DNA of 32,396 bases from positions 1-32,396 of the IMG/VR virus record IMGVR_UViG_3300031951_000755; one strand, written 5' to 3'. Numbering within the stretch: the stretch's first letter is position 1; each line of letters begins with the position of its first letter. The notes under the pieces were generated by a model. That model made no database searches, was not told where the DNA came from, and saw nothing but the letters and a program-made list of their open reading frames with translations. The DNA comes from a virus. A program made the translations under genes and the position numbers. This document shows positions 1 through 32,396 of this stretch, piece after piece.

Positions 1-426
1 ACACTCAAGATGACTCGAAAACTAATGAAGAAAGGGATCACATCTAAGAAATTAGAGTTCCTTGCTAAGTGGCTAGGATGCACACCTAAGGATCATCACA
101 ATGAGTTTCCAGGTGGTAAGTTATGGGAAGAGTGCCTCAATGGTAACATGCGTGCCTGGGATGCTTGTGAGGCATACAATCGCCAAGATGTGGCCACGTT
201 GATCGAGTGTTTTTGGAAGCTAGTGAGATATGATGTTTCAATAAACTTTTCTATCTATGAGCATAAAAACAAGTGCATTTGTGGATCTGAGCATTTTATC
301 CGAGATGGTTATAAGGTAACTAACTCTAGCAAAAAGATGCGGTTTAGGTGTAGTGCATGTGGCAAAGTCTTTACTGCCAGGGTGGAGGAGCTTCCATCTA
401 AGTTAAAGCAGGGACTATTTCAATAA
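1..426 (+). CDS. RNase H-like 3'-5' exonuclease with C-terminal zinc ribbon (5' end outside window)
   Basis: The reading frame is open from base 1 (codons for T-L-K precede the first Met), so the gene begins upstream. The visible part resembles the C-terminal half of phage YprB/DnaQ-type RNase H-fold exonucleases: a TLKxxRK start, a SxKLEFLAKWLG helix, then a YNRQDV motif that supplies the last catalytic Asp of the YxxxD exo III site. It ends in a zinc ribbon with one CxC and one CxxC pair (CICGS and CSACG). In related phage proteins the zinc ribbon follows the nuclease directly, as here. The first catalytic acids must lie outside the window. A role in DNA or RNA processing during replication is inferred. 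Family assignment is from recalled motif similarity only. Confidence 0.8.
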   Translation, partial: TLKMTRKLMKKGITSKKLEFLAKWLGCTPKDHHNEFPGGKLWEECLNGNMRAWDACEAYNRQDVATLIECFWKLVRYDVSINFSIYEHKNKCICGSEHFIRDGYKVTNSSKKMRFRCSACGKVFTARVEELPSKLKQGLFQ

Positions 427-486
427 AAGTAAACAAGTCAGTCTTTTAATCCTTTATCACTTAAAATAAACCGATAAACTTTTAGT

Positions 487-801
487 ATGAGAAAGAAAAC
501 TTTTCCTAAAAAGATGGTTATCCTGGGCAGAAAATTCAAGATCTCTGTGGTCAATAAGACTAAGCTCTGCACTATCACCACACCAGATGCAGTGGCCTGC
601 GTGGACTTCTCAGATAATCATGTCTACATCTGGGATGAGTTAAGTGATGAGCAAAAGATGCTATCCCTCTTTCATGAGTTATCCCACATCTGCCATGTGA
701 CTGTAGGTCTGGATCAGGTTATCTCTGATGAGTTACAAGAGATCCTATGTGAGTCCATGGCCAATGCGTTTGGTGACATGCTCAAATCCTTCCATAAATG
801 A
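487..801 (+). CDS. ImmA/IrrE-like zinc metallopeptidase
   Basis: This 104-residue protein has an HExxH zinc site (HELSH, residues 63-67) in a hydrophobic helix, and a helix about 15 residues later carries acidic residues (E85, E89) that could give the third ligand. The N-terminal half is strand-rich. Size and layout fit the minimal ImmA/IrrE or related phage zincin domain. ImmA-type peptidases are known to cleave XRE repressors, and an XRE regulator lies three genes downstream (1283-1546) in the same direction, which suggests but does not prove a regulatory pair. No good ribosome binding site precedes the ATG. The next gene overlaps its stop by ATGA. Confidence 0.75.
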   Translation: MRKKTFPKKMVILGRKFKISVVNKTKLCTITTPDAVACVDFSDNHVYIWDELSDEQKMLSLFHELSHICHVTVGLDQVISDELQEILCESMANAFGDMLKSFHK

Positions 802-1049
802 CTGCTCAGGTGATCTTTCTTAACAGATGGTTAGACTGCCCCGATGAGAAGAAACGAGAGCATGCCATGATCCAGGCACTTATCCAGGAAGAAGTGGCAA
901 AATACCTATATGAGATCAGAAATTATAATGCCTTCCAAAAGGCAATCTCAAAGCAAAAATCCTATAATTTATTCAGGCAAAAACTCAGACTCATTGATGG
1001 TGGTGCAGAAAATTCACACCAGAAAAAAGATCCTTCACAAGATAATTAA
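798..1049 (+). CDS. hypothetical protein
   Basis: An 83-residue, mostly helical, charged protein without signal peptide or membrane segment. It starts at an ATGA overlap with the metallopeptidase gene, so it is probably translated by coupling to it. The last 15 residues are polar and Lys/Asp/Gln-rich, likely disordered. No family is recognised. Confidence 0.65.
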   Translation: MTAQVIFLNRWLDCPDEKKREHAMIQALIQEEVAKYLYEIRNYNAFQKAISKQKSYNLFRQKLRLIDGGAENSHQKKDPSQDN

Positions 1050-1077
1050 ATTTAGTCTATAGTCTTTTAAAAAGGAC

Positions 1078-1299
1078 ATGACTATGGAAGTTTCGCTAAG
1101 AAGAGATCCCTTCACTATTGATCTTTCAATAACTGCAAGGCAAGACTCAACAGTTTGTGTCTCACATCTAGAAATCCCAAACATAACAAATGGCAAGATT
1201 GAATTAAAAGACTTCTATAAGTTTATAGTGGATCTTGAGTTTGCACTTAATATGACAATCGAAAAAGCAGAAAGGACAAATTATGATCACCAGAGCTAA
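1078..1299 (+). CDS. hypothetical protein
   Basis: A 73-residue protein preceded by an AAAGGA ribosome binding site a few bases before the ATG. Alternating polar and hydrophobic residues suggest a small beta-rich fold with a C-terminal helix. Its 3' end overlaps the XRE regulator gene by 17 bases. Function unknown. Confidence 0.6.
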   Translation: MTMEVSLRRDPFTIDLSITARQDSTVCVSHLEIPNITNGKIELKDFYKFIVDLEFALNMTIEKAERTNYDHQS

Positions 1300-1546
1300 T
1301 AAGATGGCATCACTCATTAAGGCCAGAAGAAATGAATTAAAGATTTCACAGATTGAGTTAGGCAGGCAGTTAGGATGGACATCATCCAAGGGGCAGGTGG
1401 TGTCTAATGTTGAGAGAGGTCTGCAACAGATCCCATCAAGTCACCTTAATAGATTGTCAGTCATCCTGGTTATCCCAAGAGAGCAGATCATTGAAGCATA
1501 CATAGAAGACTTTAAGGACTCACTTTATAAGGAGCTAAACAAATGA
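1283..1546 (+). CDS. XRE/Cro-type helix-turn-helix regulator
   Basis: An 87-residue protein with one lambda-repressor-like HTH domain: LIKARRNELKISQIELGRQ at about residues 10-28, a VSNVERG recognition region near residues 41-47, and a closing helix with LNRLSVIL. No second domain is present, so it is of Cro/small-repressor size. The start at 1283 is preferred over the Met at 1304 because AAAGGA lies at good spacing. It overlaps the preceding gene by 17 bases and the next by ATGA. It may control early or late transcription, or be the partner of the ImmA/IrrE-like peptidase upstream. Its operator is not identified. Confidence 0.85.
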   Translation: MITRANKMASLIKARRNELKISQIELGRQLGWTSSKGQVVSNVERGLQQIPSSHLNRLSVILVIPREQIIEAYIEDFKDSLYKELNK

Positions 1547-1770
1547 TTGCAGAGATTAAATTTGTTTTGCCAGATGAGGCAGATGATTGTGAGGCATGCA
1601 TGAAAGGTGCAAGATATAAACGCATGATTGATGAGCTTTATGAAGATGTGTTTAGACCACACATTAAGTATGAAAAGCCAATCATAGGAGATGACCTTAG
1701 AGGAAGGGATCTGGATGTCATTGCAGAGATCTGGAATAAATGCAAAGAACATTTTGAGGTGGAAGGATGA
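1543..1770 (+). CDS. small phage protein of an early operon
   Basis: A 75-residue acidic protein beginning with a strand (MIAEIKFVLPDEADD) and then helices. It resembles a recurrent family of small phage proteins that open with a short strand and the xxLPEDxD turn, whose function is unknown. It is coupled at both ends by ATGA overlaps, so it sits inside one translation unit. Confidence 0.65.
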   Translation: MIAEIKFVLPDEADDCEACMKGARYKRMIDELYEDVFRPHIKYEKPIIGDDLRGRDLDVIAEIWNKCKEHFEVEG

Positions 1771-1952
1771 AAGATAAAGACAAAGACACAATAGAGCAAT
1801 TTAAACTTATTTATGATTGTCTTGAAGGCATTTCTGCTATTACCGATAATAGATTAGAAATCTATAACTCGGTAATAAATTGCTTAATTCTAGAAGCTAA
1901 ATTTTTAGTCGAGCAAGGTATAAGAGAGCTTGATAAAAGGAAGTCCAAATGA
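1767..1952 (+). CDS. hypothetical protein
   Basis: A 61-residue protein, almost wholly alpha-helical by eye, with a Lys/Asp-rich N-terminus and a basic end. It is coupled by ATGA overlaps to both neighbours, which is the main evidence that it is a gene. No domain is recognised. Confidence 0.6.
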   Translation: MKDKDKDTIEQFKLIYDCLEGISAITDNRLEIYNSVINCLILEAKFLVEQGIRELDKRKSK

Positions 1953-2257
1953 ACGACAAAGACAAAGAAGCGTTTGAGGAGTGGGTGAAATACAATGTGT
2001 CTATTGCTCTTAGAGATCGGTATGGCCTAGCTTTAATTCATACATGGCAAGCCGCTTGTGAGTATAAGGAAACTGAAAACAAAAAGCTACGTGAGGCTTT
2101 AGAGGATTTTATTTTAGAAAGTGAGCATGAACCAAGTTGTAAATATACAGAAGCATTTGGATTTCGAGAGGACTGTAAGTGCATGGATAGAAGGTATTAT
2201 AATAGGGATGAATGTATTACTAGAGCTAGTGAAGCACTAAAAGAAATAAAGGAATAA
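1949..2257 (+). CDS. hypothetical protein
   Basis: A 102-residue protein opening with MNDKDKEAFEEWVKYN, then a helix with a TWQAACEYKE segment. This layout is common in small phage proteins of unknown function from early operons. The second half has three cysteines near a histidine (HEPSCKY, DCKCMD), which might bind metal. ATGA-coupled to the gene before it, and followed one base later by a 52-residue ORF. Confidence 0.65.
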   Translation: MNDKDKEAFEEWVKYNVSIALRDRYGLALIHTWQAACEYKETENKKLREALEDFILESEHEPSCKYTEAFGFREDCKCMDRRYYNRDECITRASEALKEIKE

Positions 2258-2258
2258 A

Positions 2259-2417
2259 ATGATCTATTTTCATAAATTTTTACACATCATAATTATAGTA
2301 AACTGGAAAAATAGTTTTGGAGTTCACGTAACATTTGAAGATGGTTATGGAATTGTTTTTAGCAAAGAACAGTGGAATATAATATCAAGTATGTATGAAT
2401 TTATCGGGGAAATTTAA
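2259..2417 (+). CDS. small hypothetical protein (52 aa)
   Basis: The ATG at 2259 follows AAAGGAATAAA, the same leader that precedes the next gene at 2436, so the ribosome binding site is convincing. The product begins MIYFHKFLHIIIIVNW, then a strand-rich polar half with FEDGYGIVFS, and ends at TAA 2415-2417. No membrane segment long enough to be certain, and no family recognised. It fills the gap between two coupled genes. Confidence 0.55.
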   Translation: MIYFHKFLHIIIIVNWKNSFGVHVTFEDGYGIVFSKEQWNIISSMYEFIGEI

Positions 2418-2435
2418 ATAATATAAAGGAATAAA

Positions 2436-2642
2436 ATGAAAGTTATATATAAAGAACAGATTTTAGAAAAGATTTTAGCAGAAAAGAAAAAGGCAGATGT
2501 CTTTGGGTGGGAAATTGAAAAAATAATCTTAACTAAATTAGAGTCAGATTTACTTTTTATGCAAAATCCAGAGATTGCACCACCTGGAATAGTGGGCAGT
2601 ATTTATGGCATAAAAATTGAGATAAAGGATCAACATGATTAA
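2436..2642 (+). CDS. hypothetical protein
   Basis: A 68-residue protein with an N-terminal charged helix and a C-terminal GSIYGIKIEI strand pair, a pattern seen in several small phage proteins of unknown role. The ribosome binding site AAAGGA is at good spacing. It overlaps the next gene by 8 bases. Confidence 0.6.
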   Translation: MKVIYKEQILEKILAEKKKADVFGWEIEKIILTKLESDLLFMQNPEIAPPGIVGSIYGIKIEIKDQHD

Positions 2643-2841
2643 ACATGATAGGTGTGCAGAGTTTGAAAAAAGGATCTTAGAGCTTGAGAATAAGCTTATA
2701 GACTTTGAGTCAGACTGGGTTAAGATGAGGGATGTTTCTGATAAGGTCCATGATGAAAATAAAAAGTTAAGAGAGGAAAACATCATCCTTAGGGCAGAGC
2801 TTGATGACACCAGGAAGCAGTTAGAAAGGGTATTAGTTTAA
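2635..2841 (+). CDS. small coiled-coil protein
   Basis: A 68-residue protein that is one long predicted coiled coil: regularly spaced Leu/Ile from about residue 12 to the end, with ENKLIDFE, ENKKLREEN and LRAELDDTRKQLE segments. No signal or membrane segment. It lies between a hypothetical gene and the HNH nuclease gene, joined to the latter by TAATG. It probably works as an oligomer, but its partner is unknown. Confidence 0.6.
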   Translation: MIKHDRCAEFEKRILELENKLIDFESDWVKMRDVSDKVHDENKKLREENIILRAELDDTRKQLERVLV

Positions 2842-3128
2842 TGAGTTTTGAAAGTGATAAACCATGCATCATATGTGGTCAAAATCAACCCAAAATGGTG
2901 ACATATCACCACATCTATAGAAGAAAGACTTATCCTGAGCATGAGTGGAAGACCTGGAATTTGATGCCTCTCTGCTTAAAACATCACAATGAAATCCATT
3001 CAACATCTAACAGACTGTTTGCATCCAAACATAGACAGGCCCAAAAGTGGTTTGATGATAATGGTTGGGAAGTTAAACTATCAGGACAATATTTCCATCC
3101 TATAGATTTAGATGAAAATGATAGTTAA
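2841..3128 (+). CDS. HNH endonuclease
   Basis: A 95-residue HNH-fold protein. It shows a CxxC knuckle (CIICG), then HHIYRRKTYP with the first catalytic His, WNLMPLC with the central Asn, and HHNEIH with the last metal ligands. It is short and free-standing, with no DNA-binding extension typical of homing enzymes. Many cos-packaging phages carry a small HNH gene beside the terminase, where it assists terminase cutting. Here the terminase genes begin about 740 bases downstream, so that role is plausible. Its stop overlaps the stop of the convergent gene at 3125-3352. Confidence 0.85.
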   Translation: MSFESDKPCIICGQNQPKMVTYHHIYRRKTYPEHEWKTWNLMPLCLKHHNEIHSTSNRLFASKHRQAQKWFDDNGWEVKLSGQYFHPIDLDENDS

Positions 3129-3352
3129 TATCCTATACGGCAAGGGCTTTGCTCATCAGTGTAAATAATCTCAGTGGGTGGGATATTGTCGGGTGTGCCT
3201 AATTCCCAGTGGTAGATCTCTGCATCAGTCTCAACATATTCAATCTCATCAGTTTCTTCCTCAAGACTCCAATCCTTAAACATGGCCTCTAATAAGACAT
3301 CCTGGGCGATTGAATTAAAAGGGAGTAACAAAATAAAGATTAAGACTCTCAT
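3125..3352 (-). CDS. small exported acidic protein (moron-like)
   Basis: A 75-residue protein on the opposite strand to all genes around it. It has a Sec signal peptide: MR, a hydrophobic core (VLIFILLLPF), then SIAQ before a likely cleavage near residue 17. The mature part is about 58 residues, strongly acidic, Trp- and Pro-containing, with one Cys near the C-terminus. No ribosome binding site is visible. A promoter (3358-3387) ends 5 bases before the ATG, so the mRNA may be leaderless. It is divergent from the lipoprotein at 3434-3616. Independent promoter, reverse strand and export signal make it look like a lysogenic-conversion or exclusion gene. No homologue is recognised. Confidence 0.6.
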   Translation of the reverse strand: MRVLIFILLLPFNSIAQDVLLEAMFKDWSLEEETDEIEYVETDAEIYHWELGTPDNIPPTEIIYTDEQSPCRIGY

Positions 3353-3357
3353 GATTA

Positions 3358-3387
3358 ATGATAGTAAGTCTTTGGATTGATTGTAAA
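3358..3387 (-). promoter_or_regulatory. sigma70-type promoter for the exported protein
   Basis: Read leftward: TTTACA (3387-3382), an 18-base spacer, then TATCAT (3363-3358). Five of six bases match consensus in each box. Only 5 bases separate the -10 box from the ATG at 3352-3350, so the transcript would begin at or next to the start codon. Confidence 0.5.
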
Positions 3388-3398
3388 TGCCGATTAAT

Positions 3399-3418
3399 TT
3401 TACCCTAAGTTTACCCTA
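3399..3418 (+). repeat. direct repeat TTTACCCTA, possible operator
   Basis: TTTACCCTA occurs at 3399-3407 and again at 3410-3418, an 11-base period close to one helical turn. The repeats cover the -35 box and most of the spacer of the rightward promoter. A repressor binding there on one face of the helix would block that promoter and probably the adjacent divergent one. Confidence 0.45.
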
Positions 3419-3427
3419 TGCTATAAT
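3399..3427 (+). promoter_or_regulatory. sigma70-type promoter for the lipoprotein gene
   Basis: TTTACC (3399-3404), a 17-base spacer, and a perfect TATAAT (3422-3427). The ATG at 3434 is 6 bases after the -10 box, so the first transcribed base should be at or beside the start codon. The -35 box faces that of the leftward promoter with 11 bases between them. Confidence 0.65.
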
Positions 3428-3433
3428 GGGGAT

Positions 3434-3616
3434 ATGAAAATCTTTATCCTGCTATTATTAGTCTCTTGCGGTAAACCTACGGAAAAATGCATATCTGGGA
3501 CCGAAAAGATCTTTCTTTGCAAAGCAGAGGTCGCTTCAAATTTCTATCCATCATCTGCACCACAGACTGAATTAGACAGATGTCAGGTCACTTATGTGCC
3601 AAATGCCTGTTATTAG
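3434..3616 (+). CDS. small cysteine-rich lipoprotein
   Basis: A 60-residue prolipoprotein: MK, a hydrophobic core of eight residues, then lipobox LVSC with Cys12 as the lipidated residue. The mature part is 49 residues with four further cysteines (19, 29, 50, 59), enough for two disulfides in the periplasm or at the surface. Residue +2 after Cys is Gly, not Asp, which in enteric rules favours outer-membrane delivery. It has its own strong promoter and no leader. Small phage lipoproteins such as T5 Llp and phi80 Cor block receptors against superinfection. A similar job here is inference from size, export and independent expression, not from homology. Confidence 0.7.
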   Translation: MKIFILLLLVSCGKPTEKCISGTEKIFLCKAEVASNFYPSSAPQTELDRCQVTYVPNACY

Positions 3617-3646
3617 TTGACACATCTTAACACATCAAAATAAGAT
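3617..3646 (+). promoter_or_regulatory. candidate promoter for the packaging/structural operon
   Basis: A perfect TTGACA (3617-3622), 18-base spacer and TAAGAT (3641-3646, four of six). It lies directly after the lipoprotein stop and upstream of the first gene of the terminase operon. A second TTGACA at 3654-3659 has no good -10 partner. Confidence 0.5.
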
Positions 3647-3696
3647 CAAATTATTGACATGCGTGAGGCATATCAAAGCATTAGACGGAGGTCTAT

Positions 3697-3873
3697 GTGG
3701 AAATAGGGGCAATCAATGCCATCTTAAGCTCTATTAAAACTAGAGTAGATGGATCAGTCACAATCAATCTTGAGGTCAATCCAACAGAGATTGAGGTCAT
3801 CAATAAATTAATGCAGTCTTATTTGCTTAATCAAAAGCTTTTCACTGTTGCATTTGTGAAGGTGGATGAATGA
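3697..3873 (+). CDS. small protein preceding terminase (58 aa, GTG start)
   Basis: A very strong GGAGGT (3687-3692) sits 4 bases before GTG 3697. The overlapping ATG at 3695 stops after three codons, so GTG is the start. The product is a small alpha/beta protein with the segments TRVDGSVTINLEV and LLNQKLFTVAFVKVDE. It is coupled by ATGA to the terminase small-subunit gene. The best ribosome binding site of the region suggests it is well translated. Function unknown. Confidence 0.6.
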   Translation: MEIGAINAILSSIKTRVDGSVTINLEVNPTEIEVINKLMQSYLLNQKLFTVAFVKVDE

Positions 3874-4253
3874 GGCAAGTGGGAAGACCAAGCACTTACA
3901 CTGAAGACATGCCAGAGAAGATGATGAAATGGTTCAATAGGCCAATTGCCACTTACTCTGGGCACAAGACCATAATCACAAAGTTTCCTACTTTTGAAAG
4001 GTTTGCATTAGAGCATGGTGTGCATCACCAAACTTTGCTTAATTGGTGTGATAAACATCCAGAATTTTTAGAGGCATATAACATTTGTAAGGGGATCCAG
4101 AAAGATTTGCTCATTGAAGGTGGACTATCTGGGATCTACAAAGAAAGATTTGCCATGTTTCTAAGTGTGAATGTCTCAGACTTAAAAGATAAAGTAGAGC
4201 AGACAATAGATCAAAAAGTGGTGCAAGTTTCATTGAACTACAAAGATGAATAA
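3870..4253 (+). CDS. terS: terminase small subunit
   Basis: A 127-residue DNA-packaging protein. The opening GRPSTYTEDM and the helix-turn-helix region around FERFALEHGVHHQTLLNWC (about residues 46-64) are typical of small terminases that bind the packaging site. HPEFLEAYNICKGIQKDLL forms the oligomerisation helix. It is ATGA-coupled to the gene before and TAATG-coupled to the large subunit, the usual order and spacing. Confidence 0.88.
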   Translation: MRQVGRPSTYTEDMPEKMMKWFNRPIATYSGHKTIITKFPTFERFALEHGVHHQTLLNWCDKHPEFLEAYNICKGIQKDLLIEGGLSGIYKERFAMFLSVNVSDLKDKVEQTIDQKVVQVSLNYKDE

Positions 4254-5599
4254 TGTCCACACCTACACTGCAAGAGTTTAACCCTAAGCTTATTCCCTGG
4301 CAGTATAAGGCAATCAAAGAGATCAACAGTTTTGACTACTCAACAGGGATCAATGAGATCTTATTCTCTGGATCTGTTGGATCTGCCAAGTCAATCAATG
4401 GTGCTCACATCCTGGCAAGGCACTTAATAGAAAACCCAAACTCAAGAGCGTTAGTTGTGAGGAGAGCTTTAAAGGATCTTAAGAGGACCTTTTGGCAATT
4501 GTTTCTCAAGCACCTATCAGACACACCTGAGCTTATAAAATCCTACAATAAATCAGAGATGAAGATCACTCTAGTCAATGGCAGTGAGTGCATTGGTGAC
4601 AGCTATGATGACATGAACCTGGAAAAGTTTAGATCACTTGAGTTATCTATGGCACTTATCGAGGAAGCTACAGAGTCAGAAAGAGAGCTTTATGATGCTA
4701 TCAAGATGAGAGTAGGGCGATTGCCTGCAATCAAGCAAAACATCATCCTCGCAATAACTAACCCAGACTCACCTTCACACTATCTCTATAACTACTTTAT
4801 AGAATCCCAGTCACACAATAGAAAGGTGGTATACTCACTTACTGAGCAAAATCCTTTCTTGCCACCATGGTATGTGCAGAATCTAAAGAATGATCTGGAT
4901 CCTAAGATGGCCTTAAGGATGCTTGAGGGGAAATGGATTGAGATAGCTGAGGAAGTGATCTACTGGAATTTTGACATGCAAAGAAACTATAAGGATCATA
5001 GCTATCAGTTTGATCCAAGGTTTCCAATAGACTTCATGCATGACTTTAACATCGGGCACAATAAACCAATGTCTATGGCAGTGGGACAGTTTATCAATGG
5101 GACCTATCATGTAGCCAAGACCATCTTAATTGAAGGTGCCTCAACATCAAACATCATGGATGAGCTAGCAGACACAGGGATCCTTGATCTACAATGTCCA
5201 AGCTTCAGAGTCTTTGGTGATGCCACAGGGAAACATAAGGACACAAGAAACTTTAGATCAGACTATGACATCATAAAGCAGTGTTTGATGAGTCACAGAA
5301 GAAAAGACAATAGGCCAATGAATGTGGTCTTTGAAGTACCTACGGCAAACCCACACATAAGGGAAAGACATAACTTAATGAACGCTCTTTTCCTCAATGC
5401 CAATAATCAAACCAGGTTCTACATCTACAAAGATGCCTTTGATGCCACAAAAGGTTTTAGACTTACAAAGTATAAGCAAGGTGCAAGACTGGTAGAGGAT
5501 GACTCTACTCCAAAAGAGCAACATGTGACTACTGCAGTTGGTTATTGGTGTTATAGACTTGAGACAATCAAACCGATCAAGAAAGTTGTCATTAGTTAA
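4253..5599 (+). CDS. terL: terminase large subunit
   Basis: A 448-residue packaging ATPase-nuclease of normal length. Walker A is GSVGSAKS (40-47), with Ala replacing the usual Gly before Lys. Walker B with catalytic Glu is ALIEEATE (134-141), and a TNPDSP coupling motif is at about 169-174. The nuclease half has HDFNIG (Asp264) and FGDATG (Asp323). At the place where many family members carry a third acid (HxxDAxxY), this protein reads HVTTAVGY (424-431), and two Asp at 416-417 are nearby. It translocates DNA through the portal encoded next and cuts it. Start is TAATG-coupled to the small subunit. Confidence 0.93.
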   Translation: MSTPTLQEFNPKLIPWQYKAIKEINSFDYSTGINEILFSGSVGSAKSINGAHILARHLIENPNSRALVVRRALKDLKRTFWQLFLKHLSDTPELIKSYNKSEMKITLVNGSECIGDSYDDMNLEKFRSLELSMALIEEATESERELYDAIKMRVGRLPAIKQNIILAITNPDSPSHYLYNYFIESQSHNRKVVYSLTEQNPFLPPWYVQNLKNDLDPKMALRMLEGKWIEIAEEVIYWNFDMQRNYKDHSYQFDPRFPIDFMHDFNIGHNKPMSMAVGQFINGTYHVAKTILIEGASTSNIMDELADTGILDLQCPSFRVFGDATGKHKDTRNFRSDYDIIKQCLMSHRRKDNRPMNVVFEVPTANPHIRERHNLMNALFLNANNQTRFYIYKDAFDATKGFRLTKYKQGARLVEDDSTPKEQHVTTAVGYWCYRLETIKPIKKVVIS

Positions 5600-5635
5600 A
5601 TTCCTGCCTACAATTAAACACATCAAGGGTGGATC

Positions 5636-7261
5636 ATGGACTATCAATTAACTCAAGAATTTGTTTTCAACACAATCAATGAGATAGAATCAAATCAAAA
5701 CAAAGACAGAAAGAAAAAAGAGTTTGCCTCATGGCAGATCTATGATGGTAACTTACGCTACTATGTAGAAAATAAAGTCAAACAAATGTACCCGAAAACC
5801 TGGGAGTCTTACACTATTTCAGACTATTCAGTGATCAAAAAGATTGTAGATAAAAAGTCACAGTCTTATAAAGAATCACCGATCAGGAAGCTAGACACAG
5901 ATCAAGAGACTCAAGACTATCAAGACATCATGAGTGAGTTTAGATTTAATCAGGCCATGAGAAGCTTTGACAGAGTTTACAATCAACATAAGTATGCCTT
6001 AATGGCAGTCTTCCTTGAGAAAGAGATTGAAGATAATAAGGTCAAAAAAGAGTTTAAGTTTATCCCATTAGCACCTTATGAGTATGACTTAGTCAGATCA
6101 CAAGATGGATCCCTTGAGGCAGTTATCCTCTCTTATCCAGATGACTATGTGATCACTGGCCCAGAGTCAGACTACATCAATGCCACTATCTCAGAGGCAG
6201 GGCAACAAGATGAGGCAAGAGGATCAAAGGTCTATGCCTTTTGGACAGAAGATGAACATAAGATTTTCAAAGTCTCTAAGGATGACAATGGATCAAAGAG
6301 GATTGAATATCTAGAGATCCCAGAAAACCCACAAGGGATCAATCCCTATGGTGTGCTTCCATTTGTCTATGTACCATCAAGTTATGATCCAAACTATCCT
6401 GTAAACTCTCCACTACCTTATCAGTCTATTGAGCTTAATGCTCTCATGTCTGTCTACCTAACAAGTGGCAACATGCAGATAGGTCAATTGGTTTTGAAGT
6501 ACCCTGCAGATCAAGAGATTGAGATGGTGACATCAGGACTCTTCACAGGGATGAAGCTTCCACAATCCAAAAACCCAGATGATCCAGACACAGAGGCAGA
6601 CTACATCTCACCTACTCCAAACTTGTCTGGGCATAGAGAATCTATCCTCACTTATCTATCAATGATATTAGATGAGCAGGGAATTAACTCAAACCAAATC
6701 ATTAATCCAAACGAAAAATTTACATCAGGATTTGACAGATTATTAAGCTCTGCAGATTTGCAGGGAATAATTGAAGCTAACCAAGACCTTTATCACACCG
6801 TTGAGCAACAAGTGTATAAGATCATCAAAAAGATGCACATCAATGAAGGTGAGGCAGGCAAGTTTAGATCTGAAAACATCCAAGTGATCTACAGAAAACC
6901 TAAGATCCTAGTAAGTGATAGAGAGAAGCTAGAAAACCTTAAGCTCATGGAAGACCTTGGTGTACTACTTGAATGGCAGAAGTTTCAAATTGTGGATCCT
7001 AACTTATCAGATGAGCAGGCGAGAGAAAGACTTGAGATGAAGAAAGATGAGAAGCGTAAAGCTCTTGAGGCACTAAGCACAGATGATGCGTTTAATGGTG
7101 CACAGGTTACATCTATTGTTGAGGTAGTTGAGAAGGTAGCAAATGGCACAATCCCTAGAGAGTCAGGGGTAGCAATCCTTGTGGCATCTTTTGGCATCTC
7201 AGAAGAAAATGCAAACAAGATGATCCCAGGTGCAGGATTTCAACCATCAGTGGTCCCATAG
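5636..7261 (+). CDS. portal protein
   Basis: A 541-residue portal of the SPP1 gp6-like type. Position after the large terminase, length, and regions such as SYKESPIRKL, an internal FIPLAPYEYD strand, GVLPFVYVPS and the long helical part from about residue 400 fit this family. Residues 463-500 are very charged and helical, as in the crown or clip segments of portals. An AGGGTGG ribosome binding site precedes ATG 5636. Twelve copies would form the ring at the capsid vertex. Confidence 0.88.
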   Translation: MDYQLTQEFVFNTINEIESNQNKDRKKKEFASWQIYDGNLRYYVENKVKQMYPKTWESYTISDYSVIKKIVDKKSQSYKESPIRKLDTDQETQDYQDIMSEFRFNQAMRSFDRVYNQHKYALMAVFLEKEIEDNKVKKEFKFIPLAPYEYDLVRSQDGSLEAVILSYPDDYVITGPESDYINATISEAGQQDEARGSKVYAFWTEDEHKIFKVSKDDNGSKRIEYLEIPENPQGINPYGVLPFVYVPSSYDPNYPVNSPLPYQSIELNALMSVYLTSGNMQIGQLVLKYPADQEIEMVTSGLFTGMKLPQSKNPDDPDTEADYISPTPNLSGHRESILTYLSMILDEQGINSNQIINPNEKFTSGFDRLLSSADLQGIIEANQDLYHTVEQQVYKIIKKMHINEGEAGKFRSENIQVIYRKPKILVSDREKLENLKLMEDLGVLLEWQKFQIVDPNLSDEQARERLEMKKDEKRKALEALSTDDAFNGAQVTSIVEVVEKVANGTIPRESGVAILVASFGISEENANKMIPGAGFQPSVVP

Positions 7262-7262
7262 A

Positions 7263-7745
7263 ATGGCATTAAAAAAGGATGAGACTAGCTTCCTATTTAA
7301 ACCAGACATAGATGCTAAGGCAGATGAGTTTGGAGTTAAATTAAGCAAGTCAGAAAAGAAAGAGCTATTAAATGAGATAGGTGATTATCTTGTCACTGAG
7401 ATCCTTTCTTATGTTGGTGATGCCAATAGTCCAGTCAGTGGTTATGGTGAGTTTAAAAAGTTATCCAAAGAGTATGCAGATAGAGAAAAGCTTGGTGATC
7501 GGTCCCCTATCCTGGAATTAAATGGTGACATGCTTGAGGCATTAACCTTTGAGATAGTAGATGGATCCTTAAAAGTAGGGATCTTTGATGAGGATCAAGC
7601 TATCAAGAGTTATAACCACAATAAGGGTGACACAGTCCCCATGAGAAGATTTATCCCAGATCAGAAAGAGAAACTCAAGAAAGACATAACGTCTTATGTT
7701 GACACAATCATAGAGGATTATTTGAGTGATAAAGGGCAGGATTAA
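7263..7745 (+). CDS. neck/tail-completion-like virion morphogenesis protein (first of two)
   Basis: The ATG at 7263 begins one base after the portal stop and is preferred to an in-frame GTG at 7230 inside the portal gene. The product is about 160 residues. Features YGEFKKLSKEYADREK, LNGDMLEALTF and YNHNKGDTVPMRRFIP match the general plan of phage virion-morphogenesis/HK97 gp10-like proteins: a central sheet, then a His-Asn-x-Gly stretch leading to PMRRFIP. Such proteins sit at the head-tail joint or act in tail completion. The next gene has the same motif layout. Confidence 0.65.
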   Translation: MALKKDETSFLFKPDIDAKADEFGVKLSKSEKKELLNEIGDYLVTEILSYVGDANSPVSGYGEFKKLSKEYADREKLGDRSPILELNGDMLEALTFEIVDGSLKVGIFDEDQAIKSYNHNKGDTVPMRRFIPDQKEKLKKDITSYVDTIIEDYLSDKGQD

Positions 7746-8325
7746 CGCAACCAAAGTCATTAAGGCATTGAAGAAATCCAATGCCAATATAAAGAATGAA
7801 TTTGTCCACATCGTGGAGAGAAAGGGAAAATATTTAACTGATGCAATTAAGGACCTTATCACAAAAGGGATCTCACCTGTCTTTGGTATTAGAAAGTTTC
7901 AAAGATATTCAGAGTCATACAATGAACAAATCAAGGGGAAGTTATCTTTCTTTACCACTAAGAGTAAACAGATTGTCCCAGTCATAGAAGAGAAAACAAG
8001 CAACGAAAAAGGTAAGAAGAAAACCTATGCCAAACAAGGTTTAGGCTACAACAAAAAGCTAAGGCCAATTAATATGACTCTATCAGGCAAGATGCTAGAC
8101 TCACTCAAAGCAGGAAACAAAAGAGATGAGGCCATGATTTGGTTCAATGATAAAAAAGCAGATTACCACAATGAAGGTGCAAAACTTTGGCATGGTGGAG
8201 AGTTACCAAAAAGACGTTTACTTCCCACAAATGATGGAGAAAGATTTCATAAGAATGTTTTTAAACTCATTAGATCTTATGTTGGGGAAGCTGTAGAGAA
8301 AGCATTTAAGTCAACATTTAAGTGA
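7726..8325 (+). CDS. neck/tail-completion-like virion morphogenesis protein (second of two)
   Basis: Starts at GTG 7726 with GAGGA eight bases before it, overlapping the previous gene by 20 bases. The 199-residue product carries MTLSGKMLDSLKAG and YHNEGAKLWHGGELPKRRLL, the same order of elements as its neighbour (L-x-G-x-ML-x-x-L, then HNxG, then PxRRxxP). This suggests two diverged copies or two members of the gpG/HK97 gp10-like group. The N-terminal half is basic. It may form a neck layer or tail-completion ring; the exact layer is unknown. Confidence 0.65.
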   Translation: MIKGRINATKVIKALKKSNANIKNEFVHIVERKGKYLTDAIKDLITKGISPVFGIRKFQRYSESYNEQIKGKLSFFTTKSKQIVPVIEEKTSNEKGKKKTYAKQGLGYNKKLRPINMTLSGKMLDSLKAGNKRDEAMIWFNDKKADYHNEGAKLWHGGELPKRRLLPTNDGERFHKNVFKLIRSYVGEAVEKAFKSTFK

Positions 8326-8350
8326 TTATCTAGACAATAGAGCTAGATAA
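8326..8350. repeat. perfect 8-base inverted repeat before the scaffold gene
   Basis: TTATCTAG (8326-8333) and CTAGATAA (8343-8350) are perfect reverse complements around a 9-base loop, placed between the stop of the neck gene and the scaffold ribosome binding site. No T-run follows, so it is not a typical terminator. It could stabilise or be a processing site for the capsid mRNA, or be a protein site. Confidence 0.4.
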
Positions 8351-8372
8351 ATTAATAATAATAGGAGGATTC

Positions 8373-8972
8373 ATGGAAAATGCAGAGCTTGGTGGAGATC
8401 AAGCAAGTGTGGGCGAAGGCACTACATTATCAGTTGAGCAATTGATGGAAAAGGTTAATGCACTTCAGAAGACCAACGAGAGGTTGATTGATGAACATCG
8501 CAAGGCCAAACAATCAAATGCAGGCTACAGAGAAATGATTGAACAGGTAGAGAGGAAGAAACTGGAAACGGATGGTAACTTGTCTAGTCAATTAGAGTAT
8601 GAACGAAAGAAAAACTCTGAGCTAGCACAAGCCTATTCTGAGATTAAACAAAAGACTCTGAAAACTAACATCATCAATACCTTTCTTAAGGTTGCACCAG
8701 ATGTTAATGACATTGATGATTTGTTAAATCAACCAAAGTTTTCCCACTTACTCAAAGATGCTATTGATGAAGAGTCATTAAGCATTAATGAGGAAATGGC
8801 ACAGATCTACAAAAATGAAGTTCTCAATGCAAAGCCATGGTTGAAAAAACAAAGTCCAAAGGTTGGAGCAGTTACCACAAAGCCTAGCTTTATTGGTGGC
8901 AATCAAACTGATGACTACAGATCCTTAGAAAAAGATGAGTTAGAAAAGTTTATTAAAGCAAAATTCAAATAG
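8373..8972 (+). CDS. capsid scaffolding protein
   Basis: A 199-residue highly charged helical protein placed just before the major capsid gene. Residues about 18-95 are predicted coiled coil (EQLMEKVNALQKTNERL and later EYERKKNSELAQAYSEIKQ). A DVNDIDDLL segment follows, and the C-terminus ends in a short basic helix (KDELEKFIKAKFK) of the type that contacts capsid protein in other scaffolds. Strong AGGAGGA ribosome binding site. Position and composition support the call; no protease gene is seen nearby. Confidence 0.8.
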   Translation: MENAELGGDQASVGEGTTLSVEQLMEKVNALQKTNERLIDEHRKAKQSNAGYREMIEQVERKKLETDGNLSSQLEYERKKNSELAQAYSEIKQKTLKTNIINTFLKVAPDVNDIDDLLNQPKFSHLLKDAIDEESLSINEEMAQIYKNEVLNAKPWLKKQSPKVGAVTTKPSFIGGNQTDDYRSLEKDELEKFIKAKFK

Positions 8973-8981
8973 GAGTAAATT

Positions 8982-9821
8982 ATGCCAGACGTTATTTTAA
9001 ATCCATCGAACGTATCAAAGATGGACTACATCTCTTCCCTAGTTCTTAAAGAGCTTCAATTTAAAGCTCAACTTTTACCTAAAGTTACAGATGTTTCTAA
9101 CTTTGCAGTCAAAGGTGTAAAGACTATTTCTTTCCCTAAGCTATCAAGCTTTACTGCAGTTAACAGAGCATTTGGATCTGCAGGAAATGCTACGGCTATC
9201 GTAGAAACTGTGGACACACTTACAATCGACAAGACTCCGTATGTTGCTTACCTAGTAGATCAATCATCTGCTATGCAATCATCAATTGACTGGGACCTTG
9301 AGTGTGCTAAGCGTGGATCTACTGCTCTTGCACGCTTTGTTGATAATGAGTTGATCTCTACTATCTTTGGTGCAGGGATCCCCGTCACTGCAGTTGGTGA
9401 CATCACTTATGATTCTGTTCTTGAAATGATTGAAGAGCTACGTAAAGCTGAAGCAGACATGAACATGGTTACACTACTTGTGTCACCTGCTCAACATACT
9501 GCACTTATGAAGCTTGATGAATATAAGAGAGCAGATGTTTTCGGTGGTGCTAACCTACAAGCTAACGTACTTGGTTACATCCATGGGATCCCTGTTCAAG
9601 TTCACAGTGGTCTATCAGATGCTCAATTTGCTATGTTTGAGAAGTCTGCAGTAGCTATCGGTTTCCAAGCTCAAATCAACATGTCTGAGCAAGGTGCCAA
9701 CGAGATCGGTGCTATGTCTAAGCGTGTAGCTATGGATGCACAATTTGGGATCACTGCTCTTCAACTTGGTGAGAAAGGTGCAGGGGCTACTGAGTCTCCA
9801 CTTATCCGTATCAATAACTAA
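8982..9821 (+). CDS. major capsid protein
   Basis: A 279-residue HK97-fold coat protein of the P22 gp5/N4-like group, judged from its opening (SSLVLKELQFKAQLLPKVTD), a strand with VKTISFPKL, the long helix near VLEMIEELRKAEADMN, and the SPAQHTALMKLDEYKRADVFG and LGYIHGIPVQVHSGL segments that form the typical P-domain to A-domain region. Codon choice is unlike neighbours: Arg is mostly CGT and Ala GCT, while other genes use AGA and mixed Ala codons, as expected for the most expressed gene. AGGAG lies before the ATG. Confidence 0.92.
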   Translation: MPDVILNPSNVSKMDYISSLVLKELQFKAQLLPKVTDVSNFAVKGVKTISFPKLSSFTAVNRAFGSAGNATAIVETVDTLTIDKTPYVAYLVDQSSAMQSSIDWDLECAKRGSTALARFVDNELISTIFGAGIPVTAVGDITYDSVLEMIEELRKAEADMNMVTLLVSPAQHTALMKLDEYKRADVFGGANLQANVLGYIHGIPVQVHSGLSDAQFAMFEKSAVAIGFQAQINMSEQGANEIGAMSKRVAMDAQFGITALQLGEKGAGATESPLIRINN

Positions 9822-9828
9822 GAGTTAA

Positions 9829-10044
9829 ATGGAAGCCAAACTCACTCACATACCAAACTTTCTTGAGGCCAGGTCTAAAAAGGACCTGGTCTTAGAATGT
9901 GCTAAGAACAATGAAAGACTTGGAATGTATGTCCACTACTTTGATTTTCAAGAGCAAAAGGATGGCATGTGGGTGTGTTGGTATTTTGAAGATCTAACTG
10001 ATGCGATATTATCGCAGGCATTTAGAAAGAGAGCTAAGCTATGA
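9829..10044 (+). CDS. hypothetical head-associated small protein
   Basis: A 71-residue alpha/beta protein with a Trp-rich middle (DGMWVCWYFEDL). It lies directly after the capsid gene and is ATGA-coupled to the large structural gene at 10041. This position suits a head-completion or decoration-related factor, but no family is recognised. Confidence 0.6.
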   Translation: MEAKLTHIPNFLEARSKKDLVLECAKNNERLGMYVHYFDFQEQKDGMWVCWYFEDLTDAILSQAFRKRAKL

Positions 10045-11345
10045 CTCTACCTGGATCAATTAAAGACAGAGAGCATGCTAGGTTTAGACAAGGTCCATCC
10101 AAGGATAAGACTAGAGTAGCGGTCATAAATGAGCAGGGGCCGTACAATCCTGTACCTGTCTCATTAGTATCTGAGGACTCTTTCGGTAGAGTTAAGACTG
10201 CACCACCTTACTTATTATTTGATTCAAGTTTTCAATACTCACTCCAAACTAAAGTCTTCATCCAGAGCACTCAGTTAGGAGCTAGCATCATTCATGACTC
10301 TGTAAGATGTGCGGCAAAGATCCAAGCATCAAGCACTGCAGGATCAAGAGCCAGATTTAGATCAAGAAATTATTTTCCCTATTCACCTGCCTTCACAAAC
10401 ACCATCACTGCATCATTTAACTTCCATGGCATCCAGTCAGGGATAGTCAAAAGAGTAGGGATGTTTGATGAGAAAAATGGTTATATCTTAGAGGCATCAA
10501 ATGGTGCCATGAGAGTAGGGATAAGATCATCCATCTCTGGTGTGCCTATGACTACCTATGTAGATCAAGCAGACTGGAATGTAGATAAGATGGATGGATC
10601 AGGTGATGAGATCACAAATCCATCTGGTGTGTTATTAGATCCAACAAAACAATTAATTTTATCAATCTCCTATCAGTGGTTAGGATCTGGCATGGTCCAG
10701 TTTTCAATCATTGAAGGTGCAAACATAAGAGTCATTCACAGATTCTTTCATAGCAATATTTTAACAAGTCTCTACTCACAGACTGGGACCTTGCCTGTGC
10801 AGGCAGAGATCCTCAATCAGTCTGGCTTAGAGAGTTACTTTGAATTTACATGTTGCTCAGTTGTTTCCAATGGTGCCAATGCTCAGCATGGACATTTAAA
10901 CAGTGTTTCAAATCTGTCTGCACCTAAGAGCATGCCAAACATAAATGTTGCATATCCTGTTATCTCATTAAGAAAGAAAGCAGGTTTCACAAATGTCCCA
11001 GTCCAGATCTTGGACATGTCTGCATTTAGTACATCACAAGATGATTTCTTGGTGCAAATTGTCCACAAGCCTACACTTGTAGGGGCAGTCTGGGCAGATA
11101 TCCCTAACTCATTATGCCAAAGGGATCTATCGGCCACATCACTCACAGGTGGTGACATTGTTGCTCAGTTTTATATGAAAGGAAACTTACAGGCATCTGA
11201 GAAGCTTGAGGCACTATCTAAGTTTTGGGACCTAACACTAGGTGATGATTTTGCAGGTAACTCTGAAATCATGACTATGGTAGGGATCCCATTAACTACA
11301 AATGCCTTGCTTTATGGTGTGATAAGTTTCAAGGAATTTGAATGA
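10041..11345 (+). CDS. conserved phage structural protein, probable virion decoration
   Basis: A 434-residue beta-rich protein. The middle (residues about 138-240) carries a pattern that recurs in structural proteins of many tailed phages: RVGMFDEKNGY, then QADWNVDKMDG, LLDPTKQLI, YQWLGSGMVQF and VIHRFFHSN. It resembles a carbohydrate-binding-like jelly roll. No signal peptide, no coiled coil. It is ATGA-coupled on both sides and lies between capsid and neck genes, so head decoration is as likely as a fibre role. The specific function is not known to me. Confidence 0.65.
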   Translation: MTLPGSIKDREHARFRQGPSKDKTRVAVINEQGPYNPVPVSLVSEDSFGRVKTAPPYLLFDSSFQYSLQTKVFIQSTQLGASIIHDSVRCAAKIQASSTAGSRARFRSRNYFPYSPAFTNTITASFNFHGIQSGIVKRVGMFDEKNGYILEASNGAMRVGIRSSISGVPMTTYVDQADWNVDKMDGSGDEITNPSGVLLDPTKQLILSISYQWLGSGMVQFSIIEGANIRVIHRFFHSNILTSLYSQTGTLPVQAEILNQSGLESYFEFTCCSVVSNGANAQHGHLNSVSNLSAPKSMPNINVAYPVISLRKKAGFTNVPVQILDMSAFSTSQDDFLVQIVHKPTLVGAVWADIPNSLCQRDLSATSLTGGDIVAQFYMKGNLQASEKLEALSKFWDLTLGDDFAGNSEIMTMVGIPLTTNALLYGVISFKEFE

Positions 11346-11713
11346 TAAAGCTTAGAAGATCCTGGGCAGACTTTAAATCTATAGTAGCTTCAAAGAGTTT
11401 GCAGATATTTTATGGTGATTCTAGATCAGACTCATACCACTTACTGGCCATTGATGGTCAAGTGACTTATGAGTGTTATGTCCCAAAGGATGGTGGATCT
11501 GATCAATTAGACTTTGAAGCATCTTACATGCCAAGCATAGTCAATAGGATCAGTGTTGATCCAGACTGGGATGACATGATCACCACATTCCCTGCATCAA
11601 ATCAAGATCTCCATACTTACAAAAGAAACTCATCTACTGTCATGACTGTGCTAGTCACCTACTCAGGTCCTAGCAAACAAGTCATTTTAAGGATTGAAAA
11701 GGTAAGGGTTTAA
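11342..11713 (+). CDS. structural-block protein of unknown function
   Basis: A 123-residue protein with a two-layer alpha/beta pattern: IFYGDSRSDSYHLLAIDG, then YECYVPKDGGSDQLDFE, and a strand-rich C-terminus. Similar small proteins accompany the decoration-type gene upstream in other phages, to my recollection. ATGA-coupled to the gene before and TAATG-coupled to the next. Confidence 0.6.
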   Translation: MIKLRRSWADFKSIVASKSLQIFYGDSRSDSYHLLAIDGQVTYECYVPKDGGSDQLDFEASYMPSIVNRISVDPDWDDMITTFPASNQDLHTYKRNSSTVMTVLVTYSGPSKQVILRIEKVRV

Positions 11714-11871
11714 TGTGGGTTTTTAATCCTGTTAAAGTTGAGCTACAATTTTTGACATCAGTGGATGAAATCCAGACTGGAATGATTGACATGGGGTTAG
11801 GTGATCTAAGCATAGACACAGGTGATCGCATGAATGACACATCATTAATAGATCAGGGTGAGAGGATTTAA
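11713..11871 (+). CDS. small hypothetical protein (52 aa)
   Basis: Starts at the A of TAATG shared with the previous stop and ends directly before the ATG of the next gene, so it fills the interval exactly. The product is acidic, with VKVELQFLTSVDEIQ and GLGDLSIDTGDRM segments. Tight packing is the evidence; function unknown. Confidence 0.55.
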   Translation: MWVFNPVKVELQFLTSVDEIQTGMIDMGLGDLSIDTGDRMNDTSLIDQGERI

Positions 11872-12246
11872 ATGGCAATATTTAAGGCACCAAGACTAAC
11901 ACAATCACAAAGGGAAAGTTTAGCTCTTGATGCTAGTGAGATTGTCTTTGATATAACACTAAATAAGTTTTTCGGTGGTGATGGATCCTTGGGTGGTTTC
12001 CCCATAGGGCAAGGCACAGGATCAAATGTTGACAAGATAACTATAACACAAACACATGTAGACAATAAGGCATTTGAATTATCGCATGCCCCATTATATC
12101 CTGAGAGTGTAACACTAACACCAATGGGTGGAATACCACAATTGAACGGGATTGATTTTGAAGTCAATCTCAATGTAGTCAATTGGAACGGGTTAGGACT
12201 TGATGGATTTATTGATGTGGGTGACACTATTGTCATTCATTATTAA
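11872..12246 (+). CDS. fibre-associated beta-domain protein
   Basis: A 124-residue protein. Residues 1-45 (RLTQSQRESLALDASEIVFD, then LNKFFGGDG) resemble the short N-terminal module of phage tail-fibre and tropism proteins that starts RLT-x-x-QR and ends with a GDG turn. The second half ends in the strand pattern F-x-V-x-LNVVNWNGL...VGDTIVIHY, which is shared with the C-termini of the proteins at 12264, 21663 and 21971. It stands immediately before a fibre gene, as does the similar protein at 21663. Confidence 0.6.
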   Translation: MAIFKAPRLTQSQRESLALDASEIVFDITLNKFFGGDGSLGGFPIGQGTGSNVDKITITQTHVDNKAFELSHAPLYPESVTLTPMGGIPQLNGIDFEVNLNVVNWNGLGLDGFIDVGDTIVIHY

Positions 12247-12263
12247 CCTACGGAGGGGTTTAT

Positions 12264-13787
12264 ATGGCACAACAGTTACAAAAAAAGTTTATTGGCAACA
12301 ATCAGGTAGATGGATCAAAGATCCTACTTGAGAATGGCCAATCAGTTAAGATCAAAGACTCTACTGGTACAGAGGTAGAGTTAGTCAAACTTGGTGCTTC
12401 TGATGAAGTCCTAGTTAAAGGTCAAGAGGTAGCTCTTAAAGCTAACCTTGATCAAGAAATTGTAGATCGTGCAAGTGGTGATGCCGCTACATTAGCATCT
12501 GCCCAGGCCTATGCTGAGTCATACACAGACACAGAGATTGATGCATTTATTGCAGGTCCTTTTGCGGGTGAAATTGCAGACAGGCAATCAGGTGATGCAA
12601 ACACATTGTCATCTGCTAACTCATACACAGATGCTGAGGTCCTAGCTGAGGAAACTGCTAGAATAGCAGGTGATGCATCTACACTATCATCAGCAAATTC
12701 CTACACTGATCAGGAAGTGTTGGCAGAGGAAACTGCTAGGATTGCCGCAGACTCTAGCTTGCAATCACAGATTGATGCCATTTCTGGATCATCTCTTACA
12801 GCTATTCAATCAGAGCTAGATGCTACACAAGCAGGTGCAGGTTTAGGTATTGATGGATCTTACTCTCCAAATGTTTCTGCAACATTCATCGGTGCGGCTA
12901 CAAGCTTGGCAGAGGCAGACAATCTTTTAGATGATCAATTGACTGTAGTCTCTGATGTTTTAGATCAAGAAATTCTAGACAGACAAGCAGGTGACAGTGC
13001 AATCCAAGCAGAGGTGGATGCTCTTGAGACTTATGTAGACGCTACCTTTATCCCACTTTCTCAAAAAGGTGCGGCAAATGGAGTGGCCACACTCGGTGCA
13101 GACTCTAAGATCCCAAGCTCACAGCTTCCTGCTATTGCAATCACTGATGTTTATGTTGTCGCTAACATTGCCTCTCGCGATGCTCTCACAGTTGAAGAGG
13201 GTGACGTTGCAAAAGTCACAGACTCAGGGAATGGTCTTCCTAAGACATACATCTATGATGGATCTATCTGGATCGAGATTGAGTCTGGATCTGATGTTGA
13301 TTCTGTTTTTGGCCGTACTGGTGCAGTGGTTGCCACTTATGGTGACTACTCAGCTAGCTTAGTAAGTTATGGAGTAGGTTCTAACGTAGAGGCTAAACTT
13401 GATTCTCTTCAATCAGAGATTGATGCAGAGGAGTCAGCACGTGCAAGTGGTGATGCTTCCCTAGCTCAAGACATTCAGAATGAAGAAAATGCACGTATAG
13501 CAGCCGATAACTTGCTAGATGGTAGAGTAGATGCTTTAGAAGCAAGAACATGGGTGAAAGAGAAATTCTCTATCTCTAATGGTCAGACTTCAGTGACTCT
13601 AAGCTTTGCACCATTTGCTAACTCAATGACTGCTCATGTTGATAGACTTGCTATCCATGAAGGTGCTTCTGATGACTTTACAGTCTCAGGCACTACAATG
13701 ACTTTCCTTAATGATCTTGTCTCACCAGGACAATCTCAGATCGGAAATGGTGACACAGTTTATGTTAAGTATCAAAAGAACGCTTAA
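12264..13787 (+). CDS. fibre protein with trimeric coiled-coil repeats (head or tail fibre)
   Basis: A 507-residue fibre. The N-terminal module (MAQQLQKKFIGNNQVDGSK) matches that of the protein at 21971. Residues about 60-200 hold coiled-coil repeats, including two 26-residue units at 110-161. Then come LSQKGAANGVATLGADSKIP, a LPAIAITDVYVVA hinge, an IYDGSIWIEIESGS strand pair, and VFGRTGAVVATYGDY, a motif widespread in phage tail fibres. The C-terminal 75 residues form the shared GD-x-VYVKY beta domain. A GGAGGGG ribosome binding site lies before the ATG. Its position between capsid and neck genes makes a head fibre possible. Confidence 0.72.
   Translation: MAQQLQKKFIGNNQVDGSKILLENGQSVKIKDSTGTEVELVKLGASDEVLVKGQEVALKANLDQEIVDRASGDAATLASAQAYAESYTDTEIDAFIAGPFAGEIADRQSGDANTLSSANSYTDAEVLAEETARIAGDASTLSSANSYTDQEVLAEETARIAADSSLQSQIDAISGSSLTAIQSELDATQAGAGLGIDGSYSPNVSATFIGAATSLAEADNLLDDQLTVVSDVLDQEILDRQAGDSAIQAEVDALETYVDATFIPLSQKGAANGVATLGADSKIPSSQLPAIAITDVYVVANIASRDALTVEEGDVAKVTDSGNGLPKTYIYDGSIWIEIESGSDVDSVFGRTGAVVATYGDYSASLVSYGVGSNVEAKLDSLQSEIDAEESARASGDASLAQDIQNEENARIAADNLLDGRVDALEARTWVKEKFSISNGQTSVTLSFAPFANSMTAHVDRLAIHEGASDDFTVSGTTMTFLNDLVSPGQSQIGNGDTVYVKYQKNA
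12591..12746 (+). repeat. two tandem 78-base coding repeats in the fibre gene
   Basis: Units at 12591-12668 and 12669-12746 encode 26 residues each (GDA-x-TLSSANSYTD-x-EVLAEE and on to ARIA), differing at two residues. Many synonymous bases differ, so the duplication is not recent or has been driven by codon drift. They form part of the trimeric shaft. Confidence 0.7.
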
Positions 13788-13797
13788 GTAGTTCAAT

Positions 13798-13819
13798 GGG
13801 AGGGGAGTAATCCCCTCTC
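13798..13819 (+). terminator. hairpin after the fibre gene, possible weak terminator
   Basis: GAGGGGA (13800-13806) and TCCCCTC (13811-13817) pair around a GTAA loop of GNRA type, and the stem extends two more pairs with one wobble. Only a weak T stretch follows. It may terminate partly or protect the upstream mRNA. Confidence 0.45.
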
Positions 13820-13835
13820 TTAATGTAGAGGTAGT

Positions 13836-15122
13836 ATGCCGATTGATATTAAGAGTAAGTTTATTGATCCAGAGATGACCACAGATGCAGAGTTAAATGC
13901 AGTTGAGTCAGATCTTCAATCTCAGATAGATGAAATTAATTTAAAGCTACCAGATCCAGAGTTTAAATTTGTAAACAATAAGAATGACTTTCCTGCACCA
14001 GTAAGTGGTGTGATCACACTTGGTGATAATGTAACTTACTTCATCACTAAGACAATTGACTTAACAGGTGATCGAATAGTGGCAGGACAAAACACTACCA
14101 TCATAGGTGGATCATCAGAAAACTGCTTCCTGCTATCTACAGGATTAAATGCTAGCACAGCATTGATCACATCAATCTATTCTCTACCTATGAGAAACTT
14201 TACCATCACACATGGGACTGCTTTAAATCTTAACGGATCATCATCATCAACCACTGCTTTGGATTGGTTCGGGTTGAATTTTAAAGACTGTAACGCAAGT
14301 GGTGGTGGGTCTGGTGTGGGCACTATAGCTAACTATTCAAACTTCATCATGAGTGACTGTGCCTTGCTTAATTCATCAGGCATGGATTTCACTGGGACCA
14401 TCGGGACAATCGGTTTTGTAAACTGCCTCTTTTCAGGGGTGGCAGGTGCTACCACTTTAAACTTCCCATCAACACTCACAGTGACTAGACGGATCCGTTG
14501 CATCTACTCAAGCTTTGTGGCATTTGGTGGAGCTACGGCAATCTATGTAGATCCACTTTGCTCTGTCCCAGTAGAAAGCTACATCTTAGACACGGTCAAT
14601 TTTAGTGGATCGGGCTCAACTTACACAGGTGGTGTGACATACACAGACAACAAAGCATTTTTCTCAAACTGTAAAGGGATTGTGAACTCATCGGCTATTG
14701 GTCAAATGTACTATACAAATAACACTACTCAAAACACTATTGCCACACAAAACATCTTTGAGAAAGTTTTAGGTACTACAACGGCCAGTCCAATCAATCA
14801 AAAGTTTAGTCATACAAATAACAGACTCACTTATACTGGTGGACTTGCTAGATCATTCAAGGTGACTGCATCTTTGTCTGCTAACTCAGTTACCACCCAA
14901 CAAGCAACAATCCTGGTTAGGATTGCAAAAAATGGTGTGACAATCACTGAGTCAGAGTCTCAGGCTACAACATCGGCTACAAATAGAAACGAAAACTTTT
15001 TCTCTCAAGCTATTGTGGAAATGACCACAAATGATTTCATTGAAATGTATATAGCTAACACATCAAGTGCATTAAACCTATTGGCCACAGAATTGAATGT
15101 TGTGGTCGAGGCATTAAACTAA
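13836..15122 (+). CDS. beta-helix fibre/spike-like protein with C-terminal jelly roll
   Basis: A 428-residue protein. The N-terminus (DIKSKFIDPEMTTDAE) has a short motif and coiled coil (VESDLQSQIDEINLKL). Residues about 55-305 show regularly spaced Asn, Gly, Ser and short strands, typical of a pectate-lyase-like right-handed beta helix. The last 100 residues (from VTASLSANSVTTQQATI) resemble the jelly-roll trimerisation domain common on phage receptor-binding proteins, with VRIAKNG and DFIEMYIANTS. AGAGGT precedes the ATG. It may bind or cut host glycan; no catalytic residues can be assigned. Like the previous gene it lies between capsid and neck genes. Confidence 0.65.
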   Translation: MPIDIKSKFIDPEMTTDAELNAVESDLQSQIDEINLKLPDPEFKFVNNKNDFPAPVSGVITLGDNVTYFITKTIDLTGDRIVAGQNTTIIGGSSENCFLLSTGLNASTALITSIYSLPMRNFTITHGTALNLNGSSSSTTALDWFGLNFKDCNASGGGSGVGTIANYSNFIMSDCALLNSSGMDFTGTIGTIGFVNCLFSGVAGATTLNFPSTLTVTRRIRCIYSSFVAFGGATAIYVDPLCSVPVESYILDTVNFSGSGSTYTGGVTYTDNKAFFSNCKGIVNSSAIGQMYYTNNTTQNTIATQNIFEKVLGTTTASPINQKFSHTNNRLTYTGGLARSFKVTASLSANSVTTQQATILVRIAKNGVTITESESQATTSATNRNENFFSQAIVEMTTNDFIEMYIANTSSALNLLATELNVVVEALN

Positions 15123-15130
15123 GAGGGCAC

Positions 15131-15916
15131 ATGCTTAAAATATTTAAAGACTCTACAGACTACTCAATGCAAATGGAAAGCTACACTACTGATCAGGAAG
15201 TGTTTGAGATCCTAAGTGGAGAGTCCATTGATGTTGGCTACTATAAACCAATCAATAGTCTGTTTATCGAGATGACATTAAATGCTCACTTGTCAGATTT
15301 GACTGTGCAATACTTCAACGGATCTTATGTAAATCTTGAGGTCAAAGACTACACAGAGAATCTATCTAGATCAGGTTTTATCAAGTGGTCTAACAATCAA
15401 ACTAATCAAAAGAAATCAACACTGCATGGACTAGAGCTTTACTGGTATAAGTTAATATTAACAGGGGATGATCAGGACCTAACCATCAAAGGGATCAATC
15501 TTAATTTCTCAGATGATAATGATCTCAAGGAAGAATATCCAAACATCATGGACCACACACCAGATGGACAAACTAGCTTTGTTGGTTTCCATCAGGCATC
15601 TAGAAAAGACATCATCAGTTATTTCAGAAATCAAGGTAAACTAATCAATGGTCTATCACCTAAGAAGATAGATCAGTTTGATTTATTGGACTTTGAGGAA
15701 GTGAGAGAGGCATCTAAGTTTCTAACTCTCCACAAGATCTTTACCTGGTTAAGTGATGGAATAGATGACAAGTGGTATCAAAAAGCACAGGACTTTGGTA
15801 AAAAATACTCAGACAAGATCAATCTTTTTTATCTTTCAATAGATGATAATGATGATGGACTAGAGGATGCCTCAGAGAAAAATGCCATTAAATCAGTGAG
15901 GATCATACGACAATGA
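15131..15916 (+). CDS. probable head-tail adaptor fused to a beta-sandwich domain
   Basis: A 261-residue two-part protein. Residues about 1-130 are strand-rich, with FIEMTLNAHLSDLTVQYFNG and later WYKLILTG and LTIKGINL, suggesting a galactose-binding-like sandwich. Residues about 175-261 are helical with FEEVREASKFLTLHKIF, KWYQKAQDFGKKYSDKI and SIDDNDDG, like gp36/DUF1320-type adaptors that end in an acidic DxDxDG loop. The position before the tail terminator gene supports a neck role. The fusion to an N-terminal sandwich is uncommon in my knowledge. It is ATGA-coupled to the next gene. Confidence 0.55.
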   Translation: MLKIFKDSTDYSMQMESYTTDQEVFEILSGESIDVGYYKPINSLFIEMTLNAHLSDLTVQYFNGSYVNLEVKDYTENLSRSGFIKWSNNQTNQKKSTLHGLELYWYKLILTGDDQDLTIKGINLNFSDDNDLKEEYPNIMDHTPDGQTSFVGFHQASRKDIISYFRNQGKLINGLSPKKIDQFDLLDFEEVREASKFLTLHKIFTWLSDGIDDKWYQKAQDFGKKYSDKINLFYLSIDDNDDGLEDASEKNAIKSVRIIRQ

Positions 15917-16353
15917 TAGTGCAAGAGATTGTAGATGCCATTGAGATTAACATCCAGGCACTACTGCCAACATATAAAAAAGCTTCCTTTGTTTATGACC
16001 TATCTTTAAACAATAGAAAACAATCAAAGAAAGTCTATGCTATCACTCCACAGTCTGCCTCTAATGTTTCAGGATCCACACTTACTGTGACATTGGATCA
16101 GACATTTGATGTGACTCTCAGTGACACATATAGTCCAAAAAATGACAGTGACATTAATCTACAAGATAAAGTTTTAGAAATTCACTCAGACATCGAGACA
16201 GTTTACAAAGAGCTATTCCAAAGAAGACTCGGACTAGCTAAGGTTTTAGTGGTCCAGGTGGTGGACATCTCAAGTCCTGAGATTGATAATGATAACAATA
16301 CAGTTTCATTAACTGCTAGCTTTTCAGTCAAATATCGGAAAGAAACTACATAA
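15913..16353 (+). CDS. tail terminator protein
   Basis: A 146-residue alpha/beta protein with the order expected of gpU-like tail terminators: a first helix (IVDAIEINIQALLPTYKK), strands with GSTLTVTLDQTFDVTL, a middle helix (VLEIHSDIETVYKELF), and a final strand with VSLTASFSVKYRK. It precedes the tail tube gene, the usual place. It would cap the tail tube and bind the neck. Confidence 0.7.
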   Translation: MIVQEIVDAIEINIQALLPTYKKASFVYDLSLNNRKQSKKVYAITPQSASNVSGSTLTVTLDQTFDVTLSDTYSPKNDSDINLQDKVLEIHSDIETVYKELFQRRLGLAKVLVVQVVDISSPEIDNDNNTVSLTASFSVKYRKETT

Positions 16354-16363
16354 GGGGAAGAAA

Positions 16364-17545
16364 ATGGCCATAGGTTTAGTTAAAGGAAGATCAAGCGTTT
16401 TTCTAAAAGAGGAAGTTACAGAGGGAGTCTATGTTGCCCCTGCATCTGCAAGTGATGCTCTTGAGGTCCTTGAGGATGGTTTGGAGTTCACATATAACAG
16501 AGATGAAATTGAAAGAAATAATCTAAGTGCCACTATTGAAGTAGAGGCATCTAGAGTTGGTATGAAACAAATCTCTGGGACAATCCCTGTAGAATATAAA
16601 GCTTCTAATACTGCAGGATCTGCACCAAGAGGTGATCTACTATTTAAGTCACTACTAGGTGGAAAAAGACAACTAGCTTCTGTTATCACTACTAAAACAG
16701 GCAACACTGCCACAGTCCTACAGATCAATGATGGTGATATTTCTTTCTTCAATAAAGGTGACTCAGTCCTGGTTAAAGAGGCAAACTCTTATGAGTTAAG
16801 GCCAATCTCTGCCATCGACATCACACCTGGATCTGCCAACATCACACTAGCATTTGCACTTGATAATGGTGCCCCTTCAGATAACGTGGAGCTAGAAAAG
16901 CACACTACTTACTATCACTCAGAGGGTGGTCCAAGCTACTCGGCTACTCATTACGCAGGTGGAGAGATTGAGGAAGCTATTGCAGGACTTAAGTCTATTT
17001 CAGCTACATTAGAAAACTGGTCTACTGCTCAGCTACCTTCATGGTCATTTGCAGTGGAAGGTCTTGGACTTGAGAGAAGTGTTGCCACACCTGCCTATGC
17101 ACCAGACTTTTCAAATGATGCTTTGCCACCTGTTCTATTAAACGCATGTATATGGATCAATGGTGTTAAGGTTTCTTACTCTGAGCTATCAATGAGCTTA
17201 GAAAATACTAAGTCAGAAATTAATGGTCCATGCTCAGACTCAGGAAAGATCGGTGCAAGGTTCACACAATTTGCCTGCACAGGCGAGATCACTGCCTACA
17301 CTGAGGATGATGATGTTGATCGCTTTGATGCCTTCAATAACAATGATGATGTTTCTATCTTTGGCTATGCCTTCAATCCTACTGCAGTGGCAGGTCAGGG
17401 CAAAGAGTATGTGGCATTTTGGATCCCACAAGCTAAGGTTACATCTATCCCATTTGGTGATGTGGATGGAATCATCTCAGATCAGATCTCTTTTAAAGCA
17501 TACAGAAAAGATGGTGGAGACTCTGTCTTCCTATCATTTATTTAA
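16364..17545 (+). CDS. major tail tube protein
   Basis: A 393-residue protein opening with RSSVFLKEEVTEGVY and VAPASASDALEVLEDGLEF, a start very common in siphovirus tail tube proteins of the long class. Later parts include SGTIPVEYKASNTAG, an inserted module (about 105-170, with GDISFFNKGDSVLVKE) and TGEITAYTEDDDV near the end. It is longer than minimal tube proteins (about 200-250 residues), so it likely has surface domains. A strong terminator follows its stop, consistent with high expression relative to downstream genes. Confidence 0.82.
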   Translation: MAIGLVKGRSSVFLKEEVTEGVYVAPASASDALEVLEDGLEFTYNRDEIERNNLSATIEVEASRVGMKQISGTIPVEYKASNTAGSAPRGDLLFKSLLGGKRQLASVITTKTGNTATVLQINDGDISFFNKGDSVLVKEANSYELRPISAIDITPGSANITLAFALDNGAPSDNVELEKHTTYYHSEGGPSYSATHYAGGEIEEAIAGLKSISATLENWSTAQLPSWSFAVEGLGLERSVATPAYAPDFSNDALPPVLLNACIWINGVKVSYSELSMSLENTKSEINGPCSDSGKIGARFTQFACTGEITAYTEDDDVDRFDAFNNNDDVSIFGYAFNPTAVAGQGKEYVAFWIPQAKVTSIPFGDVDGIISDQISFKAYRKDGGDSVFLSFI

Positions 17546-17576
17546 TAGGTCCGTCTTCCCTATTAGAGTTGGTTTG

Positions 17577-17607
17577 CCCCTTGCCATGTGCAGGGGGTTT
17601 TTGTTTT
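17577..17607 (+). terminator. intrinsic terminator after the tail tube gene
   Basis: CCCCTTGC (17577-17584) pairs with GCAGGGGG (17590-17597) with one T-G wobble and a 5-base loop, followed directly by TTTTTGTTTT. It lies 31 bases after the tail tube stop. No clear promoter follows, so partial read-through would lower expression of the tail assembly genes. Confidence 0.85.
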
Positions 17608-17635
17608 AATAGATAAAAAAACCAAGGGGACACAC

Positions 17636-18049
17636 ATGAAGATAGCTAAGACATCAGATCGTTTTGAAATTTCCTATGACACATATAAGATCTTTATTTC
17701 ACCACTTAAGTATGAGCATAAATTAGAGATCCTTGAGAGCATCAAGGTAGATGGTGGGGTGGAATATTCAGACGTGAAAAAGCAGGCATTTCTTGCCATT
17801 AAGTATGGGGTGAAATCTATTGAAGGCTTCCAGGGTTATGATGATCAAGACTATAAAGTATCATTTGATTCTAATGGTAATCTAACTGATGACTGCACAT
17901 CTGAAGTCTTAGAGGCATTGTCTCAAATCAGGATCAGTGAAAACTCTGCCCTCTTGCCTGTGTTTAACTTCCTTACTGGAAACAAATCCAAGCTCTCTGG
18001 TGTCTCAATCAAGATCAATGGTAAAGAGATTGACCTGGGAAACGGATAG
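17636..18049 (+). CDS. tail assembly chaperone, short form (lambda gpG-like)
   Basis: The start at ATG 17636 has AAGGGGA before it. An in-frame upstream ATG at 17588 lies inside the terminator and is rejected. The 137-residue product is a compact alpha/beta protein (ISPLKYEHKLEILESI, FLAIKYGVKSIEGF, VSIKINGKEIDLGNG). Its last codons contain the slippery heptamer GGGAAAC in the proper frame, 2 codons before the stop. Position between tail tube and tape measure fits the gpG role: it coats the tape measure during tail assembly. Confidence 0.82.
   Translation: MKIAKTSDRFEISYDTYKIFISPLKYEHKLEILESIKVDGGVEYSDVKKQAFLAIKYGVKSIEGFQGYDDQDYKVSFDSNGNLTDDCTSEVLEALSQIRISENSALLPVFNFLTGNKSKLSGVSIKINGKEIDLGNG
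18037..18043 (+). other. programmed -1 ribosomal frameshift site GGGAAAC
   Basis: The zero-frame codons are CTG GGA AAC GGA TAG, so G-GGA-AAC fits X-XXY-YYZ exactly and differs by one base from the GGGAAAG of lambda gpG-T. Slipping back one base continues into the frame of the next ORF with no stop for 148 codons. Confidence 0.88.
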
Positions 18050-18489
18050 AAACTCTCTTTGACTCGGTCTATTGGTCAATAAATGAGATGTCCAGTGTTT
18101 CAAATCATGACTACATTGAGCTAGTCTCTACATTTAATGTGATCCATAATAACGAGTTTCATTGTGGGACATGCAAAAAGAGAAGCTCACAAGAGACTAG
18201 AGACAAGAAAAAAGCCTGTTCTATTCAGTCAGATAAAGAGATCTTTCAAGTGGATGAGAAAGTCTTTTACAAGAGATGTCCTGCTAACTTTTGGTCTGCA
18301 TCAAGTCAAGAATTGATCTCAATCTATAGTAAATTTGATAAAGGGTTGTTACCATATAGGGGAAGCTTAATGGATCAACCTGCCAAGTTTATAGACGTTA
18401 TGAGCATAGTGGAAAGATTAACCATTGAGCATCAAATAGAAATGAATAAAAAGGCACAGAAAAAATGGCAGACAACAAAGCGGAAGTAG
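18043..18489 (+). CDS. tail assembly chaperone extension, made by -1 frameshift (lambda gpT-like)
   Basis: This frame is entered from the preceding gene at GGGAAAC, giving a fusion of about 284 residues (136 from the first gene, 148 from this frame). The ATG at 18088 is in frame but has no good ribosome binding site, so independent translation is unlikely. The extension has a CxxC pair in FHCGTCKKR and two later cysteines (KKACSI, KRCPANF), which may bind zinc, and it ends in a basic helix. In lambda, the T part of gpGT binds tail tube protein. The stop lies 25 bases inside the tape-measure gene. Confidence 0.82.
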   Translation, partial: RIETLFDSVYWSINEMSSVSNHDYIELVSTFNVIHNNEFHCGTCKKRSSQETRDKKKACSIQSDKEIFQVDEKVFYKRCPANFWSASSQELISIYSKFDKGLLPYRGSLMDQPAKFIDVMSIVERLTIEHQIEMNKKAQKKWQTTKRK

Positions 18490-20462
18490 TCATTGGCTTT
18501 GACGATAAAGAGCTTAAAGCAGGGATAAGAGAGTTTGAAAAGAGTGTTGCCAAAATGGGTGATGATCTTAACAAAGCTTTTAGTCCAAAGCCTGCCAATA
18601 AGTTCTTTGATGAGATTAAAAAAGCATCTTCCAGTGTGTTTGGTGGCATGGCCAAAGACTTTGCCGTAGGTTCATTGGTGGCAGATGGCTTTAAGTTTGC
18701 ACTAAATGCAGTCAAAGACTTTGCAGTAGGATCCATCAATGCCGCTCAAGAGCAGGAAAATGCTCTCAACAATCTATCGGTAGCTTTAAAAAGAACAGGT
18801 GAGTTTTCTGAGCAGGCAGTAAGTGACTTCTCAGCATTTGCCTCAGAAATACAAGCTACAACAATCTATGGGGATGAGTTAATCCTTTCGCAGTTAGCAT
18901 TGGCAAAATCCTTTGGTGCATCTAATGATCAAGCAAAAAATCTAGTTAAAGCGGCGGCAAATCTATCTGCCACATTTGGTGGATCACTTGAGGAGAATGT
19001 AGAGAAACTTGGAAAGACTCTACAAGGAAACGCAGGAAGACTTGGCCAGTACATAGGAGCAATCGGAAATCTCAGAGAGTCTCAGTTAAAGGCAGGGGAT
19101 GCCATAGACATTGTGAATGAAAAGTTTGCAGGTGCGGCACAAGCCCAGACTACTACATACACAGGTACCATCACTCAGCTATCAAATGCAGTCTCAGATT
19201 TACAAGAGGAGTTGGGTGGACTTGTGACAAGTTCAAGCTCAGTAAAAAGTGGTCTAGGGATCTTAACTGGAATATTCCAAGAATTGACTCAAGGATTTAC
19301 AGACTCAAGGATAGCAGGTGAACTACAGGAAAAAGGCTTTGTGGACACAGAAAGTGAAATCACAAGACTATCTGAGAAGTATGCCAAACTTACAGAAGAG
19401 CTTGAGAAAAATGTGGCAGTAGTCCAAGCAGATAAAAACAAAGGTTTCTTTGAGTCATTGTTTAGTTTTGATAATGCCCCACTAGCTCAAGAAAAAGTCC
19501 AAAAGATAACTCAAGAGCTAAAGACATTAGACAAGCAAATAGAGATGTCTGCACAAAAAACATCAGAGCTTGGCCAACCTAGCAAAGACAAGGGTGGTGA
19601 TGGTGCAGAAAAAGACAAAAAAGTCACTGATCAGATCCTAGCTCAGAGGGCACAATTTTATGTGGACATCCAGGATCTAGAGAATCAAAACACATTGGCA
19701 CAGAATGAGGCAGACATCCTGAGAAGATCGGCCAAGCAAGGCATGACAGAGCAGGATCTATTAGAGCTTCAATCTATTGAGCAGACTAAGATTGATCTAC
19801 AGTTTCAAGCTGAGGAAGCCAAGGCAAGACTTATCACTAACTCAACAAATCAGAGACTAGCTCTTGAAAAGGTAGCAGGTCAAAAGTCCCTAGCTCAAAA
19901 GAAACTAGAGACAGATCAGTCCATTAAGCTTGAGCAGTTTAAAGCTCAGGAAGAGCAAAAGATCCAACAATTAAAATTCCAGGTGGCATCTAACTTTCTT
20001 AACGCAGGGATCATGCTTACCAAGCAAAACTCAAATGAGCAAAAGGCACTTGCCTCAACACTTGCAGTGATGAACACATGGCAGGCGGCTTCAAATGCCC
20101 TAGCTACTAAGGCACCATGGCCACTACCACAAGTCTTTGCCGCCTCTGCAGTAGCTCTTGGTTTTGCCCAGGTAGCTCAGATCAATAAAGCAAAGTTTGC
20201 TAATGGCGGTATTGTTGGCGGTAGTTCATTTGCAGGTGATCGAGTCCCTGTCCAAGTAAACTCAGGGGAAATGATACTCAATAAAAATCAACAAAAAGAG
20301 TTATTTTCAATTGCAAATGGTGGTGGATCAAGTGATGCTATTATCAAGGCAATAGATAATTTAGGGGCTAGAATTGCCTCAATGCAGACAGTGGTCTCAA
20401 TTAATTCAAGAGAGATCGCAAGAGCAGTAAGGGATGAGAGATCATCGGGATTTGCGGTGTAA
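18465..20462 (+). CDS. tape measure protein
   Basis: A 665-residue mainly helical protein. The N-terminus (VIGFDDKELKAGIREFEKSV) is typical of tape measures. It has hydrophobic Ala-rich helices in the middle, long coiled coils (about 275-510), a last hydrophobic Ala-rich helix (ALATKAPWPLPQVFAASAVA), and the usual Gly-rich end FANGGIVGGSSFAGDRVPV, then VNSGEMILNKNQQKEL. By the rule of about 1.5 angstrom per residue the tail would be near 100 nm. No peptidase or lysozyme domain is seen. It overlaps the chaperone frame by 25 bases. Confidence 0.92.
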   Translation: MADNKAEVVIGFDDKELKAGIREFEKSVAKMGDDLNKAFSPKPANKFFDEIKKASSSVFGGMAKDFAVGSLVADGFKFALNAVKDFAVGSINAAQEQENALNNLSVALKRTGEFSEQAVSDFSAFASEIQATTIYGDELILSQLALAKSFGASNDQAKNLVKAAANLSATFGGSLEENVEKLGKTLQGNAGRLGQYIGAIGNLRESQLKAGDAIDIVNEKFAGAAQAQTTTYTGTITQLSNAVSDLQEELGGLVTSSSSVKSGLGILTGIFQELTQGFTDSRIAGELQEKGFVDTESEITRLSEKYAKLTEELEKNVAVVQADKNKGFFESLFSFDNAPLAQEKVQKITQELKTLDKQIEMSAQKTSELGQPSKDKGGDGAEKDKKVTDQILAQRAQFYVDIQDLENQNTLAQNEADILRRSAKQGMTEQDLLELQSIEQTKIDLQFQAEEAKARLITNSTNQRLALEKVAGQKSLAQKKLETDQSIKLEQFKAQEEQKIQQLKFQVASNFLNAGIMLTKQNSNEQKALASTLAVMNTWQAASNALATKAPWPLPQVFAASAVALGFAQVAQINKAKFANGGIVGGSSFAGDRVPVQVNSGEMILNKNQQKELFSIANGGGSSDAIIKAIDNLGARIASMQTVVSINSREIARAVRDERSSGFAV

Positions 20463-20465
20463 CTT

Positions 20466-21227
20466 ATGAGTGTTAAACTATACGCAGACAATCTTGTTAA
20501 GCAGGCCACACTTACAGCATCTTCTGAAAATGCTCAGTTTCCTACATCTAACCTTAAGGATGATAGAAGATCAAAAGTCTTCCAATCTACCACTACATCA
20601 TGCAACATAGTCTTTGACTTTGGTGACATCAGAGAGATTGATTCTGTCTGTATTGTAGAGTCTGGTTATGATCCTATCGGTTTCACATCTGCCACCATAG
20701 AATTAAACTCAGTGGACTCATGGATCTCACCACCTGTGTCACAAGTCTTAACTATAGATCCAGTTAATGGGTGGATCAATTATGACTGGGCATCTGTTCA
20801 AAACTACCGATTTGCCAGGATCTCATTTGTTAATACTCCAAATCCAGTGGAAGTATCAAAGGTCTTTATCGGGAAGAGAGTAGAGCTAGATCAGATCTGT
20901 TTTTCTTATCCGTTAAACTACAAGCAAAACAATAATGCCTCTGTGTCTAGAAATAGATTAGGTCAAAAGTTCATTGATGAGGTCAACACTCAAAAGGAAT
21001 TTTCTGGATCTATCAACACAATGACAAAAGATGAAGTGGATCAGATCTTTGAGGTGGTAGACTATGCTTCATTTACCAGACCTGTCTGGGTTAATTTTAA
21101 TGGAAGCTATGTCCTCAATGATGAAAACAAAATAAGTGGATATTATTATCTCAATGATGATCCTACATTTACACTGCAGTCTGGAAACTATTGGAGTGTG
21201 GGCCTTTCATTTACAGAGGGCACATGA
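20466..21227 (+). CDS. distal tail protein with discoidin-like domain
   Basis: A 253-residue protein. Its first 145 residues look like a discoidin/galactose-binding jelly roll (ATLTASSENAQFPTSNLKDD, IVFDFGDIREIDSVCIVE, FARISFVN). The rest is strand-rich, with DYASFTRPVWVNFNG and NYWSVGLSFTE at the end, resembling the last part of distal tail proteins that ring the tail end. It lies directly after the tape measure, the common place for Dit-type proteins. Carbohydrate binding is possible but not shown. Confidence 0.6.
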   Translation: MSVKLYADNLVKQATLTASSENAQFPTSNLKDDRRSKVFQSTTTSCNIVFDFGDIREIDSVCIVESGYDPIGFTSATIELNSVDSWISPPVSQVLTIDPVNGWINYDWASVQNYRFARISFVNTPNPVEVSKVFIGKRVELDQICFSYPLNYKQNNNASVSRNRLGQKFIDEVNTQKEFSGSINTMTKDEVDQIFEVVDYASFTRPVWVNFNGSYVLNDENKISGYYYLNDDPTFTLQSGNYWSVGLSFTEGT

Positions 21228-21661
21228 GTAGGATAGTGGTAGATGAGCTTATCACAACACTAGATCAACCTATCACAGTAGATAGATCCATTTATGTAGC
21301 AACAATCAGGCCTCACTTATACTGTCATAATAGTCCATTAGGGACATTTTCATTCAACATCTACAGTCCAAGTGGACTTATCAAATCTTTTTCATTCACA
21401 TCATTAGACATCAAGTCTGCCTGTGGTCTAAGTGAGGCTTATTTCCACGCATATTATGCAATACCTGTAACACCTTTCCTGGTGCCAAGGGGAAGTTATA
21501 CTATAAAGCTTGAGTCTTCTGGTTATACCTTCTCAGAGTCTTCATTTATGGGATGGTGCAAGGACGTAACACCTACAGGCAGAGTCAATGGGGATCCTGA
21601 AAACTATACAGAAAACCCATTTTCATTTAACCTTATAGAGTATCAACCAAGGGAATTTTAA
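21224..21661 (+). CDS. tail-tip structural protein of unknown role
   Basis: The start at 21224 is chosen because it overlaps the previous stop as ATGA and follows GAGGG; a longer reading from 21191 has no support. The 145-residue product is beta-rich with ITVDRSIYVATIRPHLY, FSFNIYSPSGLIKSFSF, LVPRGSYTIKLESSGY and SFMGWCKDV. This resembles a single jelly-roll domain. Position among tail-tip genes suggests a baseplate or fibre accessory protein. Confidence 0.6.
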   Translation: MSRIVVDELITTLDQPITVDRSIYVATIRPHLYCHNSPLGTFSFNIYSPSGLIKSFSFTSLDIKSACGLSEAYFHAYYAIPVTPFLVPRGSYTIKLESSGYTFSESSFMGWCKDVTPTGRVNGDPENYTENPFSFNLIEYQPREF

Positions 21662-21662
21662 A

Positions 21663-21965
21663 ATGGCCCTAAAAATAGTCACAATCTCAGATGGATTTGA
21701 GTCTGCCACAGTCCCTAGTATTGTGGTGCCAAGTGTATTATCTAACTCAACTTACTATGCCACACTATCAAGTTTAGATTTGGTTAATGGTTATTTAACT
21801 ATCCCAGTTGAGCCCACTGCCCCTACAGAAGTGCAGTTAGTTTGGAATGGCATAGGGCAATTTTACACTCAAGACTTCACAGTTGTAGGCAGTAGCTTAT
21901 TTTTTCAATCAAGACTCTCACCACTTCTATTAGTGGGTGATGAGGTAACAATCATTTATAAGTAG
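21663..21965 (+). CDS. tail-tip beta-domain protein
   Basis: A 100-residue protein whose C-terminal half (NGYLTIPVEPTAPTEVQLVW, FYTQDFTVVGSSLFFQ, VGDEVTIIYK) shows the same strand pattern as the ends of the proteins at 11872, 12264 and 21971. An AAGGGA ribosome binding site precedes the ATG. It immediately precedes a fibre gene that shares its N-terminus with the fibre at 12264, so this gene pair repeats the layout seen at 11872-13787. Confidence 0.6.
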   Translation: MALKIVTISDGFESATVPSIVVPSVLSNSTYYATLSSLDLVNGYLTIPVEPTAPTEVQLVWNGIGQFYTQDFTVVGSSLFFQSRLSPLLLVGDEVTIIYK

Positions 21966-21970
21966 GAATT

Positions 21971-22810
21971 ATGGCACAAATTATTAAGCGTGGTTTACAG
22001 GGTAACTCAGTAGATGGATCAAAAGTCCAGTTTTCTAACAATGAAAGTTTTAGAGCAAGAAACTTTGCAGACACATCAGATGTTTCACTATTTAAACTTA
22101 ATGCCTCAGATGAGTGGGAGTTTCAAGCTCTTCCAAAATACTCAACTTCAAATATTGCCACAGAGTCTTTTGTCACAGGTGAGCTAGCAAATTATGCTTT
22201 AAGTTCATTAATTGGGGATGCTAGTGGGATATGTCCTTTAAATGCATCTACAAAGATTGATGCCACTTACTTGCCAAGTTATGTGGATGATGTTGAAGAG
22301 TATGCAGATCTCGCAAGTCTTCCAGTGACTGGTGAGGCAGGAAAGATCTATGTGACTCTAGACTCTAACAAAACTTATAGATGGTCAGGATCTACTTATG
22401 TTGAGATCTCTGCAGGTCCATCATCTACAGATGCAGTCCCAGAGGGTGTGGTCAATTTCTATTTCACAGATGCAAAGGCAAGAACGGCCGCGGTAGTTGA
22501 TAGCATGGCAGGATCTGAGACAGATCAGGCACCATCAGTTTCATCAGTTAAGACATACATAGAAAACGAGTCTGCAGACATTAACGTGCAATCATTCACA
22601 CTATCTGCAGGTGACATCACAAATGGATATATTGATCTAGCATTTGAGGCAGAGGATGTGATTGAAGTCACACCTAAGGGATTTCCACCACAACATCCAG
22701 TGGATGACTACACTCTGAGTGTTGTTTCATCAGTCACTAGGATCACATTTGCAGGGGACATGCTCTCATTAATTGCAGGTGATAAAATAAAGGTAGCTTA
22801 TAGCGTATGA
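21971..22810 (+). CDS. tail fibre/tip protein, short relative of the 12264 fibre
   Basis: A 279-residue modular protein. Residues 1-50 (MAQIIKRGLQGNSVDGSK, then FKLNASDEW) match the N-terminus of the 507-residue fibre. The middle has KIDATYLPSYVDDVEEY, GEAGKIYVTLDSNKTYRW, SGSTYVEIS and VNFYFTDAKARTAAV, a module often seen in phage fibres. The C-terminal 80 residues form the FTLSAGDITNGYIDLAFEAE...DYTLSVVSS...GDKIKVAYSV beta domain. It lacks the long coiled-coil shaft, so it would project less. It is ATGA-coupled to the next gene. Confidence 0.68.
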   Translation: MAQIIKRGLQGNSVDGSKVQFSNNESFRARNFADTSDVSLFKLNASDEWEFQALPKYSTSNIATESFVTGELANYALSSLIGDASGICPLNASTKIDATYLPSYVDDVEEYADLASLPVTGEAGKIYVTLDSNKTYRWSGSTYVEISAGPSSTDAVPEGVVNFYFTDAKARTAAVVDSMAGSETDQAPSVSSVKTYIENESADINVQSFTLSAGDITNGYIDLAFEAEDVIEVTPKGFPPQHPVDDYTLSVVSSVTRITFAGDMLSLIAGDKIKVAYSV

Positions 22811-23289
22811 GTTTAATACTAGATCGGGCAGTTTACTTAGAGGCAAATGGTTTAAACAAGACTTTAAATCAGGCCATAGTAGATGGTGACATAGGCGCAG
22901 GCGGTGGAGGTGGTGGAAGTCCTCTAGAGATCTTCTCTGAGGTAGTCCAAGTGGTTGCCCCTACGGCCTCATCTGAAGGGATAAGTTACTTTATCTCACC
23001 TGGATCATCCACAATCTCATTTGTTAAACTGATGGTCTGGGATAAAAATGGTGTGACTACTGGAAACTTAACCATAGACATCAAGAAAAACACATCACCA
23101 AATCCTACAGGAATGACATCAATCTTTTCTGTGCTTCCTACTTTGGATTTTGCTACGGCATCAAACTATGACTCAAATGCAGGCACAATCTCAACAAGTG
23201 CAATATCAATCAATGATGTCTTAAGACTTGATGTTACATCAATCCCTAGTGGGTTTATTGGTTATTTTTCTATAACGGTGTTTGCTTAA
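22807..23289 (+). CDS. tail-tip protein with C-terminal beta-sandwich, paralogue of 26056
   Basis: A 160-residue protein. After a short helical start and a Gly-rich linker (GAGGGGGGSP), a beta-rich domain follows: ISFVKLMVWDKNG, TGNLTIDIKKN, LDFATASNYDS, VLRLDVTSIPSG and a final YFSITVFA. The protein at 26056-26562 has the same order of elements. Similar domains end many phage tip or fibre proteins. It is ATGA-coupled on its 5' side and TAATG-coupled to the large hub gene. Confidence 0.6.
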   Translation: MSLILDRAVYLEANGLNKTLNQAIVDGDIGAGGGGGGSPLEIFSEVVQVVAPTASSEGISYFISPGSSTISFVKLMVWDKNGVTTGNLTIDIKKNTSPNPTGMTSIFSVLPTLDFATASNYDSNAGTISTSAISINDVLRLDVTSIPSGFIGYFSITVFA

Positions 23290-26051
23290 TGACTTATGAT
23301 GACTACATCGAACAAACCAGATCTCAAAAAATTATCCTTGCCCACATAGAGGCAAAGCAGAAACATAAAATCTTTTCACTTGTAAGTGGTGCAATATATA
23401 AAAAGACAGTCAGCTACTTTGTGGTCAATGTCTCAGTGGATGGATCTGATCTATCTATGGCATCAAATGAGACTCTCTCACCTGGTGAGTTCTACTATAA
23501 GGCAGACACATCAGAGCTATTTGTCAGGATGTCAGACGACACAAATCCATTAACCAAAAGTCTCTATGCCACTTATAGGTTTTTCTTTTCTAATATCTCA
23601 ACCAATGCACCATGGGACATGGGGACAGGATCTCTTGTCAATTATGATCCAAGGATCTCATCTATTGGATCCCTTAAGCTTGAGTTAGATTTTGAGCAGA
23701 CTGGTATAAGTCTTGAGACAGATAGCTCAATAAGTTTTGAAAATAACGATGGTTTCTGGGAAGACAAATTTGATGTCTTAATATTTGAAAACAACATCTC
23801 AAGATTTTGGGCATGGTCCAAGTCACTAGCATTTGATCAAGCTAAGTTAATCTATAGAGGTCTAGTCTCAGATAAATCCTACAGTGACAAGTCAGTCTCA
23901 TTTAATCTTAAGGATGATCTTTCTAAACTTAGAAGAAAAGTCTCCTTACCTTTGTTTTCTAATCTAGATGGTGATGTGGATCCTTCAGTGATCAATAAAC
24001 CTAAAAGGTTAGTTTTTGGGAAAGTGGATAAGTTGTCCATGACTGGATGTGATAAGGTCCTGGATGGTTTTAATCTAACTGGTTTAATAAGTGGTGATGC
24101 AGATAGAAACTTGCTACCAGGTACAGTCTCAGGCACATCAGGGCAGAATCAGATTAATGGAGTAGGCACAGACTTTCTCACATCATTAACTGCAGGTGAT
24201 CGGGTAACTATCATTAGTTTCTTTAACGAGTACACATACACAGTCAACACTGTAGTAAGCAACACTCAAATCATAATCTCAGGGACCATCTCAGTTAGCT
24301 TCTCAGGTGCCCAGATCAGGACTCAAGAGATTGAAAACAACATCATTGATGGGATAGGCACAGCATTTAAAACTGAGCTATCACCTAATGACAAGATCAA
24401 AGTCATAGTCAATGATCTAGAGGAAGAGTTTACAGTCTCTGCCATTAACTCAGACACAGAGATAGTGATCAATGAAGAGATAGAGACAAGCTTTGAAAAC
24501 AAGACTGCCACCAATCTACCAGAGATTAACTACAGATATAAAAACAGAAAGTGGAATATAGCAGGCCATAAGTTAAGGCAATACTCAGTCACTATCACTG
24601 AGATTGTGGACATTAACATAGTGGCAGTGGATGACCTGAATGATCTAGAGGATGGAGATAACATCTCTATTAATGGTCAATACTATAAGATCCTAAGAAT
24701 AGTTAATAACCAAGTCAGACTCAATCAATCTTTTAGGACTGCAGTGGTAGTGGGTGATCTTCTCACTAAGCTTCCACTTAACTTTGCCTATCTCAATAAG
24801 CAAAGATTTACACTTAATAGGGATTTCTACTTAACCAACAATGTTAATGATTGCTACTTAGAGTTTGATGATCTAGCTGAGTTTAACGTGGCACCTGTTA
24901 AATCTATCAACACTTCATTTACATTTGTGGATGGATCAGACACAGTCACCATCACAGCTAGTGACATTGATCTCACTCAGTTAATTAAACCGAGAGACTG
25001 GATCAAAGCTAAGACTCTAGTGGTGGATGACTATCATGAGGTCTTGAGTGTTTCTACTTATGAGATCAAATTAAGGATCCCAGTAGATTATGATTTCACT
25101 GGATCACTTAACTACAAGTCACCTAACTACATTGGTGATGACTCAATCATGACCACCGATTGCATTGGTTTAGACTACGGAAATGAGTGGATCAGATACC
25201 CATCTCAGGCCGTGCAGTATGTGATAGAAAATGCAGGTTTCACTAACATTAACACCACATCATTTGATGATGCAGAGGAAGATGGTAGATTTGAGCTATG
25301 TGCATTTTATCCAGAGAATATTGGTGATGAGATCGACACAGTCAGAAACATAGTCTCAGACATTAACGCATCAGTCTTTGGATCCCTCTACTTGGATCAG
25401 GACTTTGACCTAAGCTATAAGGTACTAAATGCAGACAAGCCACTAGACATGGAAGTGATTAAGGATGAGGACATCATAAGTTTTAGTGTGTCTTCAAAGT
25501 CAGACATCATTAACTCTGTCCTGGTAAACTATAAAAAAGAAACTGATCAAACTACAGGCACACTAATAGACTCTAACTTTATCCTGGACTCAGACTTTGT
25601 TAATGAGGCAATAGGTAAGGTAGAGCAAAAGACTTTGGACCTTAAGCTTTACCATGCAGATCAGGCCAACATCATAGGGCAGAGATATCTTTTCTTTAAA
25701 TCCCTAACGCAGTCAGTAGTCACAGTTAAGACAAAATTAAAATTGTCAAACAAGTCCATCAATGATGTGATCTATCTAGATTTAGACAGACTCTACAGAC
25801 GTTATGGAAACTCGACAAATAAGAAGTCTGGGATCATTAACATGATCTCTAGAGATGGTCAAAACACAGTGGTGCAGTTTAATGATCTGGCCAATCTCTT
25901 TTCAAGGGTGGCCACCATAGCTGAGAATAGCACACCAGATTTCTCATCAGACTCTGAGGATGTGGACAAGTTTGGCTTTGTTGTAGATAATTTAACAGAA
26001 GGTCCAGAAAGTATAAGTGAAGTTGGCATAGGGAATAACTTAATAGGATAA
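23289..26051 (+). CDS. large tail hub / central fibre protein
   Basis: A 920-residue protein, the largest here. The N-terminus (KIILAHIEAKQKHKIFS, then ATYRFFFSN near 94-102) resembles a conserved start of tip proteins in many phages. From about residue 275 there are at least three copies of a small beta domain with the pattern GTSGQNQINGVGTDF...GDRVTI (275-340), EIENNIIDGIGTAF (345-405) and FTFVDGSDTVTITASDI (538-608). The C-terminal third (650-880) is mixed alpha/beta and could hold a hub fold. No peptidoglycan hydrolase motif is evident. The TAATG overlap ties it to the gene before. Confidence 0.7.
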   Translation: MTYDDYIEQTRSQKIILAHIEAKQKHKIFSLVSGAIYKKTVSYFVVNVSVDGSDLSMASNETLSPGEFYYKADTSELFVRMSDDTNPLTKSLYATYRFFFSNISTNAPWDMGTGSLVNYDPRISSIGSLKLELDFEQTGISLETDSSISFENNDGFWEDKFDVLIFENNISRFWAWSKSLAFDQAKLIYRGLVSDKSYSDKSVSFNLKDDLSKLRRKVSLPLFSNLDGDVDPSVINKPKRLVFGKVDKLSMTGCDKVLDGFNLTGLISGDADRNLLPGTVSGTSGQNQINGVGTDFLTSLTAGDRVTIISFFNEYTYTVNTVVSNTQIIISGTISVSFSGAQIRTQEIENNIIDGIGTAFKTELSPNDKIKVIVNDLEEEFTVSAINSDTEIVINEEIETSFENKTATNLPEINYRYKNRKWNIAGHKLRQYSVTITEIVDINIVAVDDLNDLEDGDNISINGQYYKILRIVNNQVRLNQSFRTAVVVGDLLTKLPLNFAYLNKQRFTLNRDFYLTNNVNDCYLEFDDLAEFNVAPVKSINTSFTFVDGSDTVTITASDIDLTQLIKPRDWIKAKTLVVDDYHEVLSVSTYEIKLRIPVDYDFTGSLNYKSPNYIGDDSIMTTDCIGLDYGNEWIRYPSQAVQYVIENAGFTNINTTSFDDAEEDGRFELCAFYPENIGDEIDTVRNIVSDINASVFGSLYLDQDFDLSYKVLNADKPLDMEVIKDEDIISFSVSSKSDIINSVLVNYKKETDQTTGTLIDSNFILDSDFVNEAIGKVEQKTLDLKLYHADQANIIGQRYLFFKSLTQSVVTVKTKLKLSNKSINDVIYLDLDRLYRRYGNSTNKKSGIINMISRDGQNTVVQFNDLANLFSRVATIAENSTPDFSSDSEDVDKFGFVVDNLTEGPESISEVGIGNNLIG

Positions 26052-26055
26052 GACC

Positions 26056-26562
26056 ATGGCATTTGTAGTTATACCATCAAGCTCATACGCAGTAGGTAAG
26101 GCAGTTAAGACTGAGCTTTTCGGGAATGTAGTCAACAATTTAAATGATCTTAACGATCGAGTTAATACAATCTCCACAGGTGCCAATCCTATTGAGCTTA
26201 TTGATTCAAAGATCACACTACTCTCATCAGTCTTAGGTGATGGACTCATCACGTATTATGAAGGTAAAAACACTTTCTTTATTTCTCAAGTTAAGCTTCA
26301 GATATTTGAAAAGGGATTAAACACATCGGGCACTTTGTCTGTGGATGTGCTTAAGTCATCTACACTGGGTGGAGTTTATACATCTCTTTTAACATCATCA
26401 ATGACTATAGACTATTCTACTGCATCTGATTATGAGTCTGTATTAGCAGACTTTGCCTCAATCCCAGAGGTCAATGCAGGTGAGTTTATAAAATTTAGAA
26501 TTATTTCAACACCGTCTAACTTCCCTTTGGAGTTTAGACTTTCATCTTTTGGAGCAGTTTAA
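26056..26562 (+). CDS. tail-tip protein, paralogue of 22807
   Basis: A 168-residue protein with a short coiled-coil-like N-terminal part (VNNLNDLNDRVNTIS) and a C-terminal domain that follows the 22807 protein element by element: FFISQVKLQIFEKGLN, TSGTLSVDVLKS, TIDYSTASDYES, EFIKFRIISTPSNF and LEFRLSSFGAV. The two flank the large hub gene. It is joined by TAATG to the glycine-rich protein gene. Confidence 0.6.
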   Translation: MAFVVIPSSSYAVGKAVKTELFGNVVNNLNDLNDRVNTISTGANPIELIDSKITLLSSVLGDGLITYYEGKNTFFISQVKLQIFEKGLNTSGTLSVDVLKSSTLGGVYTSLLTSSMTIDYSTASDYESVLADFASIPEVNAGEFIKFRIISTPSNFPLEFRLSSFGAV

Positions 26563-27227
26563 TGAGTGCGGCAAATATTATTTTAGGTGCTACAGGTGGA
26601 GGAAATCTTTTAAGATTAACCACTTTTACATCATCAGGCACATGGACTAAACAGGCAGATGTTGCAAGGATTTTGGTTTATGTTGTTGGTGGTGGTGCGG
26701 GTGGGAATGGGGCAACTTCTACAGCTTCCTCATTCGCAGGAGGATCTGGTGGAACATCATCTTTTGGGGTTCACTGTTCTGCAAGTGGCGCCCCTGGTGG
26801 TTTAACTACATCAACTTATGGCATAGGATCAGGTGGTGATATAAATCTCAGAGGATCTGGATCTGTTGGTAACACAAGATATATGGCTTCAGCTATCTCA
26901 AATTATACGTGTGGATTAAAGGGTGGAGATAGTATATTTGGGGGTGGCGGACTTGGTTATCCAGGTAGTTCATCAACTGGTGCAGGGGCAGGGCTCCCAG
27001 GAGTTAATGGTGGAGGTGGTGGAGGTGCTGGATATAGAGATGGTGTTAATAATTATCATTGCCAAGGGGGAGGGAGTGGTGGTTGTGCTATTAAATTAAT
27101 TCAAGCAACATCTCTTGGATCTACGGTAACGGTCACTATTGGTGCAGGTGGATCAGCATCAGGGGGAGCACAGCCAGGTGGTGCAGGCGGTGCAGGAATT
27201 GTGGTTATTTATGAATATGGGTATTAA
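26562..27227 (+). CDS. glycine-rich tail fibre tip protein (putative adhesin)
   Basis: A 221-residue protein. Residues 17-45 (LTTFTSSGTWTKQADVARI, then LVYVVGGGAGG) are the start of the glycine-rich phage fibre domain in which poly-Gly runs pack into a layered helix sandwich. At least six GGG-type runs follow, ending in the strand GIVVIYEYG. T-even gp38 adhesins use comparable poly-Gly segments with variable loops for receptor binding; a receptor-binding role here is inferred. It is the last long tail gene, followed by a small fibre-associated gene. Confidence 0.72.
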   Translation: MSAANIILGATGGGNLLRLTTFTSSGTWTKQADVARILVYVVGGGAGGNGATSTASSFAGGSGGTSSFGVHCSASGAPGGLTTSTYGIGSGGDINLRGSGSVGNTRYMASAISNYTCGLKGGDSIFGGGGLGYPGSSSTGAGAGLPGVNGGGGGGAGYRDGVNNYHCQGGGSGGCAIKLIQATSLGSTVTVTIGAGGSASGGAQPGGAGGAGIVVIYEYGY

Positions 27228-27228
27228 C

Positions 27229-27423
27229 ATGAAAAACTTCGCAATCATTAACAATGGGATAGTAGATAATATTATTGTTTGGGACACATCAAATGCATAT
27301 GATCCTATTGGACAGGCAGTTGAGATCCCAGATGGTGTGATGGTCAACATTGGATTTCTTTATCAAGGTGAAGAGTTCATTGATCCAAATCCACCTGTGG
27401 AAGAAACTCAACCAGAGGCATAA
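27229..27423 (+). CDS. small fibre-associated protein
   Basis: The ATG at 27229 begins one base after the adhesin stop; a longer reading from 27139 inside the adhesin gene is rejected. The 64-residue product reads MKNFAIINNGIVDNIIVWD, then VMVNIGFLYQGEEFIDPNP, with a Pro/Glu-rich tail. This small beta protein type is found next to, or fused to, phage fibre genes and tail-fibre assembly genes. Confidence 0.62.
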   Translation: MKNFAIINNGIVDNIIVWDTSNAYDPIGQAVEIPDGVMVNIGFLYQGEEFIDPNPPVEETQPEA

Positions 27424-27426
27424 TAG

Positions 27427-27636
27427 ATGAAAAACCTAGACGATAAGATCAAAGCAATCATTTATTGGATCGGTCTAGGGATCTCACTTGTAGTTTATGC
27501 TCACGCTAACTTTTCCACTACAAAGCAAGTTGAAAAGCTTGAGGCAAGGATTGAAAGACAGGCAACATCTGAAGACATAGCAAGACTTGAGGGCAAGATT
27601 GATGCCTTAACTCTTTATCTCTTAGAGAGAAAATAG
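27427..27636 (+). CDS. membrane/coiled-coil protein of the lysis cassette
   Basis: A 69-residue protein with one membrane helix at about residues 10-28 (IIYWIGLGISLVVYAH) after a charged N-terminus, and then a coiled coil (VEKLEARIERQ, IARLEGKIDALTLYLLE). This layout fits a holin accessory (XhlA-like in reverse order) or an inner-membrane spanin subunit with a periplasmic coiled coil. It stands directly before the endolysin gene. Its exact part in lysis cannot be decided from sequence. Confidence 0.6.
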   Translation: MKNLDDKIKAIIYWIGLGISLVVYAHANFSTTKQVEKLEARIERQATSEDIARLEGKIDALTLYLLERK

Positions 27637-28008
27637 ATGATCACAGTCACAGATTATTTAATGGGAAGAGACAGGCAGGATCCTTTGGATATGCTTCAAA
27701 CTAGAAACATGGCAGAGCTACTCTCTAGAGTTAATCATCTCATGGCAAGTCTAAATTTTGATCCTAAGCTCTCATCAGGTTACAGACCACCAAGGATCAA
27801 TAAATCCGTAGGTGGTGCAAAGATGTCGACACATACAGTGTGTGCAGGCATTGACCTATTAGATCCAGAAAACAAGATAGGTAAGTTTTTAAAAAAGAAT
27901 TTTTTCATCCTTGGGAATTATGATCTCTATCTAGAAAATCCAGATCACACACCAGGATGGTTGCACTTAGATATTAAACAAAGAAAAAATAGAGTCTTTA
28001 ATCCTTAG
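27637..28008 (+). CDS. endolysin, M15-family peptidase
   Basis: A 123-residue zinc peptidase. SSGYRPPRINKSVGGAKMST (46-65) precedes His66; Asp73 follows in CAGIDL; WLHLDI (108-113) gives His110 and Asp112. This is the SxHxxGxAxD plus HxD zinc and catalytic set of the M15/VanY-type group. The enzyme would cut peptide stems or crosslinks in the cell wall. No signal peptide is present, so a holin is needed. Length is typical for a single-domain endolysin. It begins one base after the stop of the membrane protein gene. Confidence 0.88.
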   Translation: MITVTDYLMGRDRQDPLDMLQTRNMAELLSRVNHLMASLNFDPKLSSGYRPPRINKSVGGAKMSTHTVCAGIDLLDPENKIGKFLKKNFFILGNYDLYLENPDHTPGWLHLDIKQRKNRVFNP

Positions 28009-28017
28009 GAGAATTTT

Positions 28018-28272
28018 ATGGAGCAAATCTTTTTATTTTTGAAGCCAATGATTGAGGCATACGCAGGACAGTTTGGACCTGCCATTCAGATCATTTCTAT
28101 TATTGGATCACTCAGACTGGTGATTAAACCTGCCATGGAGTTATTTAAAGCTTATGTGGCAATCACACCAAGCAAATCTGATGATCACCTTCCAGGTCAA
28201 TTTGAAAACTCAAAGATCTACAAAGCTGTAGTTTTCTCACTTGATTGGTTTGCTTCAATCAAACTTAAATGA
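28018..28272 (+). CDS. holin candidate / small membrane protein
   Basis: An 84-residue protein with hydrophobic segments at about 1-15 and 19-45 (IQIISIIGSLRLVIKPAMEL), a Lys/Asp turn, and a hydrophobic C-terminus (YKAVVFSLDWFASIKLK). A strong TTAGGAG ribosome binding site precedes the ATG. Position after the endolysin and size suit a holin, but the helices are broken by charged residues, so this is not firm. It is ATGA-coupled to the next gene. Confidence 0.5.
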   Translation: MEQIFLFLKPMIEAYAGQFGPAIQIISIIGSLRLVIKPAMELFKAYVAITPSKSDDHLPGQFENSKIYKAVVFSLDWFASIKLK

Positions 28273-28511
28273 TCACTCTAGTTTCTTCCCTTATTGGTGC
28301 AGTAGAGGCAGGACTTAAGCTTTGGGGTACCAAAGAGGGAAGAAAATATCTTGATGAAATATTAGAGTTAAAACAGGACTGGGTTAATGAATACAATAAA
28401 GAAACTCATGAAAGGTCTGATGCTAAGCTTGATCTTATTGAGCAACGAATCATGCTCATCAGTGAACTATTCAGTTCCAAGATTGGAAATGAGGACTCTA
28501 AGAATTTGTGA
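28269..28511 (+). CDS. small helical lysis-region protein
   Basis: An 80-residue protein with a weakly hydrophobic N-terminal helix (ITLVSSLIGAVEAGLKLW) and a charged helix (RKYLDEILELKQDWVNEY and on). Such an order recalls an inner-membrane spanin, and a lipoprotein ORF begins inside this gene in the +1 frame, as in Rz/Rz1 arrangements. The N-terminal helix contains a Glu and is short for a membrane anchor, so the assignment is tentative. Confidence 0.55.
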   Translation: MITLVSSLIGAVEAGLKLWGTKEGRKYLDEILELKQDWVNEYNKETHERSDAKLDLIEQRIMLISELFSSKIGNEDSKNL

Positions 28512-28680
28512 GAGTCTAGATGGTTTCTGTTATAACTATGATGTGTGCCTCAAGAAATTTCTGGGCATGTGTCTCAAGCGAGAGATTGCTACTGATAAAA
28601 TAGACTTCTCAGACAAAGACAAGGTCAAAGAACTGCTAGATAAAAACTTTCACCTCAAGGCCAGAAAGAAAGTCATCTAG
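28387..28680 (+). CDS. lipoprotein overlapping the previous gene out of frame (possible outer spanin)
   Basis: A 97-residue protein that starts within the previous gene in the +1 frame and extends 169 bases beyond it. It has a basic start (MNTIKKLMKG), a hydrophobic core (LMLSLILLS) and Cys23 after NES, so a signal peptide II site is plausible but not canonical. The mature part has four more cysteines (41, 48, 54, 62) and a charged C-terminus. Rz1-type outer spanins are often nested this way, but are shorter and Pro-rich. Either an unusual spanin or another exported protein. Confidence 0.55.
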   Translation: MNTIKKLMKGLMLSLILLSNESCSSVNYSVPRLEMRTLRICESLDGFCYNYDVCLKKFLGMCLKREIATDKIDFSDKDKVKELLDKNFHLKARKKVI

Positions 28681-28856
28681 TGGATAAGGCCAAGAAAGAA
28701 TCACTAGAAAGACTTAAGAATAGACTAGAGCAATTTAAACTCAATCTTAAACTAGCTTCCCAGGACAATGATGTCTGTGACGTTAAGTATTGGTCCAAGC
28801 AAGTTAAGATGACTGAGCTTATTATCAAATGTCTTGATCAAGATAGGAAGATTTAG
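28680..28856 (+). CDS. small hypothetical protein (58 aa, GTG start)
   Basis: GTG 28680 overlaps the preceding TAG by one base. The product is a charged helical protein (KKESLERLKNRLEQFKLNLK, then VKYWSKQVKMTELIIKCLD). No strong ribosome binding site. Its last 32 bases overlap the convergent RusA-like gene. It is the last rightward gene. Confidence 0.45.
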   Translation: MDKAKKESLERLKNRLEQFKLNLKLASQDNDVCDVKYWSKQVKMTELIIKCLDQDRKI

Positions 28857-29280
28857 GAGCATTGATTAACTTAATCCTAACAATGCAGGACCATGTCTCT
28901 CTGGGCCATGGACTCTTTGAGATAGATGCCTGAGTGATCTGGCTATCATCCACACCTATCCTTTTAAATAGGGCATCCTCAAGAATTTTAAAGGCATTAG
29001 TCACATCAATGCACTTCTCATTTATAGTCCCTCTTTTTGTGAAAAATTCATGCTGAGGCACAAAGATCTCAACGTCAAAGCTAAATGAGTGTTTAGTCTT
29101 AATGTAGTTCAATCCAATGCCTCGCAACAAATCATCAAATGGCTTGAGGTAGGTGTTTAATTCCCTCTCATAGTTGACTGCTTTGGCAGACTTGATGAAC
29201 ATCCTACGCTTTGAATGTAGACTAAACTTTTGATTGATTGACAGTGGTTTAATAGGGATTTGTAGAGAGATTTCCTTCAT
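28825..29280 (-). CDS. RusA-like Holliday junction resolvase
   Basis: A 151-residue protein of the RusA/endodeoxyribonuclease family. It opens with SLQIPIKPLSINQ, has the strand HSFSFDVEIFVP, and then CIDVTNAFKILEDALFKR (90-107) and VDDSQI (110-115). The acids Asp92, Asp102, Asp111 and Asp112 match the metal-binding set of RusA. It would resolve branched DNA before packaging. It is the last gene of the leftward block and converges on the lysis region. Confidence 0.85.
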   Translation of the reverse strand: MKEISLQIPIKPLSINQKFSLHSKRRMFIKSAKAVNYERELNTYLKPFDDLLRGIGLNYIKTKHSFSFDVEIFVPQHEFFTKRGTINEKCIDVTNAFKILEDALFKRIGVDDSQITQASISKSPWPRETWSCIVRIKLINAPKSSYLDQDI

Positions 29281-29416
29281 CTCATAATTAAACTTTTTAA
29301 GGATTAAAATGACAATGAAGGAATGAGATTCTAAAATTTAACTGAGGACTCCACTTAATGTGTGTGGTGGTGTCTTTGCCTCTGGTGGTTACGGATGATC
29401 ATCAGGGGCTTTTCAA

Positions 29417-29644
29417 TTATTTCTTAGATGTTTTCTTGGCAGGTTTCTTGGTAGGTTTTGCAGTCTTCTTTGCTACTTTCTTAACAATCTTTTTGTCTTT
29501 CATTTCTTTCCCCTTATAAAAGTTATAGGCATTTAGCCACGTGTTAAATAAAATTCCATAATAGTTGACAGGCATTTTCTCACCATCGAAAAACTTGAGA
29601 AAATCATTTCTTACCTTTGCGAAAATTGATTCTGACAATTTCAT
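29417..29644 (-). CDS. small protein with histone H1-like lysine-rich tail
   Basis: A 75-residue protein. Residues 1-48 form an ordinary alpha-helical part (MKLSESIFAKVRNDFLKFFD, ILFNTWLNAYNFYKG). From residue 50 on it is Lys/Ala/Pro/Thr only, with VKKVAKKTAKPTKKPAKK, like histone H1 C-terminal tails and bacterial H1-like proteins. Such tails bind DNA or RNA without sequence preference. Here it follows small membrane and peptidase genes and precedes RusA, so a role in DNA condensation or handling is inferred. Confidence 0.6.
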   Translation of the reverse strand: MKLSESIFAKVRNDFLKFFDGEKMPVNYYGILFNTWLNAYNFYKGKEMKDKKIVKKVAKKTAKPTKKPAKKTSKK

Positions 29645-29741
29645 ATCCCAAAACTCTCTTGTTTAAAGTTACCTTCTTAAGGTTCCATCCAAAGATTAAA
29701 CCTAAAGTAAATATTTTAATGGCTTCAATTTCACTGATCAT
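29604..29741 (-). CDS. very small membrane protein (45 aa)
   Basis: ATG at 29741-29739 overlaps the end of the metallopeptidase gene, with AAAGG five bases upstream. The product begins MISEIEAIKIFTLGLIFGWN, giving one possible membrane helix, followed by a basic tail. Its 3' end overlaps the start of the H1-tail gene. The good ribosome binding site and tight packing support it, but it is short. Confidence 0.42.
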   Translation of the reverse strand: MISEIEAIKIFTLGLIFGWNLKKVTLNKRVLGYEIVRINFRKGKK

Positions 29742-30165
29742 AAATGCCTTTTAGATATTTGGCAAAGATATTTGATGCCTTATAAGGCACAGTCTGCAGA
29801 TTGTACTTATCTGGTGAGTTCCCTTTATGTGAAAACCCGCATAGGTGAGTAGCTTCATGGTAAATGTTTTCCACTCTATCCCATAATGGCAAATTAAGTT
29901 TCCTTGAGTTTACATAGATTGTGGACCCCTCAGCATAACCAATCACATTTGACCATGGATTGATTGTCTTATAGAGTTCCACTTCAATCTCAAGTCCAAA
30001 CATTAAAGACTTCAGTCTCTGGGACACTGTGAAGCTATCACTTAAGGTGTGATTAAACTTTTCTTGCGTTATTAATTCTAAAAAAGCTTTGTCCTGATAG
30101 TGCATCATCACAAGTCTGCAAGCTTCTCTGGTGACTGGATGGTTAAAATGCATACTTATTTTCAT
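29731..30165 (-). CDS. zinc metallopeptidase with metzincin-like HExxHxxGxxH site
   Basis: A 144-residue protein with YHEATHLCGFSHKGN (102-116). Here His103, Glu104, His107 and His113 fit HExxHxxGxxH, the three-histidine zinc site with the Gly turn that marks metzincins. The strand STIYVNSRKLNLPLWDRVEN leads into the active-site helix. The protein is much shorter than secreted metzincins and has no signal peptide; a Met-turn cannot be assigned with confidence, since no Met follows the motif. It could act on a host or virion protein. It is joined by TAATG to the gene before it. Confidence 0.7.
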   Translation of the reverse strand: MKISMHFNHPVTREACRLVMMHYQDKAFLELITQEKFNHTLSDSFTVSQRLKSLMFGLEIEVELYKTINPWSNVIGYAEGSTIYVNSRKLNLPLWDRVENIYHEATHLCGFSHKGNSPDKYNLQTVPYKASNIFAKYLKGIYDQ

Positions 30166-30434
30166 TAAAGTCCCTCATGAATTGTTTTAGATTGCTCATC
30201 CCCACGATAAGCTTTTTCTTCCCCTTCAATTCCACCAGGTAAACACTTTGACCTTTCAATCTTGATCTCCTGATGACCATCGGGAAAGTGATCATTTCTG
30301 ATTTCCTCACAGCATTTGAACACTTTTTCATTGGATGATGTTATCCCTATAGAAGTGAGGAGATCAAGCTTTGACTCAAGATCTTTCTCATAGTTTAGGA
30401 GTGATAATAGTAGAAATTTAATGTGATCTTTCAT
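30165..30434 (-). CDS. hypothetical protein
   Basis: The start at ATG 30434 is preferred over 30458 because it overlaps the stop of the small membrane gene as ATGA. The 89-residue product has a hydrophobic helix near the start (KFLLLSLLNYEKDLESKLD) and a polar second half with a CC pair (FKCCEEIRND). It ends in TAATG shared with the metallopeptidase gene. A second ORF in another frame (30143-30295) overlaps its 3' half; codon positions favour this frame, which has purine-rich first and A/T-rich third positions. Confidence 0.55.
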   Translation of the reverse strand: MKDHIKFLLLSLLNYEKDLESKLDLLTSIGITSSNEKVFKCCEEIRNDHFPDGHQEIKIERSKCLPGGIEGEEKAYRGDEQSKTIHEGL

Positions 30435-30589
30435 TTTCTTCTTAATACTTCCAAGCATTGTTGTAGCTTCTCATTAGCGTGATGCCTATCATAGTCAATT
30501 GATGTGGCACCATCCTTAAAACCTACTCTCTTGCCCAAAAAATATCCCATGTTAAGCGAGATCATGATGATGAATAGTATGTTTAACAT
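30431..30589 (-). CDS. small membrane protein (52 aa)
   Basis: ATG 30589 is formed by TAATG with the stop of the preceding gene, and the stop overlaps the next start as ATGA. The product has one N-terminal membrane helix (MLNILFIIMISLNMGYFLG), then a polar tail with YDRHHANEKLQQCLEVLRRK. Coupling at both ends gives good support despite its size. Function unknown; an inner-membrane anchor with a cytoplasmic or periplasmic tail. Confidence 0.6.
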   Translation of the reverse strand: MLNILFIIMISLNMGYFLGKRVGFKDGATSIDYDRHHANEKLQQCLEVLRRK

Positions 30590-30966
30590 TAGAAAATCCA
30601 CTTAATGAGTGTGTCTTTGTCGAGATCCATAATCAATCCTGTGTTGATTTCCTTGCATGGTATAGTGTTTCCAGTGGGTGCCCCTGCTAGGGCATAATCC
30701 TCACCATCTTGAGTGACAAAGTAGGTGTTTATCTCTGCTACCTCCACCAGATCACCTAGTGTTTTAGGTTCATCATACTGTTTATAAGACTTTCCAAAGG
30801 CATTAATCATGGCAGGGATTGCAATCACTGTGGTCCTGTCTAGTTCAATCATGGATGCTAGAAACTTTTGCAGGTCTGGATCCTTAGTTTTAAAAGATCC
30901 TAGTAGAGTCTTGTAGTCTGATGGACTTTTTTGGATTTCCTCGGCCAGTTTTTTCAGTGTCTTCAT
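30589..30966 (-). CDS. hypothetical protein
   Basis: A 125-residue soluble protein with a helical first half (TLKKLAEEIQKSPSDYKTLL, SMIELDRTTVIAIPAMINAF) and a strand-rich second half (INTYFVTQDGEDYALAGAP, GLIMDLDKDTLIKWIF). AGGAGG stands at ideal distance from ATG 30966, showing that the 77-base overlap with the exonuclease gene is real. No family recognised. Confidence 0.65.
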   Translation of the reverse strand: MKTLKKLAEEIQKSPSDYKTLLGSFKTKDPDLQKFLASMIELDRTTVIAIPAMINAFGKSYKQYDEPKTLGDLVEVAEINTYFVTQDGEDYALAGAPTGNTIPCKEINTGLIMDLDKDTLIKWIF

Positions 30967-31576
30967 TGTTTCCTCCTAGTTTATAAAAGTCTTGATCTAA
31001 AAATTCATTTAGATCTATCCTTGGATATAACTTTTTAAAGATCTCATAACAGGCAAAGGCATCATCCCTATCATCATGGTGGTTAGTGAGTGTAACACCA
31101 AGGGACCTTGCCACCGATTTGAGATCTTTCTTTTCAAAATCATAATCTGATTGAAAATAAGATGCAAGTGAGTGTGTAGAAATGATCTTTTTCTCTGGGA
31201 AGATCTGCAAAAAATCCCAGTAGAGATCAGTGGGGAAGAGTGCCATTTTTAAAAAGGCATGGTCAAATGTCACCATCCTTCCAAACGCATCTCTTTTGGC
31301 ATGACATACAAAGTACCTACATTGGTGGTCTAGAAAGAATCGGATCAGGTCATGTGCTATGTCACTAAAGAGTGGCCAGTCCTCAGTCATTTCCTTAGTT
31401 ATGCCATGAACATAAGAAGCCTGATCTGCCTCATCTGTCCACTTCCAAGGTCTACACTGGATCCTCTTATTGGCAACTATAGTGAGTGACTCATTAAGTA
31501 TTAGAAAGGTACCTGTCAGAATTGCAGATGTGGATGGATTTGTCCCAGTTGTTTCAAGATCCACCACACAGAACAT
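30890..31576 (-). CDS. DnaQ-like DEDDh 3'-5' exonuclease
   Basis: A 228-residue exonuclease. Exo I is VVDLETTGTNPS with Asp6 and Glu8. Exo II contains TFDHAFLKMAL with Asp105. Exo III is HHDDRDDAFACYEIFKKL (166-183), with His167 and Asp172 spaced as in DEDDh enzymes. LKSVARSLGV just before it is the usual helix. The C-terminal 30 residues are polar and overlap the next gene. It is TAATG-coupled to the SSB gene, suggesting a role in recombination or replication. Confidence 0.88.
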   Translation of the reverse strand: MFCVVDLETTGTNPSTSAILTGTFLILNESLTIVANKRIQCRPWKWTDEADQASYVHGITKEMTEDWPLFSDIAHDLIRFFLDHQCRYFVCHAKRDAFGRMVTFDHAFLKMALFPTDLYWDFLQIFPEKKIISTHSLASYFQSDYDFEKKDLKSVARSLGVTLTNHHDDRDDAFACYEIFKKLYPRIDLNEFLDQDFYKLGGNNEDTEKTGRGNPKKSIRLQDSTRIF

Positions 31577-31884
31577 TAAGCCACCTTGCTTGAGGTAAAC
31601 TCAAAAGTGTAGCACACCACCTGAGTCTTGATCACACCATCTTTCTCATGGGTGTCTAACTCACCATCTAAAAACATAGTGGTGCCTTCAGTGACGTGCT
31701 TATGAAATGCCTCTGCCTTAGATCCGTACATGACACAGTTATGCCAGATAGCTTTATCCTCTTTATCTTTCTGCTTCTTAAATGTGCCCACATTGAATAG
31801 GACAATACAGGTCCCAGACTTAGATTCTATTCTCTTAATGTTATAAACCTTTCCCATTAATAGGACCTTGCAATAACCAATCAT
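31576..31884 (-). CDS. ssb: single-stranded DNA-binding protein-like OB-fold protein
   Basis: A 102-residue OB-fold protein. GKVYNIKRIESKSGTCIVLF, then WHNCVMYGSKAEAFHKHVTE, GTTMFLDGELDTHEKDG and TQVVCYTFEF follow the strand order of SSB proteins: an aromatic W-x-x-CVMYG strand and a GELDT strand. It lacks the long acidic C-terminal tail of bacterial SSB and ends soon after the OB fold. Position between the ERF-type annealing protein and the exonuclease fits a recombination set. Confidence 0.8.
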   Translation of the reverse strand: MIGYCKVLLMGKVYNIKRIESKSGTCIVLFNVGTFKKQKDKEDKAIWHNCVMYGSKAEAFHKHVTEGTTMFLDGELDTHEKDGVIKTQVVCYTFEFTSSKVA

Positions 31885-31887
31885 AGA

Positions 31888-32396
31888 CTACCTTTTGTTT
31901 TTAGCTTCAATAAGTTTTGATGCTTCAGATTTAGTGACATTATCAGGGAAAGAGATCCCCATTTTCCTCATCGCATTTTTTTGGGCATCAGACGCAGGTG
32001 TGTTATTTCCTGTACCCACAGATGGTGACTGGGTGTCACTCTTTACATTGGAGGAAACATGATCCCATTGTTTGATTGATGGTTCATTTTTCCAAGAATT
32101 TTCCCAGTCTCTAGACTCTTCATCATCTAAAGACTCAAGCATGAATGTTTTAAGGTAGCAGTATTTTATAGCCATTGAGTATGCCTTCCCTGTGGCTTTG
32201 TCACCAGAGTCTAAGGCATAGGCAAAACACTGTGTTTGAAACTGATCAGACCTATCATCAGAGTTTATAAAAGTAACTGATGCCCAGACCTTTACTAAAA
32301 AACTTTTTGAGGTGGTGGTCTGTCCTTGATAGGTTTTAGATTGCTCAAAAATTTCTAAATCACAAGTCTCCATCCTTGGCATAGCCACTATGCCTG
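31888..32396 (-). CDS. ERF-family single-strand annealing protein (5' end outside window)
   Basis: The frame is open to the right edge, so the N-terminus is missing; GTG 32388 is only the first possible start in the window. The visible 169 codons include the ERF core: KVWASVTFINSDDRSDQF, then YALDSGDKATGKAYSMAIKY and CYLKTFMLESLDDEES. A Ser/Thr/Asn-rich linker follows, and then a C-terminal DAQKNAMRKMGISFP...SEASKLIEAKN helix pair of the kind found at the end of ERF and SSB-interacting proteins. It would anneal single strands during recombination, with the SSB encoded next. Confidence 0.82.
   Translation of the reverse strand, partial: GIVAMPRMETCDLEIFEQSKTYQGQTTTSKSFLVKVWASVTFINSDDRSDQFQTQCFAYALDSGDKATGKAYSMAIKYCYLKTFMLESLDDEESRDWENSWKNEPSIKQWDHVSSNVKSDTQSPSVGTGNNTPASDAQKNAMRKMGISFPDNVTKSEASKLIEAKNKR

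Follow-up and report, generated by a model that had tools for sequence, protein, structure and literature searches.

The locus considered here raises the question of why two small genes for predicted exported proteins, each with a promoter box lying almost against its start codon, stand at the junction of the early and packaging genes of a virus, and what their products might do. The window, by which we mean the whole stretch of DNA that was analysed, is a linear virus record of 32,396 bases. A sequence-only reading had placed in it a gene with a signal peptide (P1) and a divergent gene (P2) with the lipobox LVSC and four further cysteines, and both are present as described (Table 1), the additional P2 cysteines being Cys19, 29, 50, and 59. 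That reading also described the pair as interrupting two long operons, and the two genes do lie between two plus-strand runs (positions 10-3128 and 3697 onward), although only P1 is antisense to these. The short N-terminal signal of P1 is likely cut after SIA16 and is followed by an acidic middle and a conserved C-terminal motif, WELGTPDNIPPTEIIY, with Cys as the last residue. A clear Ala at the cleavage site is missing in L045, L052, and L056 (alignment A3), and P1 cleavage may therefore vary among the relatives. P1 has no lipobox, and its ETEIIY segment might resemble a TonB box. It is predicted to be mostly disordered, the model of P2 is a helical hairpin of modest confidence, and mean pLDDT is near 64 for both; a structural search with the P2 model returned no neighbours, every Foldseek hit having E > 1.

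Table 1. Coordinates of the P1/P2 island and the adjoining terminase-side elements in the window
Feature	Positions	Strand	Description
P1	3125..3352	(-)	75 aa, open frame, Sec-type signal; residues MRVLIFILLLPFNSIA/QD...
P2	3434..3616	(+)	60 aa, predicted lipoprotein, MKIFILLLLVS/CG, lipobox LVSC at Cys12
P1 promoter	3358..3387	(-)	TTTACA-N18-TATCAT; -10 ends 5 nt before ATG; leaderless start predicted
P2 promoter	3399..3427	(+)	TTTACC-N17-TATAAT, TG before -10 (extended); ends 6 nt before ATG
Terminase-side operon, candidate promoter	3617..3646	(+)	TTGACA-N18-TAAGAT, directly after P2 stop
Small hairpin	3654..3676	(+)	expected 5' end of terminase-side operon transcript; -7.1 kcal/mol

It is clear from the codon comparisons that P1 is a real protein family under purifying selection. 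Relatives were found in about 37 IMG/VR contigs, a first scan giving 25 and profile scans 32, to which L065 and then a distant branch of four contigs (L004 among these), where SWDNLYL replaces WELGTPDN, were added. In the main branch, the C-terminal motif WELGTPDN-PE-IIY is nearly invariant while its synonymous codons vary freely, and 11 positions are invariant in alignment A3, which holds 15 diverse main-branch members. The dN/dS ratio is 0.05-0.32 in nine of 12 pairs, with the other three saturated at synonymous sites, and these values rule out a spurious open reading frame. Membership in a known family was rejected, as P1 has no match in Pfam, PHROGs, NCBIfam, PADLOC, the PDB, or INPHARED. 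Likewise, a collection of 84,980 genomes holds no genuine P1 relative at the level of the WELGTPDN pattern, and an apparent bacterial homologue reached through L037 was discarded because the match falls within an ORF resembling malate dehydrogenase and the genome in question gives no hit with profile A3. The earlier statement that neither protein has a recognisable homologue holds where curated families are concerned, but there are many relatives that lack annotation. Small exported phage proteins easily escape annotation, and P1 is in no family library despite strong selection seen across many uncultured phages. Its near-invariant motif also offers a direct handle on the host partner.

The promoter sequences and spacings in the window are exactly those reported from the sequence alone, although the two promoters are back-to-back, that is, divergent, rather than face-to-face. 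Neither gene has a usable Shine-Dalgarno sequence, as had been noted (the GGGG of P2 sits just 2 nt from the ATG), and conserved placement supports the leaderless design proposed on that basis. Promoter-like sites in positions 1-6000 number 16, against 18.9 expected in shuffles of this AT-rich DNA, and since consensus matches are as common as in shuffles, significance must rest on placement and conservation. When the 70 nt upstream of each gene were scored with a sigma-70 matrix, taking one member per sequence-distinct class, the top promoter ended 5-7 nt before the ATG in 10 of the 11 reversed P1 classes (the window, L014, L041, L045, L043, L018, L049, L034, L060, and L090, with weak scores of 4.6 in L014 and 5.1 in L090), the sole exception being L058, with its top site 12 nt before the ATG. 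The same holds for both P2 classes (three of three sequences), the placement being kept in L014 and L017. In a background of 386 genes from these phages, which counts the P1 and P2 genes as well, the top site falls at 5-7 nt in 11.7%, or in 6.2% (24 genes) at a score of at least 6, and P1 and P2 account for 15 of the 24. At the 11.7% rate, the binomial probability of at least 9 of 11 is 2e-7, and the observed 10 of 11 is stronger, with the qualification that the P1 classes are not fully independent and that background gene starts were called mechanically; an accompanying Fisher test counted related sequences separately and is not leaned on. Conserved placement next to the ATG rules out chance promoters. 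Among the codirectional P1 genes, that of L004 also has a promoter site 5 nt before its ATG, and those of L035 and L089 have Shine-Dalgarno sequences (GGAAAGG and GGAGG, respectively) and no ATG-adjacent promoter.

Judging from this placement, the P1 and P2 messages are predicted to start at the AUG. The lambda cI message is the textbook leaderless case, and P1 and P2 resemble it in having no Shine-Dalgarno sequence and an expected start at the AUG; they differ in that the predicted product is exported rather than a repressor, that we infer the start, and that the design is common to many phages. No match to this design was found in papers on leaderless messages in lytic phages. The layout is kept while promoter sequence, neighbours, and terminase change, which suggests that phages benefit from leaderless translation, a benefit that would extend past textbook cases such as lambda cI. 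In two more gene families of the relatives (L045:14442-15407, L052:12133-13104, L042:2632-2862, and L052:3420-3650), a promoter likewise ends 6 nt before the ATG, and these genes may also be leaderless.

P2 is restricted to phages that carry P1. Its relatives occur in five contigs only, each time adjoining P1: four almost match the window in sequence, one of these being truncated at a contig end, and the fifth, L017, is 45% identical, with the cysteines and the divergent layout kept and a lipobox that reads LTAC. The proposed pairing of the two genes stands to the extent that this layout persists in L017, where P1 is 55-61% and P2 45% identical, and fails as an obligatory association, P1 occurring without P2 in about 30 contigs. 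The sequences of the close P2 pair are too similar to show coding selection (four base differences in synonymous against four in non-synonymous codons), so that support for P2 comes from the conserved cysteines of L017. P2 has no family match in PHROGs, Pfam, or NCBIfam. With T5 Llp and phi80 Cor, small lipoproteins that block receptors against superinfection and were named in the sequence-only reading, it shares the character of a small phage lipoprotein, in its case predicted from a lipobox found by reading. P1, with no lipobox, differs from both. P2 was also considered as an outer spanin (Rz1), which would lie next to or within an inner-spanin gene in the lysis cassette, but it sits between P1 and the terminase operon, away from the presumed lysis genes. 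The probable lysis region, identified by reading, is at 27637-28680; besides an M15-like peptidase and a small membrane protein, it encodes an ORF with a lipobox (28387-28680) that overlaps the ORF at 28269-28511 in a spanin-like layout. Another short lipoprotein-like ORF (MKTILFILLFYSCTNN...) lies among the early genes of a close relative (L014:5900-6073).

We tentatively propose that the island serves as an autonomous promoter hub where the early and packaging genes meet. The host's RNA polymerase, carrying a sigma-70-type factor, would read P1, and here also P2, from promoters whose messages begin at the AUG, and such transcription would probably make expression early. Leaderless translation would then yield P1, exported via its short Sec signal, as well as the lipoprotein P2, which disulfides probably hold together, and both would work in the infected cell's envelope. 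Their most likely job would be to alter that envelope against competing phages, much as T4 Spackle acts in the periplasm. P1 would be the conserved core of this system; P2 would have joined it in a single lineage, between the promoters of P1 and of the terminase-side operon. Taken whole, the proposal falls somewhat short of an even chance, and superinfection exclusion by P1 and P2, taken alone, is a guess by analogy, if also the leading reading. T4 Spackle (gp61.3), a small exported phage protein of 97 aa with a cleaved 22-residue signal that excludes other phages (PMC7650644), would be the closest working analogue for P1. Both are small signal-bearing phage proteins, Spackle being periplasmic in lytic infection and P1 predicted to be exported, but no sequence relation is seen between them, and Spackle is folded whereas P1 is predicted to be mostly disordered. 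Family-library and database searches with P1 and P2 gave no similarity to any known exclusion protein.

Nearly as likely as exclusion, though itself on the doubtful side, is that P1 binds a periplasmic or outer-membrane component of the host during the lytic cycle, such as a protease, a stress sensor, or a wall enzyme, with the C-terminal peptide as the binding segment, and thereby stabilises the cell or times lysis with no anti-phage role. The short motif stays the same in phages whose terminases differ, which points to a conserved partner and not to a receptor that changes fast, and both the lack of lysogeny genes in 26 records and the inclusion of P1 in a forward operon in L035 and L089 are consistent with such a role. 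Against it, the presumed lysis genes are elsewhere, at about 27.6-28.7 kb.

In most loci, P1 is antisense to its flanks: on one side it converges with an early gene, HNH or another, and on the other it diverges either from a 58-64-aa gene and the terminase genes or from a ParB/methylase gene. Its place is between terS and terL in L055, L056, and L034, and elsewhere before terS or beside ParB/methylase genes; such varied places are as expected of an autonomous unit. L045 and L048 have nearly the same P1 and different terminase-side genes. No empty site without P1 was found in a close relative. In the window, P1 and the convergent HNH gene have TTAA (3125-3128) in common, each using its own stop there, and in L055, L056, and L034 there is likewise an overlap of a few bases between P1 and the gene convergent with it.

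This architecture recalls phage morons, accessory prophage loci with their own promoter, opposite orientation, and varied places (PMC7067206). P1 shares with them a promoter of its own (in silico), an orientation opposite to its neighbours, and different positions in different phages; it differs in its retention at the early/packaging junction across many related phages, in being able to join a forward operon, in the lack of any sign of lysogeny in these records, and in that a scan of positions 1-6000 revealed no terminator-like site at either end of the island, although that scan cannot exclude one. We regard P1 as a new moron-like family of proteins whose leaderless design is both unusual and conserved, and the moron concept fits its architecture but not the lack of lysogeny genes. 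That P1 and P2 are morons of temperate phages, expressed from the prophage to protect or modify the lysogen, is unlikely, even with the own promoter, reversed orientation, and patchy placement in its favour. Neither a tyrosine integrase nor a serine resolvase was found in the 26 records, so that lysogen-only expression is not supported; many of these records are fragments, and the absence is not decisive. The failure to find a genuine P1 relative in the genome collection by the WELGTPDN pattern likewise speaks against a prophage gene. A temperate life is accordingly the less likely alternative for these phages and an envelope function in the lytic cycle the more likely, and the earlier suggestion of expression independent of the lytic programme is not supported, given that no such recombinase was found in the 26 records and that P1 lies in forward operons in L035 and L089. 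As to the host, the window's terminase has only distant matches, both in known phages (22-27% identity among the matches listed) and in four of 399 genomes of one phylum, the portal and capsid had no matches in the host search, and the relatives encode proteins whose matches are in phages with a wide variety of hosts.

The promoter of the terminase-side operon is near-identical in L039 and L014, with a similar layout in L017, and in the window P2 sits between it and the P1 promoter. Where P2 is absent, there is usually an overlap between the P1 promoter and the divergent one that serves the terminase- or ParB-side operon, of about 12-20 bp in loci with both promoters (17 bp in L045). The divergent promoter reads TTGACN-N18-TAGNCT in the largest group of such loci; in L060 it is present with no overlap, and L056 and L034 have no convincing one. 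A small hairpin expected at the start of the divergent transcript has stems that differ by group (GAGTC/GACTC, GCATC/GATGC, and GTAAGC/GCTTAC) with pairing kept; the promoter and hairpin together are at L045:9893-9994, L052:9908-10000, L042:9899-9994, L044:5339-5423, L018:4886-4983, and L060:1554-1669. A search for RNA families in the window found none. The overlap and the 5' hairpin would fit a regulatory locus in which the P1 and operon promoters hinder each other and the peptide is secondary. Strong selection on the P1 amino-acid sequence argues against this, as does the separation of the promoters in the window and in L060, and we consider it improbable. There is also only a small chance that P1 is a broadly shared tool whose fixed peptide, WELGTPDN-PE-IIY, binds a conserved host envelope component while its leaderless promoter excludes that of the packaging-side operon; if so, the mutually exclusive promoters would leave each phage genome to follow either envelope modification or the structural programme.

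Arbitrium peptides vary from phage to phage and are encoded beside their receptor gene, and although P1 is small, predicted to be exported, and sharply conserved in its C-terminal peptide, we regard a precursor of a similar secreted phage-phage signal as very improbable, since that peptide is nearly the same across diverse phages, no receptor-like neighbour is seen at the P1 loci, and no lysogeny genes were found.

The first gene of the terminase-side run in the window (3697-3873) encodes 58 aa (INAILSSIKTRVDGSV) and has no convincing match in PHROGs or Pfam. Its relatives adjoin P1 in many loci, and its start codon is GTG in the window and ATG in L014 and L039.
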